NCBI RefSeq assembly: GCF_017104565.1
Contig: NZ_JAAGPD010000011.1
Coordinates: 62,001 to 126,000, forward strand
Source: Paraburkholderia sp. Tr-20389
Lineage (GTDB): Bacteria > Pseudomonadota > Gammaproteobacteria > Burkholderiales > Burkholderiaceae
Reading direction: 5' to 3'
DNA length: 64,000 nucleotides
A program made the translations under genes and the position numbers. Each line of letters opens with the position of its first letter. Positions within the stretch are counted from its first letter, which is position 1. Shown here piece after piece: positions 1 to 64,000 of this stretch. Below the pieces are notes generated by a model. That model was not told the origin of the DNA, did not search any database, and saw nothing but the letters and a program-made list of their open reading frames with translations.

Positions 1-303
1 CGTAAGCGGACCCGGCCAGAACGCGTCAATCAGGCGCTGCGCATCGGACGGCAACTGCGCGACCCAGTAGTTCGGGTCGCCGCCCGGCGCCAGATGGACG
101 ATCACCGGATGATTCGCCGGCCTGCCCTTCGCGGCATAAATGCGCGCGACTGCATCAGGACTTTCGGCGTCGCCGCCTAGTCCATACACGGTCTCTGTAG
201 GAAACGCGACGAGTTGTCCTGCATCGAGCAGCGCTGCTGCGTGCGCGATTTCGTCGGCGCCGACGCTCGACGCCACGACAGCAGGTTTCGTTTGATCCGG
301 CAT
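1..303 (-). CDS. tsaC: L-threonylcarbamoyladenylate synthase (Sua5/YrdC), cut by window edge
   Basis: First 101 codons of a Sua5/YciO/YrdC-family protein, which makes threonylcarbamoyl-AMP from threonine, bicarbonate and ATP for the t6A37 modification of ANN-decoding tRNAs. The ATG at 301-303 is followed by the family's opening pattern: a hydrophilic helix, then FPTETVYGLGGDA at about residues 35-47 and KGRPANHPVIVHL further on, matching the nucleotide- and tRNA-site motifs of YrdC. The C-terminal part lies beyond the window, so I cannot tell whether the extra Sua5 domain is present. It begins 12 nt after the purK stop and is probably co-transcribed with the purC-purE-purK genes upstream. Confidence 0.93.
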   Translation of the reverse strand, partial: MPDQTKPAVVASSVGADEIAHAAALLDAGQLVAFPTETVYGLGGDAESPDAVARIYAAKGRPANHPVIVHLAPGGDPNYWVAQLPSDAQRLIDAFWPGPLT

Positions 304-315
304 CGGGGCTCGTGC

Positions 316-1524
316 TCAGTTCGTCGGGATATGCAGCAGACGCGCACAATCGCGCGCCGCAGAACGCGCATGCTCGAGCGTCGCGGCCGTGAAGTTCACG
401 TGACCCATCTTGCGACCGGGCCGCGCTTCTTCCTTGCCATACAGATGCAGACGCGCTTCCGGCATCGCGGCGACTTCGTGCCACGGTGGCGTGACGGCGG
501 CCGTTGGTCTGTCGCCCTTCGCGTTGGCCGGGAACCACACGTCGCCGAGGATGTTCAGCATCACGGCAGGCGAATGCTGGCGCGTGTCGCCGAGCGGCAT
601 GCCCGTCATCGCGCGCACCTGCTGTTCGAACTGGCTCGTCGCACAGGCGTCGACCGTGTAGTGGCCGGAGTTGTGCGGACGCGGCGCCATTTCGTTCGCG
701 ACCAGCGTGCCGTCTTCGAGAATGAAGAACTCCACGCACAGCACGCCGACATAACCGAGCTTGTCCGCGATCTGCAGCGCGGCCTGCTGCGCCTGCTCGA
801 CGAGCGTCGCGTTCGCGTCAGGCGCGGGCACGATGGTGTGCGACAGCACGCCATTGCGATGTGTGTTCTGCGCAAGCGGATAGACAGCCGAGCAACCCAT
901 CGCACCGCGCGCGATCAGCGCCGACACTTCGAACTTCAGCGGCAGACGCTTTTCGAGCACGCACGCGACGCCACCTAGCGACGCATACGCTGCGCGCGCT
1001 TCGGCGGCGTTGCCCACGCGCACCTGGCCCTTGCCGTCGTAGCCCATGCGCGCCGTCTTCAGAATGCCGGGCAGCACGGCTTCGAGCGCGGCGTCATTCA
1101 GCTCAGCCAGCGAATCCGGCGATTCGATCACGACATGCGGCGCAACCGGCACGCCCGACGAAGCGATGAAGCGCTTCTCCGCAATGCGGTCTTGCGCGAC
1201 GGCGACGCAGCGCCCCGCGGGACTGACGAACGTCGTGCGCGCGAGGAAATCGAGGCTCGCGGACGGGACGTTTTCGAACTCGGTCGACACCGCCGCGCAC
1301 AGGCGCGCAAGTTCGGTGAGGGCCGCTTCATCGTCGTAGGCGGCACGCAGATGGCGATCGGCGACAGCGCCCGCCGGACTGGTTTCGTCCGGATCGAGCA
1401 CGGCAACGCGATAGCCCATCGCCTGCGCGGCAAAGCAGAACATGCGGCCGAGCTGGCCGCCACCAACCATGCCGAGCCATGCGCCGGGCATAATCGGTGA
1501 AACCGGAGTGTTGTCTGGATTCAT
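316..1524 (-). CDS. purK: N5-carboxyaminoimidazole ribonucleotide synthase
   Basis: 402-aa ATP-grasp enzyme converting AIR, ATP and bicarbonate to N5-CAIR in de novo purine synthesis. Visible are the glycine-rich GGGQLGRM at residues 21-28, the ATP-grasp loop GYDGKGQ at 161-167 and the metal/substrate segment [14 protein letters not shown] at 277-290, all typical of PurK; length is normal. The first 13 residues before the core start could be shorter in vivo. It follows purE after 74 nt and precedes sua5 by 12 nt, so purC, purE, purK and sua5 look like one minus-strand transcription unit; PurE uses the PurK product directly. Confidence 0.97.
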
Positions 1525-1598
1525 CTTGGTGGTCGGTCGCGGCCGACGTGAGAGTCGGCCGGGTGAGACATCGAACGGCGAAGCGGCACCGCTGCGCG

Positions 1599-2108
1599 TT
1601 ACAGCGGCGGCAGCGTCATCGCGTGAGCCGCCTGGTTCTGGCGCACGCGGAACGCAGCGAGCTTCTCCGCATATTCCGGCGATGTGCCGGACAGCAACGA
1701 CACGGCGAACAGCGCCGCATTCGCCGCGCCTGCTTCGCCGATCGCGAACGTCGCGACGGGCACGCCCTTCGGCATCTGCACGATCGAATGCAACGAATCG
1801 ACGCCCTTCAGATACTTGCTCGCGACGGGCACGCCCAGCACGGGCACCGTCGTCTTCGCGGCGAGCATGCCCGGCAGATGCGCCGCGCCGCCCGCGCCCG
1901 CGATGATCGCGCGGATGCCGCGCTCGCGCGCGCTTTCAGCATAGGCGAACATCTCGTCCGGCATGCGGTGCGCGGACACGACCTTCGCTTCGTACGGCAC
2001 GCCGAATTCCTGCAGGATCGCGACCGCGTTCTTCATCACTTCCCAGTCGGAGCTGGAACCCATCAGCACGCCGACGACGGGCGCGCTGTGCGTGTGTGCT
2101 TCACTCAT
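1599..2108 (-). CDS. purE: N5-carboxyaminoimidazole ribonucleotide mutase
   Basis: 169-aa class I PurE, which isomerises N5-CAIR to CAIR. Diagnostic motifs are present: [13 protein letters not shown] at residues 13-25 (phosphate loop), SAHRMPDE at 45-52 with the catalytic histidine, and [10 protein letters not shown] at 71-80. Length matches the bacterial octameric enzyme. It sits 24 nt downstream of purC and directly before purK, its partner in the two-step bacterial carboxylation route. Confidence 0.97.
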
Positions 2109-2132
2109 GTTGTCTTTCCGTATGCGTGGCGC

Positions 2133-3023
2133 TCAGTCGAGCTTCTGTCCCGTGAGGCGTTCGAGCGCTTCCTGATACTTTTCGGCCGTCTTCGTGACGA
2201 CTTCGTCGGGCAGCTTCGGCGCGGGCGGCTCTTTCTTCCACGGCTGGGTTTCGAGCCAGTCGCGCACGAACTGCTTGTCGAACGACGGCGGGTTGGTGCC
2301 GACCTGGTACTGATCCGCCGGCCAGAAGCGCGACGAGTCTGCCGTCAGCGCTTCGTCCATCAGATACAGCTTGCCGTGCTCGTCCAGACCGAATTCGAAC
2401 TTCGTGTCGGCGATGATGATGCCGCGGGTCGCCGCATAGTCTGCCGCTTCCTTGTACAGACGGATGGAGATGTCGCGGATCGTCGCCGACAGTTCGGTGC
2501 CGATGCGGCGCTCCATCTCTTCATACGTGATGTTTTCGTCGTGGTGGCCCATCTCGGCCTTGGCTGCCGGCGTGAAGATCGGCTCGGGCAGCTTCTGCGC
2601 ATTCTGCAGGCCTTCGGGCAGTTGCACACCGCACACGGCGCCCGTTGCCTGATAGTCCTTCCAGCCGCTGCCGGCCAGATAACCGCGCACCACGGCTTCG
2701 ACGAGAATCGGCTCGAGGCGCTTCACGACCACCCCGCGTCCCTTCACCTGCTCGACTTCGTCCGGCGCGACGACCGTTTCGGGCGCGACGCCCGTCAAAT
2801 GATTCGGCACGACGTGCTTGAGCTTGTCGAACCAGAAGTTCGCCATCTGGTTCAGCACGCGACCCTTGTCCGGAATCGGCTCGCCCATGATGACGTCGAA
2901 GGCGGACAGACGGTCCGTCGTGACGATCAGCAACTGGTCGTTGCCCACCGCGTAGTTGTCGCGGACCTTGCCGCGGCCGAGCAGCGGCAGCGAGCGGAGC
3001 GTGGATTCGTAGAGGGTAGACAT
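2133..3023 (-). CDS. purC: Phosphoribosylaminoimidazole-succinocarboxamide synthase (SAICAR synthetase)
   Basis: 296-aa PurC joining CAIR and aspartate with ATP to give SAICAR. The start at 3021-3023 gives MSTLYES followed by [13 protein letters not shown], the N-terminal ATP-binding glycine-rich strand, and [18 protein letters not shown], a PurC signature. An upstream in-frame codon would add five residues (MRITT) without homology, so I prefer the internal ATG. First gene of the purine unit purC-purE-purK-sua5. It is separated from fba upstream by a good terminator, so it probably has its own promoter in the 38 nt before the start or within the fba 3' region. Confidence 0.96.
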
Positions 3024-3061
3024 CGTCGTGATTCGCAAAAATGGGGCTGAAAAACGGCCCG

Positions 3062-3105
3062 GAACAAAAGGGAAACGCCGTTCCCCGGATCATGCGGGAA
3101 CGGCG
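3062..3105 (-). terminator. Rho-independent terminator after fba
   Basis: A 10-bp perfect stem (CGCCGTTCCC at 3076-3085 pairing with GGGAACGGCG at 3096-3105) lies about 50 nt downstream of the fba stop. On the minus strand it is followed by the T-rich run TTTCCCTTTTGTTCC. It separates fba from purC. Confidence 0.75.
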
Positions 3106-3153
3106 ATCTGACGACAACCTGACCGGATGGCCAGGCGCGTGCGCATCGACTGC

Positions 3154-4218
3154 TTAGCGAACGACCTGCGCGAGTTCGCCCGCCTTGTACTTCTCAGCGA
3201 TCTTGTCCAGCGAGATCGGCTTGATCGTCGACGCCTGGCCTTCGCAACCGAACGCCAGGTAACGGTCCACGCAGACCTTCTTCGCGGCTTCGCGAGCCGG
3301 CTTCAGGTAGTCGCGCGGATCGAACTTCGACGGATTCTCCGCCAGATAGCGGCGGATCGCGCCCGTGATGGCCAGACGCAGATCGGTGTCGATGTTGATC
3401 TTGCGCACGCCATGCTTGATGCCGATCTGGATTTCCTCGACGGGCACGCCGTAGGTTTCCTTCATGTCGCCGCCGAATTCGCGGATCTCCGCCAGCAGTT
3501 CCTGCGGCACCGACGACGAACCGTGCATCACCAGGTGCGTATTCGGAATGCGCTCGTGAATCTCGCGAATGCGCTGGATCGACAGGATATCGCCCGTCGG
3601 CTTCTTCGAGAACTTGTACGCGCCGTGCGACGTGCCGATTGCAATGGCGAGTGCGTCGCACTGCGTGAGCTTCACGAAGTCCGCTGCCTGCTCGACGTCG
3701 GTCAGCAGCTGCTCGCGCGTCATCGTGCCTTCCGCGCCGTGGCCGTCTTCCTTGTCGCCCTTCATCGTTTCCAGCGAACCGAGCACGCCCAGTTCCGCTT
3801 CAACCGTCACGCCGATCGAATGCGCCGCTTCAACCACCTTGCGCGACACATCGACGTTGTACTCGTACGACGCCACCGTCTTGCCGTCGGCTTCGAGCGA
3901 ACCGTCCATCATCACGCTCGTGAAGCCGCTGCGGATCGCGGCCATGCAGACTGCCGGCGACTGGCCGTGGTCCTGGTGCATCACGACGGGAATGTGCGGA
4001 TACGACTCGATGGCCGCTTCGATCAGATGGCGCAGGAACGGCTCGCCCGCGTACTTACGCGCGCCTGCCGAAGCCTGCATGATCACAGGCGCATTGACCT
4101 GATCCGCTGCCGCCATGATGGCCTGCACCTGCTCCAGGTTGTTCACGTTGAATGCCGGAAGGCCATAACCGTTTTCGGCGGCATGGTCCAGCAGTTGACG
4201 CATTGATACGAGAGGCAT
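3154..4218 (-). CDS. fba: Fructose-bisphosphate aldolase, class II (CbbA type)
   Basis: 354-aa zinc-dependent aldolase cleaving fructose 1,6-bisphosphate to DHAP and glyceraldehyde 3-phosphate. Residues 81-87 are HQDHGQS with the catalytic Asp83 and zinc ligand His84, AELG at 151-154 carries another family residue, and TSHGAYKF and VMHGSSS further on are the zinc- and phosphate-binding segments. The start at 4216-4218 ([10 protein letters not shown]) matches the family; the frame stays open 46 codons upstream but that stretch is not protein-like and crosses the structured element at 4290-4372. Glycolysis genes pgk, pyk and fba are consecutive on this strand. Confidence 0.97.
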
Positions 4219-4289
4219 TGATTTACTCCATAGATTGAAACGAAATCTGTGCCGACGGCATCTATTTATGCAATTTCGTGCAATTTTAT

Positions 4290-4372
4290 CGTGAAGCAGA
4301 CCGTGTCCCGCGCGCACGCTCCCAAACTGTGTGCGCCGCCTCTCTTTCAGGGACACGGCTTACTGCTTCACG
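4290..4372. repeat. Long three-part dyad between pyk and fba
   Basis: Nested arms fold into one long hairpin: CGTGAAGCA (4290-4298) with TGCTTCACG (4364-4372), CCGTGTCCC (4301-4309) with GGGACACGG (4350-4358), and GCGCGCAC (4310-4317) with GTGTGCGC (4329-4336, one G-U pair). It lies 90 nt after the pyk stop and 72 nt before the fba start. There is no T tract on either side, so it is not a classical terminator; an mRNA-processing or stability structure, or a REP-like repeat, are the alternatives. Confidence 0.7.
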
Positions 4373-4461
4373 CGTGCCGTTCGGCTGGCCGTTCTTCCTC
4401 AACGTAACGGCTTGCTATCACCCGCTCTCGCGGCGGTGATGGCTGGCTCAACCTGCTCGCG

Positions 4462-5898
4462 TCAGACCGGCTCGCCGACGCGAACGATCTTCAGCGTGTT
4501 CGTGCCGCCTGCCTGGCCCATCGGCTCGCCGACAGTCAGCACGACCATGTCGCCGCGCGCCGCATAGCCCTTGCCCACCACCACTTCGAGCGCCTGCGCG
4601 AGCGCGATGTCGCGATCGCTGCTGGTATCCAGATGCAGCGACGTCACGTTGCGGTAGATCGCCATCGCGCGCTCGCTGCCCGTGCGGGGCGTCAGCGCGA
4701 AGATGGGCACGTGGGTCCAGTGACGCGACATCCACAGCGCCGTCGAGCCCGACTCAGTCAACGCGACGATCGCCTTTGCGCCCAGGTGATACGCGGTGAA
4801 CAGCGCGCCCATCGCGATCGACTGGTCGATGCGGGTGAACGTGCGGTCGAGGAAATCCTTGTCCAGTTCGACATGCTCGGACTTCTCGGCTTCGACGCAG
4901 ATGGCAGCCATCGTTTCGATGGTCTGCACCGGGTACTTGCCCGCCGCCGATTCCGCCGACAGCATCACCGCGTCCGTGCCGTCCAGCACCGCGTTCGCGA
5001 CGTCCGACACTTCCGCGCGGGTCGGCACCGGCGCGTGGATCATCGATTCCATCATCTGCGTGGCCGTGATCACGAACTTGTTCATGTCGCGCGCCATCTT
5101 GATCATGCGCTTTTGCAGCGCGGGCACAGCCGCGTTGCCGACTTCCACGGCGAGGTCGCCGCGCGCGACCATGATGCCGTCCGATGCTTCGAGAATGCCT
5201 TGCAGCGCCGGAATCGCTTCGGCGCGCTCGATCTTCGCGATCATCTTCGGCTTGATGCCGTAAGGCGCGCCCGCGATGTTCGCGAGCTGGCGCGCCATTT
5301 CCATGTCGGTTGCGTTCTTCGGGAACGACACGGCGACGTAGTCCGCGCCCAGCGACATCGCCGTGCGGATATCTTCCATGTCCTTCGCGGTCAGCGCCGG
5401 CGCCGTCAGGCCGCCGCCCTGGCGGTTGATGCCCTTGTTGTTCGACAGGTCGCCGCCGATCTTCACCACGGTATGGATCTCGCTGCCGATCACGCGGGCA
5501 ACCGTCAGCACGATCAGGCCGTCGTTCAGGAGCAGCGTGTCGCCCGCTCGCAGGTCGCGCGGCAGATCCTTGTAGTCGAGACCGACGCGGTCGTCGTTGC
5601 CGAGCTCGCAGTCGGCGTCGAGGATGAAGGTGTTGCCGGCGATCAGCGTGGTCTTGCCGTTTTCGAACTTGCCGACACGGATTTTCGGGCCTTGCAGATC
5701 GGCCATGATGCCGACCTCGCGGCCTGCCTGCCGGGCCGCTTCACGTACGAACTCCGCGCGTTGACGATGGTCGTCGGCGGTGCCGTGCGAGAAGTTGAGA
5801 CGCACCACGTCGGCGCCCGCCTGAATCATCTGCAGCAGGATGTCCTGTGTGCTGGAAGCGGGTCCGATGGTTGCGACAATCTTGGTGGCGCGATGCAT
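4462..5898 (-). CDS. pyk: Pyruvate kinase
   Basis: 478-aa pyruvate kinase transferring phosphate from PEP to ADP. The core opens with MHRATKIVATIGPASS and RLNFSHG, carries the active-site segment MIAKIERAEAI, and NKFVITATQMMESMI near the A/B domain junction; length from this start is normal for bacteria. The sequence GAGGAG lies just 5 nt before the ATG at 5896-5898, a strong ribosome binding site, which is why I place the start here. The frame is nevertheless open for 161 more codons back to 6381, described separately. Neighbours are pgk upstream and fba downstream. Confidence 0.95.
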   Translation of the reverse strand: MHRATKIVATIGPASSTQDILLQMIQAGADVVRLNFSHGTADDHRQRAEFVREAARQAGREVGIMADLQGPKIRVGKFENGKTTLIAGNTFILDADCELGNDDRVGLDYKDLPRDLRAGDTLLLNDGLIVLTVARVIGSEIHTVVKIGGDLSNNKGINRQGGGLTAPALTAKDMEDIRTAMSLGADYVAVSFPKNATDMEMARQLANIAGAPYGIKPKMIAKIERAEAIPALQGILEASDGIMVARGDLAVEVGNAAVPALQKRMIKMARDMNKFVITATQMMESMIHAPVPTRAEVSDVANAVLDGTDAVMLSAESAAGKYPVQTIETMAAICVEAEKSEHVELDKDFLDRTFTRIDQSIAMGALFTAYHLGAKAIVALTESGSTALWMSRHWTHVPIFALTPRTGSERAMAIYRNVTSLHLDTSSDRDIALAQALEVVVGKGYAARGDMVVLTVGEPMGQAGGTNTLKIVRVGEPV

Positions 5899-6381
5899 GA
5901 GTCTCCTCGTCTGGATGGGATCGCTGGGATGAACGTTGGGAGTCGGATGCGGAGGCTGCGCAACGACAGGTGCTGCATGGGGTGGTGCGCCGTTCGTTCC
6001 CTTCGAACCTTGAAGGCCCGGCGTCGAATCGTGGGGAGCTGCTGCGATCGTCGATGTCTGCGGCCGGGTGGACCCGGCTGCAGGCAAGGATGGGTCGGCT
6101 TCGGTGTGCGAGGCGAGAGACACCGTTGCGGTTGAATCGGCCGGTTCTGCCGCGCCCTCTGCGTGAGGCGCGCTATCCATGACGGCCAGTTCGGAATTCT
6201 GCTGCTCTTCGGCAAGGGCTGCGGTCTGTGCCACGGGCGCGTTGCCGGAAATTTGCGAGGCCGCCTGAGCTGCGGCCCCGGATTGCAGCGCCTGTGCGGA
6301 GCGCGCTGCGCGCTCCCCTGTCGCTGCCGTGCGCGACGCGTTGCGCGTCTTCTGAGGCTTGTTGGGGGAGCGCGTCGCCAT
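5899..6381 (-). other. Open 161-codon extension upstream of pyruvate kinase
   Basis: In frame with pyk, this stretch runs without a stop from an ATG at 6379-6381, two bases after the pgk stop (TGATAATG), to the canonical pyk start. Translated, it is rich in Ala, Ser, Thr, Pro, Gln and Gly with no hydrophobic core, as in disordered linkers, and uses GCA, TCC and CCT codons more than the flanking enzymes. There is no clear ribosome binding site before 6381, but the start could be coupled to termination of pgk. It may be an N-terminal extension of pyruvate kinase, a separate leader translation, or merely an open untranslated region. I cannot decide from sequence alone. Confidence 0.45.
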
Positions 6382-6383
6382 TA

Positions 6384-7577
6384 TCAGGCCCGCGATTCCA
6401 GCACTGCGACTGCGGGCAGCTTCTTGCCCTCGAGGAACTCGAGGAAGGCGCCGCCGCCCGTCGAGATATAGCTGACCTTGTCGTGGATGCCGTACTTTGC
6501 GATGGCCGCGAGCGTGTCGCCGCCGCCTGCGATCGAGTAAGCCGACGACTTCGCGATGGCTTCAGCAAGCGTCTTCGTGCCGTTGCCGAACTGGTCGAAC
6601 TCGAACACGCCGACCGGGCCGTTCCACACGACCGTGCCTGCCTTTTCGAGCTGCCCGGCCAGCGCCTTCGCCGTTTCCGGTCCGATGTCGAGGATCATGT
6701 CGTCGTCTTCGATGTCGGCGACCTGCTTGACAGTGGCTTGCGCCGTCGCCGCGAATTCCTTCGCGGTGACCACGTCCGACGGGATCGGCACCGATGCGCC
6801 ACGCGCCTTCGCTGCTTCGATGATCGCCTTCGCTTCGTCAACGAGATCGGCTTCGACCAGCGACTTGCCGATCTTCAGGCCCGCAGCGAGCATGAACGTG
6901 TTGGCGATGCCGCCGCCGACGATCAGCTGATCGACCTTGTCGGCGAGCGACTTCAGGATGGTCAGCTTGGTCGACACCTTCGAGCCCGCGACGATCGCCA
7001 CGAGCGGACGCTTCGGCGCGCCGAGCGCCTTGCCGAGCGCTTCCAGTTCAGCCGCGAGCAGCGGACCCGCGCAGGCGACGCTCGCGTACTTCGCGATGCC
7101 GTGCGTGGTCGCTTCCGCGCGGTGCGCCGTGCCGAACGCATCGTTCACGTACACGTCGCAGAGCTTCGCCATTTTTTGCGCGAGCTCGTCGGAATCCTTC
7201 TTTTCGCCCTTGTTCACGCGGCAGTTTTCGAGCAGCACGACCTGGCCCGGCGCGACGTTCACGCCGTTCTCGACCCAGTTCTGCACGAGCGGTACGTCAC
7301 GGCCGAGCAGTTCGGCGAGTCGCTTCGCGACGGGCGCGAGGGAATCTTCAGGCTTGAAGTCGCCTTCCGTCGGGCGGCCCAGGTGCGACGTGACCATGAC
7401 GGCCGCACCCGCGTCCAGCGCGGACTTGATGGCGGGCACGGAAGCGCGGATGCGGGTGTCTTCGGTGATGTTGCCCGCGTCGTCCTGAGGCACGTTCAGG
7501 TCGGCGCGGATGAAGACGCGTTTGCCGGATAGCTTGCCTTCGGCGATCAGATCGGAGAGACGCAATACCTTGTTCAT
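6384..7577 (-). CDS. pgk: Phosphoglycerate kinase
   Basis: 397-aa monomeric glycolytic enzyme moving phosphate from 1,3-bisphosphoglycerate to [13 protein letters not shown] near residue 24 is the substrate-binding signature, GRPTEG follows, and [10 protein letters not shown] near the C-terminus is the nucleotide phosphate-binding loop. Length is typical. First gene of the pgk-pyk-fba group on the minus strand. The 217 nt upstream to azlD contain no gene; they hold whatever promoter drives this group, but I see no convincing -35/-10 pair. Confidence 0.97.
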
Positions 7578-7794
7578 GATTCGTATGCGAGTTGATTGGA
7601 AGGCGGTGCGGACGCTGCGCGAACGGCCCCTCGCGATCGGTGCCGGCGGCTTCGCGCATGTTCCGGGAGACGGCTATTTTAACCGATCGACAGACCGATC
7701 TAAGCCGATCCGAGCGAATCCCGGTATTTGCCGGCGGTAGCGGGCGTTGCGCGATATTGCAGCGCAACATCCGCAGGCCCGCCGGCAAGCGGCG

Positions 7795-8118
7795 TCAGAA
7801 GATCAGCCGCAGCGCCGTGAACACCAGCATCCCGACGACAATCGTACCGAGCATCGTGCGCCGCCACAGGAACCACGCGAGGCCCGCGAGCGTGCCGTAC
7901 AACTCGTGGTTCGACAGCGCCAGCGACACGCCGCTGTCCGTCACCATCACATCCGGCACGACCACGGCCGCAAGCGCCGCCGCGGGTGCGTAACGCAGCA
8001 TCCGTTGCGCGCGCTCCGGCAGCACCGTGCGTTCACCCCCGATCAGAAACAGCGCGCGTGTCACCGCTGTGACAAACGTCATGCCGATGATCGCGAGCCA
8101 GATTTGCAGGGTGCTCAT
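7795..8118 (-). CDS. azlD: AzlD-family branched-chain amino acid exporter subunit
   Basis: 107-aa membrane protein with about four hydrophobic segments, beginning MSTLQIWLAIIGMTFVTAVTRALF and containing RYAPAAALAAVVVPDVM, the AzlD/YgaH pattern. AzlD is the small partner of AzlC; the pair exports branched-chain amino acids such as valine or related compounds. The start overlaps the azlC stop by 4 nt (ATGA), so the two are translationally coupled. Substrate is inferred from the family and from the divergent ilvE gene. Confidence 0.9.
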   Translation of the reverse strand: MSTLQIWLAIIGMTFVTAVTRALFLIGGERTVLPERAQRMLRYAPAAALAAVVVPDVMVTDSGVSLALSNHELYGTLAGLAWFLWRRTMLGTIVVGMLVFTALRLIF

Positions 8119-8870
8119 TGCGCGTCTCCCGGGCTTCTCGTTCTGTTGCGGATGCGGCGCAGGTCGGCGCGCTCGACGAGCGCGTCGGCGGCCGTGCCCG
8201 CGACGATGGCCGTCACGACGGCGAGCGGCAGCGCGAGACGATACGGCAGATCGAACGCGATCAGCGCGACGATGCCCGCGACGCTCACGGCCGCCAGCGT
8301 CGAGCGCGAGGAAATCGCCGACACCATCACGGGGATCAGCGCGAGCGTGCCCGCGAGCGAAAGGCCCCAGTTATCCGGAAACAGGCTCGCGAGCAGGATA
8401 CCGATGATCGACGACACCTGCCACGACAGCCAGCTCGCGATGGCCATGCCCCAGAAATATGCTTCCTTCCCGGGCACGTAACCGTGCTGGAAGCCCTTCT
8501 TCTGGAACAGCAGATAGATGACGTCGCCGTTGAAATAACCGACCAGCAGGCGCCGGTACAGCGGCAGATAGGAAAAGTGAGGCGCGAGCCCGACGCTGAA
8601 GATCACGAAGCGCGTGTTCACCATCGCGGCCGTCAACAGGATCGTCCAGATGGGCAGCTTGGCGAGCATCAGCGGCAGCACGGCCAGTTGCGACGAGCCC
8701 GCGTAGACCAGCAGCGACATCGCGAGCGACTGCGGCACGGTCATCACCGACTTGCTCATCGCGATGCCCGTCACAAGACCCCAGGAGAAGATCGCCATCA
8801 GCGTCGGCGAATAGGCGCGCGCGCCATCACGGAAGGCACGGCGGTCGAGTTCGGACAAGCGAGCGAGCAT
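8115..8870 (-). CDS. azlC: AzlC-family branched-chain amino acid exporter subunit
   Basis: 251-aa inner-membrane protein of the AzlC/YgaZ family. It starts MLARLSELDRRAFRDGARAY and continues with SPTLMAIFSWGLVTGIAMSK and the family motif MSLLVYAGSSQLAVLPLM. I chose the ATG at 8868-8870; an in-frame GTG at 8901-8903 would add 11 residues without obvious function. Encoded in one unit with azlD and divergent from ilvE, which supports a role in branched-chain amino acid efflux. Confidence 0.88.
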   Translation of the reverse strand: MLARLSELDRRAFRDGARAYSPTLMAIFSWGLVTGIAMSKSVMTVPQSLAMSLLVYAGSSQLAVLPLMLAKLPIWTILLTAAMVNTRFVIFSVGLAPHFSYLPLYRRLLVGYFNGDVIYLLFQKKGFQHGYVPGKEAYFWGMAIASWLSWQVSSIIGILLASLFPDNWGLSLAGTLALIPVMVSAISSRSTLAAVSVAGIVALIAFDLPYRLALPLAVVTAIVAGTAADALVERADLRRIRNRTRSPGDAQ

Positions 8871-9203
8871 GAGACAGATGCGGCGCGGCGCGATGAACGC
8901 CACGATGGCAGGAGGTCAGCGCCAGATCGTGAAGCAGCCGCTGGCGCACGCGGTTTTGTATTCAGCAACCGCCGGATTATAGCGTCCGGGGTGCCCGCGA
9001 ATGCCCGTTGCTTGTGCAAAAGACGCTAAAATATCGCTTTTCGCCGCATGGCGCGCCTGTATCTGTCGTCGTCGCGCCACGCCCCGATTACCCGAATCCG
9101 ACGCCACGGTCGAACGTCGCGAAGCGACGTCACGATCACACGTCACGATTCGAACAATCCGAACAACCCGCGAACCCGCGACCCGAACTGCCTGGAGAAC
9201 CGT
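8871..9203. promoter_or_regulatory. Divergent azlC / ilvE intergenic region
   Basis: 333 nt without a gene. On the minus strand a TATAAT hexamer (8976-8981) is placed to serve azlC, without a good -35. On the plus strand TAAAAT around 9025-9030 could be the -10 for ilvE, again with a weak -35. An open frame from 9048 into ilvE encodes an Arg-rich stretch I regard as untranslated. No riboswitch or leader peptide recognised. Confidence 0.4.
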
Positions 9204-10127
9204 ATGTCAATGGCCGACCGCGACGGCAAGATCTGGATGGATGGCAAGCTCATCGATTGGCGCGACGCCAAGATCCACGTCCTCACCCATACGCTGCACT
9301 ACGGCATGGGCGTCTTCGAAGGCGTGCGAGCCTACAAGACGGCCGACGGCGGCACGTCGATCTTCCGCCTGAACGAGCACACCAAGCGTCTCCTGAACTC
9401 GGCCAAGATCTTCCAGATGGATGTCCCGTTCGACCACGAAACGCTCGCCGCCGCGCAGCGCGAAGTCGTCCGCGAGAACAAGCTGGAGTCGTGCTACCTG
9501 CGCCCGATCATCTGGGTCGGTTCGGAAAAGCTGGGCGTGTCGGCGAAGGGCAACACCATCCACGTCGCGATCGCCGCATGGCCGTGGGGCGCGTATCTCG
9601 GCGAAGACGGCATCAGGAAGGGCATCCGCGTGAAGACGTCGTCGTTCACGCGCCACCACGTGAACGTGTCGATGGTCCGCGCGAAGGCGTCGGGCTGGTA
9701 CGTCAACTCGATCCTCGCGAACCAGGAAGCCACGGCCGACGGCTACGACGAAGCGCTGCTGCTCGACGTGGACGGCTACGTGTCGGAAGGCTCGGGCGAG
9801 AACTTCTTCCTCGTGAACAACGGCAAGCTGTATACGCCCGACCTGTCGTCGTGCCTCGACGGCATCACGCGCGACACCGTGATCACGCTGGCGAAGGACG
9901 CAGGCATCGAAGTGATCGAAAAGCGCATCACTCGCGACGAAGTCTATACGGCCGACGAAGCCTTCTTCACGGGCACGGCCGCGGAAGTCACGCCCATCCG
10001 CGAACTCGACAACCGTACGATCGGCTCCGGCACGCGCGGCCCGATCACGGAGAAGCTGCAATCGGGCTTCTTCGATATCGTGAACGGCAAGAGCGCGAAG
10101 TACGCGCACTGGCTGACGAAGATCTGA
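9204..10127 (+). CDS. ilvE: Branched-chain amino acid aminotransferase
   Basis: 307-aa fold-type IV PLP enzyme performing the last step of Leu, Ile and Val synthesis and the first step of their breakdown. It has LHYGMGVFEGVRAY at residues 31-44 and the catalytic Lys161 in the RAKASGWYVNS segment, then ANQEA and SEGSGENFF, all IlvE hallmarks. The start at 9204 follows GGAGA by 7 nt; an upstream ATG at 9048 would add a non-homologous 52-residue stretch. Divergent from azlCD and 71 nt from a small zinc-finger gene downstream that may be co-transcribed. Confidence 0.96.
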   Translation: MSMADRDGKIWMDGKLIDWRDAKIHVLTHTLHYGMGVFEGVRAYKTADGGTSIFRLNEHTKRLLNSAKIFQMDVPFDHETLAAAQREVVRENKLESCYLRPIIWVGSEKLGVSAKGNTIHVAIAAWPWGAYLGEDGIRKGIRVKTSSFTRHHVNVSMVRAKASGWYVNSILANQEATADGYDEALLLDVDGYVSEGSGENFFLVNNGKLYTPDLSSCLDGITRDTVITLAKDAGIEVIEKRITRDEVYTADEAFFTGTAAEVTPIRELDNRTIGSGTRGPITEKLQSGFFDIVNGKSAKYAHWLTKI

Positions 10128-10198
10128 ATTCCGCGGGCGCGGCATCGGCAAAATGAAGCCGGCCGCGCCCGTTCTCTGCATACAACGAGAAAGTCCCT

Positions 10199-10393
10199 AT
10201 GAGCGAAATCAAGGAAATGCCGCTGGTCGAACTGTCGGCAAAAGATCTTCCTGCGTATTGTCCGAACCCGTCGATGCCGCGCTGGAGCAACCATCCGCGC
10301 GTCTTCATCGACGTGACGCACGGCGAGGCGCGCTGCCCCTACTGCAGCACGCGCTACAAGCTGCGCGACGGCGAAGTGATCAAGGGGCACTGA
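10199..10393 (+). CDS. Small zinc-finger protein (CHCC type)
   Basis: 64-aa protein of the zinc-finger CHCC family, related to the mitochondrial complex I subunit NDUFS6. Conserved ligands are seen as C of AYCPNP, H of HGEARCPYCSTRY and the C-x2-C pair in the same segment, followed by YKLRDGE. The family is small and ubiquitous in beta-proteobacteria. Function is not established. It follows ilvE and precedes waaF. Confidence 0.85.
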   Translation: MSEIKEMPLVELSAKDLPAYCPNPSMPRWSNHPRVFIDVTHGEARCPYCSTRYKLRDGEVIKGH

Positions 10394-10584
10394 GCCGCTG
10401 CTTGCTTCGCTCCGTCTGATGCACGGGCTGCGGCGTTGCGCGTCGTCTGGTCAGGCAGCGGGAAGCTGAACTTTCCGCCGCGCGCGCCGATATAGCCTGG
10501 GCCGTAGCTCACTACCCCGACAACCCCGGCACCGTGCGCCTCGAGCGCGCGGCGCCTTATTTTCGACATCGGAAACTCACCCTG

Positions 10585-11610
10585 ATGCGTCGCGCGTTGG
10601 TTATCGCACCGAACTGGATCGGTGACGCATTGATGGCGCAGCCTTTGTTTGCGCGCCTCGTGAAATTGCATCCGCGCATCGCGATCGATGCCGTCGCGCC
10701 CACCTGGGTCGCGCCCGTGCTCGAACGGATGCCTGAAATCCGCGATGTCTACGCCACCGATCTCGCACACGGCAAGCTGCAGATGCTGCGTCGCTGGCAG
10801 CTCGCGAGCGACTTGCGCGACGTCGGCTACGACGCGGCGTACGTGCTGCCCAATTCGCTGAAGTCCGCGCTGATTCCGTGGATGGCTGGGATTCCGCTGC
10901 GCATCGGCTATACGGGCGAAAGCCGCTACGGTCTGTTGAACGTGCGGCACGCGAATCCGCGCAAGGACGAGCGTCCGCCGATGGTCGGCCAGTACGCGGT
11001 GCTAGCGTATGCGCCCGGCGCGAAAGTGCCCGAAGACCTCGCGCCGCCCCGCCTCGACGCCGATCTGAACGAAGCGGCGCGCGTGTCCACGCGCTTCAAT
11101 CTGGATACGCGCGTGCCGCTGCTGGTCTTCTGCCCGGGCGCCGAGTACGGCCCTGCCAAACGCTGGCCGCCCGAACACTTCGCGGCGCTCGCGCAGATGG
11201 TCGGCCAGTCGTTCCCGTACACGAAGATCATCGCGCTCGGCTCGCCGAAGGACGCGCCCATTGCCCAGGCCATCGCCGACCGCGCGCCGAACGTGCGCAA
11301 CCTGTGCGGGCAGACGGCACTGGGCGAGGCCTGCGCGCTGATCTCGCGGGCGAGCGCCGTGGTCACCAACGACTCCGGGCTGATGCACGTCGCGGCCGCG
11401 CTGCGCCGGCCGCTCGTCGCCGTGTACGGATCGACCGATCCGCGCCACACACCGCCCTTGTCGGACCTCGCAAAGGTACAATGGCTGCATCTCGAGTGCA
11501 GTCCGTGCTTCCAGCGCGAATGTCCGCTGGGTCATCTGAACTGCCTGCGGCAACTGAGCGCCGAACAGGTATTCGACGACCTGCGCGGCATGTTGCTCGC
11601 GCAACGCTGA
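10585..11610 (+). CDS. waaF: ADP-heptose:LPS heptosyltransferase II
   Basis: 341-aa GT9-family glycosyltransferase adding the second heptose to the LPS inner core at the cytoplasmic face. Begins MRRALVIAPNWIGDALMAQPLF, with the GDA motif that binds the acceptor, and contains CPGAEYGPAKRWPPEHFA and TNDSGLMHVAAAL, both characteristic of WaaF and the ADP-heptose site. I use the ATG at 10585; an earlier ATG at 10534 would add 17 unrelated residues. It stands alone here rather than in a core-biosynthesis cluster. Confidence 0.93.
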   Translation: MRRALVIAPNWIGDALMAQPLFARLVKLHPRIAIDAVAPTWVAPVLERMPEIRDVYATDLAHGKLQMLRRWQLASDLRDVGYDAAYVLPNSLKSALIPWMAGIPLRIGYTGESRYGLLNVRHANPRKDERPPMVGQYAVLAYAPGAKVPEDLAPPRLDADLNEAARVSTRFNLDTRVPLLVFCPGAEYGPAKRWPPEHFAALAQMVGQSFPYTKIIALGSPKDAPIAQAIADRAPNVRNLCGQTALGEACALISRASAVVTNDSGLMHVAAALRRPLVAVYGSTDPRHTPPLSDLAKVQWLHLECSPCFQRECPLGHLNCLRQLSAEQVFDDLRGMLLAQR

Positions 11611-11688
11611 CTGTCCGGCACATCGAACGGTCCGCTGCGCCATCGGTCGAGCTTCGCGCGGGCGCTGTCCCGCGTGCATCCGCGGCGT

Positions 11689-11716
11689 CATGCTCGCGTC
11701 TTGCGGCGCGAGCATG
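11689..11716 (+). terminator. Hairpin downstream of waaF
   Basis: Perfect 10-bp stem CATGCTCGCG / CGCGAGCATG with an 8-nt loop, 78 nt after the waaF stop and 69 nt before the next gene. No T tract follows, so it may be a stability hairpin or a factor-dependent stop rather than an intrinsic terminator. Confidence 0.45.
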
Positions 11717-11785
11717 CTGGCGGATGGCCTGCTGTACACCACTGACCCGCAACCGCGCGCGCAGCGCGCAAGAGACTGACGAGCC

Positions 11786-12232
11786 ATGCCACGTTTTGCC
11801 CACATCTTCGAAGCCGCTGCGGACACCCTGAACGCTTATTACCAGGCGGTCGCGGAGGTCAATATCGACAGCTTGATGGGCCTGTGGATCGACGAGGAGT
11901 TCGTCAGTTGCATCTGCGCCGACGGTTCGCATCTGCATGGCCTGGACGCGATCCGCTCGGGCCTGACCATCCAGCTCGAAGCGCAGCCCGTGTCGATCGA
12001 GCCGCTCGACATCCGCGTATACGATAGCCTCGGCACCGTCGTCTATGCGATTGCCGAAGCACACCGGCCGGCCGACCCGGCCGCCGTGCCGTCGATGGTC
12101 TTCACCACCTACGTGATGGTTCACGAGCGCGGCGAATGGAAGATCGCGCATATCCACGCGAGTGCGATGCCGAACGAAACGGCCTCGCAGTTTGCTGCCA
12201 AAATGAGACATGGTCAGGGCGCGCTGCACTGA
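11786..12232 (+). CDS. NTF2/SnoaL-like (YybH-type) protein
   Basis: 148-aa protein with the NTF2-like pattern: an N-terminal helix (AADTLNAYYQAVAEVNIDSLMGLW), a central strand region with GSHLHGLDAIRSGL and C-terminal strands ending FTTYVMVHERGEWKIAHIHAS. This fold occurs in small enzymes and ligand-binding proteins; a reaction cannot be assigned. It lies 75 nt upstream of the YheT-type hydrolase and may be co-transcribed with it. Confidence 0.75.
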   Translation: MPRFAHIFEAAADTLNAYYQAVAEVNIDSLMGLWIDEEFVSCICADGSHLHGLDAIRSGLTIQLEAQPVSIEPLDIRVYDSLGTVVYAIAEAHRPADPAAVPSMVFTTYVMVHERGEWKIAHIHASAMPNETASQFAAKMRHGQGALH

Positions 12233-12307
12233 AGCGTCCCGCGAGACCCGCTTGAAAGAAGCCCGGATAGCTTCGGCACGGGGCTTCGCCTGAATACCGG
12301 TGTTGGC

Positions 12308-13396
12308 ATGAGCACGACCCACGACAATAAAGCTGCTTCCAGACCGGCCCTCGATGCAACAGCGGCTGCGGTGGAGGCTGCTGTGGGCAGCACACCCGTC
12401 GAAGCGGCCATTGACATGATTTACCGCGCGCCGCTCTGGCTGCCCAACAGCCACATCCAGACCATCGTTCCCGCGCTGTTCGGACGACGCCCCGTCGTCA
12501 CCTACCGGCGCGAGCGCTGGAATACGCCCGACGGCGATTTCATCGACCTCGACTGGCTCGCGCCCGATCCGCTCACGGGCTATCGCGCGGCGCCTGGTGC
12601 GCCGCTCTTCGTGCTGTTTCACGGGCTGGAAGGCAGTTCGGACTCGCATTACGCGCGTACCTTGATGGCCGCCGCTTATGCGCGCGGCTGGCACGGCGTC
12701 GTGCCGCACTTTCGCAGTTGCAGCGGGCCGATGAATCTGCTGCCGCGCTTCTATCATCTCGCGGACAGCAACGAAGTCGACTGGGTGCTGCGGCGTCTGC
12801 GCGAACTGCACAGCGGGCCGATCGTGGCGGCGGGCGTGTCGCTGGGCGGCAACGTGTTGCTGCGCTGGCTCGGCGAGCGTCGCGAGGACGCGTCGATCAT
12901 CGCCGCGGCAGCCGCGATCTCCGCGCCGCTCGACGTCCATGCGGGCGGCCGCGCGCTGTCGCAAGGCCTCGGCATGATCTACACGCGCAGCTTCCTGAAG
13001 ACGCTCAAGCTGAAGGCGCAGCAAAAGCTCGCGCAGTATCCCGGCCTGTTCGATCTGGACGATGTGCTCGCCAGCCGCACGATGCATGAATTCGACGACC
13101 TCGTGACGGCCCCGCTGCACGGCTTTCGCAACGCGGATGACTATTGGACCCGCGCGACGACCCGCCCACTGTTGCCGGGCATCACCGTGCCGACGCTCGT
13201 GCTCAACGCGCGCAACGACCCGTTCCTGCCGGGAGCGGTGCTGCCGTCGCGCAGCGAGGTATCATCGATGGTGGAACTCGATCAACCGGCGCATGGCGGA
13301 CACGTCGGCTTCATGACGGGCCCCTTCCCCGGCCGGATCGACTGGCTTTCGCGCCGGGTCTTCGGCTATCTCGACCCGTTCACGCAATATGGATGA
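12308..13396 (+). CDS. YheT-family alpha/beta hydrolase
   Basis: 362-aa alpha/beta-hydrolase of the YheT/ABHD1-3 group, putative esterases or lipases with unknown physiological substrate. The family opening LPNSHIQTIVPALF is at about residues 42-55, FVLFHGLEGSSDSHY gives the oxyanion region, and AAGVSLGGNVLLRWLGE contains the nucleophile elbow G-V-S-L-G. The catalytic His is probably in PAHGGHVGF near the end. The first 36 residues are Ala-rich and not conserved; an internal start at MIYRAPLWLP is possible. The stop overlaps the start of the next gene by 8 nt, implying coupling. Confidence 0.9.
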   Translation: MSTTHDNKAASRPALDATAAAVEAAVGSTPVEAAIDMIYRAPLWLPNSHIQTIVPALFGRRPVVTYRRERWNTPDGDFIDLDWLAPDPLTGYRAAPGAPLFVLFHGLEGSSDSHYARTLMAAAYARGWHGVVPHFRSCSGPMNLLPRFYHLADSNEVDWVLRRLRELHSGPIVAAGVSLGGNVLLRWLGERREDASIIAAAAAISAPLDVHAGGRALSQGLGMIYTRSFLKTLKLKAQQKLAQYPGLFDLDDVLASRTMHEFDDLVTAPLHGFRNADDYWTRATTRPLLPGITVPTLVLNARNDPFLPGAVLPSRSEVSSMVELDQPAHGGHVGFMTGPFPGRIDWLSRRVFGYLDPFTQYG

Positions 13397-13985
13397 CATC
13401 GTCAAGCAGGCACTGGCCAAATGGCCGAACGTGCCGCATTGCACCGGCTGGCTGCTGCTCGACCGGCGCGGCAACTGGCGGATGCGCGACGAAGCCGCGC
13501 AAGCGGCGGGCGCCCTCGGCGAGCCGATCCGGCATACCGCCCTGCTCGGCTTCATCAACCGCAACTACGAGGCCGACGACGCCGGCCAATGGTTCTTTCA
13601 GAACGGACCGCAGCGGGTGTACGTCGAACTCGGCTACACGCCGTTCGTCGTGCGGCTTGCCACGGATGACACGAGCGGCCAGCTCAAGCTCACCGATCAG
13701 GCGAGCGTGGCTTTCGAACCGGCTGCGGTCTACCTCGACGACGAAGGCGGCATTCTCTTCACGGACCAGTCGACACCCGCGCGCGTCGCCGTCCTGCACG
13801 ACCACGATCTCGATCTGTTCTCCGAACACGCGGACCTCGCCTCCGACGGGCAAAGCGGTGAGTTTCGCTGGCGAGACGGCGTTGCGTTGACACTCGAGTC
13901 CGTACGCAAGTCCGAGGTCGAGAAGCGCTTTGGATTCGTCGCAAGTCCCGCTGCACATGCGGCCGATGCATCCGGCGAACATTAA
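13389..13985 (+). CDS. Conserved hypothetical protein coupled to YheT hydrolase
   Basis: 198-aa soluble protein with no signal peptide or membrane segment; family not identified with certainty. It begins MDDIVKQALAKWPNVPHCTGWLLLDRRGNWRMRDE and has several WFFQNGPQRVYVELGYTPFV-like strands, so is probably mostly beta. Its start overlaps the hydrolase stop by 8 nt, which suggests a shared function. It converges on bepA, the two genes overlapping by 4 nt at their 3' ends. Confidence 0.8.
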   Translation: MDDIVKQALAKWPNVPHCTGWLLLDRRGNWRMRDEAAQAAGALGEPIRHTALLGFINRNYEADDAGQWFFQNGPQRVYVELGYTPFVVRLATDDTSGQLKLTDQASVAFEPAAVYLDDEGGILFTDQSTPARVAVLHDHDLDLFSEHADLASDGQSGEFRWRDGVALTLESVRKSEVEKRFGFVASPAAHAADASGEH

Positions 13986-15670
13986 CTGCTGCTCTTTTCG
14001 TCCTCGCGCTCTTCCTTATAGCGCGCCTCGAACTCGTGCAGGCGCGCGTCGATCGTCGCGAGGTCGTAGTAGCCGACCGACTTGATGTCGCGCGCTTCCT
14101 TCAGTTGCCGGATAGCCGACGGCCACGCCCCTTCCAGCGCGAACTTTTCCGCCAGCGCACGATGCTGCGTCAGCGCGTCGCCCGTACCGACGCTCGCCTG
14201 CGCGAGGTAGCGCCACCAGACGGGCTGCTGCGGATCGGCGCGCGTCTCGCGCAGCGCCTGCGCCTGCGCTTCGCTGAAACGGCGCGCGGTGAGGAGCGTC
14301 TGCAGACGCATATCGATGACGGCGTGAGATTGCGGCCAGCGCCTTTGCGCGAGTTCCGCAAGACGCACGGCTTCGTCGTTGTGCCCGGAGCGCCGCGCGA
14401 GATCGACGGCGAGCACGTCGAGGCTCGGCGAACTGCGCCCGGAATCGCCTTCGGCGCGCTCGTTTGCGTCGAACGCGGTGCGCGCATTGGCCAGCGACAC
14501 GGCCGCCTCGTCGTAGCGGTCGATCAGCATTTGCGCGTACGCGATGCCGTACCAGTTGCCCGCCACATTCAGTGCCGTGCGGTCTTCGATCTCCGAACGC
14601 ATGCGCGAAATATCGTCGGCGTATTCGCTGCGCGAGCGGTCCTGAAGCACGCGCGCCCGCGCCCGCACGAAAGCGTATTCCGACGACTGGTGCGGCTGCC
14701 GGTAAGGCGAACGGCGCGCGCGATCGGCCATGTCGGCGATCCGCTCGCCCGTCAGCGGATGCGTGCGCGCGTAGGCGGGCGCGCCCGCGTCGCTCATCGA
14801 CGCGCGATCGAGACGCTCGAAAAACGCCACCATCCCGTACGGGTCATAGCCCGCCGCAGCGAGCATCTGGAAGCCGACGCGGTCCGCTTCGTGCTCGGCC
14901 GCGCGCGAAAAGCGCAACTGGTTGTCGACGGCATACGCCTGCCCGCCGATGGCGATCGCGCTGCCCAGATCGCCGCTGTGCGCGAGCACCCCCGCCAGCA
15001 CGCCGAGCAGCATGCCCGCGAGCGCCGCGTAGCCGCTGTGTTCGCCCGCCGTGATCATCCGCGCGATGTGCCGTTGCAGCACGTGTCCCATTTCGTGCCC
15101 GACGACGGATGCGAGCTCGGACTCCGTTTGCGTCGAGACGATCAGCCCCGTGTTCACGCCGATGAAGCCGCCCGGCAGCGAGAACGCGTTGATCTGCGCG
15201 TCGCGCATCGCGAACAGATCGAAGTCGGGACGATAGCCGCCGATGTATTGCGCGGTCGCGGCGGCGGCGAGCCTGCCGGCAATCGAGTTCAGATAGTCGC
15301 GTACGAGCCAGTCGTCGATATAGTCGGGATCGCTGCGGACTTCGCGCATCACACGCTCGCCCAGCTTGCGTTCGGCTTGCGGCGTCAGCGTGCCGCCCGA
15401 ACCGTCGCCGAGATCGGGCAACTGTTGCGTCGACATGGGCGCGTGCAGGCTTGCGTTGCCGCCGGGGTTGCCCGAAAACCGCGTCTGAGCGCCGCCGTAA
15501 AGGCCGAACACGCCCTGCGCGATATCGGGCGGCACGGACGCACCGCCGTACGTATCGAGCGGCCCGGTGACGAGCGGCAGTTCCGACAGGTTCGACGGCT
15601 GCGCGATGATCGCGGGCGGAACGGCGAGCGTGACGGACAACAATGCAGCGAAAATCCGTTTCAGACGCAT
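13982..15670 (-). CDS. bepA: M48-family periplasmic metalloprotease with TPR repeats (BepA/YfgC-like)
   Basis: 562-aa exported protease. Residues 1-23 are a signal peptide (RIFAALLSVTLAVPPAIIA). The zinc site HEMGH is at 192-196 and the third ligand lies in AAEHEADRVGF near 257. The C-terminal half is a tandem of TPR-like helices, as in E. coli BepA, which works with the BAM complex to assemble or degrade outer-membrane proteins such as LptD. Length and domain order agree with that family. It converges on the conserved gene at 13389-13985, and is transcribed away from moaC. Confidence 0.9.
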   Translation of the reverse strand: MRLKRIFAALLSVTLAVPPAIIAQPSNLSELPLVTGPLDTYGGASVPPDIAQGVFGLYGGAQTRFSGNPGGNASLHAPMSTQQLPDLGDGSGGTLTPQAERKLGERVMREVRSDPDYIDDWLVRDYLNSIAGRLAAAATAQYIGGYRPDFDLFAMRDAQINAFSLPGGFIGVNTGLIVSTQTESELASVVGHEMGHVLQRHIARMITAGEHSGYAALAGMLLGVLAGVLAHSGDLGSAIAIGGQAYAVDNQLRFSRAAEHEADRVGFQMLAAAGYDPYGMVAFFERLDRASMSDAGAPAYARTHPLTGERIADMADRARRSPYRQPHQSSEYAFVRARARVLQDRSRSEYADDISRMRSEIEDRTALNVAGNWYGIAYAQMLIDRYDEAAVSLANARTAFDANERAEGDSGRSSPSLDVLAVDLARRSGHNDEAVRLAELAQRRWPQSHAVIDMRLQTLLTARRFSEAQAQALRETRADPQQPVWWRYLAQASVGTGDALTQHRALAEKFALEGAWPSAIRQLKEARDIKSVGYYDLATIDARLHEFEARYKEEREDEKSSS

Positions 15671-15871
15671 TGCGGGCGGTGGCGAAATCGAAAGCGGCGT
15701 AAGGTGCCGGAAGGAACAGGCCTGTTGCGATTGTACCCAGTGCCGGCGATGCGTCGATGTGCGAAATACCCGTGGGCGTTGCCGGCCGGCGCTGGTGCGT
15801 TATCGTGAGCGCCCGGGCCGCCCGCGCCCGACTTGCGCTGCTATGATAGGCGCCCTCTGAAGGAGCGAACC

Positions 15872-16348
15872 ATGCCTGAACTCACTCATTTCGACGCGGC
15901 CGGCCAGGCGCATATGGTGGACGTCGGCGGTAAAGCCGAAACGAAGCGCATCGCGGTCGCGCGCGGCACGATCCGCATGCTGCCCGCCACGTTCGAACTG
16001 ATCCGCAAAGGCGAAGCGAAGAAAGGCGACGTGATCGGCATCGCGCGCATTGCGGCAATCCAGGGTGCGAAGCGCACGGCCGACCTGATTCCGCTGTGCC
16101 ATCCGCTAGCGCTCACGCGCGTTGCGGTGGACTTCGAACTCGAGGAAGCTGTGCCTGCCGTGCATTGCCGCGTGCAGGTGGAAACGCTCGGGCGGACGGG
16201 CGTCGAGATGGAAGCGCTGACGGCTGTGCAGGTCGGGCTGCTGACCGTCTACGACATGTGCAAGGCGGTGGACCGCGGGATGACCATCACCGATGTGAAG
16301 GTGATGGAGAAGCATGGCGGGAAGTCGGGGGATTGGGTGGCGGAGTGA
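15872..16348 (+). CDS. moaC: Cyclic pyranopterin monophosphate synthase
   Basis: 158-aa MoaC, which converts the MoaA product to cyclic pyranopterin monophosphate in molybdenum cofactor synthesis. Signatures are [15 protein letters not shown] at residues 65-79 and [12 protein letters not shown] near 125-136, which hold the catalytic Lys and Asp. The start at 15872 follows AAGGAG by 7 nt; an earlier in-frame ATG at 15833 is not supported. It stands alone, without other moa genes. Confidence 0.96.
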
Positions 16349-16428
16349 GCGTCCTCCGCGTGTCTCATGAGTTTTGACTGAGCGGCGCGCCTCCCGCGCC
16401 ACCCTACTTCCGGCGACGAGACGGGAAA

Positions 16429-18219
16429 TCACTCCTCGTCGTCATCGTCCTCATCGCTCTTGTTGATGTCCTTCGGTGGCGTGCCGTACTTCTTCATCAG
16501 TTCCGCCTTGAACGCACCCAGCGTTTTCTGCTGATCACACAAGTCGTAGAGATACCCGAGCTGCGATGGCCAGTCGTGAAGCTCTTCGGCGAAGATCTTC
16601 AGACGGTCCACGGTATCGAACGCGCCATTGGTATCGCCGCTCAACGCCTGCAGCACGGCATAGCGGCGCAGCACCGTTTCGCCCGGCAGCAATGCCATCG
16701 CCTGACGATGCATGGCCAGCTTGTGCGGCAGATCCTGCGAGTTCATCGGCAAGAGCGTCGCCATCCCATACTCGCCCCACGCGCCGAACAGGAACGACGG
16801 ATCCTCGCGATACTGGTCGAATGGACGCGAGCCGTAGTACAGCACTTCGGAGCGCGCGTAATCGCGATAAACGGGATACAGCGCCGCCAGCCCGCCGAAG
16901 ACGATCACGAGAAATGCGCCGAACGACAAACCGCCGGGAATCAGTCGCAGCGGCCGGGTGTCGAGCAGGCCGATCACGAACATCGCCGGCAGCAGGAAGA
17001 ACATGTACTGCTGCGGATACTCGACGAGCGCATGCATCACGAGCACGCCGATCAGCGCAAGACCGAACACGCGCGCGGCCGTGTGCGGCGCGCGCACGAC
17101 CCGCACGAACCACGCGCCGAGTCCGAGCAGCACGATGCCCAGCCCGATCAGCCCCGTCTTCGCGAGCAGATCGATGAAGATATCGTGCGAGTTGTTGGCG
17201 ATCTCCACGCCGCCCAGCGACTTCACCAGATCGAACTGATAGCGCGGAAATTCGCCCCAGCCGACGCCCAGCAGCGGGTGCGTGCGGAACATCGTCCAGC
17301 CGTACTTCCACAGCGCGAGGCGCGGCGCAATCTGGCTCGCGTCCTTCATGCGTTCCGCGGCGGACTGCGCAAGATCGAGGTGATAGTGCACGTTGGCCCA
17401 GCGGACGGCCGCATTGACCCCGAAGAACAGCACGGCAAGCACGACAGGAATCAGCCACTCGCGATTGCTGCCACGGCGCGAAGCATGGCGGCGCAACTCG
17501 GCAAATGCCATCCAGAACCCCGCGACGACGATCACGCCCATTTGCAGCCAGGGGCCGCGCGACACCGTCAATGCCAGACCGCCCGAGAAAATCGCCGATA
17601 CGAGCAGCCAGATGAACACGTTGATGCGCCGGGTCTGCACGAGGTACATCGCGCCCGCCGTCGCAAACGCGATGTAGGTGGCCAGGTGATTGGCCTGCGC
17701 CATGTTGCCGAACGGCCTGCGCTCGGTCAGCACGCTGTACGCGACCACCAGCGGCGTCACCTTCACTTCGAGGTGGAACAGCTGGATCGTCTGGCAGAAG
17801 ACGGCAAAAAGCCCGCCGACGACCAGCGCGAAGGCCGCCGCCGTGAACACGTTTTCCGTCATATTCGCCCGGCTGAAGCCGAAGCCCGCGTGCGTCGCCA
17901 TGAACGCGGCGAGCAGGAAACCGGCGCCGAGCCAGTTCATCGACGGCTGCGCGACGGGCAGGACGATCGACTGTGCGATCAACACGAGCCCGAAGCCCAG
18001 CGGCACCAGCGCGACGATGGGCGACGCGAATGCCACGCGCGGCCGGGCCGTCGACACCAGCAACGCTACGCCCGCGCCCAGCAGCAGATAGAGCGCGAGC
18101 GCCGTGAATTCGGCGTAGAAGGTCGGAATCGGATACGTGTGATTGACGACTGCATAAGGCAGGATCAACGCACAAGCCAATATGAACAGTGAAAGATAGC
18201 GTGCAAAAGGGTTGGGCAT
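16429..18219 (-). CDS. pglL: Protein O-oligosaccharyltransferase, PglL family (Wzy_C domain)
   Basis: 596-aa polytopic inner-membrane protein with about 12 hydrophobic segments and a large periplasmic loop carrying GVGWGEFPRYQFD, SHDIFIDLLAKTG, which is the Wzy_C/PglL-type region, followed by a soluble C-terminal domain of about 130 residues. PglL enzymes move lipid-linked glycans en bloc onto Ser/Thr of periplasmic proteins and pilins. The adjoining pilin-like gene upstream is the arrangement seen in Burkholderia. The C-terminus ends in an acidic tail (SDEDDDDEE). WaaL-type O-antigen ligase is the alternative, but the pilin neighbour and the C-terminal domain favour PglL. Confidence 0.85.
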   Translation of the reverse strand: MPNPFARYLSLFILACALILPYAVVNHTYPIPTFYAEFTALALYLLLGAGVALLVSTARPRVAFASPIVALVPLGFGLVLIAQSIVLPVAQPSMNWLGAGFLLAAFMATHAGFGFSRANMTENVFTAAAFALVVGGLFAVFCQTIQLFHLEVKVTPLVVAYSVLTERRPFGNMAQANHLATYIAFATAGAMYLVQTRRINVFIWLLVSAIFSGGLALTVSRGPWLQMGVIVVAGFWMAFAELRRHASRRGSNREWLIPVVLAVLFFGVNAAVRWANVHYHLDLAQSAAERMKDASQIAPRLALWKYGWTMFRTHPLLGVGWGEFPRYQFDLVKSLGGVEIANNSHDIFIDLLAKTGLIGLGIVLLGLGAWFVRVVRAPHTAARVFGLALIGVLVMHALVEYPQQYMFFLLPAMFVIGLLDTRPLRLIPGGLSFGAFLVIVFGGLAALYPVYRDYARSEVLYYGSRPFDQYREDPSFLFGAWGEYGMATLLPMNSQDLPHKLAMHRQAMALLPGETVLRRYAVLQALSGDTNGAFDTVDRLKIFAEELHDWPSQLGYLYDLCDQQKTLGAFKAELMKKYGTPPKDINKSDEDDDDEE

Positions 18220-18305
18220 GAGTAACCGGGGACGTCAGCAACCGGCGCACTATACAAAAAAATCCTTACGCTGTGCGCCGGGTCGACGGAAATAACCCGG
18301 AATCT

Positions 18306-18335
18306 GGCCGCGGCACGGAAACTTTTGCCGCGGCC
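18306..18335 (-). terminator. Hairpin between pilin gene and pglL
   Basis: Perfect 10-bp G+C stem (GGCCGCGGCA / TGCCGCGGCC) with a 10-nt loop, 54 nt past the pilin stop on the minus strand. A second small dyad (CCGGGT / ACCCGG) follows at about 18278-18300. No T tract, so read-through into pglL is likely partial. Confidence 0.45.
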
Positions 18336-18389
18336 TTTGATGTCCGTTCGCTTTATACCGGACTCACGTCATCCACCGTTCGAGCCCGA

Positions 18390-19007
18390 TCAGCTGCGGC
18401 ACTCGGGCGGTGCGAGATTCGCCGCCAGCGTGGGTGCATCGATGGGCAGCGGACCCGATCCCGGCGCCGGCAGCGACGACGCCGCCTTGCCGCCCGCGAA
18501 GCATTCCCACGTGATAGTCCCTTTCTGCGCGGAGCCTTTCGCCAGCGCAACGCGGGCAGTCGGCGTATCGGCGTTATCGGGCGCTGACGGGACGAACACG
18601 ATCGTATTCGAGCCTTCGTCGGCAACGCGCGCGGTGAACGCCACGGTAATCTGGCCCGTGTCGTCGTCGATATGGATCGACTGGACGTTGCGCGTGGCGG
18701 GCGGCGATGCGTAGCCGCTGCCGAAGGCATTGCCGCTGCCGGCGTTCTCGCCGACGGTCAGTTGCGCGGCGGCGGCAAGCGACATCCCCTCGCCGACGCG
18801 ACTGCGCGCCAGATAGTCCTGATACGCCGGGATCGCATACGCGGCGATCACGCCGACGATGGCCAGCACGATCATCAATTCGATCAGCGTAAAACCCCAC
18901 AGACGCCTGATACGCGCGAGGGCGGTGGGCCAGGCGCTTGGCGCACGGATGCCCGGACGATGAGCATAAAGCGTGGACAACGAAGCAACGGCAACGGTAG
19001 CGATCAT
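18390..19007 (-). CDS. Type IV pilin-like protein with long leader
   Basis: 205-aa prepilin-type protein. The N-methylation motif [23 protein letters not shown] is unmistakable, with the conserved Glu at +5 of the mature chain, so PilD cleavage would occur after Gly38. The C-terminal part has two cysteines (WECFAGG and PECRS) able to form the pilin D-loop disulfide. The leader of 38 residues is long and begins with a hydrophobic stretch ([14 protein letters not shown]). I chose the ATG at 19005-19007 because GAGGAG precedes it by 7 nt; a TTG five codons earlier is less likely. Adjacent to pglL, it is a candidate O-glycosylation substrate. Confidence 0.85.
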
Positions 19008-19020
19008 CAGCAGACTCCTC

Positions 19021-19060
19021 AAAACGAAAGCGCCTGCCCCGGGAATCAGGACAGGCGCTT
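19021..19060 (-). terminator. Terminator-like hairpin after terC, abutting the pilin ribosome binding site
   Basis: Stem AAGCGCCTG (19052-19060 on the minus strand) with CAGGCGCTT (19028-19036), followed on the minus strand by TTTCGTTTT. It ends immediately before the pilin GAGGAG. It may end terC transcription; since the pilin promoter then must lie upstream of it, it could also act as an attenuator in the pilin leader. Confidence 0.6.
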
Positions 19061-19157
19061 CGATCGTAGCGAGCCGCCATTTGCGCCGGCAGTCGGCCGG
19101 ATGGCTAGCCGAATGGCTAATGGTGCGCGGGCTCGAGTGCCCGTAGAGTGAATGTGC

Positions 19158-19871
19158 TCAATGCGAGTCACCTGCGACGCGCGCCGCGTTGCGCCGCTTC
19201 AGCGCGTAGCCGACGATCACGACGAACAGCGCGCAGACGATGCTCATGCCGTATTCGGCCACGGGCGTGTCGAGGATCGGCCAACGGTCGCCGGCCGGAT
19301 CGTTGATGATCAGCCCGCCCGCGATCCATCCGAGCAACGCGCCGCCGAACGTGACGACCGCGGGGAAGCGATCCAGCAGCTTGAGCACCAGCTGGCTGCC
19401 CCAGACGATCAACGGGATGCTCACGATCAGCCCGAACACGACGAGCGCGATGCGGTGATGCGGCTCGGCGGCTTCGGCGGCGCCGGCGATCGCGATCACG
19501 TTGTCGAGGCTCATCACGGCGTCGGCCACGATGATCGTCTTGATCGCGGTGATCAGCTTGTCGGCGGGTTTGACGTTCGCGTGCGCGTCGGGCGCGGGCG
19601 CCAGCAGGCGCACGCCGATCCAGATAAGCAGGAGACCGCCCGCGAACTTGAGCAACGGCACGTCGAGCAGCGCGACGGCAAAGGCGATCAACGCCACGCG
19701 CAGCACGATCGCCCCGAGCGTGCCCCACAACACGCCCTTCGTGCGCTGAGCGGGCGGCAGGTTGCGGCAGGCGAGCGCGATCACGACGGCGTTATCGCCA
19801 CCCAGCAGGATGTCGATGACGATGATCTGAAAGACGGCGCCCCAATGGAGCGTGGTGAGGAATTCGAGCAT
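19158..19871 (-). CDS. TerC/Alx-family integral membrane protein
   Basis: 237-aa protein with about seven membrane segments and the family's acidic membrane motifs GGDNAVVIALA near residue 24 and SLDNVIAIAG near 125. TerC-family proteins are linked to manganese or other metal efflux and to stress resistance. It starts only 36 nt after the second sucCD terminator. I see no yybP-ykoY (manganese) riboswitch upstream, unlike E. coli alx. Confidence 0.85.
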   Translation of the reverse strand: MLEFLTTLHWGAVFQIIVIDILLGGDNAVVIALACRNLPPAQRTKGVLWGTLGAIVLRVALIAFAVALLDVPLLKFAGGLLLIWIGVRLLAPAPDAHANVKPADKLITAIKTIIVADAVMSLDNVIAIAGAAEAAEPHHRIALVVFGLIVSIPLIVWGSQLVLKLLDRFPAVVTFGGALLGWIAGGLIINDPAGDRWPILDTPVAEYGMSIVCALFVVIVGYALKRRNAARVAGDSH

Positions 19872-19907
19872 GGAAAGCAGAATAGAAGGTAGCGAAAGCG
19901 AACGGCA

Positions 19908-19943
19908 ACAAAAAAGCGAGGGAGCAATTGCTCGCTCCCTCGC
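19908..19943 (-). terminator. Rho-independent terminator (distal) after sucCD
   Basis: Perfect 10-bp stem GCGAGGGAGC / GCTCCCTCGC (19916-19943) followed on the minus strand by TTTTTTGTTG. Second intrinsic terminator downstream of sucD. Confidence 0.85.
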
Positions 19944-19955
19944 TTGTCGCTGCGT

Positions 19956-19976
19956 CTTACGAAAGGCCTTCGTAAG
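19956..19976. other. Small hairpin between the two sucCD terminators
   Basis: Perfect 8-bp stem CTTACGAA / TTCGTAAG with a 5-nt loop. No T tract. Lies between the proximal and distal terminators. Confidence 0.5.
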
Positions 19977-19982
19977 AGTATC

Positions 19983-20008
19983 AAAAAACGCCGGTATCGA
20001 CCGGCGTT
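19983..20008 (-). terminator. Rho-independent terminator (proximal) after sucD
   Basis: 8-bp stem AACGCCGG / CCGGCGTT with a 6-nt loop at 19987-20008, followed on the minus strand by a run of six T. Starts 24 nt after the sucD stop. Confidence 0.85.
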
Positions 20009-20031
20009 TCTTGAGCTTATCGCAACCCTTC

Positions 20032-20913
20032 TTACAGCACCGACTTCAGCAGACGGGCCATTTCGGACGGGTTCTTCGTGACCTTGATGCCGCACGCGTC
20101 CATGATTTCCAGCTTCGCGTCAGCCGTATCCGCACCGCCCGAGATCAGCGCGCCGGCGTGGCCCATGCGCTTGCCCGGAGGCGCCGTGACACCAGCGATG
20201 AAGCCGACCACCGGCTTCTTCATGTTGTCCTTGATCCAGTACGCAGCGTTCGCTTCGTCCGGGCCGCCGATTTCGCCGATCATGATGACGGCGTCCGTAT
20301 CCGGATCGTCGTTGAACATCTTCATCACGTCGATATGCTTCAGACCGTTGATCGGGTCGCCGCCGATACCGACTGCCGACGACTGGCCGAGGCCCAGTGC
20401 CGTCAACTGGCCGACTGCTTCATACGTCAGCGTGCCCGAACGCGACACGACGCCGATGCGGCCCTTGCGGTGGATGTGACCCGGCATGATGCCGATCTTC
20501 AGTTCGTCCGGCGTGATCGTGCCCGGGCAGTTCGGTCCGAGCAGCAGCGTCTTGCGGCCTTCGCGGCGCATACGGTCCTTCACTTCGATCATGTCGCGGA
20601 CGGGGATGCCTTCCGTGATGCAGATCGCCAGATCGAGATCGGCTTCGACGGCTTCCCAGATTGCAGCAGCAGCGCCTGCGGGCGGCACGTAGATGACCGA
20701 GACGGTTGCGCCCGTTTCTGCCTTCGCTTCCTTGACGCTAGCGTAGATAGGAATGCCTTCGAAGTCTTCGCCGGCTTTCTTCGGGTTCACGCCTGCGACG
20801 AATGCTTCGCGGCCGTTTGCGTATTCACGGCATGCGCGCGTGTGGAACTGACCGGTCTTGCCGGTGATGCCCTGCGTGATGACCTTGGTGTCTTTGTTGA
20901 TCAGAATCGACAT
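20032..20913 (-). CDS. sucD: Succinyl-CoA synthetase alpha subunit
   Basis: 293-aa alpha subunit of the TCA-cycle succinate-CoA ligase, cytoplasmic. Opens MSILINKDTKVITQGITGKTGQFH with the CoA-binding Rossmann region, and contains GPNCPGTI and GHAGALISGG, the latter holding the phosphorylated active-site His. The start at 20911-20913 is the family start; an upstream in-frame codon at 20991 is not supported. Follows sucC after 115 nt and ends in two intrinsic terminators. Confidence 0.97.
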   Translation of the reverse strand: MSILINKDTKVITQGITGKTGQFHTRACREYANGREAFVAGVNPKKAGEDFEGIPIYASVKEAKAETGATVSVIYVPPAGAAAAIWEAVEADLDLAICITEGIPVRDMIEVKDRMRREGRKTLLLGPNCPGTITPDELKIGIMPGHIHRKGRIGVVSRSGTLTYEAVGQLTALGLGQSSAVGIGGDPINGLKHIDVMKMFNDDPDTDAVIMIGEIGGPDEANAAYWIKDNMKKPVVGFIAGVTAPPGKRMGHAGALISGGADTADAKLEIMDACGIKVTKNPSEMARLLKSVL

Positions 20914-21028
20914 GTATTGACCTCTGTTCGTTTGGTGGCGTGCCGATGGCGTCAGGCGCGGCGAGATGCTCGCCGCACGCGCCCTTCGCACGCCGCCATT
21001 CGTAATCCGGTGATAAGCGCCCGGGCGA

Positions 21029-22198
21029 TCAGGCCTTGCCTGCGGCCGCCGCGACGACCTTCTGCGCAGCTTCTTCCATGCTGTCCGCCGAGATGATCGG
21101 CAGGCCGGAGTCAGCCAGCATCTTCTTGCCGAGGTCTTCGTTCGTGCCCTTCATGCGCACGACGAGCGGCACTTGCAGATCGACCGCCTTCGAAGCAGCG
21201 ATCACGCCTTCCGCGATCACGTCGCAACGCATGATGCCGCCGAAGATGTTGACGAGAATCGCCGTCAGGTTCGGGTTCTTCAGCATCAGCTTGAACGCTT
21301 CCGTGACCTTCTCGGTCGTCGCGCCACCGCCGACGTCCAGGAAGTTCGCCGGCTCGCCGCCGAACAGCTTGATCGTGTCCATCGTCGCCATCGCCAGACC
21401 AGCGCCGTTCACCAGACAGCCGATGTTGCCGTCGAGCGAGATGTACGCGAGGTCGAACTTCGATGCTTCGACTTCAGCCGGATCTTCTTCGTCCAGGTCG
21501 CGGTAAGCGACGATTTCCGGGTGACGGAACAGTGCGTTCGAGTCGAAGTTGAACTTGGCGTCCAGCGCGATGACCTTGCCGTCGCCCGTCAGGATCAGCG
21601 GGTTGATTTCGGCCAGCGACGCGTCCGTTTCCCACGTTGCCTTGTACAGGCCTTGCAGGATCGTGCGGGCTTGCGGGATCGAAGCGTCGGGCACGCCGAT
21701 CTTCTTCGCCAGATCGTCGGCTTCCGCGTCCAGCAGGCCCTTCGACGGATCGACGGCAACCTTGTGGATCGCTTCCGGCGTCTTTGCGGCGACTTCTTCG
21801 ATGTCCATACCGCCTTCGCTCGAAGCCATCACGACGACCTTTTGCGACACGCGATCGATCACGAGACCGACATACAGTTCCTTCTTGATGTCAGCGCCTT
21901 CTTCGATCAGCAGGCGATTCACCTTCTGGCCTTCCGGACCCGTCTGGTGCGTGACGAGTTGCATGCCGAGGATCTGGTTCGCGTATTCGCGGACTTGCTC
22001 CAGCGACTTCGCGACCTTCACGCCGCCACCCTTGCCACGGCCACCCGCGTGGATCTGAGCCTTGACGACCCACACCGGGCCACCAAGCTCTTCAGCGGCC
22101 TTGACCGCATCATCCACCGAGAAGACCGGCTTGCCGCGCGGTACCGCGACTCCGAATTTCCGCAGGATTTCCTTACCCTGGTACTCGTGAATCTTCAT
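21029..22198 (-). CDS. sucC: Succinyl-CoA synthetase beta subunit
   Basis: 389-aa ATP-grasp beta subunit. [22 protein letters not shown] is the standard N-terminus, [16 protein letters not shown] is the nucleotide-binding loop, and [11 protein letters not shown] with [11 protein letters not shown] near the C-terminus form the CoA-proximal domain. Pairs with SucD downstream. It lies 55 nt after the DUF2889 gene, with the promoter probably between or inside that gene. Confidence 0.97.
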
Positions 22199-22253
22199 GC
22201 GTGATTCCCTTCAGTCTGAGAGTTGGATTGAACTTCGCTTCCGGCTGGACCGC

Positions 22254-22991
22254 TCACTCGGGACGCGCCGTTTTCACGGCCTGTCCGTCGGCTGCGGCAT
22301 CCGCGCGATCCGCTGAACGCGGCGCGTGCCCGTACCAGCGCGGATAAAACTGTCGCACCGCCTCGCCATCGAACCGCAGCGCATGGCAGCGGCCCAACTG
22401 GAATGGCGGCTTGTCGTTTGATTGCTCGCTTGCCTGTTCGCCTGCTTGCGCGCTCGAAGCGTTGTCTTTGGCGTCTTGTCCGTTGCTGCCCTGCGTGCCC
22501 TGAGTCGTACCGTTTGCCGAACCGTTGGACTCTCCGCTTCCCGGCCTGCCTTTGTCCGTATTCCACACGTCGCCAGCAAACGCCTGGATGGCGGCAGTGG
22601 GCAAGATTGCGCACAACTCGGTGAGATGCGTGCAACCGGCCGTGCCGGCCAGCAAACGGGCAGCATCGCGACGGAAGTTCTGGAAAAGATTGAGCCCGAT
22701 GAGGGCGCGATAGGCGGGATTGGAGGCTTCGCACAGACCGGGATACGGAACCCAGTCGGACGACGCTTCAGCGTCGACGACATTGAGCTTGCGATCGATC
22801 GTGATGCGGAGCCAGAGTTCATGGATCGGCAGGCCGTTCGGCCGGACACCCGACGCAAGCTTCACGTCACGTGGCTTTTCGTCGGTGAGGCATGCCTCGA
22901 TATCCCACAGGCCATCTTCACGCTCGTATGCGTCCGCTTGGATTGCGCGGCGATGGCGCAACTGTCTGGACACTGGCGGAGAAAGCGGCAT
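22254..22991 (-). CDS. DUF2889 domain protein
   Basis: 245-aa protein. The N-terminal 145 residues match the DUF2889 pattern: RAIQADAYEREDGLWDIEACLTDEKP, then LWLRITIDRKLNVVDAEASSDW and NPAYRALIGLN, CTHLTEL. A low-complexity insert rich in Gly, Ser, Asn and Gln (about residues 147-196) precedes a short C-terminal strand region ending QLGRCHALRFDGEAVRQFYPRWYG. No signal peptide. Function unknown. Located between recX and sucC on the same strand. Confidence 0.85.
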   Translation of the reverse strand: MPLSPPVSRQLRHRRAIQADAYEREDGLWDIEACLTDEKPRDVKLASGVRPNGLPIHELWLRITIDRKLNVVDAEASSDWVPYPGLCEASNPAYRALIGLNLFQNFRRDAARLLAGTAGCTHLTELCAILPTAAIQAFAGDVWNTDKGRPGSGESNGSANGTTQGTQGSNGQDAKDNASSAQAGEQASEQSNDKPPFQLGRCHALRFDGEAVRQFYPRWYGHAPRSADRADAAADGQAVKTARPE

Positions 22992-23164
22992 GCGAGAACA
23001 AAGGCCGGATTTAAGAACCGTTGAATTTTAGCATACTGGGTATTTGAGACCGCCCGAAGCCCGCAGGGGCTTGATGGAGCAGGCTTCAGGGGCATCCGGA
23101 GCGCGACATTTAGGCGCAGCGCTTCTTGCGGCGCACCAATGGTCCGGCTCAAGTGTCCGACAGG

Positions 23165-23956
23165 CTATTCCGGCGCAAAGTCTTCGTCGATGCCCTTGAG
23201 AATCTTCCCGATGATCCCCTGCGAGAAGCCGCGCGTGGCAAGGAAGCGGGCCTGTTTTGCGCGTTCGTTGGGCGTCTCGGGCAGAGCGCCGAACTTCTTG
23301 CGCCATACGGCCTGAGCGCGCGCCAACTCGGTTTCGCGCAATTGCGCGCTGACTTCTTCAACGAGTTCCTGGCCGACTGCATGCCGCTTGAGTTCGTTGA
23401 CGATACGCCCAGCGCCCATGCGTGACGCGCGTCGGTGAAGCAGGCTTTCGGCGAAACGCGAGTTCGACAGCCAGCCTTCGCTTTCGAGCGAATCCAGCAA
23501 CGCGTCGATTGAGTCACCATCTTCCGCATAGGGCGAGAGCTTGCGCGACAACTCTGCGCGACTGTACTCGCGCCGCGAAAGATAGCCGAGCGCGCGGCCT
23601 TTGAGCGAGCGCGCGGGACGTTGTGGAGTGCGTTTTTTATCCGCCGTGTCGTCGGATTTGGACTCGCCGGGGGCGCGACGTGAGCGCGTGTAGGTTGCTT
23701 CGCCGTGATCGGTGCGAGCGGTATCTGAAGAACGGCCTTGAGCCGACGGGCCGACGCCTGCGGCTCGATCATGAGCATCGAAGGACTCGAACGGATCGAA
23801 GTCTTCGAATGACGAACCGGAGGATGGTAATACTGGAGAAGCAGACATGCTCGAAGAAGAACGTGACGACGATTCGAATGCATCGTCGTCACGCGGGCCG
23901 CCCGTGTTGCGTCCTGCACCCGCATCCGGTGAGGCAGAGCGGCCCTTTCGTATCAC
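23165..23956 (-). CDS. recX: Regulatory protein RecX
   Basis: RecX modulates RecA filament growth and ATPase. The conserved helical repeats begin at SLKGRALGYLSRREYSRAELSRKL and include GWLSNSRFAESLLHRR and QARFLATRGFSQGII. Upstream is a variable, disordered Ser/Asp-rich stretch. I place the start at the GTG 23954-23956 because GAAGAGGAG, formed by the last recA codons, lies about 10 nt before it, giving 263 aa; the ATG at 23846-23848 (227 aa) is the main alternative. The two genes are separated by 7 nt and surely share a transcript. Confidence 0.85.
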   Translation of the reverse strand: MIRKGRSASPDAGAGRNTGGPRDDDAFESSSRSSSSMSASPVLPSSGSSFEDFDPFESFDAHDRAAGVGPSAQGRSSDTARTDHGEATYTRSRRAPGESKSDDTADKKRTPQRPARSLKGRALGYLSRREYSRAELSRKLSPYAEDGDSIDALLDSLESEGWLSNSRFAESLLHRRASRMGAGRIVNELKRHAVGQELVEEVSAQLRETELARAQAVWRKKFGALPETPNERAKQARFLATRGFSQGIIGKILKGIDEDFAPE

Positions 23957-23963
23957 GCGACGA

Positions 23964-25040
<1,077 letters not shown>

Positions 25041-25142
25041 GAATCGTCCTTTGCTATGATGAACGGCGTCTGAGGCAGGTGTGATGGCCATTGCAAGCGC
25101 GTTTTGAACGCGATTCGAACAACCAGCACGCTAAACGCAGAC

Positions 25143-25171
25143 ACTGTATAAAAAAACAGTAGTTTTGGCAA
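25143..25171 (-). promoter_or_regulatory. recA promoter with LexA (SOS) box
   Basis: On the minus strand TTGCCA (25166-25171) and TACAGT (25143-25148) are separated by exactly 17 nt. The dyad CTGT-N8-ACAG at 25144-25159 matches the LexA consensus and covers the -10. Cleavage of LexA after DNA damage would release recA-recX, about 100 nt downstream. Confidence 0.88.
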
Positions 25172-25286
25172 GTACGTTTCGCATGCGGACGCCCACATGT
25201 GCAAACGGACAACACCCAACTACCCACAAATTTTTCGGAGACGCTGTGCGCCGGAGCGCCCCGGTGCCGGCCGGGCAGGACGCATC

Positions 25287-26048
25287 ATGCGAATTCTCAT
25301 TGCCGAAGACGACAGCATACTCGCGGACGGTCTCGTACGATCACTCCGCCAATCGGCATACGCCGTCGACCATGTGAAGACGGGCGCGGAAGCCGACACC
25401 GCGCTGTCGATGCAGACTTTCGACCTCCTCATCCTCGATCTCGGCCTGCCGAAAATGTCCGGCCTCGAAGTGCTGCGGCGGCTGCGCGCGCGCAATTCGA
25501 ATCTGCCCGTGTTGATCCTGACCGCCGCCGACAGCGTCGACGAGCGCGTCAAGGGTCTCGACCTCGGCGCGGACGACTACATGGCCAAGCCCTTCGCGCT
25601 CAACGAACTCGAAGCGCGCGTGCGCGCGCTCACCCGGCGCGGGGCCGGCGGCGGGCCGACCGTGGTCAAGCACGGCTCGCTGTCGTTCGATCAGGTCGGC
25701 CGAATTGCCTATGCCAACGAGCAGGTTATCGATCTGTCGGCGCGTGAGCTAGGATTGCTCGAAGTCCTGTTGCAGCGGATCGGGCGGCTGGTGTCGAAGG
25801 AACAGCTCGTCGACCATCTGTGCGAATGGGGCGAAGAGGTCAGCAACAACGCGATCGAAGTCTACGTGCACCGGCTGCGCAAGAAGATCGAACCGAGCGG
25901 CGTGCGCATCATCACCGTGCGTGGCCTGGGTTACTGTCTCGAGAAAGCGGCGCCGGCGCAAAACGCCGCACCGGCCACGCCGCAGTCAACCGGGTCCGAA
26001 ACTTCCGACGCGTCCGCTGCCATGCCCGCAAGTCACTATTTCAAGTAA
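25287..26048 (+). CDS. OmpR-family response regulator
   Basis: 253-aa two-domain regulator. Receiver residues are in place: EDD at 7-9, phospho-acceptor Asp51 in LILDLGLP, Thr/Ala near 79 and Lys101 in YMAKPFAL. The C-terminal winged helix (FDQVGRIAYANEQVIDLSARELGLLEVLLQR and YVHRLRKKIEPSGVRIITVRGLGYCL) is of the OmpR/PhoB type. A variable Ala/Pro tail follows. The start at 25287 is chosen over an in-frame ATG at 25197. Divergent from recA; the kinase gene starts 8 nt after its stop. Signal and regulon unknown; closest by architecture to TctD/QseB-like regulators. Confidence 0.93.
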   Translation: MRILIAEDDSILADGLVRSLRQSAYAVDHVKTGAEADTALSMQTFDLLILDLGLPKMSGLEVLRRLRARNSNLPVLILTAADSVDERVKGLDLGADDYMAKPFALNELEARVRALTRRGAGGGPTVVKHGSLSFDQVGRIAYANEQVIDLSARELGLLEVLLQRIGRLVSKEQLVDHLCEWGEEVSNNAIEVYVHRLRKKIEPSGVRIITVRGLGYCLEKAAPAQNAAPATPQSTGSETSDASAAMPASHYFK

Positions 26049-26056
26049 GGCGCTCC

Positions 26057-27604
26057 ATGTCCGTCCGCGCACCACGCGCCACGGCGCACGCGGCGGATCT
26101 CGACGAAATCCGCGACGCGCGCTACGCGAATCCGTTTGCGCCGCCCGATGAAACCGAGGCGCAGGCGGAAACGCGTCCGCGTTCGCTGTTCGGTGAAATC
26201 CTCGACTGGATGCTCGCGCCGCTGCTGCTGCTGTGGCCGATGAGCCTTGCCGTCACCTATCTGGTCGCGAAGTCGATCGCGAACGGACCGTTCGACCGCG
26301 CGCTGGAGACGGACGCTTACGTGCTCGCACGGCAGATTCATCCTGTGAACGGCGTCGCCGAACTGACGCTGCCCGAGTCGACCCGCGATTTTCTGCGCGC
26401 CGACAATGTCGACAGCGTGTTCTATCAGGTGCTGGGCACACGCGGCGAGCTGGTCGCGGGCGATCGCGACATGCCGCTGCCGCGCGAGGAAGACCGGCCG
26501 CAGGCGGGTATCGTCGAGTTCCGCGACGACATGCTGCGCGGCAATGACATACGCGTCGCCTACACCACCGTCGAATTCCCGCAGACACCGGGCGCGCAGC
26601 CCGTGCTCGTGCAGGTAGCCGAGACGCTCGACAAGCGCAGTGCACTCGCCAACGACATCATCAAAGGCGTGATCCTCCCGCAGTTCGTGATCCTGCCGCT
26701 CGCGATCCTGCTCGTGTGGTTCGGGCTGTCGCGCGGTCTCGCGCCGCTGCACGCGCTGCAGGCGCATATCCGCGCGCGTCGTCCCGATGATCTTTCCCCG
26801 CTCGAAGCCCGCCGCGCGCCGCCCGAAATCGAGCCGCTCGTCACGTCCTTCAACGACCTGCTGACGCGCCTCGAACAGAACATGGAACTGCAAAAGCGCT
26901 TCATCGCCGATGCCGCGCATCAGATGAAGACGCCGCTCGCGGGCCTGCGCACGCAGGCCGAACTGGCGCTGAGACAGGATGCATCGGCGGAAGTGCATCG
27001 TTCGCTCGAGCAGATCGCGACGAGTTCCGAGCACGCCGCGCGCCTCGTCACGCAGTTGCTCGCGCTCGCACGCGCGGAAAACCGCATGTCCGGTCAGGTC
27101 TTCACGCCCGTAGAGATGGGCGACGTGGCGCGCAGCGCGGTGCGCGACTGGATCCAGGCTGCGCTCGCCAAGCAGATGGACCTCGGCTACGAGGGACCGG
27201 AATCGCCGGAAGAAGCCGTCGAAGTCGAAGGCAATGCCGTGATGCTGCGCGAGATGCTGTCGAACCTGATCGACAACGCGATCCGCTACACGCCGGCAGG
27301 CGGGCGAATCACGGTGCGGGTGCGGCACGACGCAACCGCCCGCATCGCGCACGTGGAGGTCGAAGACACGGGCATGGGCATCCCGGCCGCCGAACGCGAG
27401 CGCGTCGTCGAGCGCTTTTACCGGATTCTCGGGCGCGAAGGCGACGGTAGCGGGCTGGGCCTCGCGATCGTCCGCGAGATCGCTGCGATGCACGGCGGCA
27501 CGCTCACCATCGAGGACAACGTCTATCAAACGTCGCCGCGCCTCGCTGGAACACTCGTCCGTGTCAGCTTGCGGACGATCGATCGTGCACGGGAATTACC
27601 CTAA
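26057..27604 (+). CDS. Sensor histidine kinase (TctE-like)
   Basis: 515-aa inner-membrane sensor kinase. A transmembrane segment at about 52-70 is followed by a periplasmic domain resembling 2CSK_N (NGPFDRALETDAYVLARQI ... GDRDMPLP), a second segment at about 203-223, a HAMP-like linker, and HisKA with the phospho-acceptor His288 (AAHQMKTPLAGLR). The ATPase domain has the N box NLIDNAIRYTP, DTGMGIP and GDGSGLGLAIV. Partner of the response regulator just upstream. The 2CSK_N sensor is found in kinases for carboxylates such as tricarboxylates, but the ligand here is not known. Confidence 0.93.
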   Translation: MSVRAPRATAHAADLDEIRDARYANPFAPPDETEAQAETRPRSLFGEILDWMLAPLLLLWPMSLAVTYLVAKSIANGPFDRALETDAYVLARQIHPVNGVAELTLPESTRDFLRADNVDSVFYQVLGTRGELVAGDRDMPLPREEDRPQAGIVEFRDDMLRGNDIRVAYTTVEFPQTPGAQPVLVQVAETLDKRSALANDIIKGVILPQFVILPLAILLVWFGLSRGLAPLHALQAHIRARRPDDLSPLEARRAPPEIEPLVTSFNDLLTRLEQNMELQKRFIADAAHQMKTPLAGLRTQAELALRQDASAEVHRSLEQIATSSEHAARLVTQLLALARAENRMSGQVFTPVEMGDVARSAVRDWIQAALAKQMDLGYEGPESPEEAVEVEGNAVMLREMLSNLIDNAIRYTPAGGRITVRVRHDATARIAHVEVEDTGMGIPAAERERVVERFYRILGREGDGSGLGLAIVREIAAMHGGTLTIEDNVYQTSPRLAGTLVRVSLRTIDRARELP

Positions 27605-27689
27605 TCCGTCAGTTTCGACCATTTCAGTCAGCAATCGTATATCGCGACTTTGCCGCAGTTAAAGCGGTAGATATCCGATGTTCAGCGGT

Positions 27690-27709
27690 AATTAGCCAAA
27701 ATTAGTCAA
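27690..27709. promoter_or_regulatory. Tandem 10-bp direct repeat upstream of the MHS transporter
   Basis: AATTAGCCAA (27690-27699) followed directly by AATTAGTCAA (27700-27709), one helical turn apart, in the A/T-rich 228-nt gap after the kinase. Placement about 125 nt before the transporter start suggests a regulator site; no matching regulator is identified. Confidence 0.35.
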
Positions 27710-27832
27710 TGCGAGACATTCTCAAAATAGAACCCCGCGAGTCAGAACGCCGTAAGTTTCCGCTCCAATAATCGCTACACGGCGTCGCCTGACCAGGCGA
27801 ACCGCGACCGATATCAATATTGGAGACGACAT

Positions 27833-29491
27833 ATGGCTACCGTAAGCGGGCAAATCTCGCACGCGCCGATGACGAAAGAAGAGAAACGGGTAATCTTCGC
27901 GTCATCGTTGGGCACGGTGTTCGAGTGGTACGACTTTTACCTGGCCGGCTCGCTGGCGGCCTTCATCAGCAAGAGCTTCTTCTCCGGCGTCAATCCGACC
28001 GCCGCCTTCATCTTCACCCTGCTCGGCTTCGCGGCCGGCTTCGCGGTGCGTCCGTTCGGCGCGCTGGTGTTCGGACGGCTTGGCGACATGGTCGGCCGCA
28101 AGTACACGTTCCTGATCACGATCGTCATCATGGGTCTGTCGACCTGTGTGGTCGGCTTCCTGCCTGGCTACGCGGCCATCGGTATGGCGTCGCCCGTGAT
28201 CTTCATCGCGATGCGCCTGCTGCAGGGCCTCGCGCTCGGCGGCGAGTACGGCGGTGCGGCGACCTATGTGGCCGAACACGCCCCTGCCAACCGTCGCGGC
28301 TTCTACACGGCGTGGATCCAGACGACGGCCACACTCGGCCTGTTCCTGTCGCTGCTCGTGATTCTCGGCGTGCGCACGTCGATGGGCGAGGAAGCGTTCG
28401 GTGCGTGGGGCTGGCGCATTCCGTTCGTCGCGTCGCTGGTGCTGCTCGGCATCTCGGTGTGGATCCGGATGCAACTGCATGAGTCGCCGGCCTTCGAACG
28501 GATCAAGGCTGAAGGCAAGACGTCGAAGGCTCCGTTGTCGGAAGCGTTCGGCCAGTGGAAGAATCTGAAGATCGTCATTCTGGCTCTGATCGGCGTGACG
28601 GCTGGCCAGGCAGTTGTCTGGTACACGGGCCAGTTCTATGCGCTGTTCTTCCTGACGCAAACGCTGAAGGTCGATGGTGCAAGCGCGAACATCCTCATTG
28701 CGATCGCTCTGCTGATCGGCACGCCGTTCTTCCTGTTCTTCGGCTCGCTGTCCGACCGCATCGGCCGCAAGCCGATCATCATGGCAGGCTGCCTGATCGC
28801 CGCGCTGACGTACTTCCCGCTCTTCAAGGCGCTGACGCACTACGCGAACCCGGCGCTCGAGGCCGCGACGGCCAAGGCGCCCATCGTCGTGATCGCCAAT
28901 CCGGACGAATGCTCGTTCCAGTTCAACCCGGTCGGCACGTCGAAGTTCACGAGCTCGTGCGACATCGCGAAGAGCGCGCTGTCGAAAGCCGGTCTGAATT
29001 ACGACAACGTGGCGGCTCCGGCGGGCACGCTGGCGCAGATCAAGGTGGGCGACACGACCATCGACACCTTCGACGGCAAGGCTGCCGACGCCAAGGAAGC
29101 TGGCAAGACGTTCGACAAGAACCTCGGCACGGCGCTGAAGTCCGCTGGCTACCCGCCGAAGGCCGATCCATCGCAGATCAACTGGCCGATGACTGTCGTG
29201 ATCCTGACGATTCTCGTGATCTACGTGACGATGGTGTACGGACCGATCGCGGCGATGCTGGTCGAGATGTTCCCGACGCGCATCCGCTACACGTCGATGT
29301 CGCTGCCGTATCACATCGGCAACGGCTGGTTCGGCGGCTTCCTGCCGGCGACGGCGTTCGCGATCGTCGCGGCGAAGGGCAACATCTATTCAGGGCTGTG
29401 GTATCCGATCATCATCGCGCTCGCCACGTTCGTGATCGGCCTGCTTTTCGTGCGGGAGACCAAGGACTCCAATATCTACGCTCAGGACTGA
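27833..29491 (+). CDS. MHS-family (ProP-like) major facilitator transporter
   Basis: 552-aa, 12-helix MFS protein of the metabolite:H+ symporter family. SSLGTVFEWYDFYLAGSLA, the loop GRLGDMVGRKYTFLITI, RLLQGLALGGEYGGAATYVAEHAP and SLSDRIGRKPIIMAG are MHS signatures. A hydrophilic insert of roughly 115 residues with two cysteines (DECSFQFN and TSSCDIAK) lies between helices near residues 345-460, predicted outside the membrane on the periplasmic side; this makes it longer than ProP (about 500 aa). Substrate is likely an organic acid or osmolyte, not determinable here. RBS GGAGACG precedes the ATG. Confidence 0.88.
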   Translation: MATVSGQISHAPMTKEEKRVIFASSLGTVFEWYDFYLAGSLAAFISKSFFSGVNPTAAFIFTLLGFAAGFAVRPFGALVFGRLGDMVGRKYTFLITIVIMGLSTCVVGFLPGYAAIGMASPVIFIAMRLLQGLALGGEYGGAATYVAEHAPANRRGFYTAWIQTTATLGLFLSLLVILGVRTSMGEEAFGAWGWRIPFVASLVLLGISVWIRMQLHESPAFERIKAEGKTSKAPLSEAFGQWKNLKIVILALIGVTAGQAVVWYTGQFYALFFLTQTLKVDGASANILIAIALLIGTPFFLFFGSLSDRIGRKPIIMAGCLIAALTYFPLFKALTHYANPALEAATAKAPIVVIANPDECSFQFNPVGTSKFTSSCDIAKSALSKAGLNYDNVAAPAGTLAQIKVGDTTIDTFDGKAADAKEAGKTFDKNLGTALKSAGYPPKADPSQINWPMTVVILTILVIYVTMVYGPIAAMLVEMFPTRIRYTSMSLPYHIGNGWFGGFLPATAFAIVAAKGNIYSGLWYPIIIALATFVIGLLFVRETKDSNIYAQD

Positions 29492-29538
29492 GCGAATCGG
29501 GTAATCTGGAGTTCTCGTAAAAAGTTGCCGCGCGGGGG

Positions 29539-29567
29539 TTGACAGCCCCCGCCAGCATCTTCATAAT
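29539..29567 (+). promoter_or_regulatory. Promoter of tRNA-Met gene
   Basis: Consensus -35 TTGACA (29539-29544) and -10 CATAAT (29562-29567) separated by 17 nt, ending 11 nt before the tRNA 5' end. Confidence 0.8.
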
Positions 29568-29578
29568 CTTCCTTCTTC

Positions 29579-29655
<77 letters not shown>

Positions 29656-29661
29656 AATGCG

Positions 29662-29695
29662 AAAGCCGCTGTTTCTCACGAAACAGCGGCTTTTT
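29662..29695 (+). terminator. Rho-independent terminator of tRNA-Met
   Basis: Perfect 14-bp stem AAAGCCGCTGTTTC / GAAACAGCGGCTTT with a 4-nt loop and T5 tail, starting 7 nt after the tRNA CCA. Confidence 0.93.
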
Positions 29696-29775
29696 CATTT
29701 CCAGCACGGCCCAAGCGGATCAGCAAGAAGATCGAAGACCGCGCAACCAACGCGGCCACGCTCAAGCGAAGCACC

Positions 29776-30219
29776 TCACCGGTCCACGATCCGCGTCAGA
29801 TTCCCCCGCACCTTCTGCAGCAATGAAATGAGCTGCTTGGCTTCGTCCTCGGTCAGTCCGCTCAAACCCTCGGCAGCAACCTGATCGCCGACCCGCTTCG
29901 CTTCGTCCAGCGTCTTCTCGGCCTTCTCGGTGATGCGAATCTGCTTTTCGCGCCGGTCGCGCGGATTGCCGATCCGTTCGATCCACCCACCCTCCTCCAT
30001 CCGGTCCAGCAGCCGCCCAGCCGAAATCGGCGCGACTTCGAGCAAGTCCGCGAGCCGCGCCTGGTTGATGTCGCCGTAGAAGGACAGATACGCGAGCGCA
30101 CGGCACTGCGCGCGCGTGAGGTCGATCGACAGCCGCGCGAGATCGTCGAAACGCTTGCCGACCAACCTGCCGACATCGGAAATAAGAAAGCCGAAGCGCT
30201 CGTCAAAGTGGGTTTTCAT
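29776..30219 (-). CDS. MarR-family transcriptional regulator
   Basis: 147-aa winged-helix repressor. Core motif is LTRAQCRALAYLSFYGDINQARLADLLEVAPISAGRLLDRMEEGGWIERIGNPRDRREKQIRIT with the D-x-R wing (DRREK). The start at 30217-30219 (MKTHFDERFGF) is preferred over a longer frame. It diverges from a DHA2 exporter, with a perfect palindrome between them; in this arrangement MarR proteins usually repress themselves and the pump until a toxic ligand binds. Confidence 0.92.
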   Translation of the reverse strand: MKTHFDERFGFLISDVGRLVGKRFDDLARLSIDLTRAQCRALAYLSFYGDINQARLADLLEVAPISAGRLLDRMEEGGWIERIGNPRDRREKQIRITEKAEKTLDEAKRVGDQVAAEGLSGLTEDEAKQLISLLQKVRGNLTRIVDR

Positions 30220-30321
30220 CGCGCGATTATACGAAGGGCTTCGCGCCCACGTCCGAAAACGCGCAGCGTACAACGACTACGGGAAACTCAGCGTACGCAT
30301 AAAAACCTGCCGCCTATACAA

Positions 30322-30333
30322 TAAGCATGCTTA
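30322..30333. promoter_or_regulatory. Palindromic operator candidate, marR / DHA2 pump
   Basis: Perfect 12-bp palindrome TAAGCATGCTTA in the 145-nt divergent region, 31 nt before the pump start. Size and position fit a MarR-dimer operator. Confidence 0.55.
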
Positions 30334-30364
30334 CTATTTCATAGACTCTCAAAGACTCCGCTTC

Positions 30365-31903
30365 ATGGCCTCCGATTCGCCGGCTGCAAAGCCCGCCGTC
30401 GAGCTGAACCGTCCGATGATCACGATCGCGATCATGCTCGCGACGCTGATGCAGACGCTCGACAGCACCATCGCCAACGTCGCGCTGCCGCATATGCAGG
30501 GCAGCCTGTCGGCGTCACAGGATGAGATCACGTGGGTGCTCACGTCGTACATCGTGGCCGCCGCGATTGCGACGCCGCTCACGGGCTGGCTGTCCGACCG
30601 GCTGAGCGTCAAGCGTCTGCTGATGTTCGCGATCGGTGGCTTCACCGTCGCGTCCGCCCTGTGCGGGCTGTCGGAAACGCTGACGCAGATCGTTGCGTCG
30701 CGGCTGTTGCAGGGCATCTTCGGTGCGTCACTCGTGCCGCTCTCGCAATCGATCCTGCTCGACATCAACCCACGCGACAAGCAGGGCCAGGCGATGGCCG
30801 TGTGGGGCATGGGCGTGATGGTCGGTCCGATTCTCGGCCCGACGCTCGGCGGCTGGCTCACCGACAGCTACAACTGGCGCTGGGTGTTCTTCATCAACGT
30901 TCCGATCGGCGCGTTCGCGCTATTTGGCGTTCTGACGTTCCTGCCGTCCCACGAGCCGAAGCATGACGCGAAGTTCGACGCGTTCGGCTTCGCGACGCTC
31001 GGCCTCGCGATCGGCGCATTGCAAGCCATGCTCGATCGCGGCGAACAGCTGGACTGGTTCGGCTCGCACGAGATCGTGATCGAAGCGCTGATCGCGTCGA
31101 TCAGTTTCGCGTTCTTCATCGCGCATACGGCGACCGTCGGCAAAACATCGTTCTTCAAGTACGAACTGCTGAAGGACCGCAACTTCGCGACGGGTACGTT
31201 CTTCATCTTCATCATCGGCGCGGTGATGTACGCGACGCGCGCGCTGCTGCCGCCGATGCTGCAAAACCTGATGAATTATCCCGTCGCCACGACGGGTCTC
31301 GTGACGGCGCCGAGCGGCGCGGGAACGATGATCGCGATGCTGGTCGCGGGGCGCCTGCTCAAACATATCGACGCGCGGCTGATGCTGCTCGCGGGCTTCA
31401 TCGTGTCGGCGTTCGCGCTCTGGCAGATGATGCAGTACACGATCGTGCTGTCGGCATCGGACATCGTGTGGCCAGGCGTGATCCAGGGCTTCGGTCTGGG
31501 TCTCGTGTTCGTGCCGCTGAGCGCGCTGACGTTCTCGACGCTCACACCCGCATTGCGCGCCGACGGCACGGCCACTTACAGCCTGATGCGCAATATCGGC
31601 AGCAGTATCGGCATTTCGATCGTGCAGACGCTGCTCACGCGTAACACGCAGGTCGCGCATTCCGATCTCGCCGCAAACGTGACGGCCTTCAACCCCATCG
31701 TTCGACCGATGCTCGAAACGGGATCGCGCGTGGACATGGCCGTGCTCGATGTGTCGATCACGCAGCAGGCCGCGATGATCGCTTACCTGAACGACTTCAA
31801 GCTGATGTTCGTCGCGACACTGCTCGTGATTCCGCTTGTGCTGCTGATTCGCCCGTCTCGCAAGGCGCCCGATGAATCGGTCGCGCATGCTGCGATGGAT
31901 TGA
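30365..31903 (+). CDS. DHA2-family (EmrB/QacA) multidrug exporter
   Basis: 512-aa, 14-helix MFS drug:H+ antiporter. LMQTLDSTIANVALPHMQGSL carries the D-S-T-I-x-N-V-A motif of the family, GWLSDRLSVKRLL the loop 2-3 motif, and WGMGVMVGPILGPTLGGWLTD is antiporter motif C. No periplasmic adaptor (EmrA) or outer-membrane factor is encoded next to it, so it may act alone or with distant partners. Regulated presumably by the divergent MarR. Start at 30365 lacks a strong ribosome binding site. Confidence 0.9.
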   Translation: MASDSPAAKPAVELNRPMITIAIMLATLMQTLDSTIANVALPHMQGSLSASQDEITWVLTSYIVAAAIATPLTGWLSDRLSVKRLLMFAIGGFTVASALCGLSETLTQIVASRLLQGIFGASLVPLSQSILLDINPRDKQGQAMAVWGMGVMVGPILGPTLGGWLTDSYNWRWVFFINVPIGAFALFGVLTFLPSHEPKHDAKFDAFGFATLGLAIGALQAMLDRGEQLDWFGSHEIVIEALIASISFAFFIAHTATVGKTSFFKYELLKDRNFATGTFFIFIIGAVMYATRALLPPMLQNLMNYPVATTGLVTAPSGAGTMIAMLVAGRLLKHIDARLMLLAGFIVSAFALWQMMQYTIVLSASDIVWPGVIQGFGLGLVFVPLSALTFSTLTPALRADGTATYSLMRNIGSSIGISIVQTLLTRNTQVAHSDLAANVTAFNPIVRPMLETGSRVDMAVLDVSITQQAAMIAYLNDFKLMFVATLLVIPLVLLIRPSRKAPDESVAHAAMD

Positions 31904-31915
31904 TCCAGCCGTTAA

Positions 31916-32593
31916 TCAGCCTTCGATTCGCCCACGCGTCACGCCGAGCAGCGACGCCATCGCGTGACGCGCACGGGGCGCATCGCGATCGCGGATCGCC
32001 TCGAACACGGCCGTATGCTCCGCCAGCGATGCGTTGAACACATCGGCGCGCTTCGCATTCAGCCGCAACTGCGCCTCGAGCGTGCGCTCGATCAGCGTGC
32101 CGAGCGGCACCAGCAGTTCGTTGCTGCACGCGGCGAGCACGCTCAAATGAAATTGCAGATCGGCCCGCACCCATTCGTCGACGTTGCGCGCCGCGACCAT
32201 CGCCGAATGCGCGACATCGAGCGCGCCGAACGTCGCGTCGCTGTGCGACGCCGCGGCCAGCGCGGCCGCGTACGGCTCGATCATCTCGCGCATTTCCTGC
32301 AGCTTCAGCGCGAAATCCAGTGCGGGCGCGACACGCGAATACCAGTCGAGCATGTCAGCATCCAGCAGATTCCACGCTGCCTTTGGACGCACGCGCGTGC
32401 CCACGCGCGGCCGCGATTCGACCAGCCCCTTCGACGTCAGCGTGCGCAACGCTTCGCGCAACACGGTGCGGCTGACGCCGAATGTTTCCATCAACTCGGC
32501 TTCGCGCGGCAAGACGGATTCGGGCGCGTAGTCGCCGCGCAGGATCGCTGTGCCGAGCAGCCATGCAACGCGGCCGTGCAGATCTCGCTGAAT
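31916..32593 (-). CDS. GntR-family (FadR/FCD) regulator with non-standard start
   Basis: The frame encodes a complete FadR-type regulator: an N-terminal winged helix DIQRDLHGRVAWLLGTAILRGDYAPESVLPREAELMETFGVSRTVLREALRTL, then an FCD domain (MREMIEPYAAALAA, DLQFHLSVLAACSN, EHTAVFEAIRDRD). No ATG, GTG or TTG occurs in a suitable place: TTG at 32510-32512 would delete the first half of the DNA-binding domain. An ATT at 32591-32593 follows GGGAGA by 6 nt, and I use it as the provisional start (225 aa). It is divergent from dgoD and likely controls sugar-acid use. A sequencing variant at the start codon is possible. Confidence 0.78.
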   Translation of the reverse strand: MQRDLHGRVAWLLGTAILRGDYAPESVLPREAELMETFGVSRTVLREALRTLTSKGLVESRPRVGTRVRPKAAWNLLDADMLDWYSRVAPALDFALKLQEMREMIEPYAAALAAASHSDATFGALDVAHSAMVAARNVDEWVRADLQFHLSVLAACSNELLVPLGTLIERTLEAQLRLNAKRADVFNASLAEHTAVFEAIRDRDAPRARHAMASLLGVTRGRIEG

Positions 32594-32718
32594 GTCGGTT
32601 CTCCCAATGCTGTTTTGATATTCGCCCGACGTCGCTCGACGGCGATGCGGATCGCCCGCGATTATCGGCGATAGCAGACGCGAAACCCACCGTCGCCGGG
32701 CAAAACCCTGAACGAAAT

Positions 32719-32736
32719 AATACTATTAATAGTATT
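32719..32736. promoter_or_regulatory. Perfect 18-bp palindrome between the GntR gene and dgoD
   Basis: AATACTATTAATAGTATT is fully self-complementary and stands out as A/T-only but two pairs in a G+C-rich region. It is placed between the divergent genes, 128 nt before dgoD. This is the expected location and size for an FCD-regulator operator. Confidence 0.65.
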
Positions 32737-32863
32737 TTACGGCGATTTTGATGTAGGATGTGGCTCCTCGACGGTCGCACAACCGGTGTCCACATGGCGG
32801 GACGAGCGGTCATGGTGCGGCCAACAATCGCAATCGGCATTTGCAAGCCAAGGAGACGCCCCA

Positions 32864-34012
32864 ATGAAGATCACCAAAATCGAAACCTTCATCGTTCCGC
32901 CGCGCTGGTGTTTCGTGAAGATCGAGACCGACGAAGGCATCGTCGGCTGGGGCGAGCCGGTTGTCGAAGGCCGCGCGCATACCGTCGCTGCCGCCGTCGA
33001 CGAACTCTCCGACTATCTGCTCGGCAAAGATCCGCGCAACATCGAAGACCACTGGCAGGTCATGTACCGCGCCGGCTTCTACCGCGGCGGCCCGATCTCG
33101 ATGAGCGCGATCGCGGGTGTCGATCAGGCGCTGTGGGACATCAAGGGCAAATTCCACGGCGTCCCCGTGCACACGCTGCTCGGCGGCCAGGTGCGCGACC
33201 GCATCAAGGTGTATTCGTGGATCGGCGGCGACCGTCCCAGCGACGTCGCGAACAACGCGCGCGCCGTCGTCGAGCGCGGCTTCCAGGCCGTGAAGATGAA
33301 CGGCTCCGAAGAACTGCAGATCATCGACACTTTCGACAAGGTGCAAGGCGTGATCAACAACGTGGCGGCCGTGCGCGAAGCGGTCGGCCCGAACGTCGGC
33401 ATCGGCGTGGACTTCCACGGCCGCGTGCACAAGCCGATGGCGAAGGTACTCGCGAAAGAACTCGATCCGTACAAGCTGATGTTCATCGAAGAACCCGTGC
33501 TGTCGGAAAACGTCGAGGCATTGCGCGACATCGTCAACCAGACGAGCACGCCGATCGCGCTCGGAGAGCGCCTCTACTCGCGCTGGGACTTCAAGCACAT
33601 TCTCGCGGGCGGTTACGTCGACATCATCCAGCCGGACGCGTCGCACGCGGGCGGCATCACGGAATGCCGCAAGATCGCGTCGATGGCCGAAGCCTACGAC
33701 GTCGCGCTCGCGCTGCACTGCCCGCTCGGCCCGATCGCGCTGGCCACGTGTCTGCAGATCGATGCCGTCAGCTACAACGCGTTCATCCAGGAACAGAGCC
33801 TCGGCATCCACTACAACCAGGGCAACGATCTCCTCGACTACATCAAGAACCCGGAAGTCTTCAAGTACGAAGACGGTTTCGTGTCGATCCCGCAAGGGCC
33901 GGGTCTGGGTATCGAAGTGAACGAGGACAAGGTGCGCGAAATGGCGAAGGTCGGCCATCGCTGGCGCAACCCGGTGTGGCGTCACGCGGACGGCAGCGTC
34001 GCCGAGTGGTAA
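32864..34012 (+). CDS. dgoD: D-galactonate dehydratase
   Basis: 382-aa enolase-superfamily enzyme dehydrating D-galactonate to 2-keto-3-deoxygalactonate. [37 protein letters not shown], the metal-binding sites [19 protein letters not shown] and [11 protein letters not shown], and [16 protein letters not shown] match DgoD closely, at the usual length. RBS AAGGAG is 8 nt before the ATG at 32864. The other De Ley-Doudoroff genes (dgoK, dgoA, transporter) are not in this window, so the substrate rests on sequence similarity; closely related sugar-acid dehydratases are possible. Confidence 0.9.
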
Positions 34013-34042
34013 GCAACGGCACGCGGTATCGCGAATGAAACA

Positions 34043-34068
34043 CAAACGCCGCCTGCGGGCGGCGTTTG
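34043..34068 (+). terminator. Terminator-like hairpin after dgoD
   Basis: CAAACGCCGCC / GGCGGCGTTTG with a 4-nt loop, 30 nt after the stop, followed by a weak T-rich stretch. From here to 34313 (245 nt) I see no gene. Confidence 0.75.
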
Positions 34069-34313
34069 CTCATCTTGTCAATTGACAACCCGTCGTAGCT
34101 GCAACGGCGCGACGGCGACGCGTCGCGCGAGCGGCGTATCAGTTACGCTACACAGTTGACGCGCAACGCCTTCCGGTCCCTTCGCGCGGCTTCGCAGCGA
34201 AACGCCCGAATCCTTGCTGGACAACCGCTCCAGCCCTGCGCATGCGCACTGCGAAGCGCTTGGCTCACTCCTTGCTGAATGGCATGCAAACAACCATTCG
34301 AACCGAGGACGTC

Positions 34314-34616
34314 ATGGGCGAATTTCTTCCCGACTATCTGATCCGCGAACAGGCGGCCGTTGGCGCGCTGGTCGTATTCGGCGTACTGCGCGTGATCGGC
34401 GCGGTGCTCGCGTATCAACGCGGCTGGCGCATCTCGACGATGGAGCGATGTTTCATCGGTGCAGCACTTCTCTACTGCCTGCCGCAACTGTTCGATCTGC
34501 TCACGCATATGAGTAGTACGCATGCAGCCGCGGCCGAACTCGAAGGCAAGGTTGGGGGCTGCGCGCTTGCGCTGGTCGTTGCGCCCGTCGTCGGCCACAA
34601 GCTGGGTTACGAATGA
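34314..34616 (+). CDS. Small hypothetical membrane protein
   Basis: 100-aa protein with two or three hydrophobic segments (VGALVVFGVLRVIGAVLAY, CFIGAALLYCLPQLFDLL, CALALVVAPVVGHKLGY). Family not recognised. I chose the ATG at 34314 with GAGGAC 5 nt upstream; ATGs at 34242 and 34284 would add N-terminal residues. It converges on copD. Confidence 0.6.
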   Translation: MGEFLPDYLIREQAAVGALVVFGVLRVIGAVLAYQRGWRISTMERCFIGAALLYCLPQLFDLLTHMSSTHAAAAELEGKVGGCALALVVAPVVGHKLGYE

Positions 34617-34652
34617 CTCATTGCTTCATGCCGACAACGGACATCATCGCGC

Positions 34653-35582
34653 TCAGCCGAGCGCCGCAAAACCCGGCACGCTGTGCGACAGCACAGCCGC
34701 CGCAGCGAAGATACCGAGCATCGCGAGCGCTTCGAGATAGAGCAGATTGGCGAACGTATGCGCATCCATCGTCGATGCCGTGCGGCGCAATCTCGGCAGC
34801 GCCGAAAAACGGTTCAACCCGCCGAGCACCAACGCCAGCGCAACGAGTGCAAGCTTGAGCATCAACACATGACCCCACGTGCTCGTTTCGATCGCAAGCA
34901 ATGAATTGCCCGAACCGCGTGCCGCGTTGAACACGCCCGACAGCAGCACGAACACGACGGCGACGAGCGACACATTCGACAGCTGCGTCGCCGTGCGGAT
35001 CAACACGCCGCGTGCGATCGACGTGCCGAGCGCAGGCAGCACCGACAAGCCTGCGGCGAGCACGAGCCCGCCCCACACGGATGTCGTGAGCACGTGCAAC
35101 GTGTGCATGCCGATCGCCGCCGATGCCACGCCTGCATCGGCCGCGTGACCCAGCGTCGCCTTGCCGCCCGCGATCGCGATCACGGCGAGCCACAGCAGCG
35201 CATTACGCAACACATTGGTCGGTCGTGCGAACGACACGAGCACCAGCACGAGCGCACCGGCAAACGCGACGCTCCAGCCGAAGCCGACGTGCGTTTGCGA
35301 CAGCATCGTCGGCACGACGCCGAAGGCTTCCGGCAAACGCACGCCCGCCATCTCGGCTGCCTGATAGAGCAGCCAGCCAAGGTCGGCCAGCACCAGCACG
35401 ATCGCGGAAGCCTGCATCGACCGCTGCGCCCGCAACCATGCGGGGCGCGCGGGCGCGATCTTGGCCTGCGCATCGTTGGCGAGCCACGCGCCGAGTAATG
35501 CCGAACCGACGGCAAACGCGAACGCGACATTCATGAGCGCGGCCATGGCGACCTGCCCGATCCACAATCCGTCGACTCTCAT
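34653..35582 (-). CDS. copD: CopD-family copper resistance membrane protein
   Basis: 309-aa inner-membrane protein with about eight hydrophobic segments and conserved intramembrane histidines (SQTHVGFGWSVAF, GHAADAGVASAAIGMHTLHVLTTSVWGG, WGHVLMLKLALVAL), the CopD pattern. CopD is thought to move copper across the inner membrane together with periplasmic CopC. The start overlaps the copC stop by 4 nt, so the two are coupled. Confidence 0.9.
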   Translation of the reverse strand: MRVDGLWIGQVAMAALMNVAFAFAVGSALLGAWLANDAQAKIAPARPAWLRAQRSMQASAIVLVLADLGWLLYQAAEMAGVRLPEAFGVVPTMLSQTHVGFGWSVAFAGALVLVLVSFARPTNVLRNALLWLAVIAIAGGKATLGHAADAGVASAAIGMHTLHVLTTSVWGGLVLAAGLSVLPALGTSIARGVLIRTATQLSNVSLVAVVFVLLSGVFNAARGSGNSLLAIETSTWGHVLMLKLALVALALVLGGLNRFSALPRLRRTASTMDAHTFANLLYLEALAMLGIFAAAAVLSHSVPGFAALG

Positions 35583-35956
35583 TTGACGCTGAACCCGTAG
35601 CTGCCCTTCGTGCGATGCCCGTCTTCAGCGACCGCCGTCCATTGCACGATGTAACGCCCCGGCGCGAGCGACTGCAACGCGAGCGACATGGTCTTCTTGT
35701 CCTGAGCATCGACTTGCGAAGCGGCCGACGCAGCAGGCTTTCCGCTTGCATCGACGAGCACGATCTTGCTGAACGCCGGTTCGAGCGGCTCGCTGAAGTG
35801 GATGGTCACGGCCGAAGGCGCGGCGACTTCGGCGTTCGGCGCCGGATCGCGCGAGGTGGGCGTGGCATGAGCAAAAGCATTCGACGCGACGGCGAGCGAC
35901 ACGCCGCACGCCGCGAGCCAGCGAAGTGGCATACGCGAGGACAGGGAAAGAGTCAT
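35579..35956 (-). CDS. copC: CopC periplasmic copper-binding protein
   Basis: 125-aa protein with a signal peptide (WLAACGVSLAVASNAFA) cut before HATPTSRDPAPN; the new N-terminal His is a CopC copper(II) ligand, and DGHRTKGSYGFSV near the end supplies further ligands. IHFSEPLEPAFSKI is typical of the family. No methionine-rich copper(I) loop is evident, so it likely binds Cu(II) only. In an overlapping pair with copD. Confidence 0.92.
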   Translation of the reverse strand: MTLSLSSRMPLRWLAACGVSLAVASNAFAHATPTSRDPAPNAEVAAPSAVTIHFSEPLEPAFSKIVLVDASGKPAASAASQVDAQDKKTMSLALQSLAPGRYIVQWTAVAEDGHRTKGSYGFSVK

Positions 35957-36417
35957 AGGCTGGCTGTAGATGGAAAACGCAGGGACGGACGGGATAGTAC
36001 GCTTCGATGCCTCGCAGTTCAGTCAGTTCAATGGCCTTCAATGACACGCATCGGCCATGAAGCGGCAGCGTCGAAGCGTAGCGTCCTACACGAATTCGCT
36101 CAAAACTGGAACAGAAGGAGGCAACAAAGAGACAGTCGCCGTCAATGCAAAATGCGCAATCTTAAAATAGCTGGAAGCGTTACCGCCAGGCCAGCGTTCA
36201 TTCGCAGGCTGGTCGGAAGACGGAAGATGGCAGCGAATTGCGTCAACTTGTCGCAACGGTGGTGTCGTTGAGGCGCGTCAAGCAGGAAAGTCGTCGCATG
36301 TGGCAAATAGTCACCATAACCCATCGATGTTAGAATGCTGCGTCGCCGCGCACCTTCCGCAGGCATTCATCGCGCAGCACACACCGATCCGTTCGAAGTT
36401 CGGCCAGGCCCACGATA
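35957..36417. other. 461-nt gap between copC and the cytochrome genes
   Basis: Divergent promoter region. Short open frames on both strands have no protein-like character. An A/T-rich segment around 36140-36170 (AATCTTAAAATAG) could be a promoter core. I see no riboswitch, copper-box or clear operator. Confidence 0.4.
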
Positions 36418-37152
36418 ATGATGGAGTTACGCGTGTCTTCAAGACGCATTTTTCGCCCGTTGCTCGCCCTGCTGTTGATCGGGTGCGCAGGCGTATCAAG
36501 CGCTGTGCAAGCGCAGACCCAGCCTAAGGCTCCGGACACGATGGAAGCGCGCGTGCAAGGCTGCACGGCGTGTCACGGCTCGAAAGGTCAGGGCACGGAC
36601 AACGATTACTTTCCGCGTCTCGCCGGCAAGCCGGCTGAGTATCTGTACAACCAGTTGAAGAACTTCCGTGAAGGTCGGCGCAAGTACCCGCCGATGAACT
36701 ACCTCGTCACGTATCTCTCCGACGATTACTTTCACGACATCGCGACGTACTTCTCGCAGCAGCGTCCGCCGTATCCGACGCCGGCCAAGCCGACCGTGTC
36801 CGACTCGACGCTTGCGAAAGGCAAGGAAATCGTGCTTAACGGCGACGCGTCGCGGCAGATTCCCGCATGCGCGGCCTGCCACGGCAAGGGTCTGACGGGT
36901 ATGGAACCGGCCATTCCGGGTCTGGTCGGCCTGCACATGGACTACATCAGCGCGCAGCTGGGCGCATGGCGCTCGGGTTCGCGCCACGCGATCGAGCCTG
37001 ACTGCATGCACACGATCGCCACGCGTCTGACGGACGCCGACGTGAACGCAGTCGCCGCGTGGCTGTCCACGCAGCAAGCGCCGCAGAACCCCGTGCCGGC
37101 GCCCGCCAAATCGTTGAAGACTCCGCTTGCCTGCGGCAGCGAACCGCAATAA
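36418..37152 (+). CDS. Diheme c-type cytochrome (c4-like)
   Basis: 244-aa periplasmic cytochrome. Signal peptide IFRPLLALLLIGCAGVSSAVQA, then two CxxCH sites: CTACHGSKGQG near residue 44 and CAACHGKGLTG near residue 158, about equally spaced in two homologous halves as in cytochrome c4. Methionine ligands are probably in PPMNYL and PDCMHTIA segments. Likely carries electrons between the bc1 complex and terminal oxidases or from the neighbouring triheme protein, whose gene begins 20 nt after this stop. Confidence 0.9.
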   Translation: MMELRVSSRRIFRPLLALLLIGCAGVSSAVQAQTQPKAPDTMEARVQGCTACHGSKGQGTDNDYFPRLAGKPAEYLYNQLKNFREGRRKYPPMNYLVTYLSDDYFHDIATYFSQQRPPYPTPAKPTVSDSTLAKGKEIVLNGDASRQIPACAACHGKGLTGMEPAIPGLVGLHMDYISAQLGAWRSGSRHAIEPDCMHTIATRLTDADVNAVAAWLSTQQAPQNPVPAPAKSLKTPLACGSEPQ

Positions 37153-37172
37153 GGCACCGGGAGAGACAAACA

Positions 37173-38471
37173 ATGAAACGCAAGTCTTTGTTCGCGCTTT
37201 CGGCTGTCGTCGTCGTAGCGGCTGCCGCGCTGGTTCCCGTCCTGTGGTCGGGCAGCGACTATTTGCATAACGGCACCGCCGTCGCAGCCACGCCGGCAGA
37301 CCAGGCAGCATTGATCAAGAAGGGCGAGTACCTCGCGCGCGCCGGCGACTGTATCGCGTGCCACACGGTGCGCGGCGGCAAGGAATTCTCCGGCGGCCTG
37401 CCGATGGCCACGCCGTTCGGCACGCTGTTCACGCCGAACATCACGCCCGACGATCAGTACGGCATCGGCAAGTGGTCGCAGGACGACTTCTATCGCGCAA
37501 TGCACACGGGCCGCTCGAAGGACGGCAGCCTGCTCTATCCGGCTTTCCCGTTCACGAGCTACACGAAGGTCTCGCGCGCCGACTCGGATGCGATCTATGC
37601 GTATCTGCGCTCGGTTCCGCCCGTCGCCGTGCCGAGCCGTCCGCACGAACTCAAGTTCCCGTTCAACAACCGCAATCTGCTGATCGGCTGGCGCACGCTG
37701 TTCTTCCGCGAAGGCGAGTACAAGCCTGATCCGACCAAGTCGGTGGAATGGAATCGCGGCGCGTATCTGATCGAAGGCCTCGGCCACTGCGGCATGTGCC
37801 ATACGTCGATCAACGCGATGGGCGGTCCGGTGAATTCGGCGGCCTTCGCGGGCGGCCTGATCCCGCTGCAGAACTGGTATGCGCCTTCGTTGACGTCGAA
37901 CAAGGAAGCCGGTCTCGGCGACTGGGACATCAAGGACATTTCCGATCTGCTGAAGAACGGCGTATCGCAACGCGGCGCGGTGTTCGGTCCGATGGCTGAA
38001 GTGGTTCACAACAGCCTGCAGTACATGACGGACGAAGACGTTCACGCGATGTCGACGTACCTCAAGACGATCCCGCAGAAGAGCGAGGCGCCTGAGCATC
38101 TGCAACTGGAGACGTCGGAACAGTTCGGCGGCGAACTGCTGAAGCAAGGTCAGAAGATTTACGCCGACAACTGCGCGAAGTGTCACGCGGAGAACGGCCT
38201 AGGCATGCCGCCGTCGTTCCCGCCGCTCGCGAACAACCAGTCGATCCAGATGCCGTCGGCCGTGAACCCGATCCGCATGGTCCTGAACGGCGGTTATCCG
38301 CCGAGCACGGGCGGCAATCCGAAGCCGTATGGCATGCCGCCGTTCGCGCAGGCGCTGTCGAATCAGGAAGTGGCTGCCGTAGTGACGTACATCCGCCAGT
38401 CGTGGGGCAACCACGGTACGGCTGTGTCGCCGCAACAAGTGTCCGATCTGCGTTCGGCACCGCTCGACTGA
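37173..38471 (+). CDS. Triheme c-type cytochrome (alcohol/gluconate dehydrogenase subunit type)
   Basis: 432-aa exported protein with an N-terminal signal or anchor (FALSAVVVVAAAALVPVLW) and three heme c sites: CIACH at residues 60-64, CGMCH near 208, CAKCH near 334. This layout is that of the cytochrome subunit of membrane-bound three-component dehydrogenases, which feed electrons from periplasmic substrate oxidation to ubiquinone or oxidases. No dehydrogenase subunits are adjacent; only the c4-like gene precedes it. Start at 37173 follows GGGAGAG by 8 nt. Confidence 0.9.
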   Translation: MKRKSLFALSAVVVVAAAALVPVLWSGSDYLHNGTAVAATPADQAALIKKGEYLARAGDCIACHTVRGGKEFSGGLPMATPFGTLFTPNITPDDQYGIGKWSQDDFYRAMHTGRSKDGSLLYPAFPFTSYTKVSRADSDAIYAYLRSVPPVAVPSRPHELKFPFNNRNLLIGWRTLFFREGEYKPDPTKSVEWNRGAYLIEGLGHCGMCHTSINAMGGPVNSAAFAGGLIPLQNWYAPSLTSNKEAGLGDWDIKDISDLLKNGVSQRGAVFGPMAEVVHNSLQYMTDEDVHAMSTYLKTIPQKSEAPEHLQLETSEQFGGELLKQGQKIYADNCAKCHAENGLGMPPSFPPLANNQSIQMPSAVNPIRMVLNGGYPPSTGGNPKPYGMPPFAQALSNQEVAAVVTYIRQSWGNHGTAVSPQQVSDLRSAPLD

Positions 38472-38490
38472 GCGTCGTCTGAAGGTTTGG

Positions 38491-38532
38491 GGCGCGGCCT
38501 GCGATAATCGAGGCCGCGCCCTTCGCTTTTTG
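38491..38532 (+). terminator. Rho-independent terminator after cytochrome genes
   Basis: Perfect 10-bp stem GGCGCGGCCT / AGGCCGCGCC with 10-nt loop, then CTTCGCTTTTTG. Confidence 0.75.
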
Positions 38533-38644
38533 AGGTGATCGCAAAGAAGTGGGGCAACTCGAAGCACATCCGGCAGATCGGGCGTATAACGGTTGTCCCG
38601 TGTCGCAGGCCGGATGAGATGGGCATCATGCAGGAGGAAGTACC

Positions 38645-39265
38645 ATGCATGTCGGGGAGCGTCTGAACAGCATCACTCACCTCGTCGGCGCCGTGCTGTC
38701 GGTCGCGGGGCTGGCGGCGCTCGTGACGATGGGCGCGCTCGACGGCGATGCGTACAAGGTGGTGAGCTTCAGCGTCTATGGCGCGATGCTGTGCGCGCTG
38801 TACGGGATCTCGACGCTGTATCACAGCGTGCGTCGGCCGGGTCTGAAGGCGATCTTGCAGAAGTGCGATCACTCAGCAATTTATCTGCTGATCGCGGGCA
38901 GCTATACGCCGTTTACACTGGTCACGCTGCGTGGCCCCTGGGGATGGTCGCTGTTCGGCGTGAGCTGGGGTCTGGCCGCGCTCGGGATCGTGCAGGAACT
39001 CACGCTCGGGCGACGTACCCGCAGCGTATCGATGGTGCTGTATGTGCTGATGGGATGGCTCGCGCTCGTTGCCATCCGCCCGCTGGTCACTGCGTTGCCG
39101 GCCGCGGGCACCGCCTGGCTGCTGGCAGGCGGGATCATCTATAGCGCCGGCATCTACTTCTTCATCAACGACGAGCGCATCCGGCACGGACATGGCATCT
39201 GGCACCTGTTCGTACTCGCCGGCAGTCTGTGTCAGTTCGTCAGCGTCGCGCGATATGTCGCATGA
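38645..39265 (+). CDS. trhA: Hemolysin III / TrhA-family membrane protein
   Basis: 206-aa, seven-helix PAQR-superfamily protein. Conserved residues are E5-R6-N8 and THLVGA in the first helix, YHSV after helix 3, DHSAIYLLIAGSYTPF and the HGIWHLFV pair of histidines near the C-terminus that form the metal site. Bacterial members affect membrane energetics and lipid homeostasis; haemolysis is historical. RBS AGGAGGAAG lies just before the ATG. Confidence 0.88.
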   Translation: MHVGERLNSITHLVGAVLSVAGLAALVTMGALDGDAYKVVSFSVYGAMLCALYGISTLYHSVRRPGLKAILQKCDHSAIYLLIAGSYTPFTLVTLRGPWGWSLFGVSWGLAALGIVQELTLGRRTRSVSMVLYVLMGWLALVAIRPLVTALPAAGTAWLLAGGIIYSAGIYFFINDERIRHGHGIWHLFVLAGSLCQFVSVARYVA

Positions 39266-39461
39266 GGCGCAGGACGGCGGATGCAACTTAATGCCAGTCG
39301 ACGTGTCTGCATAGCGCGTCGAGCAATTCGGTACGCATTGCGCGTGCCGCCGATTTCTCCGTGAACGGTGAGTGTCGGGCGAGCGATCATTCGGGTCGCC
39401 CGCGAACGCGCCTTCGGGCCGCGTTGGCATCGTTTGCACAATTGCATTGCAAAGAGTTTTT

Positions 39462-41003
39462 ATGTCTTTTGATTCCCTCGGCTTGTCCGAACCGCTGGTC
39501 CGCGCAGTCAACGAACTCGGCTACACGTCGCCGACACCGATCCAGCAGCAAGCCATTCCCGCCGTGCTCAACGGCGGCGACCTGCTGGCCGGCGCGCAGA
39601 CGGGCACCGGCAAGACGGCCGGCTTCACGCTGCCCATCCTGCAACGTCTTCTCACGATGCCGCCCGCGCCGGGTGGCAAGCGCTTGGTGCGCGCGCTGAT
39701 CCTCACGCCGACGCGCGAACTCGCCGCGCAGGTCGAGGAAAGCGTGCGCGCATACGGCAAATATCTGAAGCTGAAGTCGACCGTGATGTTCGGCGGCGTC
39801 GGCATCAATCCGCAGATCGATGCGTTGCGGCGCGGCGTCGACATTGTCGTCGCGACGCCGGGGCGTTTGCTCGATCACATGCAGCAGAAGACCATCGACC
39901 TGTCGCATCTCGAGATCCTCGTGCTCGACGAAGCCGACCGCATGCTCGACATGGGCTTCATCCACGACATCAAGCGCGTGCTCGCGAAGCTGCCGCCGAA
40001 GCGCCAGAACCTGCTGTTCTCGGCCACCTTCTCGGACGAGATCAAGGCGCTCGCCGACAGCCTGCTCGATGCGCCCGCGCTGATCGAAGTCGCGCGCCGC
40101 AACACGACGGCCGAAACCGTCGCGCAGAAGATTCACCCCGTCGACCGCGATCGCAAGCGCGAGCTGCTCACGCATCTGATCAAGCAGCACAACTGGTTTC
40201 AGGTGCTCGTGTTCACGCGCACGAAACACGGCGCGAACCGTCTCGCCGAGCAATTGACGAAGGACGGCATCAGCGCGCTGGCCATTCACGGCAACAAGAG
40301 CCAGTCGGCGCGCACGCGCGCGCTGGCGGAGTTCAAGAACAACACGTTGCAGGTGCTGGTCGCCACCGATATCGCGGCGCGCGGCATCGACATCGATCAA
40401 CTGCCGCATGTCGTCAACTTCGATCTGCCGAACGTGCCGGAAGACTACGTGCACCGCATCGGCCGTACGGGCCGTGCAGGCGCGACGGGCGAAGCGGTGT
40501 CGCTGGTGTGCGTCGACGAGCTTCAACTGCTGAAGGACATCGAGAAGCTGATCAAACGCGCGGTGCCGCAAGAAGTGATCGCGGGCTACGAGCCGGATCC
40601 GAACGCACGGCCCGAGCCGATCCAGCGCCGCGGACAAGGCGGCGGCGGCCGTCAAGACCAGGGCCAACGCCAGCCGCAAGGCCAGCGCCAGGCTCAAGGG
40701 CAGCAGAAACGCGAAGGTTCGGCGGGTTCGAACAACGGTACGTCGCGTGGCGGTCACCGCGCGTCGGGCGACAAGCCCGGCGACAAGCCGAAGCAGCACG
40801 CAAAGCCGCAAGGTCAGAAGCCTGCTCACGCGCGCAACGATGCGCCGCGTCATCAGGACAAGCCGCGCGCGAGCGCACATGAAGGCAGCGCGCACACGCC
40901 GCATGCTGCACACGCACCGCGCAACAAGCCGCGCAGCGCGAATCCGGGCGCCCTGCTCGGCGGCAAGCCGCGCAGCGATGCGCCGCGCGGTCAGCGCAGC
41001 TGA
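39462..41003 (+). CDS. rhlE: DEAD-box ATP-dependent RNA helicase RhlE
   Basis: 513-aa RNA helicase. Q-motif region [14 protein letters not shown], Walker [24 protein letters not shown], and [10 protein letters not shown] are complete. After about residue 390 there is a long basic, low-complexity tail rich in Gln, Arg, His, Lys and Pro, ending PRGQRS, typical of RhlE and used for RNA binding. Start at 39462 ([12 protein letters not shown]); the upstream in-frame part is not supported. Likely acts in ribosome assembly and RNA turnover. Confidence 0.94.
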
Positions 41004-41014
41004 TACAGGACGAC

Positions 41015-41042
41015 GACGCCCGTTGTTTTCAACGCGGGCGTC
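41015..41042. terminator. Hairpin between convergent rhlE and the FMN-like gene
   Basis: GACGCCCGTTG / CAACGCGGGCGTC with one bulged base and a TTTT loop, in the 45 nt separating the two stop codons. It could serve both directions; no T tail. Confidence 0.5.
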
Positions 41043-41048
41043 CGGCTC

Positions 41049-41573
41049 CTATCTCCCATTCGTCGCACTGCCGGCGGCTTTCTTCAGGTGCTCGATCTGC
41101 TGCGTCCAGCGTTCGAGTACCGCATCGCTTCCCTCTGCCAGATCGAACGTGATGCCCGCCGTCAGGCGCGCGTAACGCACGCGCTGCGCTTCACCCGAAT
41201 CGATCGTTCCAGCGAAGCTCGCAAGGCCGCCGGCGTCCGCGCTCAACGGCACGAGCGCGAGTTGAACCTGATAGAACGCGTCATCGAACACGAAGGTCAG
41301 CGCGGCGCGTCCGCTTCGCGCAATCGCTCGCGCCGCGCGCGACTGCGGCCATAGCGCGACGCAAAGCGTGCGCGAGTCAGGCGCATACAGTTCACCGATG
41401 CCGAGCAGTGACGTGCGCACATGCGCACTGCTCTCGTCGACGGTCAGCAGCGATGCCGTGAAGCCGACCTTCGACTCGAGCGCCGAACCATCGAACAGCG
41501 CACGCAACTCGACGGGCCATTCGTCGAATATCTGTTGATCCAGTGCGCGGGTTTGATCTGCGGACGCGGCCAT
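41049..41573 (-). CDS. Putative pyridoxamine 5'-phosphate oxidase-like flavin-binding protein
   Basis: 174-aa soluble protein. The pattern of short beta strands (VGFTASLLTVDESSAHVRTSLLGIGELYAP, LCVALWPQSRAARAI, RAALTFVFDDAFYQVQLALVPL) resembles the split-barrel FMN-binding fold of PNPOx-like proteins, but I cannot see decisive ligand residues. The ATG at 41571-41573 follows GGAGGAAA closely. It starts 38 nt after the stop of the ferritin-like gene upstream on the same strand and is probably co-transcribed with it. Confidence 0.55.
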   Translation of the reverse strand: MAASADQTRALDQQIFDEWPVELRALFDGSALESKVGFTASLLTVDESSAHVRTSLLGIGELYAPDSRTLCVALWPQSRAARAIARSGRAALTFVFDDAFYQVQLALVPLSADAGGLASFAGTIDSGEAQRVRYARLTAGITFDLAEGSDAVLERWTQQIEHLKKAAGSATNGR

Positions 41574-41611
41574 GTGTATTTCCTCCGAAGCCTGACCGCA
41601 ACCCGCGACGT

Positions 41612-42439
41612 TCAGCGGAAAAACACGTGCTGCGTGATCTTCGCGAGCGGGTAATGGACGCCGGGCTGAATCTTCGCCGGCAGTTCGAGCGGCTTGAGCA
41701 GCATCTTCACACACATATCGGCCGACAGGTTGTGCCGCACGAGCCGGTTCACGCGCGCGGCCTTGTCGCGGTTATAGGCCGGGTCGTTGACGCGCTCGGG
41801 ATAGCGGATCGCGAACACGTGGCGCAGCGCGATCTCCGAGTCCTCGTTCTTGATTTCCATCACGCGCCGCATCAACGCGCCGAGCACCGCGAGCCGTCCG
41901 TTGCCCTCGATCTTGTTGTACTTCTTGAAGTATTTGAAAAAGTGCTTGTAGTGACGGACTTCGTCGGTGCGGATGTTGTCGGTGATTTCCTTCAGCACCG
42001 GTTCGTCCGAACATACGCCGATCGCGCGATACAACGTGGCCGTTCCCGTCTCGACGACGCAGCGTGCGACCATCTCCAACGCGCGCGTCTTCTCGAAGTC
42101 TTCCATGTTGCAGGTCTTCGAATACTCCTCGAAGAAATTCCGAAACGCCGTGTCCCAGTCGAACTCCGGCCACACGTGCGCGATGTAGGCCTTAAGCGCG
42201 CGCCCATGCTGCATCTCTTCGGGCTCCCATTCATTGTTGAGCCACGCGGATACCTCGGGATCGCCGTTGAAGAACTTGCTGAGGTTACTCGTGTAAAGAT
42301 CCGTACCGCTTTCGATGAACGAAGAAGCACACAGGAGCAACAGAAGGTCTTCATTGGCGACCGCGCGTTGTCGGTCAATACGATTGAGATCGATATCTTC
42401 GATGCGCCAGGGCATCACGTGAACAGCCTTGTTGTGCAT
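41612..42439 (-). CDS. Ferritin-like diiron protein
   Basis: 275-aa, mostly helical protein. Two E-x-x-H type metal segments are visible: EWEPEEMQHGRALKAY near residues 70-85 and NIRTDEVRHYKHFFKYF near 154-170, with additional Glu in FIESGTDLY and VVETGTATLYRAIG. Together these form a four-helix diiron site like those of acyl-ACP desaturases and related oxygenases. Whether it desaturates, oxygenates or stores iron cannot be said. Downstream on the same strand is the putative flavin protein, a possible electron donor. Confidence 0.75.
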   Translation of the reverse strand: MHNKAVHVMPWRIEDIDLNRIDRQRAVANEDLLLLLCASSFIESGTDLYTSNLSKFFNGDPEVSAWLNNEWEPEEMQHGRALKAYIAHVWPEFDWDTAFRNFFEEYSKTCNMEDFEKTRALEMVARCVVETGTATLYRAIGVCSDEPVLKEITDNIRTDEVRHYKHFFKYFKKYNKIEGNGRLAVLGALMRRVMEIKNEDSEIALRHVFAIRYPERVNDPAYNRDKAARVNRLVRHNLSADMCVKMLLKPLELPAKIQPGVHYPLAKITQHVFFR

Positions 42440-42853
42440 AAAAGTCCGCTCCGAATACCGTAGCGCCCTGTGCGCGGGCTGAACCGCATGTATCCGGTTC
42501 GATCGCCGCCCGTGACAACTACAGTGCCTTGCAACATTGAATTTTTATCTTCATCTTAGCCGTTGCTCTGCAAATTCGCAGATAACACAGCACAGACCAT
42601 GCCGTATCCGCGCAGTTCCGCGCAAACGTTGATTGATCGTGCGAATGCACAAAGACGCATTACATCTGATTTCGATTCGATATTTCGAACACCTTCGCGA
42701 ACCTGAAGCCTCACTGACATTGCCTTTCGATCGACATTCAAACACGCGAAAAAATCCGGCGCCCACGACGGGCGGCGGCGAAGGCAACGAAGGTCTTACA
42801 ATACGGCCAAGCCAACCTTCGCCCGCTTCCGGCGCGGCGCTCACAAAAACACC
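42440..42853. promoter_or_regulatory. Divergent region between the diiron gene and glpR
   Basis: 414 nt without a gene, A/T-richer than its surroundings. For glpR a -10 candidate TACAAT (42797-42802) lies inside a dyad CGAAGGT (42788-42794) / ACCTTCG (42815-42821), which could allow autoregulation. A smaller dyad TCTGC / GCAGA occurs near 42570-42585. Confidence 0.4.
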
Positions 42854-43633
42854 ATGACACGAGACCCCCGCCTCACGCTGAACGCACGTCAACAGGAATT
42901 GCTGGAGTGGGTGCAACGCGACGGCTTCGTTACGGTCGACGATCTCGCCGCGCACTTCGACGTGACGCCGCAGACCATCCGCCGCGACGTCAACTGGCTC
43001 GCCGACATGAACCTGCTGCGTCGCTACCACGGCGGCGCGAGCCTGCCGACCAGCTCCGAGAACGTCTCGTACAGCGCGCGCCAACGCATGTTCCATGACG
43101 AGAAGCGGCGCATCGCGGCGCTCGTCGCGACACACATTCCCGATCAGGCTTCCCTTTTCATCAACCTCGGCACGACGACGGAAGAAGTCGCGCGTGCGCT
43201 CAACCGCCATCGCGGGTTACGCGTGATCACGAACAATCTGAACGTCGCCAGCATGATGAGCGGCTACCCGGATTGCGAGGTGCTGGTGACGGGCGGCATC
43301 GTGCGTCCGTGGGACAAGGGCATCGTCGGCGAACTGGCGATCGACTTCATTCGTCAGTTCAAGGTCGACTTCGCGATCATCGGCACGTCGAGCATCGAAA
43401 CGGACGGCACGCTGCGTGACTTCGACACACGCGAAGTGCGCGTCGCCGAAGCGATCATCGAACATTCGCGCACCGTCTTCCTTGCCGCCGACCACTCCAA
43501 ATTCGGCCGCCCGGCGCTCGTGCGCCAGGGCCACCTGAACCAGATCGATTCCCTTTTTACCGATGCGCCGCCGCCGCCCGACATGGCGGAAACGCTGGCG
43601 ACTTCGGGCACCCAGGTCTATATCGCCGAGTAA
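42854..43633 (+). CDS. glpR: DeoR-family glycerol regulon repressor
   Basis: 259-aa DeoR-family repressor. N-terminal winged helix NARQQELLEWVQRDGFVTVDDLAAHFDVTPQTIRRDVNWLADMNLLRRYHGGA and the C-terminal sugar-phosphate isomerase-like domain with NLGTTTEEVARAL, TNNLNVASMMSGYPDCEVLVTGG and AADHSKFGRPA are those of GlpR, which responds to glycerol 3-phosphate. The presence of glpD and glpK on the same strand 1.4 and 3.1 kb downstream supports this assignment. Confidence 0.9.
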   Translation: MTRDPRLTLNARQQELLEWVQRDGFVTVDDLAAHFDVTPQTIRRDVNWLADMNLLRRYHGGASLPTSSENVSYSARQRMFHDEKRRIAALVATHIPDQASLFINLGTTTEEVARALNRHRGLRVITNNLNVASMMSGYPDCEVLVTGGIVRPWDKGIVGELAIDFIRQFKVDFAIIGTSSIETDGTLRDFDTREVRVAEAIIEHSRTVFLAADHSKFGRPALVRQGHLNQIDSLFTDAPPPPDMAETLATSGTQVYIAE

Positions 43634-44016
43634 CGGCTCGACCAGCGCCCACGCGGCATTCGCCCCGGTTGGCCATCCGGGGCCGCAAGCCCGTTTCCGC
43701 CATGTTGCACCGCACGCCAATCCTCCAGTGAAATCAAGGATTTGCCGCGTGCGCCGGACCGCCTCTCGTGCGCATCGCTGTCAACGGGAAAATTTACGGG
43801 GGACGATTTGGACTTCCGGCTGCGATTGACTACACTCCAGTTCCCCAACGTCCTTAAACGTCTTTGGACTGAGCGATGTGCGCTGGACGCGGGGCGAAGA
43901 GAGCAAAACTTCAGGCCTGATCCACGGCTATCACCGGCCTCTGGATCCTCCGTCTGCCGGCAGGGCCGTCGGCTGACGCAATGGCAACCCGAGTACGCTT
44001 GACATGGAGAGAAACG
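43634..44016. other. 383-nt gap downstream of glpR
   Basis: No convincing gene, terminator or RNA. Several short open frames on both strands look like chance. It must contain the promoter for the small gene at 44017. Confidence 0.4.
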
Positions 44017-44214
44017 ATGCTGAGTCCGCATGAATTCGCCACGTTGTTGCTCGTCAAGGACGCCCCTAATCAGGTCGACATGGAACGCGAAGAGCTTGAC
44101 GCACTGCTCGAACGGCAGCTCGTAGAGCTCGAAAAACTCGCGTCGGGCTTGCAGCAATGGCGCATCACGGAATCCGGCGATACGGCTCTCCGGGCTATCA
44201 AGCGCTTTTCCTGA
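44017..44214 (+). CDS. Small conserved-looking hypothetical protein
   Basis: 65-aa protein MLSPHEFATLLLVKDAPNQ... with an acidic amphipathic helix (EREELDALLERQLVELEKLASG) and a C-terminal QQWRITESGDTALRAIKRFS that resembles the wing end of a small winged helix. The ATG is preceded by GGAGAG at 6-8 nt, which is why I accept it. Codon bias is normal for the window. Function unknown. Confidence 0.6.
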   Translation: MLSPHEFATLLLVKDAPNQVDMEREELDALLERQLVELEKLASGLQQWRITESGDTALRAIKRFS

Positions 44215-44411
44215 CGGCAATCGATATCGCGCCTTACACGTTTGCCTGTCATCACCGCAGCCGTGAGCGTGCCTGCAACGGACACGCGAGCATACGGACG
44301 CCTGGACGGTCACGCGGAACTGCCCGCCTGACCGTCCTTATGTTTTCACACCTACTCCGCCGCGACTGAACGGCGCGCCTGTGAGCGCGCCCGTGCGTTG
44401 GATCTGGGCGC

Positions 44412-44801
44412 TCAGCCCGAGCGCAGCGTCGGATCGACTGCCGCGCGCCAGCTCATCGCCTTCACGCGCTGCGTGTTGAAGAACTCCACCCACTGACGGC
44501 GTGCCTCCGGATCCGTACTCGCGCCTTGCGCCGCGTAGCGCTGCGCGAGCGCCGTCTGGAAAGCGCAGTAATCCGCTTTCGATAAGCCGCCACGCTTGTT
44601 CGCGACATACGCGTCAAATAGGGTCACATAGACGGACTGGGCGTCGTTGCCGTAGTCGACGGGCTGGCTTCCGCACATCGCCTGCAAATCCGCGAACGAC
44701 GGCGCGCCCATCGTTCCGTTCAGGCTCGGCGTGCTGACGCATCCCGTCAGCGCCGCCGCGAGCGCCAGCGCCGGCGCGCCCGTCATCCAGAGTCCACGCA
44801 T
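44412..44801 (-). CDS. Putative lipoprotein
   Basis: 129-aa protein with a lipoprotein signal sequence (MRGLWMTGAPALALAAALTGC), lipobox L-T-G-C giving Cys21 as the acylated residue; +2 is Val, consistent with outer-membrane sorting. The mature part has three more cysteines and no recognised domain. Start at 44799-44801 follows GAGGTG. It diverges from glpD. Confidence 0.75.
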   Translation of the reverse strand: MRGLWMTGAPALALAAALTGCVSTPSLNGTMGAPSFADLQAMCGSQPVDYGNDAQSVYVTLFDAYVANKRGGLSKADYCAFQTALAQRYAAQGASTDPEARRQWVEFFNTQRVKAMSWRAAVDPTLRSG

Positions 44802-44930
44802 GAAATTCACCTCGTATCGCCGCAAGCCGGCTGGTTTCAGGAAGTATCGGCCGAGCGCCGCATTCGTGCCAACAGAGTACCAACCGGGTGCAAAATCGCG
44901 CACGGATGTGCGGCAAGTCGAACTTTACTT

Positions 44931-44976
44931 TTTCGAATATGTTCATTAAAGTTTCGAAAACGAACATTACGTTTTC
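44931..44976. promoter_or_regulatory. Repeated operator-like motifs upstream of glpD
   Basis: TTTCGAA occurs at 44931-44937 and 44952-44958, exactly two helical turns (21 bp) apart. The second copy leads into GAAAACG (44956-44962) / CGTTTTC (44970-44976), a 7-bp inverted repeat, and ATGTTC (44939-44944) / GAACAT (44962-44967) is a further dyad resembling the E. coli GlpR half-site. This cluster lies 40-85 nt before the glpD start and is likely the GlpR operator. Confidence 0.6.
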
Positions 44977-45015
44977 ACATCAACCCCATTTTTTCCTCCC
45001 TCAGGGGCATTCCGG

Positions 45016-46551
45016 GTGACGCAAGATTCCATTTATGACCTGCTCGTCGTTGGTGGCGGCATCAACGGCGCGGGCATCGCGCGCGACGCGGCGGGCCGCG
45101 GTCTCTCCGTGCTCCTGTGCGAACAGGACGATCTGGCGGCGCATACGTCGTCGGCCAGCACCAAACTGATACATGGCGGCCTTCGCTACCTGGAATATCG
45201 CGAGTTCGGTCTGGTACGCAAGGCACTGCAGGAGCGCGAGACGCTGCTGCGCGCGGCGCCGCACATCATGTGGCCGCTGCGCTTCGTGATGCCGCACATG
45301 CCCGATCTGCGGCCGGCCTGGCTGATTCGCGCCGGCCTCTTTCTCTACGACCATCTCGCGCGTCGCGAGCTGCTGCCGGGCTCGCGCGGCATCGACATGC
45401 GCAGGCATCCGGCTGGCCAGCCCCTCGTCGATTCGATCAAACGCGGCTTCGTCTATTCGGACGGCTGGGTCGATGACGCACGCCTCGTCGTGCTGAACGC
45501 ACTCGATGCCCAGGAACACGGCGCGACCATCCTTACGCGCACGAAGCTGGTCGGCGCGACGCGCGTGAATGGCGAATGGCATGCGCAGCTGCAGCGCGCC
45601 GACGGCTCCACGAAGACCGTGCGCGCGCGTTCGATCGCGAATGCTGCCGGGCCGTGGGTCGGCGAACTGCTGCGCGGCCCGCTTTCGCGCGGACGCGAGA
45701 CGAACTACAGCGTGCGGCTCGTGAAGGGCAGCCATATCGTCGTGCGTCGACTGTTCGAGCACGATCATGCATACATCTTCCAGAACCCGGACAAGCGCAT
45801 CATCTTCGCGATTCCGTATGAACGCGACTTCACGCTGATCGGCACGACGGACCTCGAATACAAGGGCGATCCGTCGAAGGTCGCAATCGATGCATCCGAA
45901 ACGCAGTATCTGTGCGATTCGATCAACCGCTATTTCAAGCAGCACATCGCACCGCGCGATGTGTACTGGACGTATTCGGGCGTGCGCCCGCTGCTCGAAG
46001 ACGAGAACGCGGACAACCCTTCCGCCGTGACGCGCGACTACCGTCTCGAACTCGACGCACCGGCGGGCGAAGCCCCGCTGTTGTCGGTATTCGGCGGCAA
46101 GATCACGACGTTTCGCAAGCTCGCGGAAGAAGCCGTCGACGATCTCGCGCGCGCCCTGCAGCACGACAAACCGGCATGGACAGCGGGTGTGCCGCTGCCG
46201 GGCGGCGACATCGCGCGTGCCGACTTCGAGCGCTTCGCTGCCCAGTTCGCGCAGCAGCACGCATGGCTTCCAGCTGTGCTCGCGCGCCGCTACGCGCGCG
46301 CTTACGGCACGCGAGCCGAACGCGTGATCGGCGATGCACGTTCGCTCGCCGATCTCGGTCAGCAGTTCGCGCCCGGCCTGTATGAAGCGGAGTTGCGCTA
46401 TCTGCGCGAATCGGAATGGGCGACGACGGCGCGCGACGTGCTGTGGCGCCGCTCGAAGCTCGGCCTGCACGTCGAGCCCGGCACGCTCGACAACGTCACG
46501 CGTGACATCGACGCGTGGCTCGCCCGCGCAACGTCTAAGCAGCACGCCTGA
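45016..46551 (+). CDS. glpD: Aerobic glycerol-3-phosphate dehydrogenase
   Basis: 511-aa FAD enzyme oxidising glycerol 3-phosphate to DHAP and passing electrons to ubiquinone at the inner membrane. YDLLVVGGGINGAGIARDAAGRGLSVLLCEQDD is the FAD-binding Rossmann motif, ASTKLIHGGLRYLEYREFGLV the family signature, and VFGGKITTFRKLAEEA the C-terminal FAD motif. Translation starts at GTG 45016. Grouped with glpK downstream and controlled presumably by GlpR. Confidence 0.95.
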   Translation: MTQDSIYDLLVVGGGINGAGIARDAAGRGLSVLLCEQDDLAAHTSSASTKLIHGGLRYLEYREFGLVRKALQERETLLRAAPHIMWPLRFVMPHMPDLRPAWLIRAGLFLYDHLARRELLPGSRGIDMRRHPAGQPLVDSIKRGFVYSDGWVDDARLVVLNALDAQEHGATILTRTKLVGATRVNGEWHAQLQRADGSTKTVRARSIANAAGPWVGELLRGPLSRGRETNYSVRLVKGSHIVVRRLFEHDHAYIFQNPDKRIIFAIPYERDFTLIGTTDLEYKGDPSKVAIDASETQYLCDSINRYFKQHIAPRDVYWTYSGVRPLLEDENADNPSAVTRDYRLELDAPAGEAPLLSVFGGKITTFRKLAEEAVDDLARALQHDKPAWTAGVPLPGGDIARADFERFAAQFAQQHAWLPAVLARRYARAYGTRAERVIGDARSLADLGQQFAPGLYEAELRYLRESEWATTARDVLWRRSKLGLHVEPGTLDNVTRDIDAWLARATSKQHA

Positions 46552-46709
46552 GCCTTTCGGCTCAAAGCGAGGACACGACCGGCATGCAGCAGCGCGCGGC
46601 GATTCCACCGCGCTGCCGCGCATGCAACAATCCGCGCAGGCACTGAATTTTTCGCGAGACCCGAGCGCCCCGCCGCGCCGGTCCGACAAAAACGCATGGA
46701 GAAGAGACG

Positions 46710-48209
46710 ATGCAGGATCAGTACATCCTGGCGCTAGACCAGGGCACCACGAGTTCGCGCGCGATGCTGTTCGATCGCAAGGGCAATGTCGTCTCGGTTG
46801 CGCAAAAAGAGTTCAGGCAGATCTATCCGCATCCGGGCTGGGTCGAACACGACCCGCTGGAAATCTGGGCGACGCAGGCGGGCGTCGCGGCCGAAGCCGT
46901 CACGCATGCCGGACTGAACGGCACGTCGATCGCCGCGATCGGCATCACGAACCAGCGTGAGACGACGATCGTCTGGGACCGCGAAACGGGTCATCCCATC
47001 TATAACGCGATCGTCTGGCAGGACCGCCGCACGGCGGACTTCTGCGACAAGCTGAAGGCGCAGGGGCTCGAAGACAAGGTGCGTGCGAAGACCGGCTTGC
47101 CGATCGATTCGTACTTCTCCGCAACGAAGATCCGCTGGATCCTGGACAACGTCGACGGCGCGCGCGAAAAGGCGAAGCAAGGCAAGCTCGCGTTCGGCAC
47201 GGTCGACAGCTGGCTCGTGTGGAATTTCACCAAGCACGAACTGCATATCACCGACGTGACCAACGCGTCACGCACGATGCTCTTCAACATTCACACGCTG
47301 CAATGGGACGACGAGTTGCTCGACGCGCTCGACATCCCGCGCAGCATGCTGCCCGAAGTGCGCCCGTCGTCGGAAGTGTATGGACCGACGAAGACGACCG
47401 TGTTCGCATCGAAGATTCCGCTCGCGGGCATCGCGGGCGATCAGCACGCGGCACTGTTTGGCCAGATGTGCACGCGTTCGGGCATGGTGAAGAACACTTA
47501 CGGCACCGGCTGCTTCCTCGTGATGAACACAGGCACGAAGCCGATCGAATCGAAGAACAATCTCGTCACGACGATCGCGTGGCAGATCGGCGACCAGGTC
47601 AATTACGCGCTCGAAGGCAGCATCTTCATCGCGGGCGCCGTGGTGCAGTGGCTGCGCGACGGGTTGGGCATCATCCGCAGCGCGTCGGAGGTCGAGACGC
47701 TTGCACGCGGCGTCGAGCATTGCGACGGCGTGTATCTCGTGCCGGCATTCGCGGGCCTCGGCGCACCGCACTGGAACGCGCGCGCACGCGGCACGCTGTT
47801 CGGCGTCACGCGCGGCACGACGTCGGCGCACATCGCCCGCGCGGCGCTGGATTCGATCGCCTATCAATCGGTGGATGTTCTGAAGGCAATGGAAGCCGAC
47901 TCGGGCATCCACATCAACGAACTGCGCGTGGATGGCGGCGCGTGCGCGAACAATCTGCTGATGCAGTTCCAGGCCGACATACTCGGTGTCGACGCCGTGC
48001 GCCCTCAGGTCAGCGAAACGACGGCGCTCGGCGCTGCGTATCTCGCGGGGCTGGCGACGGGCTACTGGAAAGACATCGACGAATTGCAGAACCAGTGGAA
48101 GCTCGAACACCGTTTCTCGCCGTCGATGCCCGCCGACCAGGCGAAGGCGTGTCTCGACGGCTGGCAGCGCGCGATCCGCGCGGCGAAAGCGTGGGCCGAC
48201 GCACCCTGA
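46710..48209 (+). CDS. glpK: Glycerol kinase
   Basis: 499-aa FGGY-family kinase phosphorylating glycerol to sn-glycerol 3-phosphate. [19 protein letters not shown] is the N-terminal phosphate motif, [16 protein letters not shown] and [12 protein letters not shown] are GlpK signatures, and [32 protein letters not shown] is the FGGY signature near the C-terminus. RBS GGAGAAGAG precedes the ATG. The 158 nt to glpD contain no glpF, so the glycerol facilitator must be elsewhere or absent. Confidence 0.96.
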
Positions 48210-48338
48210 TTCGACGCAAGCCTGATCCGGCGCGGCGGGTCGCAAAGCACGTATCATGGCGCTTTCGGCTTGCCGTATTGCCTGCATTCATGCCCGCGCG
48301 CTGGTTCGTTCGGGCGGCGCTTTCCTTCTGTTTTCCGC

Positions 48339-49025
48339 ATGATCGACCATCTCATTTGCGACTGTGACGGTGTGCTCGTCGACAGCGAAGTCATCGCCGA
48401 CCGCGTGATGCACGACACGCTCGCCTCCACGTTTCCCGCGCTCGATTTCCACGAGATCTGCAAGACCGCGTTTGGTCAGCAGACTTCGCGCTTTCTGGAG
48501 AGCGTCGAAAAGGCATTCGGCATCGAACTGCCCGCTGACTTCTTGCAGACCGTCGAGGCGAATGTCGAAGCGGAGCTGGCGTCCTCGCTATCCGCGATCA
48601 GCGGCGTGCGCGATGCGTTGCAGCGGGTGCCGCTGCCGGCGGCTGTCGTATCGAACAGCCGGATGACACGGGTGAGCGCGTCGGTACGACGCGCGGGGCT
48701 CGCCGAGATTTTTGGGCCGCGTGTTTTTAGCGCGGAACAGGTCGCGCGGCCTAAGCCTTATCCTGATGTTTATCTGTTTGCTGCGCAGCAGTTGGGTGTC
48801 GAGCCCTCGCGGTGTGTGGTTGTCGAGGACAGCGTTTCGGGTTTGAATGCCGCTCGCGCGGCGGGCATGATGACGATTGCTTTTGTTGGCGCCAGCCATA
48901 TTCCTGATGGCTATGCCGATGTGCTTCGCAGTATGGGCATTACTCGGATCATGCAGCACATGGATGAGTTGCATGCGTTTGTTGAGGCGGGACTTCGAGG
49001 GGAGTTTGGAGGCGTGCAGTCATAG
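48339..49025 (+). CDS. HAD-superfamily phosphatase (beta-PGM-like subfamily IA)
   Basis: 228-aa hydrolase. Motif I DCDGVLVDSE at residues 8-17 supplies the nucleophile Asp, motif II is AAVVSNS, motif III a Lys in ARPKPYPD and motif IV VVVEDSVSGLNAARAAGM. Cap helices lie in between, as in beta-phosphoglucomutase and sugar-phosphate phosphatases. Substrate unknown. From about 48700 to the stop the codons shift from G/C- to T-ending (CCT, GAT, TTT, GTT, ATT), unlike the first half. Its stop is followed by the long palindromic element. Confidence 0.9.
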   Translation: MIDHLICDCDGVLVDSEVIADRVMHDTLASTFPALDFHEICKTAFGQQTSRFLESVEKAFGIELPADFLQTVEANVEAELASSLSAISGVRDALQRVPLPAAVVSNSRMTRVSASVRRAGLAEIFGPRVFSAEQVARPKPYPDVYLFAAQQLGVEPSRCVVVEDSVSGLNAARAAGMMTIAFVGASHIPDGYADVLRSMGITRIMQHMDELHAFVEAGLRGEFGGVQS

Positions 49026-49032
49026 TTTTTTC

Positions 49033-49791
49033 TTGTCTGCGACGCAGCCGCCGTTCTTGCCTTCTCGGCGCGTTTTTCGCCTTTTAGTTTTTTGCTCTGT
49101 GCTTTCGCTGGCATCCGCGTTTTGCTTCTGGTTTGCTGGCGTTGCCCCTGTGCGGGGCGGCACTTACTTTCTTTGCCGCCGCAAAGAAAGTAAGCAAAGA
49201 AAGCGGGCTCACACCGCCAGCACTAGTGATTGCCTGCGGGCCCCCGACGGGTCCCGCACTTCACACGGCGACACTGTGTTTTGCGCCCGTTGCCAGCGCC
49301 TCGAACCGGCGCATCACCCACTCCAATCACCCGCAGGCAGCCAGCGGCAGCGACTCGTCTGCGCCGCCCAGGTGGCAAACTGTGTGTAGCTTGTCGCACC
49401 ATATGCGTTCGCGCTTCTACGACACCGATCCCGCTTTTCAGTCCGGAGTGGTGCACTTCCATCGCGACGGCCTACACACAGTTTGCCACCTGGGCGGCCG
49501 CGAACGCCTGGTAACGCGGCCCGTGACGCGGGAGTGTGAAGCGTGTGATGCGTGAGGTAGCACGCTGGCAACGCGCGTGAGACAGTGTGTTGCCGCGTGG
49601 AGTGCGGGACCCGTCGGGGGCCCGCGGGCAAGCACAAGAGCTAGCGGTGTGAGCGGCTTTCTTTTGCCTACTTTTCTTTGCCGCTGCAAAGAAAAGTAGG
49701 TGCCGCCCCGCACAGGGGCAACGCTAGCGAACCAGAGACACAACGCGGATGCCAGCGAAAAACCAAAGAATGACGACTGCGTCGCAGACAA
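49033..49791. repeat. Large palindromic repeat element, copy A
   Basis: Nested inverted repeats from outside in: TTGTCTGCGACGCAG (49033-49047 with 49777-49791); TTTCGCTGGCATCCGCGTT (49103-49121 with 49742-49760); a 25-bp arm beginning GCGTTGCCCC (49139-49163 with 49700-49724); hairpins of 13 bp (49163-49194) and 15 bp (49667-49700) built on ACTTTCTTTG; CTCACACCG (49208-49216 with 49645-49653); a perfect 25-bp arm beginning GCGGGCCCCC (49236-49260 with 49601-49625); diverged inner arms; and a perfect 27-bp repeat beginning GCCGCCCAGG (49363-49389 with 49472-49498) around an 82-nt loop. Short frames inside it are not credible genes. Core 49103-49760 is 658 bp. A second copy lies at 58662-59317. 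Confidence 0.92.
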
Positions 49792-49797
49792 ACAAAC

Positions 49798-50532
49798 TCA
49801 AACCTCGACACATGCCTCCCGCGCAAGCGCAAGCGAGCGCCGAAACTCGACAAGCTCGGCAATGGTCAGCATCGGCATATCATGCCTGGCGGCGAACGCC
49901 TCAACATCGGCGCCCCGCATCATCGTTCCATCGACATTCATCAACTCACACAACACACCGGCGGGCTTCAGCCCCGCCAACGTCACGAGATCGACGGTCC
50001 CTTCCGTATGCCCGCGCCGCGCCAGCACGCCGCCAGGCATCGCCCGCAACGGATACACATGACCAGGCCGCACGATATCGGCAGGCTTCGCACGATCCGC
50101 GATCGCGGCGCGAATCGTCGTCAGCCGGTCCGCAGCGGACACGCCTGTCGACACGCCCTCGCGTGCTTCAATCGATACCGTGAACGCCGTCGTGTTGCGG
50201 CTTTCGTTGTGAGCCGTCATCGGCGGCAATTCGAGCGCGCGTACCCTCTCGTCGGTCAGGCACAGACACACGATGCCGCTGCACTCGCGAATGAACAGCG
50301 CCATCATCTCGACGCTCATCCGTTCGGCGGACATGATCAGGTCGGCTTCGTTCTCGCGATCGTGATCGTCCTGAAGCACGACGGCACGGCCTTCGCGCAA
50401 AGCGTCGAGCGCGGCAGCAATGCGCGGCGGAACAGGTTCGGTGGCAAGCAACGGGAGATCGGCAACGGCATCCTCCGCGACGACGGACGGTGCAGGCCAG
50501 GCAAATGCAGCAGAGTTGGATACAACGGACAT
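49798..50532 (-). CDS. ribB: 3,4-dihydroxy-2-butanone 4-phosphate synthase
   Basis: 244-aa riboflavin-pathway enzyme forming DHBP from ribulose 5-phosphate. Residues corresponding to [57 protein letters not shown] and [24 protein letters not shown] give the acidic metal-binding loop and active site; there is no fused GTP cyclohydrolase II domain. The first 40 residues are variable. Start at 50530-50532 follows GAGGAG. Expression should be controlled by the FMN riboswitch upstream. The last 25 codons are unusually rich in T-ending codons, next to the repeat element. Confidence 0.93.
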
Positions 50533-50533
50533 G

Positions 50534-50573
50534 TGAAACGCTCCTCGCAAGAGTGTGGGCGAAAAACGTTTCA
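50534..50573 (-). promoter_or_regulatory. Hairpin holding the ribB ribosome binding site
   Basis: On the minus strand TGAAACG (50567-50573) pairs with CGTTTCA (50534-50540), leaving GAGGAG in the loop and the stem ending two bases before the ATG. A candidate part of the expression platform of the riboswitch upstream. Confidence 0.45.
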
Positions 50574-50754
50574 GGGCATTGCAAACAGACAAACGCGTTC
50601 CTCCAGCCGCAACGGCTGCCATGCGACAAACGGACAGACCACGCGCGCCGCTCGCAATGAGCAGCACGACGGCCACCTTCTCGCATGAAACGAGGACAAC
50701 GCGCCAATAACGCGCCCGTCCCCGTCGACAGGAACAGTCAGATGACTATCTGCA

Positions 50755-50921
50755 CATCTTCTTCCATCCGGACTCTAACCGTCGGCTCCGGCATCTCACC
50801 AGATCTGCTGACCCTGCATCCCGAACTGCGACGCAGGCGCTCGCGGGCTCGCAGACTCGCGCGCCATGATGCGCGCCGCCTGCATACCGCCGGTGGGGAA
50901 TTTCACCCCGCCCTGAAGACG
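50755..50921 (-). ncRNA. FMN riboswitch (RFN element)
   Basis: On the minus strand the conserved RFN segments occur in order: TTCAGGGCGGGG, TTCCCCACCGGCGGT, GAGCCCGCGAGC, GTCAGCAGATCTGGTGA, GCCGGAGCCGACGGTTA and AGTCCGGATGGAAGAAGA. The six-stem fold is complete. It begins about 390 nt before ribB and ends about 220 nt before its start, so the expression platform is long. FMN binding is expected to lower ribB expression. Confidence 0.96.
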
Positions 50922-50999
50922 TACTGATTACCGGAACGATCCGGTTCGCAGAGCATACAACAACCTCGCGCGACGTGCAGCCCGCGCGTGAGACGTGTT

Positions 51000-51728
51000 T
51001 CATCCTTCCGTATGCGCGTGCGCAAGCTGCGCATCATGGGGCGTTTCATGCGGCGTCTCGTGCGGCACGTCCCAGCGCGGCGGCGTTTCCGCGTTCACCG
51101 TCACGCGAAACGCGCGCGCTTCCGTGTCGCCGGGATTGCGCAGGCTGTGCGGCTGGTCGGCGTCGAACACGATCGAATCGCCCGTCGCGAGCAACTGCCG
51201 ACGATCGTGCACGCTGACTTCGATCGTCCCCACGCTGACGACGAGATTCACGGTCGTACCCGGCGCGCGTTGCGTGCCCGGCTCGGTGTGCAGCGGCGCG
51301 ATGCGCAGCTCGTGAAACTCCGCGGTCGACGGCTCGCCGTCGGGATGCAGCGCGCGCGTCCAGTAACGGCCGTTCGACGTGACTACACGCGCCGAGCGAT
51401 CGGCCGGCAAATGCTCGAAGCCGTTGACGGCATGCCGGCGCAGGAACGCGGCGACCGACACCTTCAACGCCGCCGCGACCTTGCACAGCACCTTGATCGA
51501 CGGCACGCTGCGCGCCGATTCGATCTGCGCGAGCATCGCGCGCGACACGCCCGACGCGCGAGCCAACGCATCGAGCGACAACTGACGCTCGGCGCGCAGC
51601 CGCGCCAGATTCACGCCGACGCGGTGTTCGAGCGCATCGAATTCGGATGTACGCGGTTCGTCGTGAGCGTGGGCCGCGTCGTGACCTTCGGGCGCGCGGT
51701 CGCGTACGAGCGCAAGCGGTGACTGCAT
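51000..51728 (-). CDS. XRE-family regulator with C-terminal cupin
   Basis: 242-aa regulator. Helix-turn-helix at about residues 34-90 (VGVNLARLRAERQLSLDALARASGVSRAMLAQIESARSVPSIKVLCKVAAAL), then a cupin barrel with TEPGTQRAPGTTVNLVVSVGTIEVSVHDRRQLLATGDSIVFDADQPHSLRNPGDTEA. The tail is His-rich (VPHETPHETPHDAQLAHAHTEG). Regulators of this layout commonly bind small metabolites in the cupin. The ATG at 51726-51728 follows GGAGG. Its targets are unknown; the MFS exporter lies upstream on the same strand. Confidence 0.9.
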   Translation of the reverse strand: MQSPLALVRDRAPEGHDAAHAHDEPRTSEFDALEHRVGVNLARLRAERQLSLDALARASGVSRAMLAQIESARSVPSIKVLCKVAAALKVSVAAFLRRHAVNGFEHLPADRSARVVTSNGRYWTRALHPDGEPSTAEFHELRIAPLHTEPGTQRAPGTTVNLVVSVGTIEVSVHDRRQLLATGDSIVFDADQPHSLRNPGDTEARAFRVTVNAETPPRWDVPHETPHETPHDAQLAHAHTEG

Positions 51729-51970
51729 GATTGCCTCCAGAAGCTCCGCATCAGTGCGGAGCAAGCACTAGTGCAGGCAAGACTAGCACCCGGTTTTCCT
51801 GTGCCCAACGAAGTTATCTTCACACTGTTATCACGATCGCAGAGGACTCTTATGCACCGACGTGCGATGCGTTCAGCACGCGGCGCGCGCCCATCCGCAT
51901 CGGATCAAAAGGCCGATGCCCACGCTTCGCAAAGCATGAGCATCGGGAACACTTCGCGGCTACGCGCGAC

Positions 51971-53149
51971 TCAGGCCCGCTCGCGCACGTCCCGCGTCGC
52001 GACGGCAGCGGGCGCATCCATCCGCGCGGCGATCCACGTCAGAGCCAGTGCAGCCAGCGCGACCACGGCCGCCACGTACGGCAGCGCGTCGAGCCCGTAA
52101 CCGTGGCTGATCGCGAGACCGCCGAGCCAGGCGCCGCCCGCGTTGCCGACATTGAACGCGCCGATGTTGAGCGTCGACGCGAGATTCGGCGCAGCCTTCG
52201 CCTTCTCGACCACACGCATCTGCAGCGGCGGCACCGTCGCAAACGCAGCGATGCCCCAGATGAACACCGTGACGGCCGCCGCGATCTGCGAGTGGCTGGT
52301 GTGCGCAAACACGGCCATCACGACGGCGAGCGCGATCAGGATGCCCATCAGCGACGGCATCAGCGAACGGTCCGCGAGCTTGCCGCCCACCGTATTGCCA
52401 ACCGTCAAACCCACGCCGAACAGCACGAGGATCAACGTGACACCGTGCGGCGTGAAGCCGCTCACCTGTTCGAGAATCGGCGCGATGTAGGTGAACACGA
52501 CGAACACGCCGCCGAAGCCGAGCACCGTCATCGCCAGCGCGAGCCAGACTTTCGGTTCCTTCAGCACGCGCACTTCGTGACCGAGACCGGCCGGTCCCGT
52601 GTCGTGCCGGTTCGGCACGAGCGCGGTGACGCCCGCGAGCGACAGCACGCCGAACCCAGCGACGATCCAGAACGCGACGCGCCAGCCGAACTGCTGGCCG
52701 ATGAACGTGCCGAACGGCACGCCGAGCACGTTCGCCAGCGTGAGGCCGGTGAACATCAGCGCAATCGCGCTTGCACGCTTTTCCTGCGGTACGAGCGACG
52801 CGGCGACCACCGCACCGATGCCGAAGAACGAGCCGTGCGCGAACGAGGTCACGACGCGCGCGACCATCAGCACCGAATAGTCCGATGCGATCGCGCACAG
52901 CACGTTGCCGACGATGAACACGCCCATCAGCAGTTGCAGCGCGAGCTTGCGCGGCATCTTGCTGGTGACGACGGCGAGCAGCGGCGCGCCGACGGCCACG
53001 CCGAGCGCATAGCCGCTGACGAGCAAACCTGCCGACGGCAGCGAAACGGCGAGATCCTTCGCCACTTCGGGCAGCAGGCCCATGATGACGAACTCGGTCG
53101 TGCCGATGGCGAATGCGCTGATCGCGAGCGCAAGCAAGGGGATGGGCAT
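51971..53149 (-). CDS. MFS exporter (DHA1, AraJ/YdhP-like)
   Basis: 392-aa, 12-helix MFS protein. Opening LLALAISAFAIGTTEFVIMGLLPEVAKDL is characteristic of the AraJ/YdhP sugar-efflux and drug-efflux branch, followed by GAPLLAVVTSKMPRKLAL (loop 2-3) and FTGLTLANVLGVPFGTFIGQQFGWR (motif C region). The VOC gene lies immediately upstream on the same strand (20 nt), so they probably form one unit controlled by the divergent LysR gene. Substrate unknown. Confidence 0.88.
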   Translation of the reverse strand: MPIPLLALAISAFAIGTTEFVIMGLLPEVAKDLAVSLPSAGLLVSGYALGVAVGAPLLAVVTSKMPRKLALQLLMGVFIVGNVLCAIASDYSVLMVARVVTSFAHGSFFGIGAVVAASLVPQEKRASAIALMFTGLTLANVLGVPFGTFIGQQFGWRVAFWIVAGFGVLSLAGVTALVPNRHDTGPAGLGHEVRVLKEPKVWLALAMTVLGFGGVFVVFTYIAPILEQVSGFTPHGVTLILVLFGVGLTVGNTVGGKLADRSLMPSLMGILIALAVVMAVFAHTSHSQIAAAVTVFIWGIAAFATVPPLQMRVVEKAKAAPNLASTLNIGAFNVGNAGGAWLGGLAISHGYGLDALPYVAAVVALAALALTWIAARMDAPAAVATRDVRERA

Positions 53150-53169
53150 GAGAAGCTCCAGAAGACGAT

Positions 53170-53565
53170 TCAGAAGGACGCGCGACCGGCGTTGCGCGCG
53201 GCCGTCACGAACTCGACGACAACGGACGACGCCAGTGCGACGAACAGTTGCACTTCACCCGAAAGCGGCACATCGGCGGTCTGATACGCGACGCCCGCCG
53301 CCTCCAGCCGCGCGAGCAGCGCCTGCCACGCTTGCGCATCGTCGAGACGGAACGCGATGTGGTCGATGCGCGGGCTCGTGCGGTCCGTTTGATACGGCAG
53401 CGTCGAGTCGACGAGGTGGATGACGGGGCGGCCGTCTGCACACAGCCAGTAACCGCCGACCGCAAACGGCGGCCGCGCGCCTTCGGTCAGCCCGGCGACG
53501 TCGACGAAAAACCGTCGGGTGGCGTCGAGATCAGGGGTGACGATGGTCGCGTGGTCGAGATGCAT
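53170..53565 (-). CDS. VOC-family (glyoxalase-like) protein
   Basis: 131-aa protein with two beta-alpha-beta-beta-beta modules, starting MHLDHATIVTPDLDATRRFFVDVAGLTEG and continuing IDHIAFRLDDAQAWQALLARLEAAGVAY. Metal ligands may be His4, His in PVIHLVD and His in RIDHIAF, with Glu in VVVEFVTA, as in glyoxalase I and bleomycin-resistance folds. The start at 53563-53565 is preferred to a longer frame. Same unit as the MFS exporter. Confidence 0.85.
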   Translation of the reverse strand: MHLDHATIVTPDLDATRRFFVDVAGLTEGARPPFAVGGYWLCADGRPVIHLVDSTLPYQTDRTSPRIDHIAFRLDDAQAWQALLARLEAAGVAYQTADVPLSGEVQLFVALASSVVVEFVTAARNAGRASF

Positions 53566-53648
53566 GATGTGGCTCCGGGTAAACGCGGATAACGCGTTGT
53601 CAGGATCGGATTGTCCGCGCACGTCGACAATTTGATAATTGGCGTACC

Positions 53649-53667
53649 ATTTGAAGGATTTTCAAAT
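53649..53667. promoter_or_regulatory. Inverted repeat before the LysR gene
   Basis: ATTTGAA-GGATT-TTCAAAT, a perfect 7-bp dyad 11 nt before the LysR-type gene and 83 nt before the divergent VOC start. Its A/T-rich inverted form and position are those of a LysR autoregulatory site. Confidence 0.55.
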
Positions 53668-53678
53668 AGCGCTGGATA

Positions 53679-54704
53679 ATGACCGACAATCTGGGTGACA
53701 TCCGCCTCTTCGTCGAAGCGGCGCAACTGGGCAGCCTGTCGGCGGCGGGCCGCAAGCTCGGTCTCACGCCCGCAGCCGCCAGCGCGCGTCTTGCGAAGCT
53801 CGAAGGCGGGCTGAAAGCGCGGCTGTTCGAGCGCACGACGCGTCAACTGCGTCTCACCGACGAAGGCCGGCTTTACCTGAGCTGCTGCCAGCAGGCGCTG
53901 CGCGCGCTCGACGACGCGGAAGCCGCGTTGCAGGAAGGCCAGAACGCCGTGCGCGGCAAGGTGCGCATCTCCGCGACGTCGGACTTCGGCCGCAATCTGC
54001 TGATGCACTGGCTCGACGAGTTCAACGCGCTTTACCCGGATGTCACCTTCGCGCTGACGCTGTCCGACTCGCTACAGAATCTGGTGCAGGAAGACATCGA
54101 CCTCGCCATTCGCTTCGGCGTGCCGCAGGACAGCTCGCTGGTCGCGCGCCGGCTCGCGCCGAATCCGCGCGTGCTGTGCGCGTCGCCCGAATACATCGCG
54201 CGGCACGGCGAGCCGAAAGATCCGCTCGATCTGGCGCGCTTCGACTGCATCGTGCTCGGCACCGCGTCAGGCCCCGTCAACGAATGGCGCTTCACGCGCG
54301 GCGACGAAATCGTTACGTACACGATTCCGCTCGAATCGGCGCGCGAAACCAACGACGGCGCCGTCGCCCGCGAATGGGCGCTGCGCGGCTACGGCATCGT
54401 GATCAAATCGATGTGGGATGTCGAAGCCGACCTGAAAAGCGACGGCCTGCGCGTGCTGCTGCCGGACTGGCGCTATCCCGATGCGCCGCTGCACGCGTTG
54501 TATCACCGCAACCGCTTCATGGCGCCGCGCGTGCGCGTGCTGCTGGATTTCCTCGCCGAACGCTTCGCCCGTGTGACGGGCGAACTGGAAGCGCAGCTTG
54601 GCCTGCCGCAGCTGCCCGGCGGCACGCGAACGTCGCGTCAAGGCTCGCAAAAGCCGTCCGCACGCAAAAGAAAGCCGTCCTCAAACGGCGGATCGGACGC
54701 ATGA
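53679..54704 (+). CDS. LysR-family transcriptional regulator
   Basis: 341-aa regulator. Winged helix DIRLFVEAAQLGSLSAAGRKLGLTPAAASARLAKLEGGLKARLFERTTRQLRLTDEG at the N-terminus and a type 2 periplasmic-binding-like effector domain with VRISATSDFGRNLLMHWLDEFNALYPDVTFALTLSD and DIDLAIRFGVPQDSSLVARRLAP. A basic tail of about 25 residues follows. Divergent from the VOC-MFS pair, which it likely controls. Confidence 0.92.
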   Translation: MTDNLGDIRLFVEAAQLGSLSAAGRKLGLTPAAASARLAKLEGGLKARLFERTTRQLRLTDEGRLYLSCCQQALRALDDAEAALQEGQNAVRGKVRISATSDFGRNLLMHWLDEFNALYPDVTFALTLSDSLQNLVQEDIDLAIRFGVPQDSSLVARRLAPNPRVLCASPEYIARHGEPKDPLDLARFDCIVLGTASGPVNEWRFTRGDEIVTYTIPLESARETNDGAVAREWALRGYGIVIKSMWDVEADLKSDGLRVLLPDWRYPDAPLHALYHRNRFMAPRVRVLLDFLAERFARVTGELEAQLGLPQLPGGTRTSRQGSQKPSARKRKPSSNGGSDA

Positions 54705-54746
54705 AGGACGCCCGGCACGCCGCCAAAGCCCCACGCCGCAAAGGGC

Positions 54747-54850
54747 TATAATGTTGGACTACGCTGTAAAAATGCGTTTCGGGCGCTCCGGCCCCGCCTC
54801 GTTCGGGCGCCTCGCTCCGGACTTCCGCGCTGCGGCGCCACGCATTTTTT
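54747..54850 (+). ncRNA. Promoter and terminator-like leader upstream of miaB
   Basis: A consensus -10 TATAAT (54747-54752; weak -35) is followed after about 15 nt by AAAAATGCGT (54768-54777), which pairs perfectly with ACGCATTTTT (54840-54849) and runs into six T. The 62-nt interior is G+C rich and can form further stems (for example TCCGG / CCGGA). A short transcript of about 90 nt ending here is plausible, as is attenuation of miaB, 58 nt downstream. A frame reading through it (54598-54870) is not protein-like. Confidence 0.5.
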
Positions 54851-54907
54851 GTCTCTTCACCTTTTACTGACGCCCCCAGGTTAATTACTGCGACCGGCGA
54901 ACACTCG

Positions 54908-56278
54908 ATGACCAAGAAAGTTTATGTAAAGACCTTTGGCTGCCAGATGAACGAGTACGACTCCGACAAGATGGTCGACGTGCTCGGTGCGGCTGAAGGC
55001 CTCGTCAAGACCGACACCCCCGAAGACGCCGACGTCATTCTGTTCAACACGTGCTCGGTGCGCGAAAAAGCGCAGGAGAAGGTCTTCTCCGATCTCGGCC
55101 GCGTGCGCGAACTGAAAGAGGCGAATCCGAATCTGCTGATCGGCGTCGGCGGCTGCGTCGCGAGCCAGGAAGGCGCGTCGATCGTCGCGCGCGCACCGTA
55201 CGTCGACCTCGTGTTCGGTCCGCAGACGTTGCACCGTCTGCCCCAGATGATCGACCAGCGCCGCGCGAGCGGCCGTCCGCAGGTCGACATCACTTTCCCG
55301 GAAATCGAGAAGTTCGATCACCTGCCACCCGCGCGTATCGACGGCCCGAGCGCGTTCGTGTCGATCATGGAAGGCTGCAGCAAGTACTGCAGCTATTGCG
55401 TCGTGCCGTACACGCGCGGCGAGGAAGTATCGCGTCCGCTCGACGACGTGCTCACCGAAATCGCCGGTCTCGCCGATCAGGGCGTGCGCGAAGTGACGCT
55501 GCTCGGACAGAACGTGAACGCCTATCGCGGTGCGATGACCTTGGGCGCGACCGAAATCGCCGACTTCGCGACGCTGATCGAATACGTCGCGGACATCCCC
55601 GGCATCGAGCGGATTCGCTATACCACGTCGCATCCGAAGGAATTCACGCAGCGCCTGATCGATACCTACGCCAAGGTGCCGAAGCTCGTGAGCCATCTGC
55701 ACCTGCCCGTGCAGCACGGCTCGGATCGCATCCTGATGGCAATGAAGCGCGGCTACACCGTGCTCGAATACAAATCGGTGATCCGCAAACTGCGCGCGAT
55801 CCGCCCGGACCTGTCGCTGTCGACGGACATGATCGTCGGCTTCCCCGGCGAGACGGAAGAGGACTTCGACAAGATGATGCAGCTCGTGCACGACATGAGC
55901 TACGACACGAGCTTCTCGTTCATCTATAGCCCGCGTCCCGGCACGCCCGCGGCGAACCTGCACGACGATACGCCGCGCGAAGTGAAGCTGCGCCGTCTGC
56001 AACATCTGCAGGCCACGATCGAAGAAAACGTTCAGCGCATCAGCCAGGCGATGGTCGGCAAAGTCGAGCGCATTCTGGTCGAACGGCCGGCGCGTAAGGA
56101 TCCGAACGAACTCGCGGGCCGCACCGAAAACAACCGCGTCGTGAATTTCCCGGCGCCCGTGGAAACGCATGCGCGGCTGATCGGGCAGATGATCGACGTG
56201 AAGATCGTGCACGCGTATCCGCACTCGCTGCGCGGCGAACTCGTGATGGTTCACGACACCGCGCCCGCCACACACTAA
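54908..56278 (+). CDS. miaB: tRNA-2-methylthio-N6-dimethylallyladenosine synthase
   Basis: 456-aa radical SAM methylthiotransferase acting on i6A37 of tRNAs. N-terminal UPF0004 cysteines are C12, C49 and C83; the radical SAM cluster is C157, C161 and C164 in [17 protein letters not shown]; a TRAM domain closes the protein. Length and motifs are standard. First gene of miaB-ybeZ-ybeY. Confidence 0.97.
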
Positions 56279-56311
56279 GCTGCAGCGCACCGACAGGACC
56301 GAATCCAAGCC

Positions 56312-57400
56312 TTGAAGACCACTCAGCAACATCTGGAATTCACCGCGCCGCACGAAGACAACGCGCGGCTTGCCAACCTCTGCGGGCCGCTCGACGAAAA
56401 CCTGCGGCAGATCGAGCAGGCGCTCGATGTCACGCTGCAACGACGTGGCCATCGCATCAGCATTCGCGGGCGCGGCGCGAAGGTTGCGCTCAATGCGCTC
56501 GAAAACTTCTACAACAACGCACGCGATCCGTTGTCCGTCGACGATATCCAGCTGGCGCTCGTCGAAGCGCGCCACCCTGCCAATCACGGCCGTCCGAATG
56601 GCGGCAACGGCGACACGGAAGAACTCGATCCGCGCTTTCGCGGCGACCCCGATCATCCGTTCGACGAGCCGGCGCACGAAGGCGTCGACGAAGCCGAGGA
56701 GCTTGGCCCGAAGCTATACACGCGCCGCGCCGATCTGCGCGGCCGCACGCCTGCGCAACGCGAGTATCTGAAGCAGATCGTCTCGCACGACGTGACGTTC
56801 GGCATCGGCCCGGCGGGCACGGGCAAGACGTATCTGGCCGTCGCCTGCGCCGTCGACGCGCTCGAACGCGATCAGGTCAAGCGCATCGTGCTGACGCGCC
56901 CCGCCGTCGAAGCGGGCGAGCGTCTCGGCTTCCTGCCCGGCGATCTCGCGCAGAAGGTCGATCCGTATCTGCGTCCGCTGTATGACGCGCTCTACGATCT
57001 CCTCGGTTTCGACAAGACGGCGAAGATGTTCGAGCGCCAGATGATCGAGATCGCGCCGCTCGCGTACATGCGCGGCCGTACGCTGAATCACGCGTTCATC
57101 ATTCTCGACGAGGCGCAGAACACCACGCCCGAACAGATGAAGATGTTCCTGACGCGTATCGGCTTCGGCTCGAAGGCGGTCGTCACGGGCGACACGACGC
57201 AGATCGACTTGCCGCGCGGCCACAAGAGCGGGCTGATCGAAGCGCAGCACGTGCTCGCGAACGTGCGCGGCATCGCGCTTACGCGCTTCACGAGCGCGGA
57301 CGTGGTGCGGCATCCGCTCGTCGCGCGCATCGTCGAGGCTTACGACGCGCACTCGAAGAAGGAAGCGGAACCGTCCGAATCGTCCGCCGCCGCGAAGTGA
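56312..57400 (+). CDS. ybeZ: PhoH-like ATPase YbeZ
   Basis: 362-aa PhoH-family protein, a putative RNA-processing ATPase that partners YbeY. An N-terminal KH-like region is followed by an acidic linker and Walker A GPAGTGKTYLAVA near residue 168, Walker B AFIILDEAQNTTPEQMKMFLTR, and VTGDTTQIDLP. Translation seems to start at TTG 56312. 33 nt after miaB and 30 nt before ybeY. Confidence 0.93.
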   Translation: MKTTQQHLEFTAPHEDNARLANLCGPLDENLRQIEQALDVTLQRRGHRISIRGRGAKVALNALENFYNNARDPLSVDDIQLALVEARHPANHGRPNGGNGDTEELDPRFRGDPDHPFDEPAHEGVDEAEELGPKLYTRRADLRGRTPAQREYLKQIVSHDVTFGIGPAGTGKTYLAVACAVDALERDQVKRIVLTRPAVEAGERLGFLPGDLAQKVDPYLRPLYDALYDLLGFDKTAKMFERQMIEIAPLAYMRGRTLNHAFIILDEAQNTTPEQMKMFLTRIGFGSKAVVTGDTTQIDLPRGHKSGLIEAQHVLANVRGIALTRFTSADVVRHPLVARIVEAYDAHSKKEAEPSESSAAAK

Positions 57401-57430
57401 CGCGAACATGACCGTAACGAAGAACGACGC

Positions 57431-57892
57431 ATGAGCCGCGCTCCGAAACTGTCGCTGAACCTGCAATTTCCTGCGGGAAAAGCGTGGCCGGAACACAAGG
57501 CGCTGTTGCCGAAGGCGACTGTCGCCGCGTGGATCAAGGCCGCGCTGTTCGCGGATGCCGAACTGACCGTGCGTTTCGTCGACGCCGACGAGGGCCGCAC
57601 GCTGAACCGCACGTATCGCGGCAAGGACTACGCGACCAACGTGTTGACGTTCGCTTATGCGGAATCGGAAGACGATCCTGTCACGGGCGACCTGATCTTG
57701 TGCTGCCCTGTCGTCGAGAAAGAGGCGAACGAACAGGGCAAGCCGCTCGAAGCGCATTACGCGCATCTGCTCGTTCACGGCACGCTGCACGCGCAGGGCT
57801 ACGACCACGAGGACGAGGACGAAGCCGAAGAGATGGAAGCGATCGAAACCGAAGTGCTCGGCAAGCTCGGCTTCCCCGACCCGTACGAATGA
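57431..57892 (+). CDS. ybeY: Endoribonuclease YbeY (rRNA maturation)
   Basis: 153-aa zinc endoribonuclease needed for 16S rRNA 3' maturation and 70S quality control. The metal site H-x3-H-x5-H is complete as His116, His120 and His126 in [31 protein letters not shown] is the other conserved segment. Follows ybeZ as in most proteobacteria. Confidence 0.95.
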
Positions 57893-57977
57893 GGCTCGAC
57901 AGCAGGAACACAGAGCCCGACTCGCTACTGTCGATTGAAGGCTCTGAATCTGTGCCAGGCCAACCGATCGAATCAAC

Positions 57978-58628
57978 GTGAGCCAACCTGTTTCAACGTC
58001 GCCGCTACCGCCCTGCCCCGGCTATCCGCCGTCGCTGGGCGAATCGCGTCTTTTGACGGACGACGAACTGCGCGCATCGCTGGACGGTTCGCTGCGCGAC
58101 TGGGATCGCAAGCGCGATCTATGGCTGTTCGGCTATGGCTCGCTGATCTGGAATCCCGGCCTGCCGACGGTCGAAGCGTTGCGCTCGCGGGTGCATGGCT
58201 ATCATCGCGGGCTGTATCTGTGGTCGCGGGTCAATCGCGGTACGCCGGAGCAGCCGGGGCTGGTGCTCGCGCTCGATCGCGGCGGTTCGTGCAGCGGTAT
58301 TGCATTCCGGCTCGCCGCCGAGGGCGCGATGCCGCATCTCGAAGCCCTGTGGCGGCGCGAAATGGCGATGGGGTCGTATCGGCCCGCGTGGCTGCCGTGC
58401 GTTCTCGCCGATGGGCGGCGCGTTGATGCGCTCGCTTTTGTCATGCGGCGCGATGTGGCTTCTTATACCGGGAAGCTTTCTGATGATGTCGTTAGAGCCG
58501 TGCTCGGGTGTGCTTCTGGGCGCTACGGCACCACTCTCGATTATGTGAGCCGCACGGTTGCGGCTTTGCGGGAAAGTGGGATGCCCGATCGGGCGCTTGA
58601 GGCTTTGCTGTCCAGGTGTCGTGGTTGA
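57978..58628 (+). CDS. chaC: ChaC-family gamma-glutamylcyclotransferase
   Basis: 216-aa enzyme predicted to cleave glutathione to 5-oxoproline and Cys-Gly. LWLFGYGSLIWNPG near residues 48-61 is the substrate-binding YGSL motif; VHGYHRGLYLWS and GSCSGIAFRL follow the ChaC pattern, and the catalytic Glu is probably in the LWRREMAMGSYRP segment. Starts at GTG 57978. From about 58430 onward codons turn T-ending (CTT, TCT, GAT, GTT, GGG), as in the HAD gene before copy A. It lies between ybeY and corC, next to copy B of the palindromic repeat. Confidence 0.9.
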   Translation: MSQPVSTSPLPPCPGYPPSLGESRLLTDDELRASLDGSLRDWDRKRDLWLFGYGSLIWNPGLPTVEALRSRVHGYHRGLYLWSRVNRGTPEQPGLVLALDRGGSCSGIAFRLAAEGAMPHLEALWRREMAMGSYRPAWLPCVLADGRRVDALAFVMRRDVASYTGKLSDDVVRAVLGCASGRYGTTLDYVSRTVAALRESGMPDRALEALLSRCRG

Positions 58629-58661
58629 GTGCGCCTTTGCGGCGCGGGCTGATCGCTGGCT

Positions 58662-59317
58662 TTTCGCTGGCATCCGCGTTGTGTTGCTGGTTTGCTGGCG
58701 TTGCCCCTGTGCGGGGCGGCACTTACTTTCTTTGCCGCCGCAAAGAAAGTAAGCAAAGAAAGCGGGCTCACACCGCCAGCCCTTGTGTTTGCCTGCGGGC
58801 CCCCGACGGTTCTTACGCTCCGTGCGGCAACACGCTATTTCATGCGCGTTGCCAGCGTGCTACCTCACGCATCACCCGCTTCACACTCCCGCGTCACGAA
58901 TTGCGTTACCAAACTTCCACCGCCGCCCAGGTGGCAAACTGTGTGTAGGCCGTCGCGATGGAAGTGCACCACTCCGGACGGAAAAGCGGGATCGGTGTCG
59001 TAGAAGCGCGAACGCATATGGTGCGACAAGCTACACACCGTTTGCCACCTGGGCGGCGCAGACGAGTCGCTGCCGCGGGCTGCCTGCGGGTGATTGGAGT
59101 GGGTGATGCGTCTGTTCAAGGCGCTGGCAACGGGCGCAAATCAGCGTGATGCCGTGTGGAGTGCGGGACCCGTTGGGGGCCCGCAGGCAAGAACAAGGGC
59201 TGGCGGTGTGAGCCCGCTTTCTTTGCTTACTTTCTTTGCGGCGGCAAAGAAAGTAAGTGCCGCCCCGCACAGGGGCAACACCAGCAAACCAGCAACACAA
59301 CGCGGACGCCAGCGAAA
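58662..59317. repeat. Large palindromic repeat element, copy B (inverted relative to A)
   Basis: Reverse-complement copy of the element at 49103-49760. Core length is 656 bp against 658. Ends again carry TTTCGCTGGC / GCCAGCGAAA, then CGTTGCCCCT arms and the ACTTTCTTTG hairpins; the outer 150 nt of each arm are almost perfectly complementary to each other. The inner 27-bp repeat (58922-58948 with 59031-59057) has one mismatch. The 82-nt loop is the reverse complement of the loop in copy A with one difference. A degenerate form of the outermost motif follows at about 59353-59372. Located between chaC and corC; no credible gene inside. Confidence 0.92.
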
Positions 59318-59482
59318 AGCGAAAAGCGAAAACCAAAAACCAAAACCGGCACCGCCGCGCCGCAGGCAAAATCAGTTAGGATAAAAGCGAAAACCCACCG
59401 GGACAGGGACACAGTCCCGCCACGCCCGTGGTGTATCCTTAACGCTCTGCAACAGCGCGCCCAGCTTTCCGGGCGCACCATC

Positions 59483-60379
59483 ATGAACGATTCGTATCCC
59501 AGTCGACGCCATACCAGCGACAAACCCCAGGAAAAGCGCTCGCTCCTCGAGCGATTGACCGACTTCATCTCGCCCGAGCCCGATTCTCGCGGCGAACTCC
59601 TCGAAATCCTGCAGGACGCGCACGAACGCAATCTGATCGACGCCGATTCGCTGTCGATGATCGAAGGCGTGTTCCAGGTTTCCGAACTCTGCGCGCGCGA
59701 CATCATGATCCCGCGCGCCCAGATGGACGCGATCAACATCGCGGACTCCCCTGACGAATTCATCCCGTACATGCTGGAGAAGGCGCACTCGCGCTACCCG
59801 GTGTACGAGGGCAACCGCGACAACGTGATCGGCGTGCTGCTCGCGAAAGACCTGCTTCGCTATTACGCCGAAGACGAAGCTGACGTGCGCGGCATGCTGC
59901 GCCCCGCCGTGTTCATCCCCGAATCCAAGCGGCTGAACGTGCTGCTGCACGACTTTCGCGTGAACCGTAATCACCTTGCCATCGTCGTCGACGAATATGG
60001 CGGCGTCGCGGGCCTGATCACCATCGAAGACGTGCTGGAGCAGATCGTCGGCGACATCGAGGACGAATACGATTTCGACGAGGAAAGCGGCAATATCATC
60101 GCGTCGCCCGACGGTCGTTACCGCGTGCGCGCGCTCACCGAGATCGAGCAGTTCAATGAAGAGTTCGGCACGCACTACTCCGACGAGGAAGTCGACACGA
60201 TCGGCGGGCTGGTCACGCACCATTTTGGACGCGTGCCGCATCGCGGCGAGAAAGTACGCCTCGACGACCTGATTTTCGAAGTGCTGCGCGCCGACGCGCG
60301 CCAGATCCACATGCTGCTCGTGCGCCGCGATCCCCTCGCGGGTCAGCGCGAACGCGACGCCCAGCACGTACAAACCTGA
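59483..60379 (+). CDS. corC: CorC/YbeX-family CBS-domain protein
   Basis: 298-aa soluble protein with two CBS domains (RDIMIPRAQMDAINIADS ... YPVYEGNRDNVIGVLLAKDL and FIPESKRLNVLLHDFRVNRNHLAIVVDEYGGVAGLITIEDVLEQIVGDIEDE) and a C-terminal CorC_HlyC domain (TIGGLVTHHFGRVPHRGE ... FEVLRADARQIHMLLVRR). Linked to magnesium and cobalt efflux and, with YbeY and YbeZ, to ribosome maturation. Start at 59483 is the ATG that gives MNDSYPSRRH; the frame stays open into the repeat but that part is not coding. Confidence 0.92.
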   Translation: MNDSYPSRRHTSDKPQEKRSLLERLTDFISPEPDSRGELLEILQDAHERNLIDADSLSMIEGVFQVSELCARDIMIPRAQMDAINIADSPDEFIPYMLEKAHSRYPVYEGNRDNVIGVLLAKDLLRYYAEDEADVRGMLRPAVFIPESKRLNVLLHDFRVNRNHLAIVVDEYGGVAGLITIEDVLEQIVGDIEDEYDFDEESGNIIASPDGRYRVRALTEIEQFNEEFGTHYSDEEVDTIGGLVTHHFGRVPHRGEKVRLDDLIFEVLRADARQIHMLLVRRDPLAGQRERDAQHVQT

Positions 60380-60415
60380 TCCATCCCGAGTTTTTCTGAA
60401 GCCGACCGCGCAACA

Positions 60416-62110
60416 ATGGCCGACCCGATCACTACCCGTCTGCGCCGCGGCGTGACGCCCGACGCAGCCGATGCAAACATCGGACGCGCCAGGACGTTGC
60501 CGTGGTGGCACTACCTCGCCGCCGCCGCCGTCGGCGCGCTCAACACGCTCTCGTTCGCGCCGACGCCGCACGGCGGCTGGCTCGAACTCGCGATCTTCGT
60601 TTTCTTCTTCGCGTGGCTCACGCGCACGACGGGCTGGAAAAGCGCTGCGCTCACCGGCTTCGCGTTCGGCTTCGGCAACTACGTGACGGGGGTCTGGTGG
60701 CTGTATGTGAGCATGCACTTCTACGGCGGCATGCCGGCGCCCCTCGCGGGCGCGGCGCTCGTGCTGTTCTCGCTGTATCTCGGCGTCTACCCCGCCCTTG
60801 CGGCGGGCGTGTGGTCGTTCTGTGCGGGACACGCGCGTAACGGCAAGCTCGTCGACGATGCACCGTTCTCGCCCACATGGCACGGCGCGTTCGCCTTCGC
60901 GAGCGCGTGGGCTGTCGGCGAATGGCTGCGCGGCACCGTGTTCACAGGCTTTCCGTGGCTCGCGAGCGGCTATGCGCAGGTCGACGGGCCGTTCGCCGGC
61001 TTTGCGCCCGTGGCCGGCGTGTACGGCGTCGGCTGGGTGATGGCGTTGGCCGCCGCGCTGATCGCGCAGGCTGTGCTGCGGACTCGCTCACCGAAAAACG
61101 GCGATGCGAACGCTGCCACCCGCTCCACCCGCGTCGCGACGCCCGCGATGATCGCCGTCGCGCTGATCGCAGCGGGTCTGCTGCTGCCGCTCGTGTCATG
61201 GACGACGCCCGCCAACGCGTCGCTGACCGTGCGGCTGCTGCAAGGCAATGTGAAGCAGGACATGAAGTTTGAAGCGTCGGGCGTGAAGGCGGCCATCGAC
61301 GAATACCAGCGGATGATCACCGAAAAACCCGCCGATCTGATCGTCACGCCGGAAACCGCCATTCCCGTGCTCGCGCAGGCCATTCCCGAGCCCTTCGCGC
61401 TCGCCGTGCGCAATTTCGCCGATACGACGCATTCGTCGATCCTGTTCGGCGCGATCGGCGGCAAGATCACGCCGGAGGGACGCGTCGTCGACTACACGAA
61501 CAGCCTGTTCGGCGTCACGCCTGGGCAAATGGGCGTGTACCGCTACGACAAGCATCATCTCGTGCCGTTCGGCGAGTTCGTGCCGTGGGGCTTCCGCTGG
61601 TTCGTGAATCTGATGAACATTCCGCTCGGCGACTTCGCGCGTGGCGCGCCCGTTCAAAAGCCGTTCTTCGTGCACAACCAGCCCATTGCCGTCGATATCT
61701 GCTACGAGGACATCTTCGGTGAAGAAATCGCGCGCACGGTGCGCGAGAGCGACACGCCGGCGGGCGTGCTCGTCAACTCGACGAATCTCGCGTGGTTCGG
61801 CAACACGATCGCGCTCGACCAGCATCTGCAGATCGCCCGCATGCGCTCGCTCGAAACGGGACGCCCGATGCTGCGCGCCACCAACACGGGCGCAACGGCT
61901 GCCATCGACGCGCACGGCAACGTGATCGCGCGCATGCCCGCCTACACGGCGGGCTCGATCGAAGCGACCATTCAAGGCACCACGGGCAATACGCCGTACG
62001 TGACAAGCGGCAACAACACGGTGCTTGCCGTGTCGCTGCTGTTGCTCGCGTTTGGTTTTGCGTTCGGTCCGGGCCGCGTGAGAAAGAACAAAAACAACGG
62101 CAACGCCTGA
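60416..62110 (+). CDS. lnt: Apolipoprotein N-acyltransferase
   Basis: 564-aa inner-membrane enzyme completing lipoprotein maturation. About six to seven N-terminal membrane segments precede a periplasmic nitrilase domain with the Glu-Lys-Cys triad in VTPETAIPV, YDKHHLVPFGEFVP and DICYEDIFGEE. A last membrane helix is at the C-terminus (VLAVSLLLLAFGFAFG). 36 nt after corC, the usual partner. Confidence 0.95.
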   Translation: MADPITTRLRRGVTPDAADANIGRARTLPWWHYLAAAAVGALNTLSFAPTPHGGWLELAIFVFFFAWLTRTTGWKSAALTGFAFGFGNYVTGVWWLYVSMHFYGGMPAPLAGAALVLFSLYLGVYPALAAGVWSFCAGHARNGKLVDDAPFSPTWHGAFAFASAWAVGEWLRGTVFTGFPWLASGYAQVDGPFAGFAPVAGVYGVGWVMALAAALIAQAVLRTRSPKNGDANAATRSTRVATPAMIAVALIAAGLLLPLVSWTTPANASLTVRLLQGNVKQDMKFEASGVKAAIDEYQRMITEKPADLIVTPETAIPVLAQAIPEPFALAVRNFADTTHSSILFGAIGGKITPEGRVVDYTNSLFGVTPGQMGVYRYDKHHLVPFGEFVPWGFRWFVNLMNIPLGDFARGAPVQKPFFVHNQPIAVDICYEDIFGEEIARTVRESDTPAGVLVNSTNLAWFGNTIALDQHLQIARMRSLETGRPMLRATNTGATAAIDAHGNVIARMPAYTAGSIEATIQGTTGNTPYVTSGNNTVLAVSLLLLAFGFAFGPGRVRKNKNNGNA

Positions 62111-62337
62111 GATCTAAATAAAACGGGCGGCGCCGCGTGAACTGCGCAACGGCGTCCCCGTTCAACCACCAGGCCCCAGAAAGTCTCAAGCCACCGGCAA
62201 TCCGGTAAAATTCAGGGTTTTACAGCACTGGGCCGCGCAACCGGCCGGCTACGGGGTGAACGGCCAGCACGGCCGGCGCGCCTCGCGAGCCGCACGGCAT
62301 CCGCGTCCTGCCTGAAAGGCACCCTTCAAGGCACTTC
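62111..62337 (+). promoter_or_regulatory. glyQ upstream region
   Basis: 227 nt. A TAAAAT -10 candidate at about 62206-62211 lies within a small dyad GTAAAA / TTTTAC. No T-box or other leader recognised. Confidence 0.35.
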
Positions 62338-63345
62338 ATGCTCACGTTTCAGCAAATCATCCTGACGCTGCAATCCTATTGGGACAAGCAGGGTTGCGCT
62401 CTGCTCCAGCCGATCGACATGGAAGTCGGCGCGGGCACGTCCCACGTTCATACGTTCCTGCGCGCAGTCGGCCCCGAGCCGTGGCGCGCTGCGTACGTCC
62501 AGCCGTCGCGCCGCCCGAAGGACGGCCGTTATGGCGAGAACCCGAACCGTCTGCAGCACTACTACCAGTATCAGGTCGTGCTGAAGCCGGCGCCGGAAAA
62601 CATCCTCGACCTGTACCTCGGCTCGCTCGAAGCGCTCGGCTTCGATCTGCAGCAGAACGATGTGCGCTTCGTCGAAGACGACTGGGAAAACCCGACGCTC
62701 GGCGCGTGGGGCCTCGGCTGGGAAGTGTGGCTCAACGGCATGGAAGTGACGCAGTTCACGTATTTCCAGCAGGTGGGCGGCCTCGACTGCAAGCCGGTAC
62801 TCGGCGAAATCACGTACGGTCTCGAGCGTCTCGCGATGTATCTGCAGAAGGTCGAGAACGTCTATGACCTGATCTGGACCGAGTGGGAAGAACAAGGCCC
62901 GAACGGTCCGGAAATGCGCCGCCTCACGTATGGCGACGTGTATCACCAGAACGAAGTCGAACAGTCCACATACAACTTCGAGCACGCGAACACCGACCTG
63001 CTGTTCACGTTCTTCAACAGCTACGAGAGCGAAGCGAAGCGCATGATCGAAGTGCCGCTCGCGCTGCCCGCTTACGAACTCGTGCTGAAAGCCGCACACA
63101 CCTTCAACCTGCTCGACGCACGCGGCGCTATTTCCGTGACGGAGCGCGCGGCGTATATCGGCCGCATTCGCGCGCTGTCGCGCCTCGTCGCGCAGGCCTA
63201 CTACGACTCGCGCGAAAAGCTCGGCTTCCCGATGCTCGGCAACCCCGTGCACGGCGTGCCCGGCCTCACCACCGACGAACAGGACGCCGCGATGCCCGCG
63301 TGGGCGCCGCCGCTCAAAGTCGAACGCAAGATCGACCAGGACTGA
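62338..63345 (+). CDS. glyQ: Glycyl-tRNA synthetase alpha chain
   Basis: 335-aa catalytic subunit of the tetrameric bacterial Gly[77 protein letters not shown] and [19 protein letters not shown] are class II synthetase and GlyQ signatures. Start at 62338 is conserved. Next gene glyS begins 15 nt after the stop. Confidence 0.97.
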
Positions 63346-63360
63346 CGAGACCAAGAAGAC

Positions 63361-64000
63361 ATGACGCAATCCCATCAAGCCACCCTGCTCGTCGAACTGC
63401 TGACCGAAGAACTGCCGCCGAAAGCGCTCGCGCGTCTCGGCGATGCATTCGCGGAAGGCATCGCGCAACGCCTCGCGGCGCGCGACCTGATCGAAGGCGA
63501 ATTGCAGTTCGAACGTTACGCGACGCCGCGACGTCTCGCCGTGACCGTGAAGAACGTGCGCAACGTCGCGCCCGAAAAACACGTGCGCGAAAAAGTGTTG
63601 CCCGTGTCCGTCGCACTCGATGCGAACGGCCAGCCCACGCCGCCGCTCGCGAAGAAGCTCGCCGCGCTCGGCTTCCCCGACTTCTCGGTGAACGACCTCG
63701 AACGCGCGAACGACGGCAAGGCGGAAGCATTCTTCCTGCGCTACGCGGCGCCCGGCGCGACGCTCGCCGAAGGCCTGCAGGCCGCGCTCGACGAAACGCT
63801 CGCGAAGCTGCCCATTCCCAAGGTGATGACGTACCAGCGCCCGGACGGCTCGAACGTGCAGTTCGTGCGCCCGGTGCATCGTCTGACCGTGTTGCACGAC
63901 AAAGAGATCGTGCCCGTCACGGCCTTCGGCATCGATGCCGACGACACCACGCTCGGCCATCGCTTCCTGTCCGAAGGCTTCGTGCAGATCCAGCATGCGG
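63361..64000 (+). CDS. glyS: Glycyl-tRNA synthetase beta chain, truncated by window edge
   Basis: First 213 codons of GlyS, the tRNA-binding subunit. [23 protein letters not shown] and [14 protein letters not shown], then [19 protein letters not shown] are standard for the N-terminal part. Start at 63361 follows GAGACCAAGAAG. The frame is open at the window end; the full protein is normally about 690-700 aa. Confidence 0.96.

Follow-up and report, generated by a model that had tools for sequence, protein, structure and literature searches.

A nested palindrome separates two convergent genes

The window, a 64,000-nucleotide stretch of the Paraburkholderia sp. Tr-20389 genome, contains a long gene-free palindrome between two reading frames that converge on it. 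The left neighbour encodes what we take to be a HAD-type phosphatase and the right one is presumably ribB-like; upstream of the latter, a minus-strand segment (50740–50930) appears to resemble an FMN riboswitch. At locus L002, a long run of TTTTGC hexamers lies directly to the left of the element. The features of the locus, and a second copy elsewhere in the window, are as follows.

48339–49025, plus strand: left neighbouring gene, converging on the element; start codon assigned by reading
49028–49058, plus strand: left outer shell arm of the GTCTGCGACGC type, distinct from the core (inverted-repeat search)
49103–49765, no strand assigned: core of the giant nested palindrome, the conserved unit of the repeat family (inverted-repeat search and comparison of copies)
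49141–49161, plus strand: strongly conserved end motif, left copy; an inward-facing hairpin with a trailing T-rich tail, resembling terminators and REPs
49163–49194, plus strand: local hairpin, type A arm (inverted-repeat search)
49363–49498, plus strand: innermost inverted repeat with its asymmetric centre, belonging to the interior, which is not the same in different species versions
49667–49700, plus strand: local hairpin, type B arm (inverted-repeat search)
49702–49722, minus strand: right copy of the end motif, pointing inward
49766–49796, minus strand: right outer shell arm, complement of 49028–49058 (inverted-repeat search)
49798–50676, minus strand: right neighbouring reading frame, converging on the element; translation may truly start further inside the frame
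58657–59320, minus strand: second copy of the family (similarity to the first copy)

The initial annotation had described a nested palindrome of about 0.7 kb with mirrored partner segments and one local hairpin in each arm, and both parts of this description hold. The two halves of 49028–49796 pair in mirrored order through four nested sets of arms: 49028–49058 with 49766–49796 (31 nt, 84%), 49103–49170 with 49693–49760 (68 nt, 91%), 49187–49298 with 49563–49674 (112 nt, 81%) and 49363–49397 with 49464–49498 (35 nt, 91%). The folded core (662 nt; −485 kcal/mol) is a single rod in which 265 of 271 pairs join the left half to the right, as had been foreseen for a transcript, and the interior alone, with 130 nt cut off each end, still folds with z = −7.7 against 40 dinucleotide shuffles. 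Terminal repeats of the GTCTGCGACGC type form separate outer shells that vary from copy to copy, and such an arm occurs without the core in a relative. The annotation of the element as gene-free was right in substance: chance reading frames exist, and a frame of at least 190 amino acids is open across the element in only 3 of 69 copies, on which ground we reject a protein-coding reading. A nested, roughly 0.7-kb non-coding palindrome at 49103–49765, with its outer shell, is thus confirmed.

Copies are numerous and found across Paraburkholderia

A 23-nt end motif matches the Tr-20389 genome 127 times in the forward and 124 times in the reverse direction with at most one mismatch, compared with none in either direction for a reversed control. 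By this motif count the genome holds about 125 copies of the palindrome, including the second copy in the window, which matches 49693–49765 at 92% and is presumably flanked by ChaC-like and CorC-like genes. A BLAST search of the same genome scored 40 places, query included, from 162 candidates, all at least 84% identical over most of their length; these matches and the motif counts exceed what chance would give. For comparison between copies we assembled a set of 69, 20 from BLAST-scored places and 49 from BLAST places or the first 100 motif places; only motif pairs of 440–620 bp were admitted, and the set is not a random sample. Within this admitted range, the motif pairs measure 577–586 bp in 68 copies and 508 bp in one, in line with the early remark that the element is larger than ordinary MITEs or REP/BIME units. 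Median pairwise identity among the 69 copies is 85%.

The initial annotation had made its reading depend on further copies in related genomes, and the end motif is present in 127 of 145 genus genomes, with 0 to 249/251 hits per genome. Matches in a plasmid collection fall in 22 records, 10 from Paraburkholderia (including P. largidicola, P. caribensis and P. phymatum), 7 from Burkholderia and 5 from Caballeronia; those of the latter two genera match the palindrome only in part. Named genome contigs carrying the motif belong mostly to Paraburkholderia species among the matches listed. A phage collection returned no match, and we reject a phage origin. As the best explanation taken as a whole, these elements probably form a Paraburkholderia-wide family of giant intergenic palindromes of about 0.45–0.75 kb that lies at gene 3′ ends, foremost between convergent genes, and evolves as a single recombining population.

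In 17 of 17 representatives the folding energy lies below the mean of 40 shuffles (z from −1.5 to −10.3) and the share of pairs crossing the midpoint lies above the shuffle mean; this share also exceeds the shuffle maximum in only 11 (the exceptions are G002, G015, G018, G012, G023 and G014), so that most of them, though not every one, form a clear rod. Several species represented in this set have interiors that resemble the Tr-20389 interior no more than shuffled sequence does.

Addresses look stable and apparent loss leaves remnants

Among the best 30 loci of hits to the HAD–ribB site in 143 genomes, 8 carry both end motifs, 2 carry one, 18 have short spacers (53–246 nt) without the motif and 1 ends at a contig edge; G021 lacks both the motif and a ribB match, and G078 and G152 also lack a ribB match within the stretch. 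At this site the Tr-20389 element is 84% identical to its orthologue in G020, compared with a mean of 87.7% to its own paralogues, and the element in G103 is a version with a different centre that matches all 40 scored places in G103 (196 candidates). We extended the comparison to nine more sites, taking the first nine among 26 that were suitable. The gap between the flanks is at least 688 nt at all nine sites in G020 and at least 702 nt at eight of nine in G103, whereas in G095 it is long at three and short (137–342 nt) at six. Motif pairs of normal spacing occur at five sites in G020 and five in G103, and one G103 site has two end motifs only 54 nt apart. A long gap is no proof of an element by itself, because one site is long in both G020 and G103 yet free of the motif. 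Where compared, the addresses of the elements look stable.

Judged by its HAD gene (91%), no relative is closer than G095, so parsimony suggests that elements have been lost there. Five of its short sites comprise two with fused arm ends (collapsed hairpins), two with an outer shell and one with nothing recognisable, and its HAD–ribB site keeps the outer shell, so that five of these six spacers hold remnants or shells.

Alleles reassort among copies and outer arms share a pool

Linkage between variable sites decays over short distances within the element. Across 118 biallelic sites in the 69 Tr-20389 copies, mean r2 falls from 0.33 at less than 5 bp to 0.02 beyond 100 bp, and 94–97% of site pairs show all four gametes; a clonal simulation without recombination gives r2 = 0.41. 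Copies have in common runs of variable sites averaging 16.9, compared with 9.4 when copies are permuted. In the four-contig genome G103, all 40 fetched copies were usable and r2 is 0.29 below 5 bp, 0.06 at 5–15 bp and about 0.03 beyond 60 bp. The value is already low at 5–15 bp, so recurrent mutation remains a candidate when G103 is taken alone; more generally, recurrent mutation could mimic part of the low linkage.

The left and right outer arms draw on one allele pool. Fst between left and right arms in Tr-20389 is 0.00–0.03 over the outer 146 columns and climbs to as much as 0.71 at the centre, apart from a single drop to 0.12 within a conserved block; in G103 it is 0.00–0.04 up to column 101, although columns 42–101 hardly vary there. 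Low outer-arm Fst combined with divergence at the centre would result either if copies exchanged arms or if the centre flipped. Arm types assort independently (AA 29, AB 16, BA 16, BB 7, one unclassed; Fisher p = 0.79), and correction within a copy is weak, because similarity between the two arms of a copy (0.786) hardly exceeds that between arms taken from different copies (0.775).

Orthologous elements differ in clusters between strains

P. largidicola strains PGU16 and F2 each carry 39 end-motif hits on one large plasmid record, and among the fetched stretches an orthologous site was found for all PGU16 motif pairings but one. We kept 15 of 24 pairings, setting aside one without an orthologue, three that overlapped, two with inserts of insertion-sequence size, two with one-flank matches elsewhere and one longer variant (98.5% identical between the strains). 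For two of the 15 the match rests on a single flank, and one of these two runs opposite to the rest. Counting gaps, the difference within the 15 orthologous elements is 6.9%, compared with an average flank identity of 99.2% over 23 matched pairings. Clusters of at least four mismatches occur in 10 of the 15 pairs and are absent from the other 5; when both flanks are required, the difference is 7.4% and clusters occur in 9 of 13 pairs. One strain pair is identical over most of its sequence, with the differences concentrated in part of the right arm. In one pair the core aligns about equally well in direct and inverted orientation (0.80 versus 0.78), and in another the inverted alignment is better (0.855 versus 0.740), so an inversion or an inverted conversion is possible there. 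Not every strain pair shows such tracts, because in three compared elements strain 22B1P matches PGU16 at 99.7–100%, without a tract. Among the PGU16–F2 tracts, two short ones (47 and 31 nt) match another copy exactly; for tracts of at least 75 nt the best match among the other copies compared was 76–96% identical and no donor was found.

Recurrent ectopic conversion as the favoured explanation

It appears that copies stay where they are and overwrite parts of one another's sequence, a form of concerted evolution on the scale of the genome that is unusual for bacteria. Judged from sequence comparison, the explanation that best accounts for the family is recurrent ectopic gene conversion, which we consider likely. 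Copies would be overwritten by RecA-type conversion in either orientation, including exchange from arm to arm or flipping of the centre, perhaps triggered when an extruded palindrome stalls or breaks replication. Conversion of this kind would preserve both the complementarity of the outer arms and the uniformity of the family, and copies would be lost by hairpin collapse. SbcD is the expected palindrome nuclease. It scored above the cut-off in only 1 of 12 genomes (G129:C107:7516–8325), and that genome has the highest motif count, so a simple model in which SbcCD breaks drive conversion has no support.

It is possible, if somewhat short of probable, that the palindromes constitute a new class of bacterial repeat with fixed addresses and a shared, freely recombining sequence. 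The palindrome would be maintained by inverted conversion from an arm in one copy to an arm in another, or by the centre flipping, and a new centre could sweep through the addresses of a species to produce species-specific versions at orthologous sites. In bacteria, as judged from E. coli, a long palindrome should be unstable, yet genomes here carry up to about 250 end-motif pairs. The family could serve as a natural recorder of ectopic gene conversion, since two strains differ by readable clusters: the rate of conversion, the length of its tracts and its direction from arm to arm would be directly measurable in a multi-replicon genome.

Resemblance to REPINs and other palindromic repeats

A doubtful alternative is that each palindrome is a giant REPIN, two inverted REP-like ends with a pairing spacer, copied by a RAYT protein of the Y1/HuH type, so that copies are alike through repeated transposition. 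REPINs, or REP doublets, were reportedly described by Bertels and Rainey in 2011. An active RAYT gene usually adjoins REP motifs. The architecture agrees well: like the doublets in the portion of PMC3116915 available to us, the palindromes are intergenic, occur in many copies and combine highly conserved inverted ends with a less conserved pairing spacer of constrained length. By reading, the type B end motif also has a GTAG-like tag beside a small palindrome, a tag known from REPs (PMC3733652, available in part). The scale does not agree, since the doublets have 71 bp between their ends (PMC3116915, same portion) and the palindromes have about 560 bp, making them eight times larger, and extra nested shells.

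The only RAYT candidate seen is a gene with a Y1_Tnp match, which 142 of 143 genus genomes have; in Tr-20389 it encodes a single 235-residue protein, and in some of ten genomes inspected (L354–L363) the reading frame is longer. The gene also occurs in the motif-free genomes G011, G042 and G053, no end motif lies beside it in those ten loci of about 3.3 kb each, and its HuH histidines look lost. Its presence without the motif and its apparently lost HuH argue against it as the RAYT of the family; with its degenerate-looking HuH it is possibly a domesticated RAYT. Linkage equilibrium and clustered strain differences are moreover not a pattern of transposition. The palindromes differ from REPINs in having no recognisable active RAYT and in the reassortment of alleles among copies, and we file the family apart, as a dispersed palindrome.

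The palindromes also share features with the BIME and REP sequences of enterobacteria, namely palindromic form, a suggested role for conversion and location at gene 3′ ends in many copies (63 of 65 classified copies adjoin at least one gene 3′ end). REP units measure 20–40 bp in the accessible part of PMC3733652, and the palindrome is far longer; in our family, unlike BIMEs, strain differences can be read directly as clusters. The conversion reading could for this reason answer an old question about REPs, whether conversion keeps palindromic repeats uniform. Higgins is said to have raised gene conversion as a question for REP evolution in 1988. We found no description of the palindrome family in the open-access literature, most subscription papers lying outside this scope, in agreement with the initial annotation, which knew of no named family with this layout; the available parts of PMC7186790, PMC2267715, PMC3521395, PMC12306157 and PMC3116915 do not describe it.

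Genomic setting and transcription

We regard it as improbable that each copy is instead kept by selection as a two-way terminator or RNA-stability element, with uniformity owed more to selection than to conversion, although several observations fit such a role. Of 65 copies that could be classed with a codon-based gene finder (4 of the 69 were incomplete), 35 lie between convergent, 28 between tandem and 2 between divergent genes, compared with 7, 35 and 8 neighbouring pairs, respectively, in the window. The 26-nt end pattern is mismatch-free in all 78 hits on the PGU16 and F2 plasmids although one mismatch was allowed. By reading, the HAD–ribB site of several relatives that lack the element has a G+C hairpin bordered by runs of A and T. 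Terminator-like sites in the element region number 4, compared with 1.3 in shuffles, and terminator-like hairpins point inward from both ends; these may stop transcription in both directions, although on this sequence evidence we lean against it. A stricter terminator scan did not flag the end hairpins, whose T tail is weak, and element orientation within tandem gene pairs is even (15 versus 13). Intrinsic terminators facing an element are not depleted (14 of 84 versus 6 of 57 gene ends, p = 0.34), which gives no support to a general replacement of ordinary terminators by elements.

Mismatches within the rods point mildly in the direction opposite to that expected for a plus-strand RNA. Across 69 copies the totals are close (G–U 998, A–C 1,119), a point against selection on RNA; A–C mismatches outnumber G–U ones in 41 copies and are outnumbered in 18, and only 10 of the 69 copies fold better as the plus strand. 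We therefore reject constraint on a plus-strand RNA, with a mild bias toward the minus strand; of the proposal that a transcript forms a rod, the fold stands and a plus-strand signature in the mismatches does not. Moreover, neither clustered tracts nor independently assorting arms arise from selection alone. Both palindrome ends weakly match Rfam RF02421 (Bp1_684, a predicted Burkholderia small RNA; 31.4 and 27.2 bits) below its gathering score of 44, the model covering 113 positions at one end. The toxic small RNA of Burkholderia (RF02278; PMC4603805, available in part) was not among matches up to E = 1.

Mobile-element readings and insertions within the palindrome

The initial annotation suggested a non-autonomous mobile element, of which the high-copy family stood; no cognate transposase or target duplication came to light among the loci read, and addresses look stable where compared. 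A MITE, meaning a short derivative of an insertion sequence that keeps its terminal repeats and is mobilised by its transposase with target duplications, is very improbable: the palindromes resemble bacterial MITEs in being non-coding and in their terminal inverted repeats and high copy number, but differ in that no autonomous parent was seen among 11 long versions inspected for reading frames, boundaries are variable nested shells and sites are common to different species. It is scarcely credible that assembly chimeras and independent hot-spot insertions created an apparent mosaic, even though Tr-20389 is a draft of 129 contigs, some ending near elements, because the linkage pattern recurs in four-contig G103 and clustered differences also separate two P. 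largidicola records titled complete. Two Tr-20389 contigs begin about 100 bases from an end motif, and palindrome copies may break draft assemblies.

Among the 11 long versions, 9 hold transposase-like genes inside (L051–L054, L058, L059 and L062–L064, from G000, which is Tr-20389, and G043, G045 and G046). We take these genes to be of several unrelated types, presumably IS481-, IS256- and IS5-like. The nine look like separate insertions, and we reject them as cargo-carrying autonomous versions; the palindrome seems to be a landing pad for insertion sequences. In the other two, L057 and L060 from G045, no transposase reading frame was recognised in the extra DNA of about 1.1 kb, and L057 has a 150-residue reading frame between its motifs.
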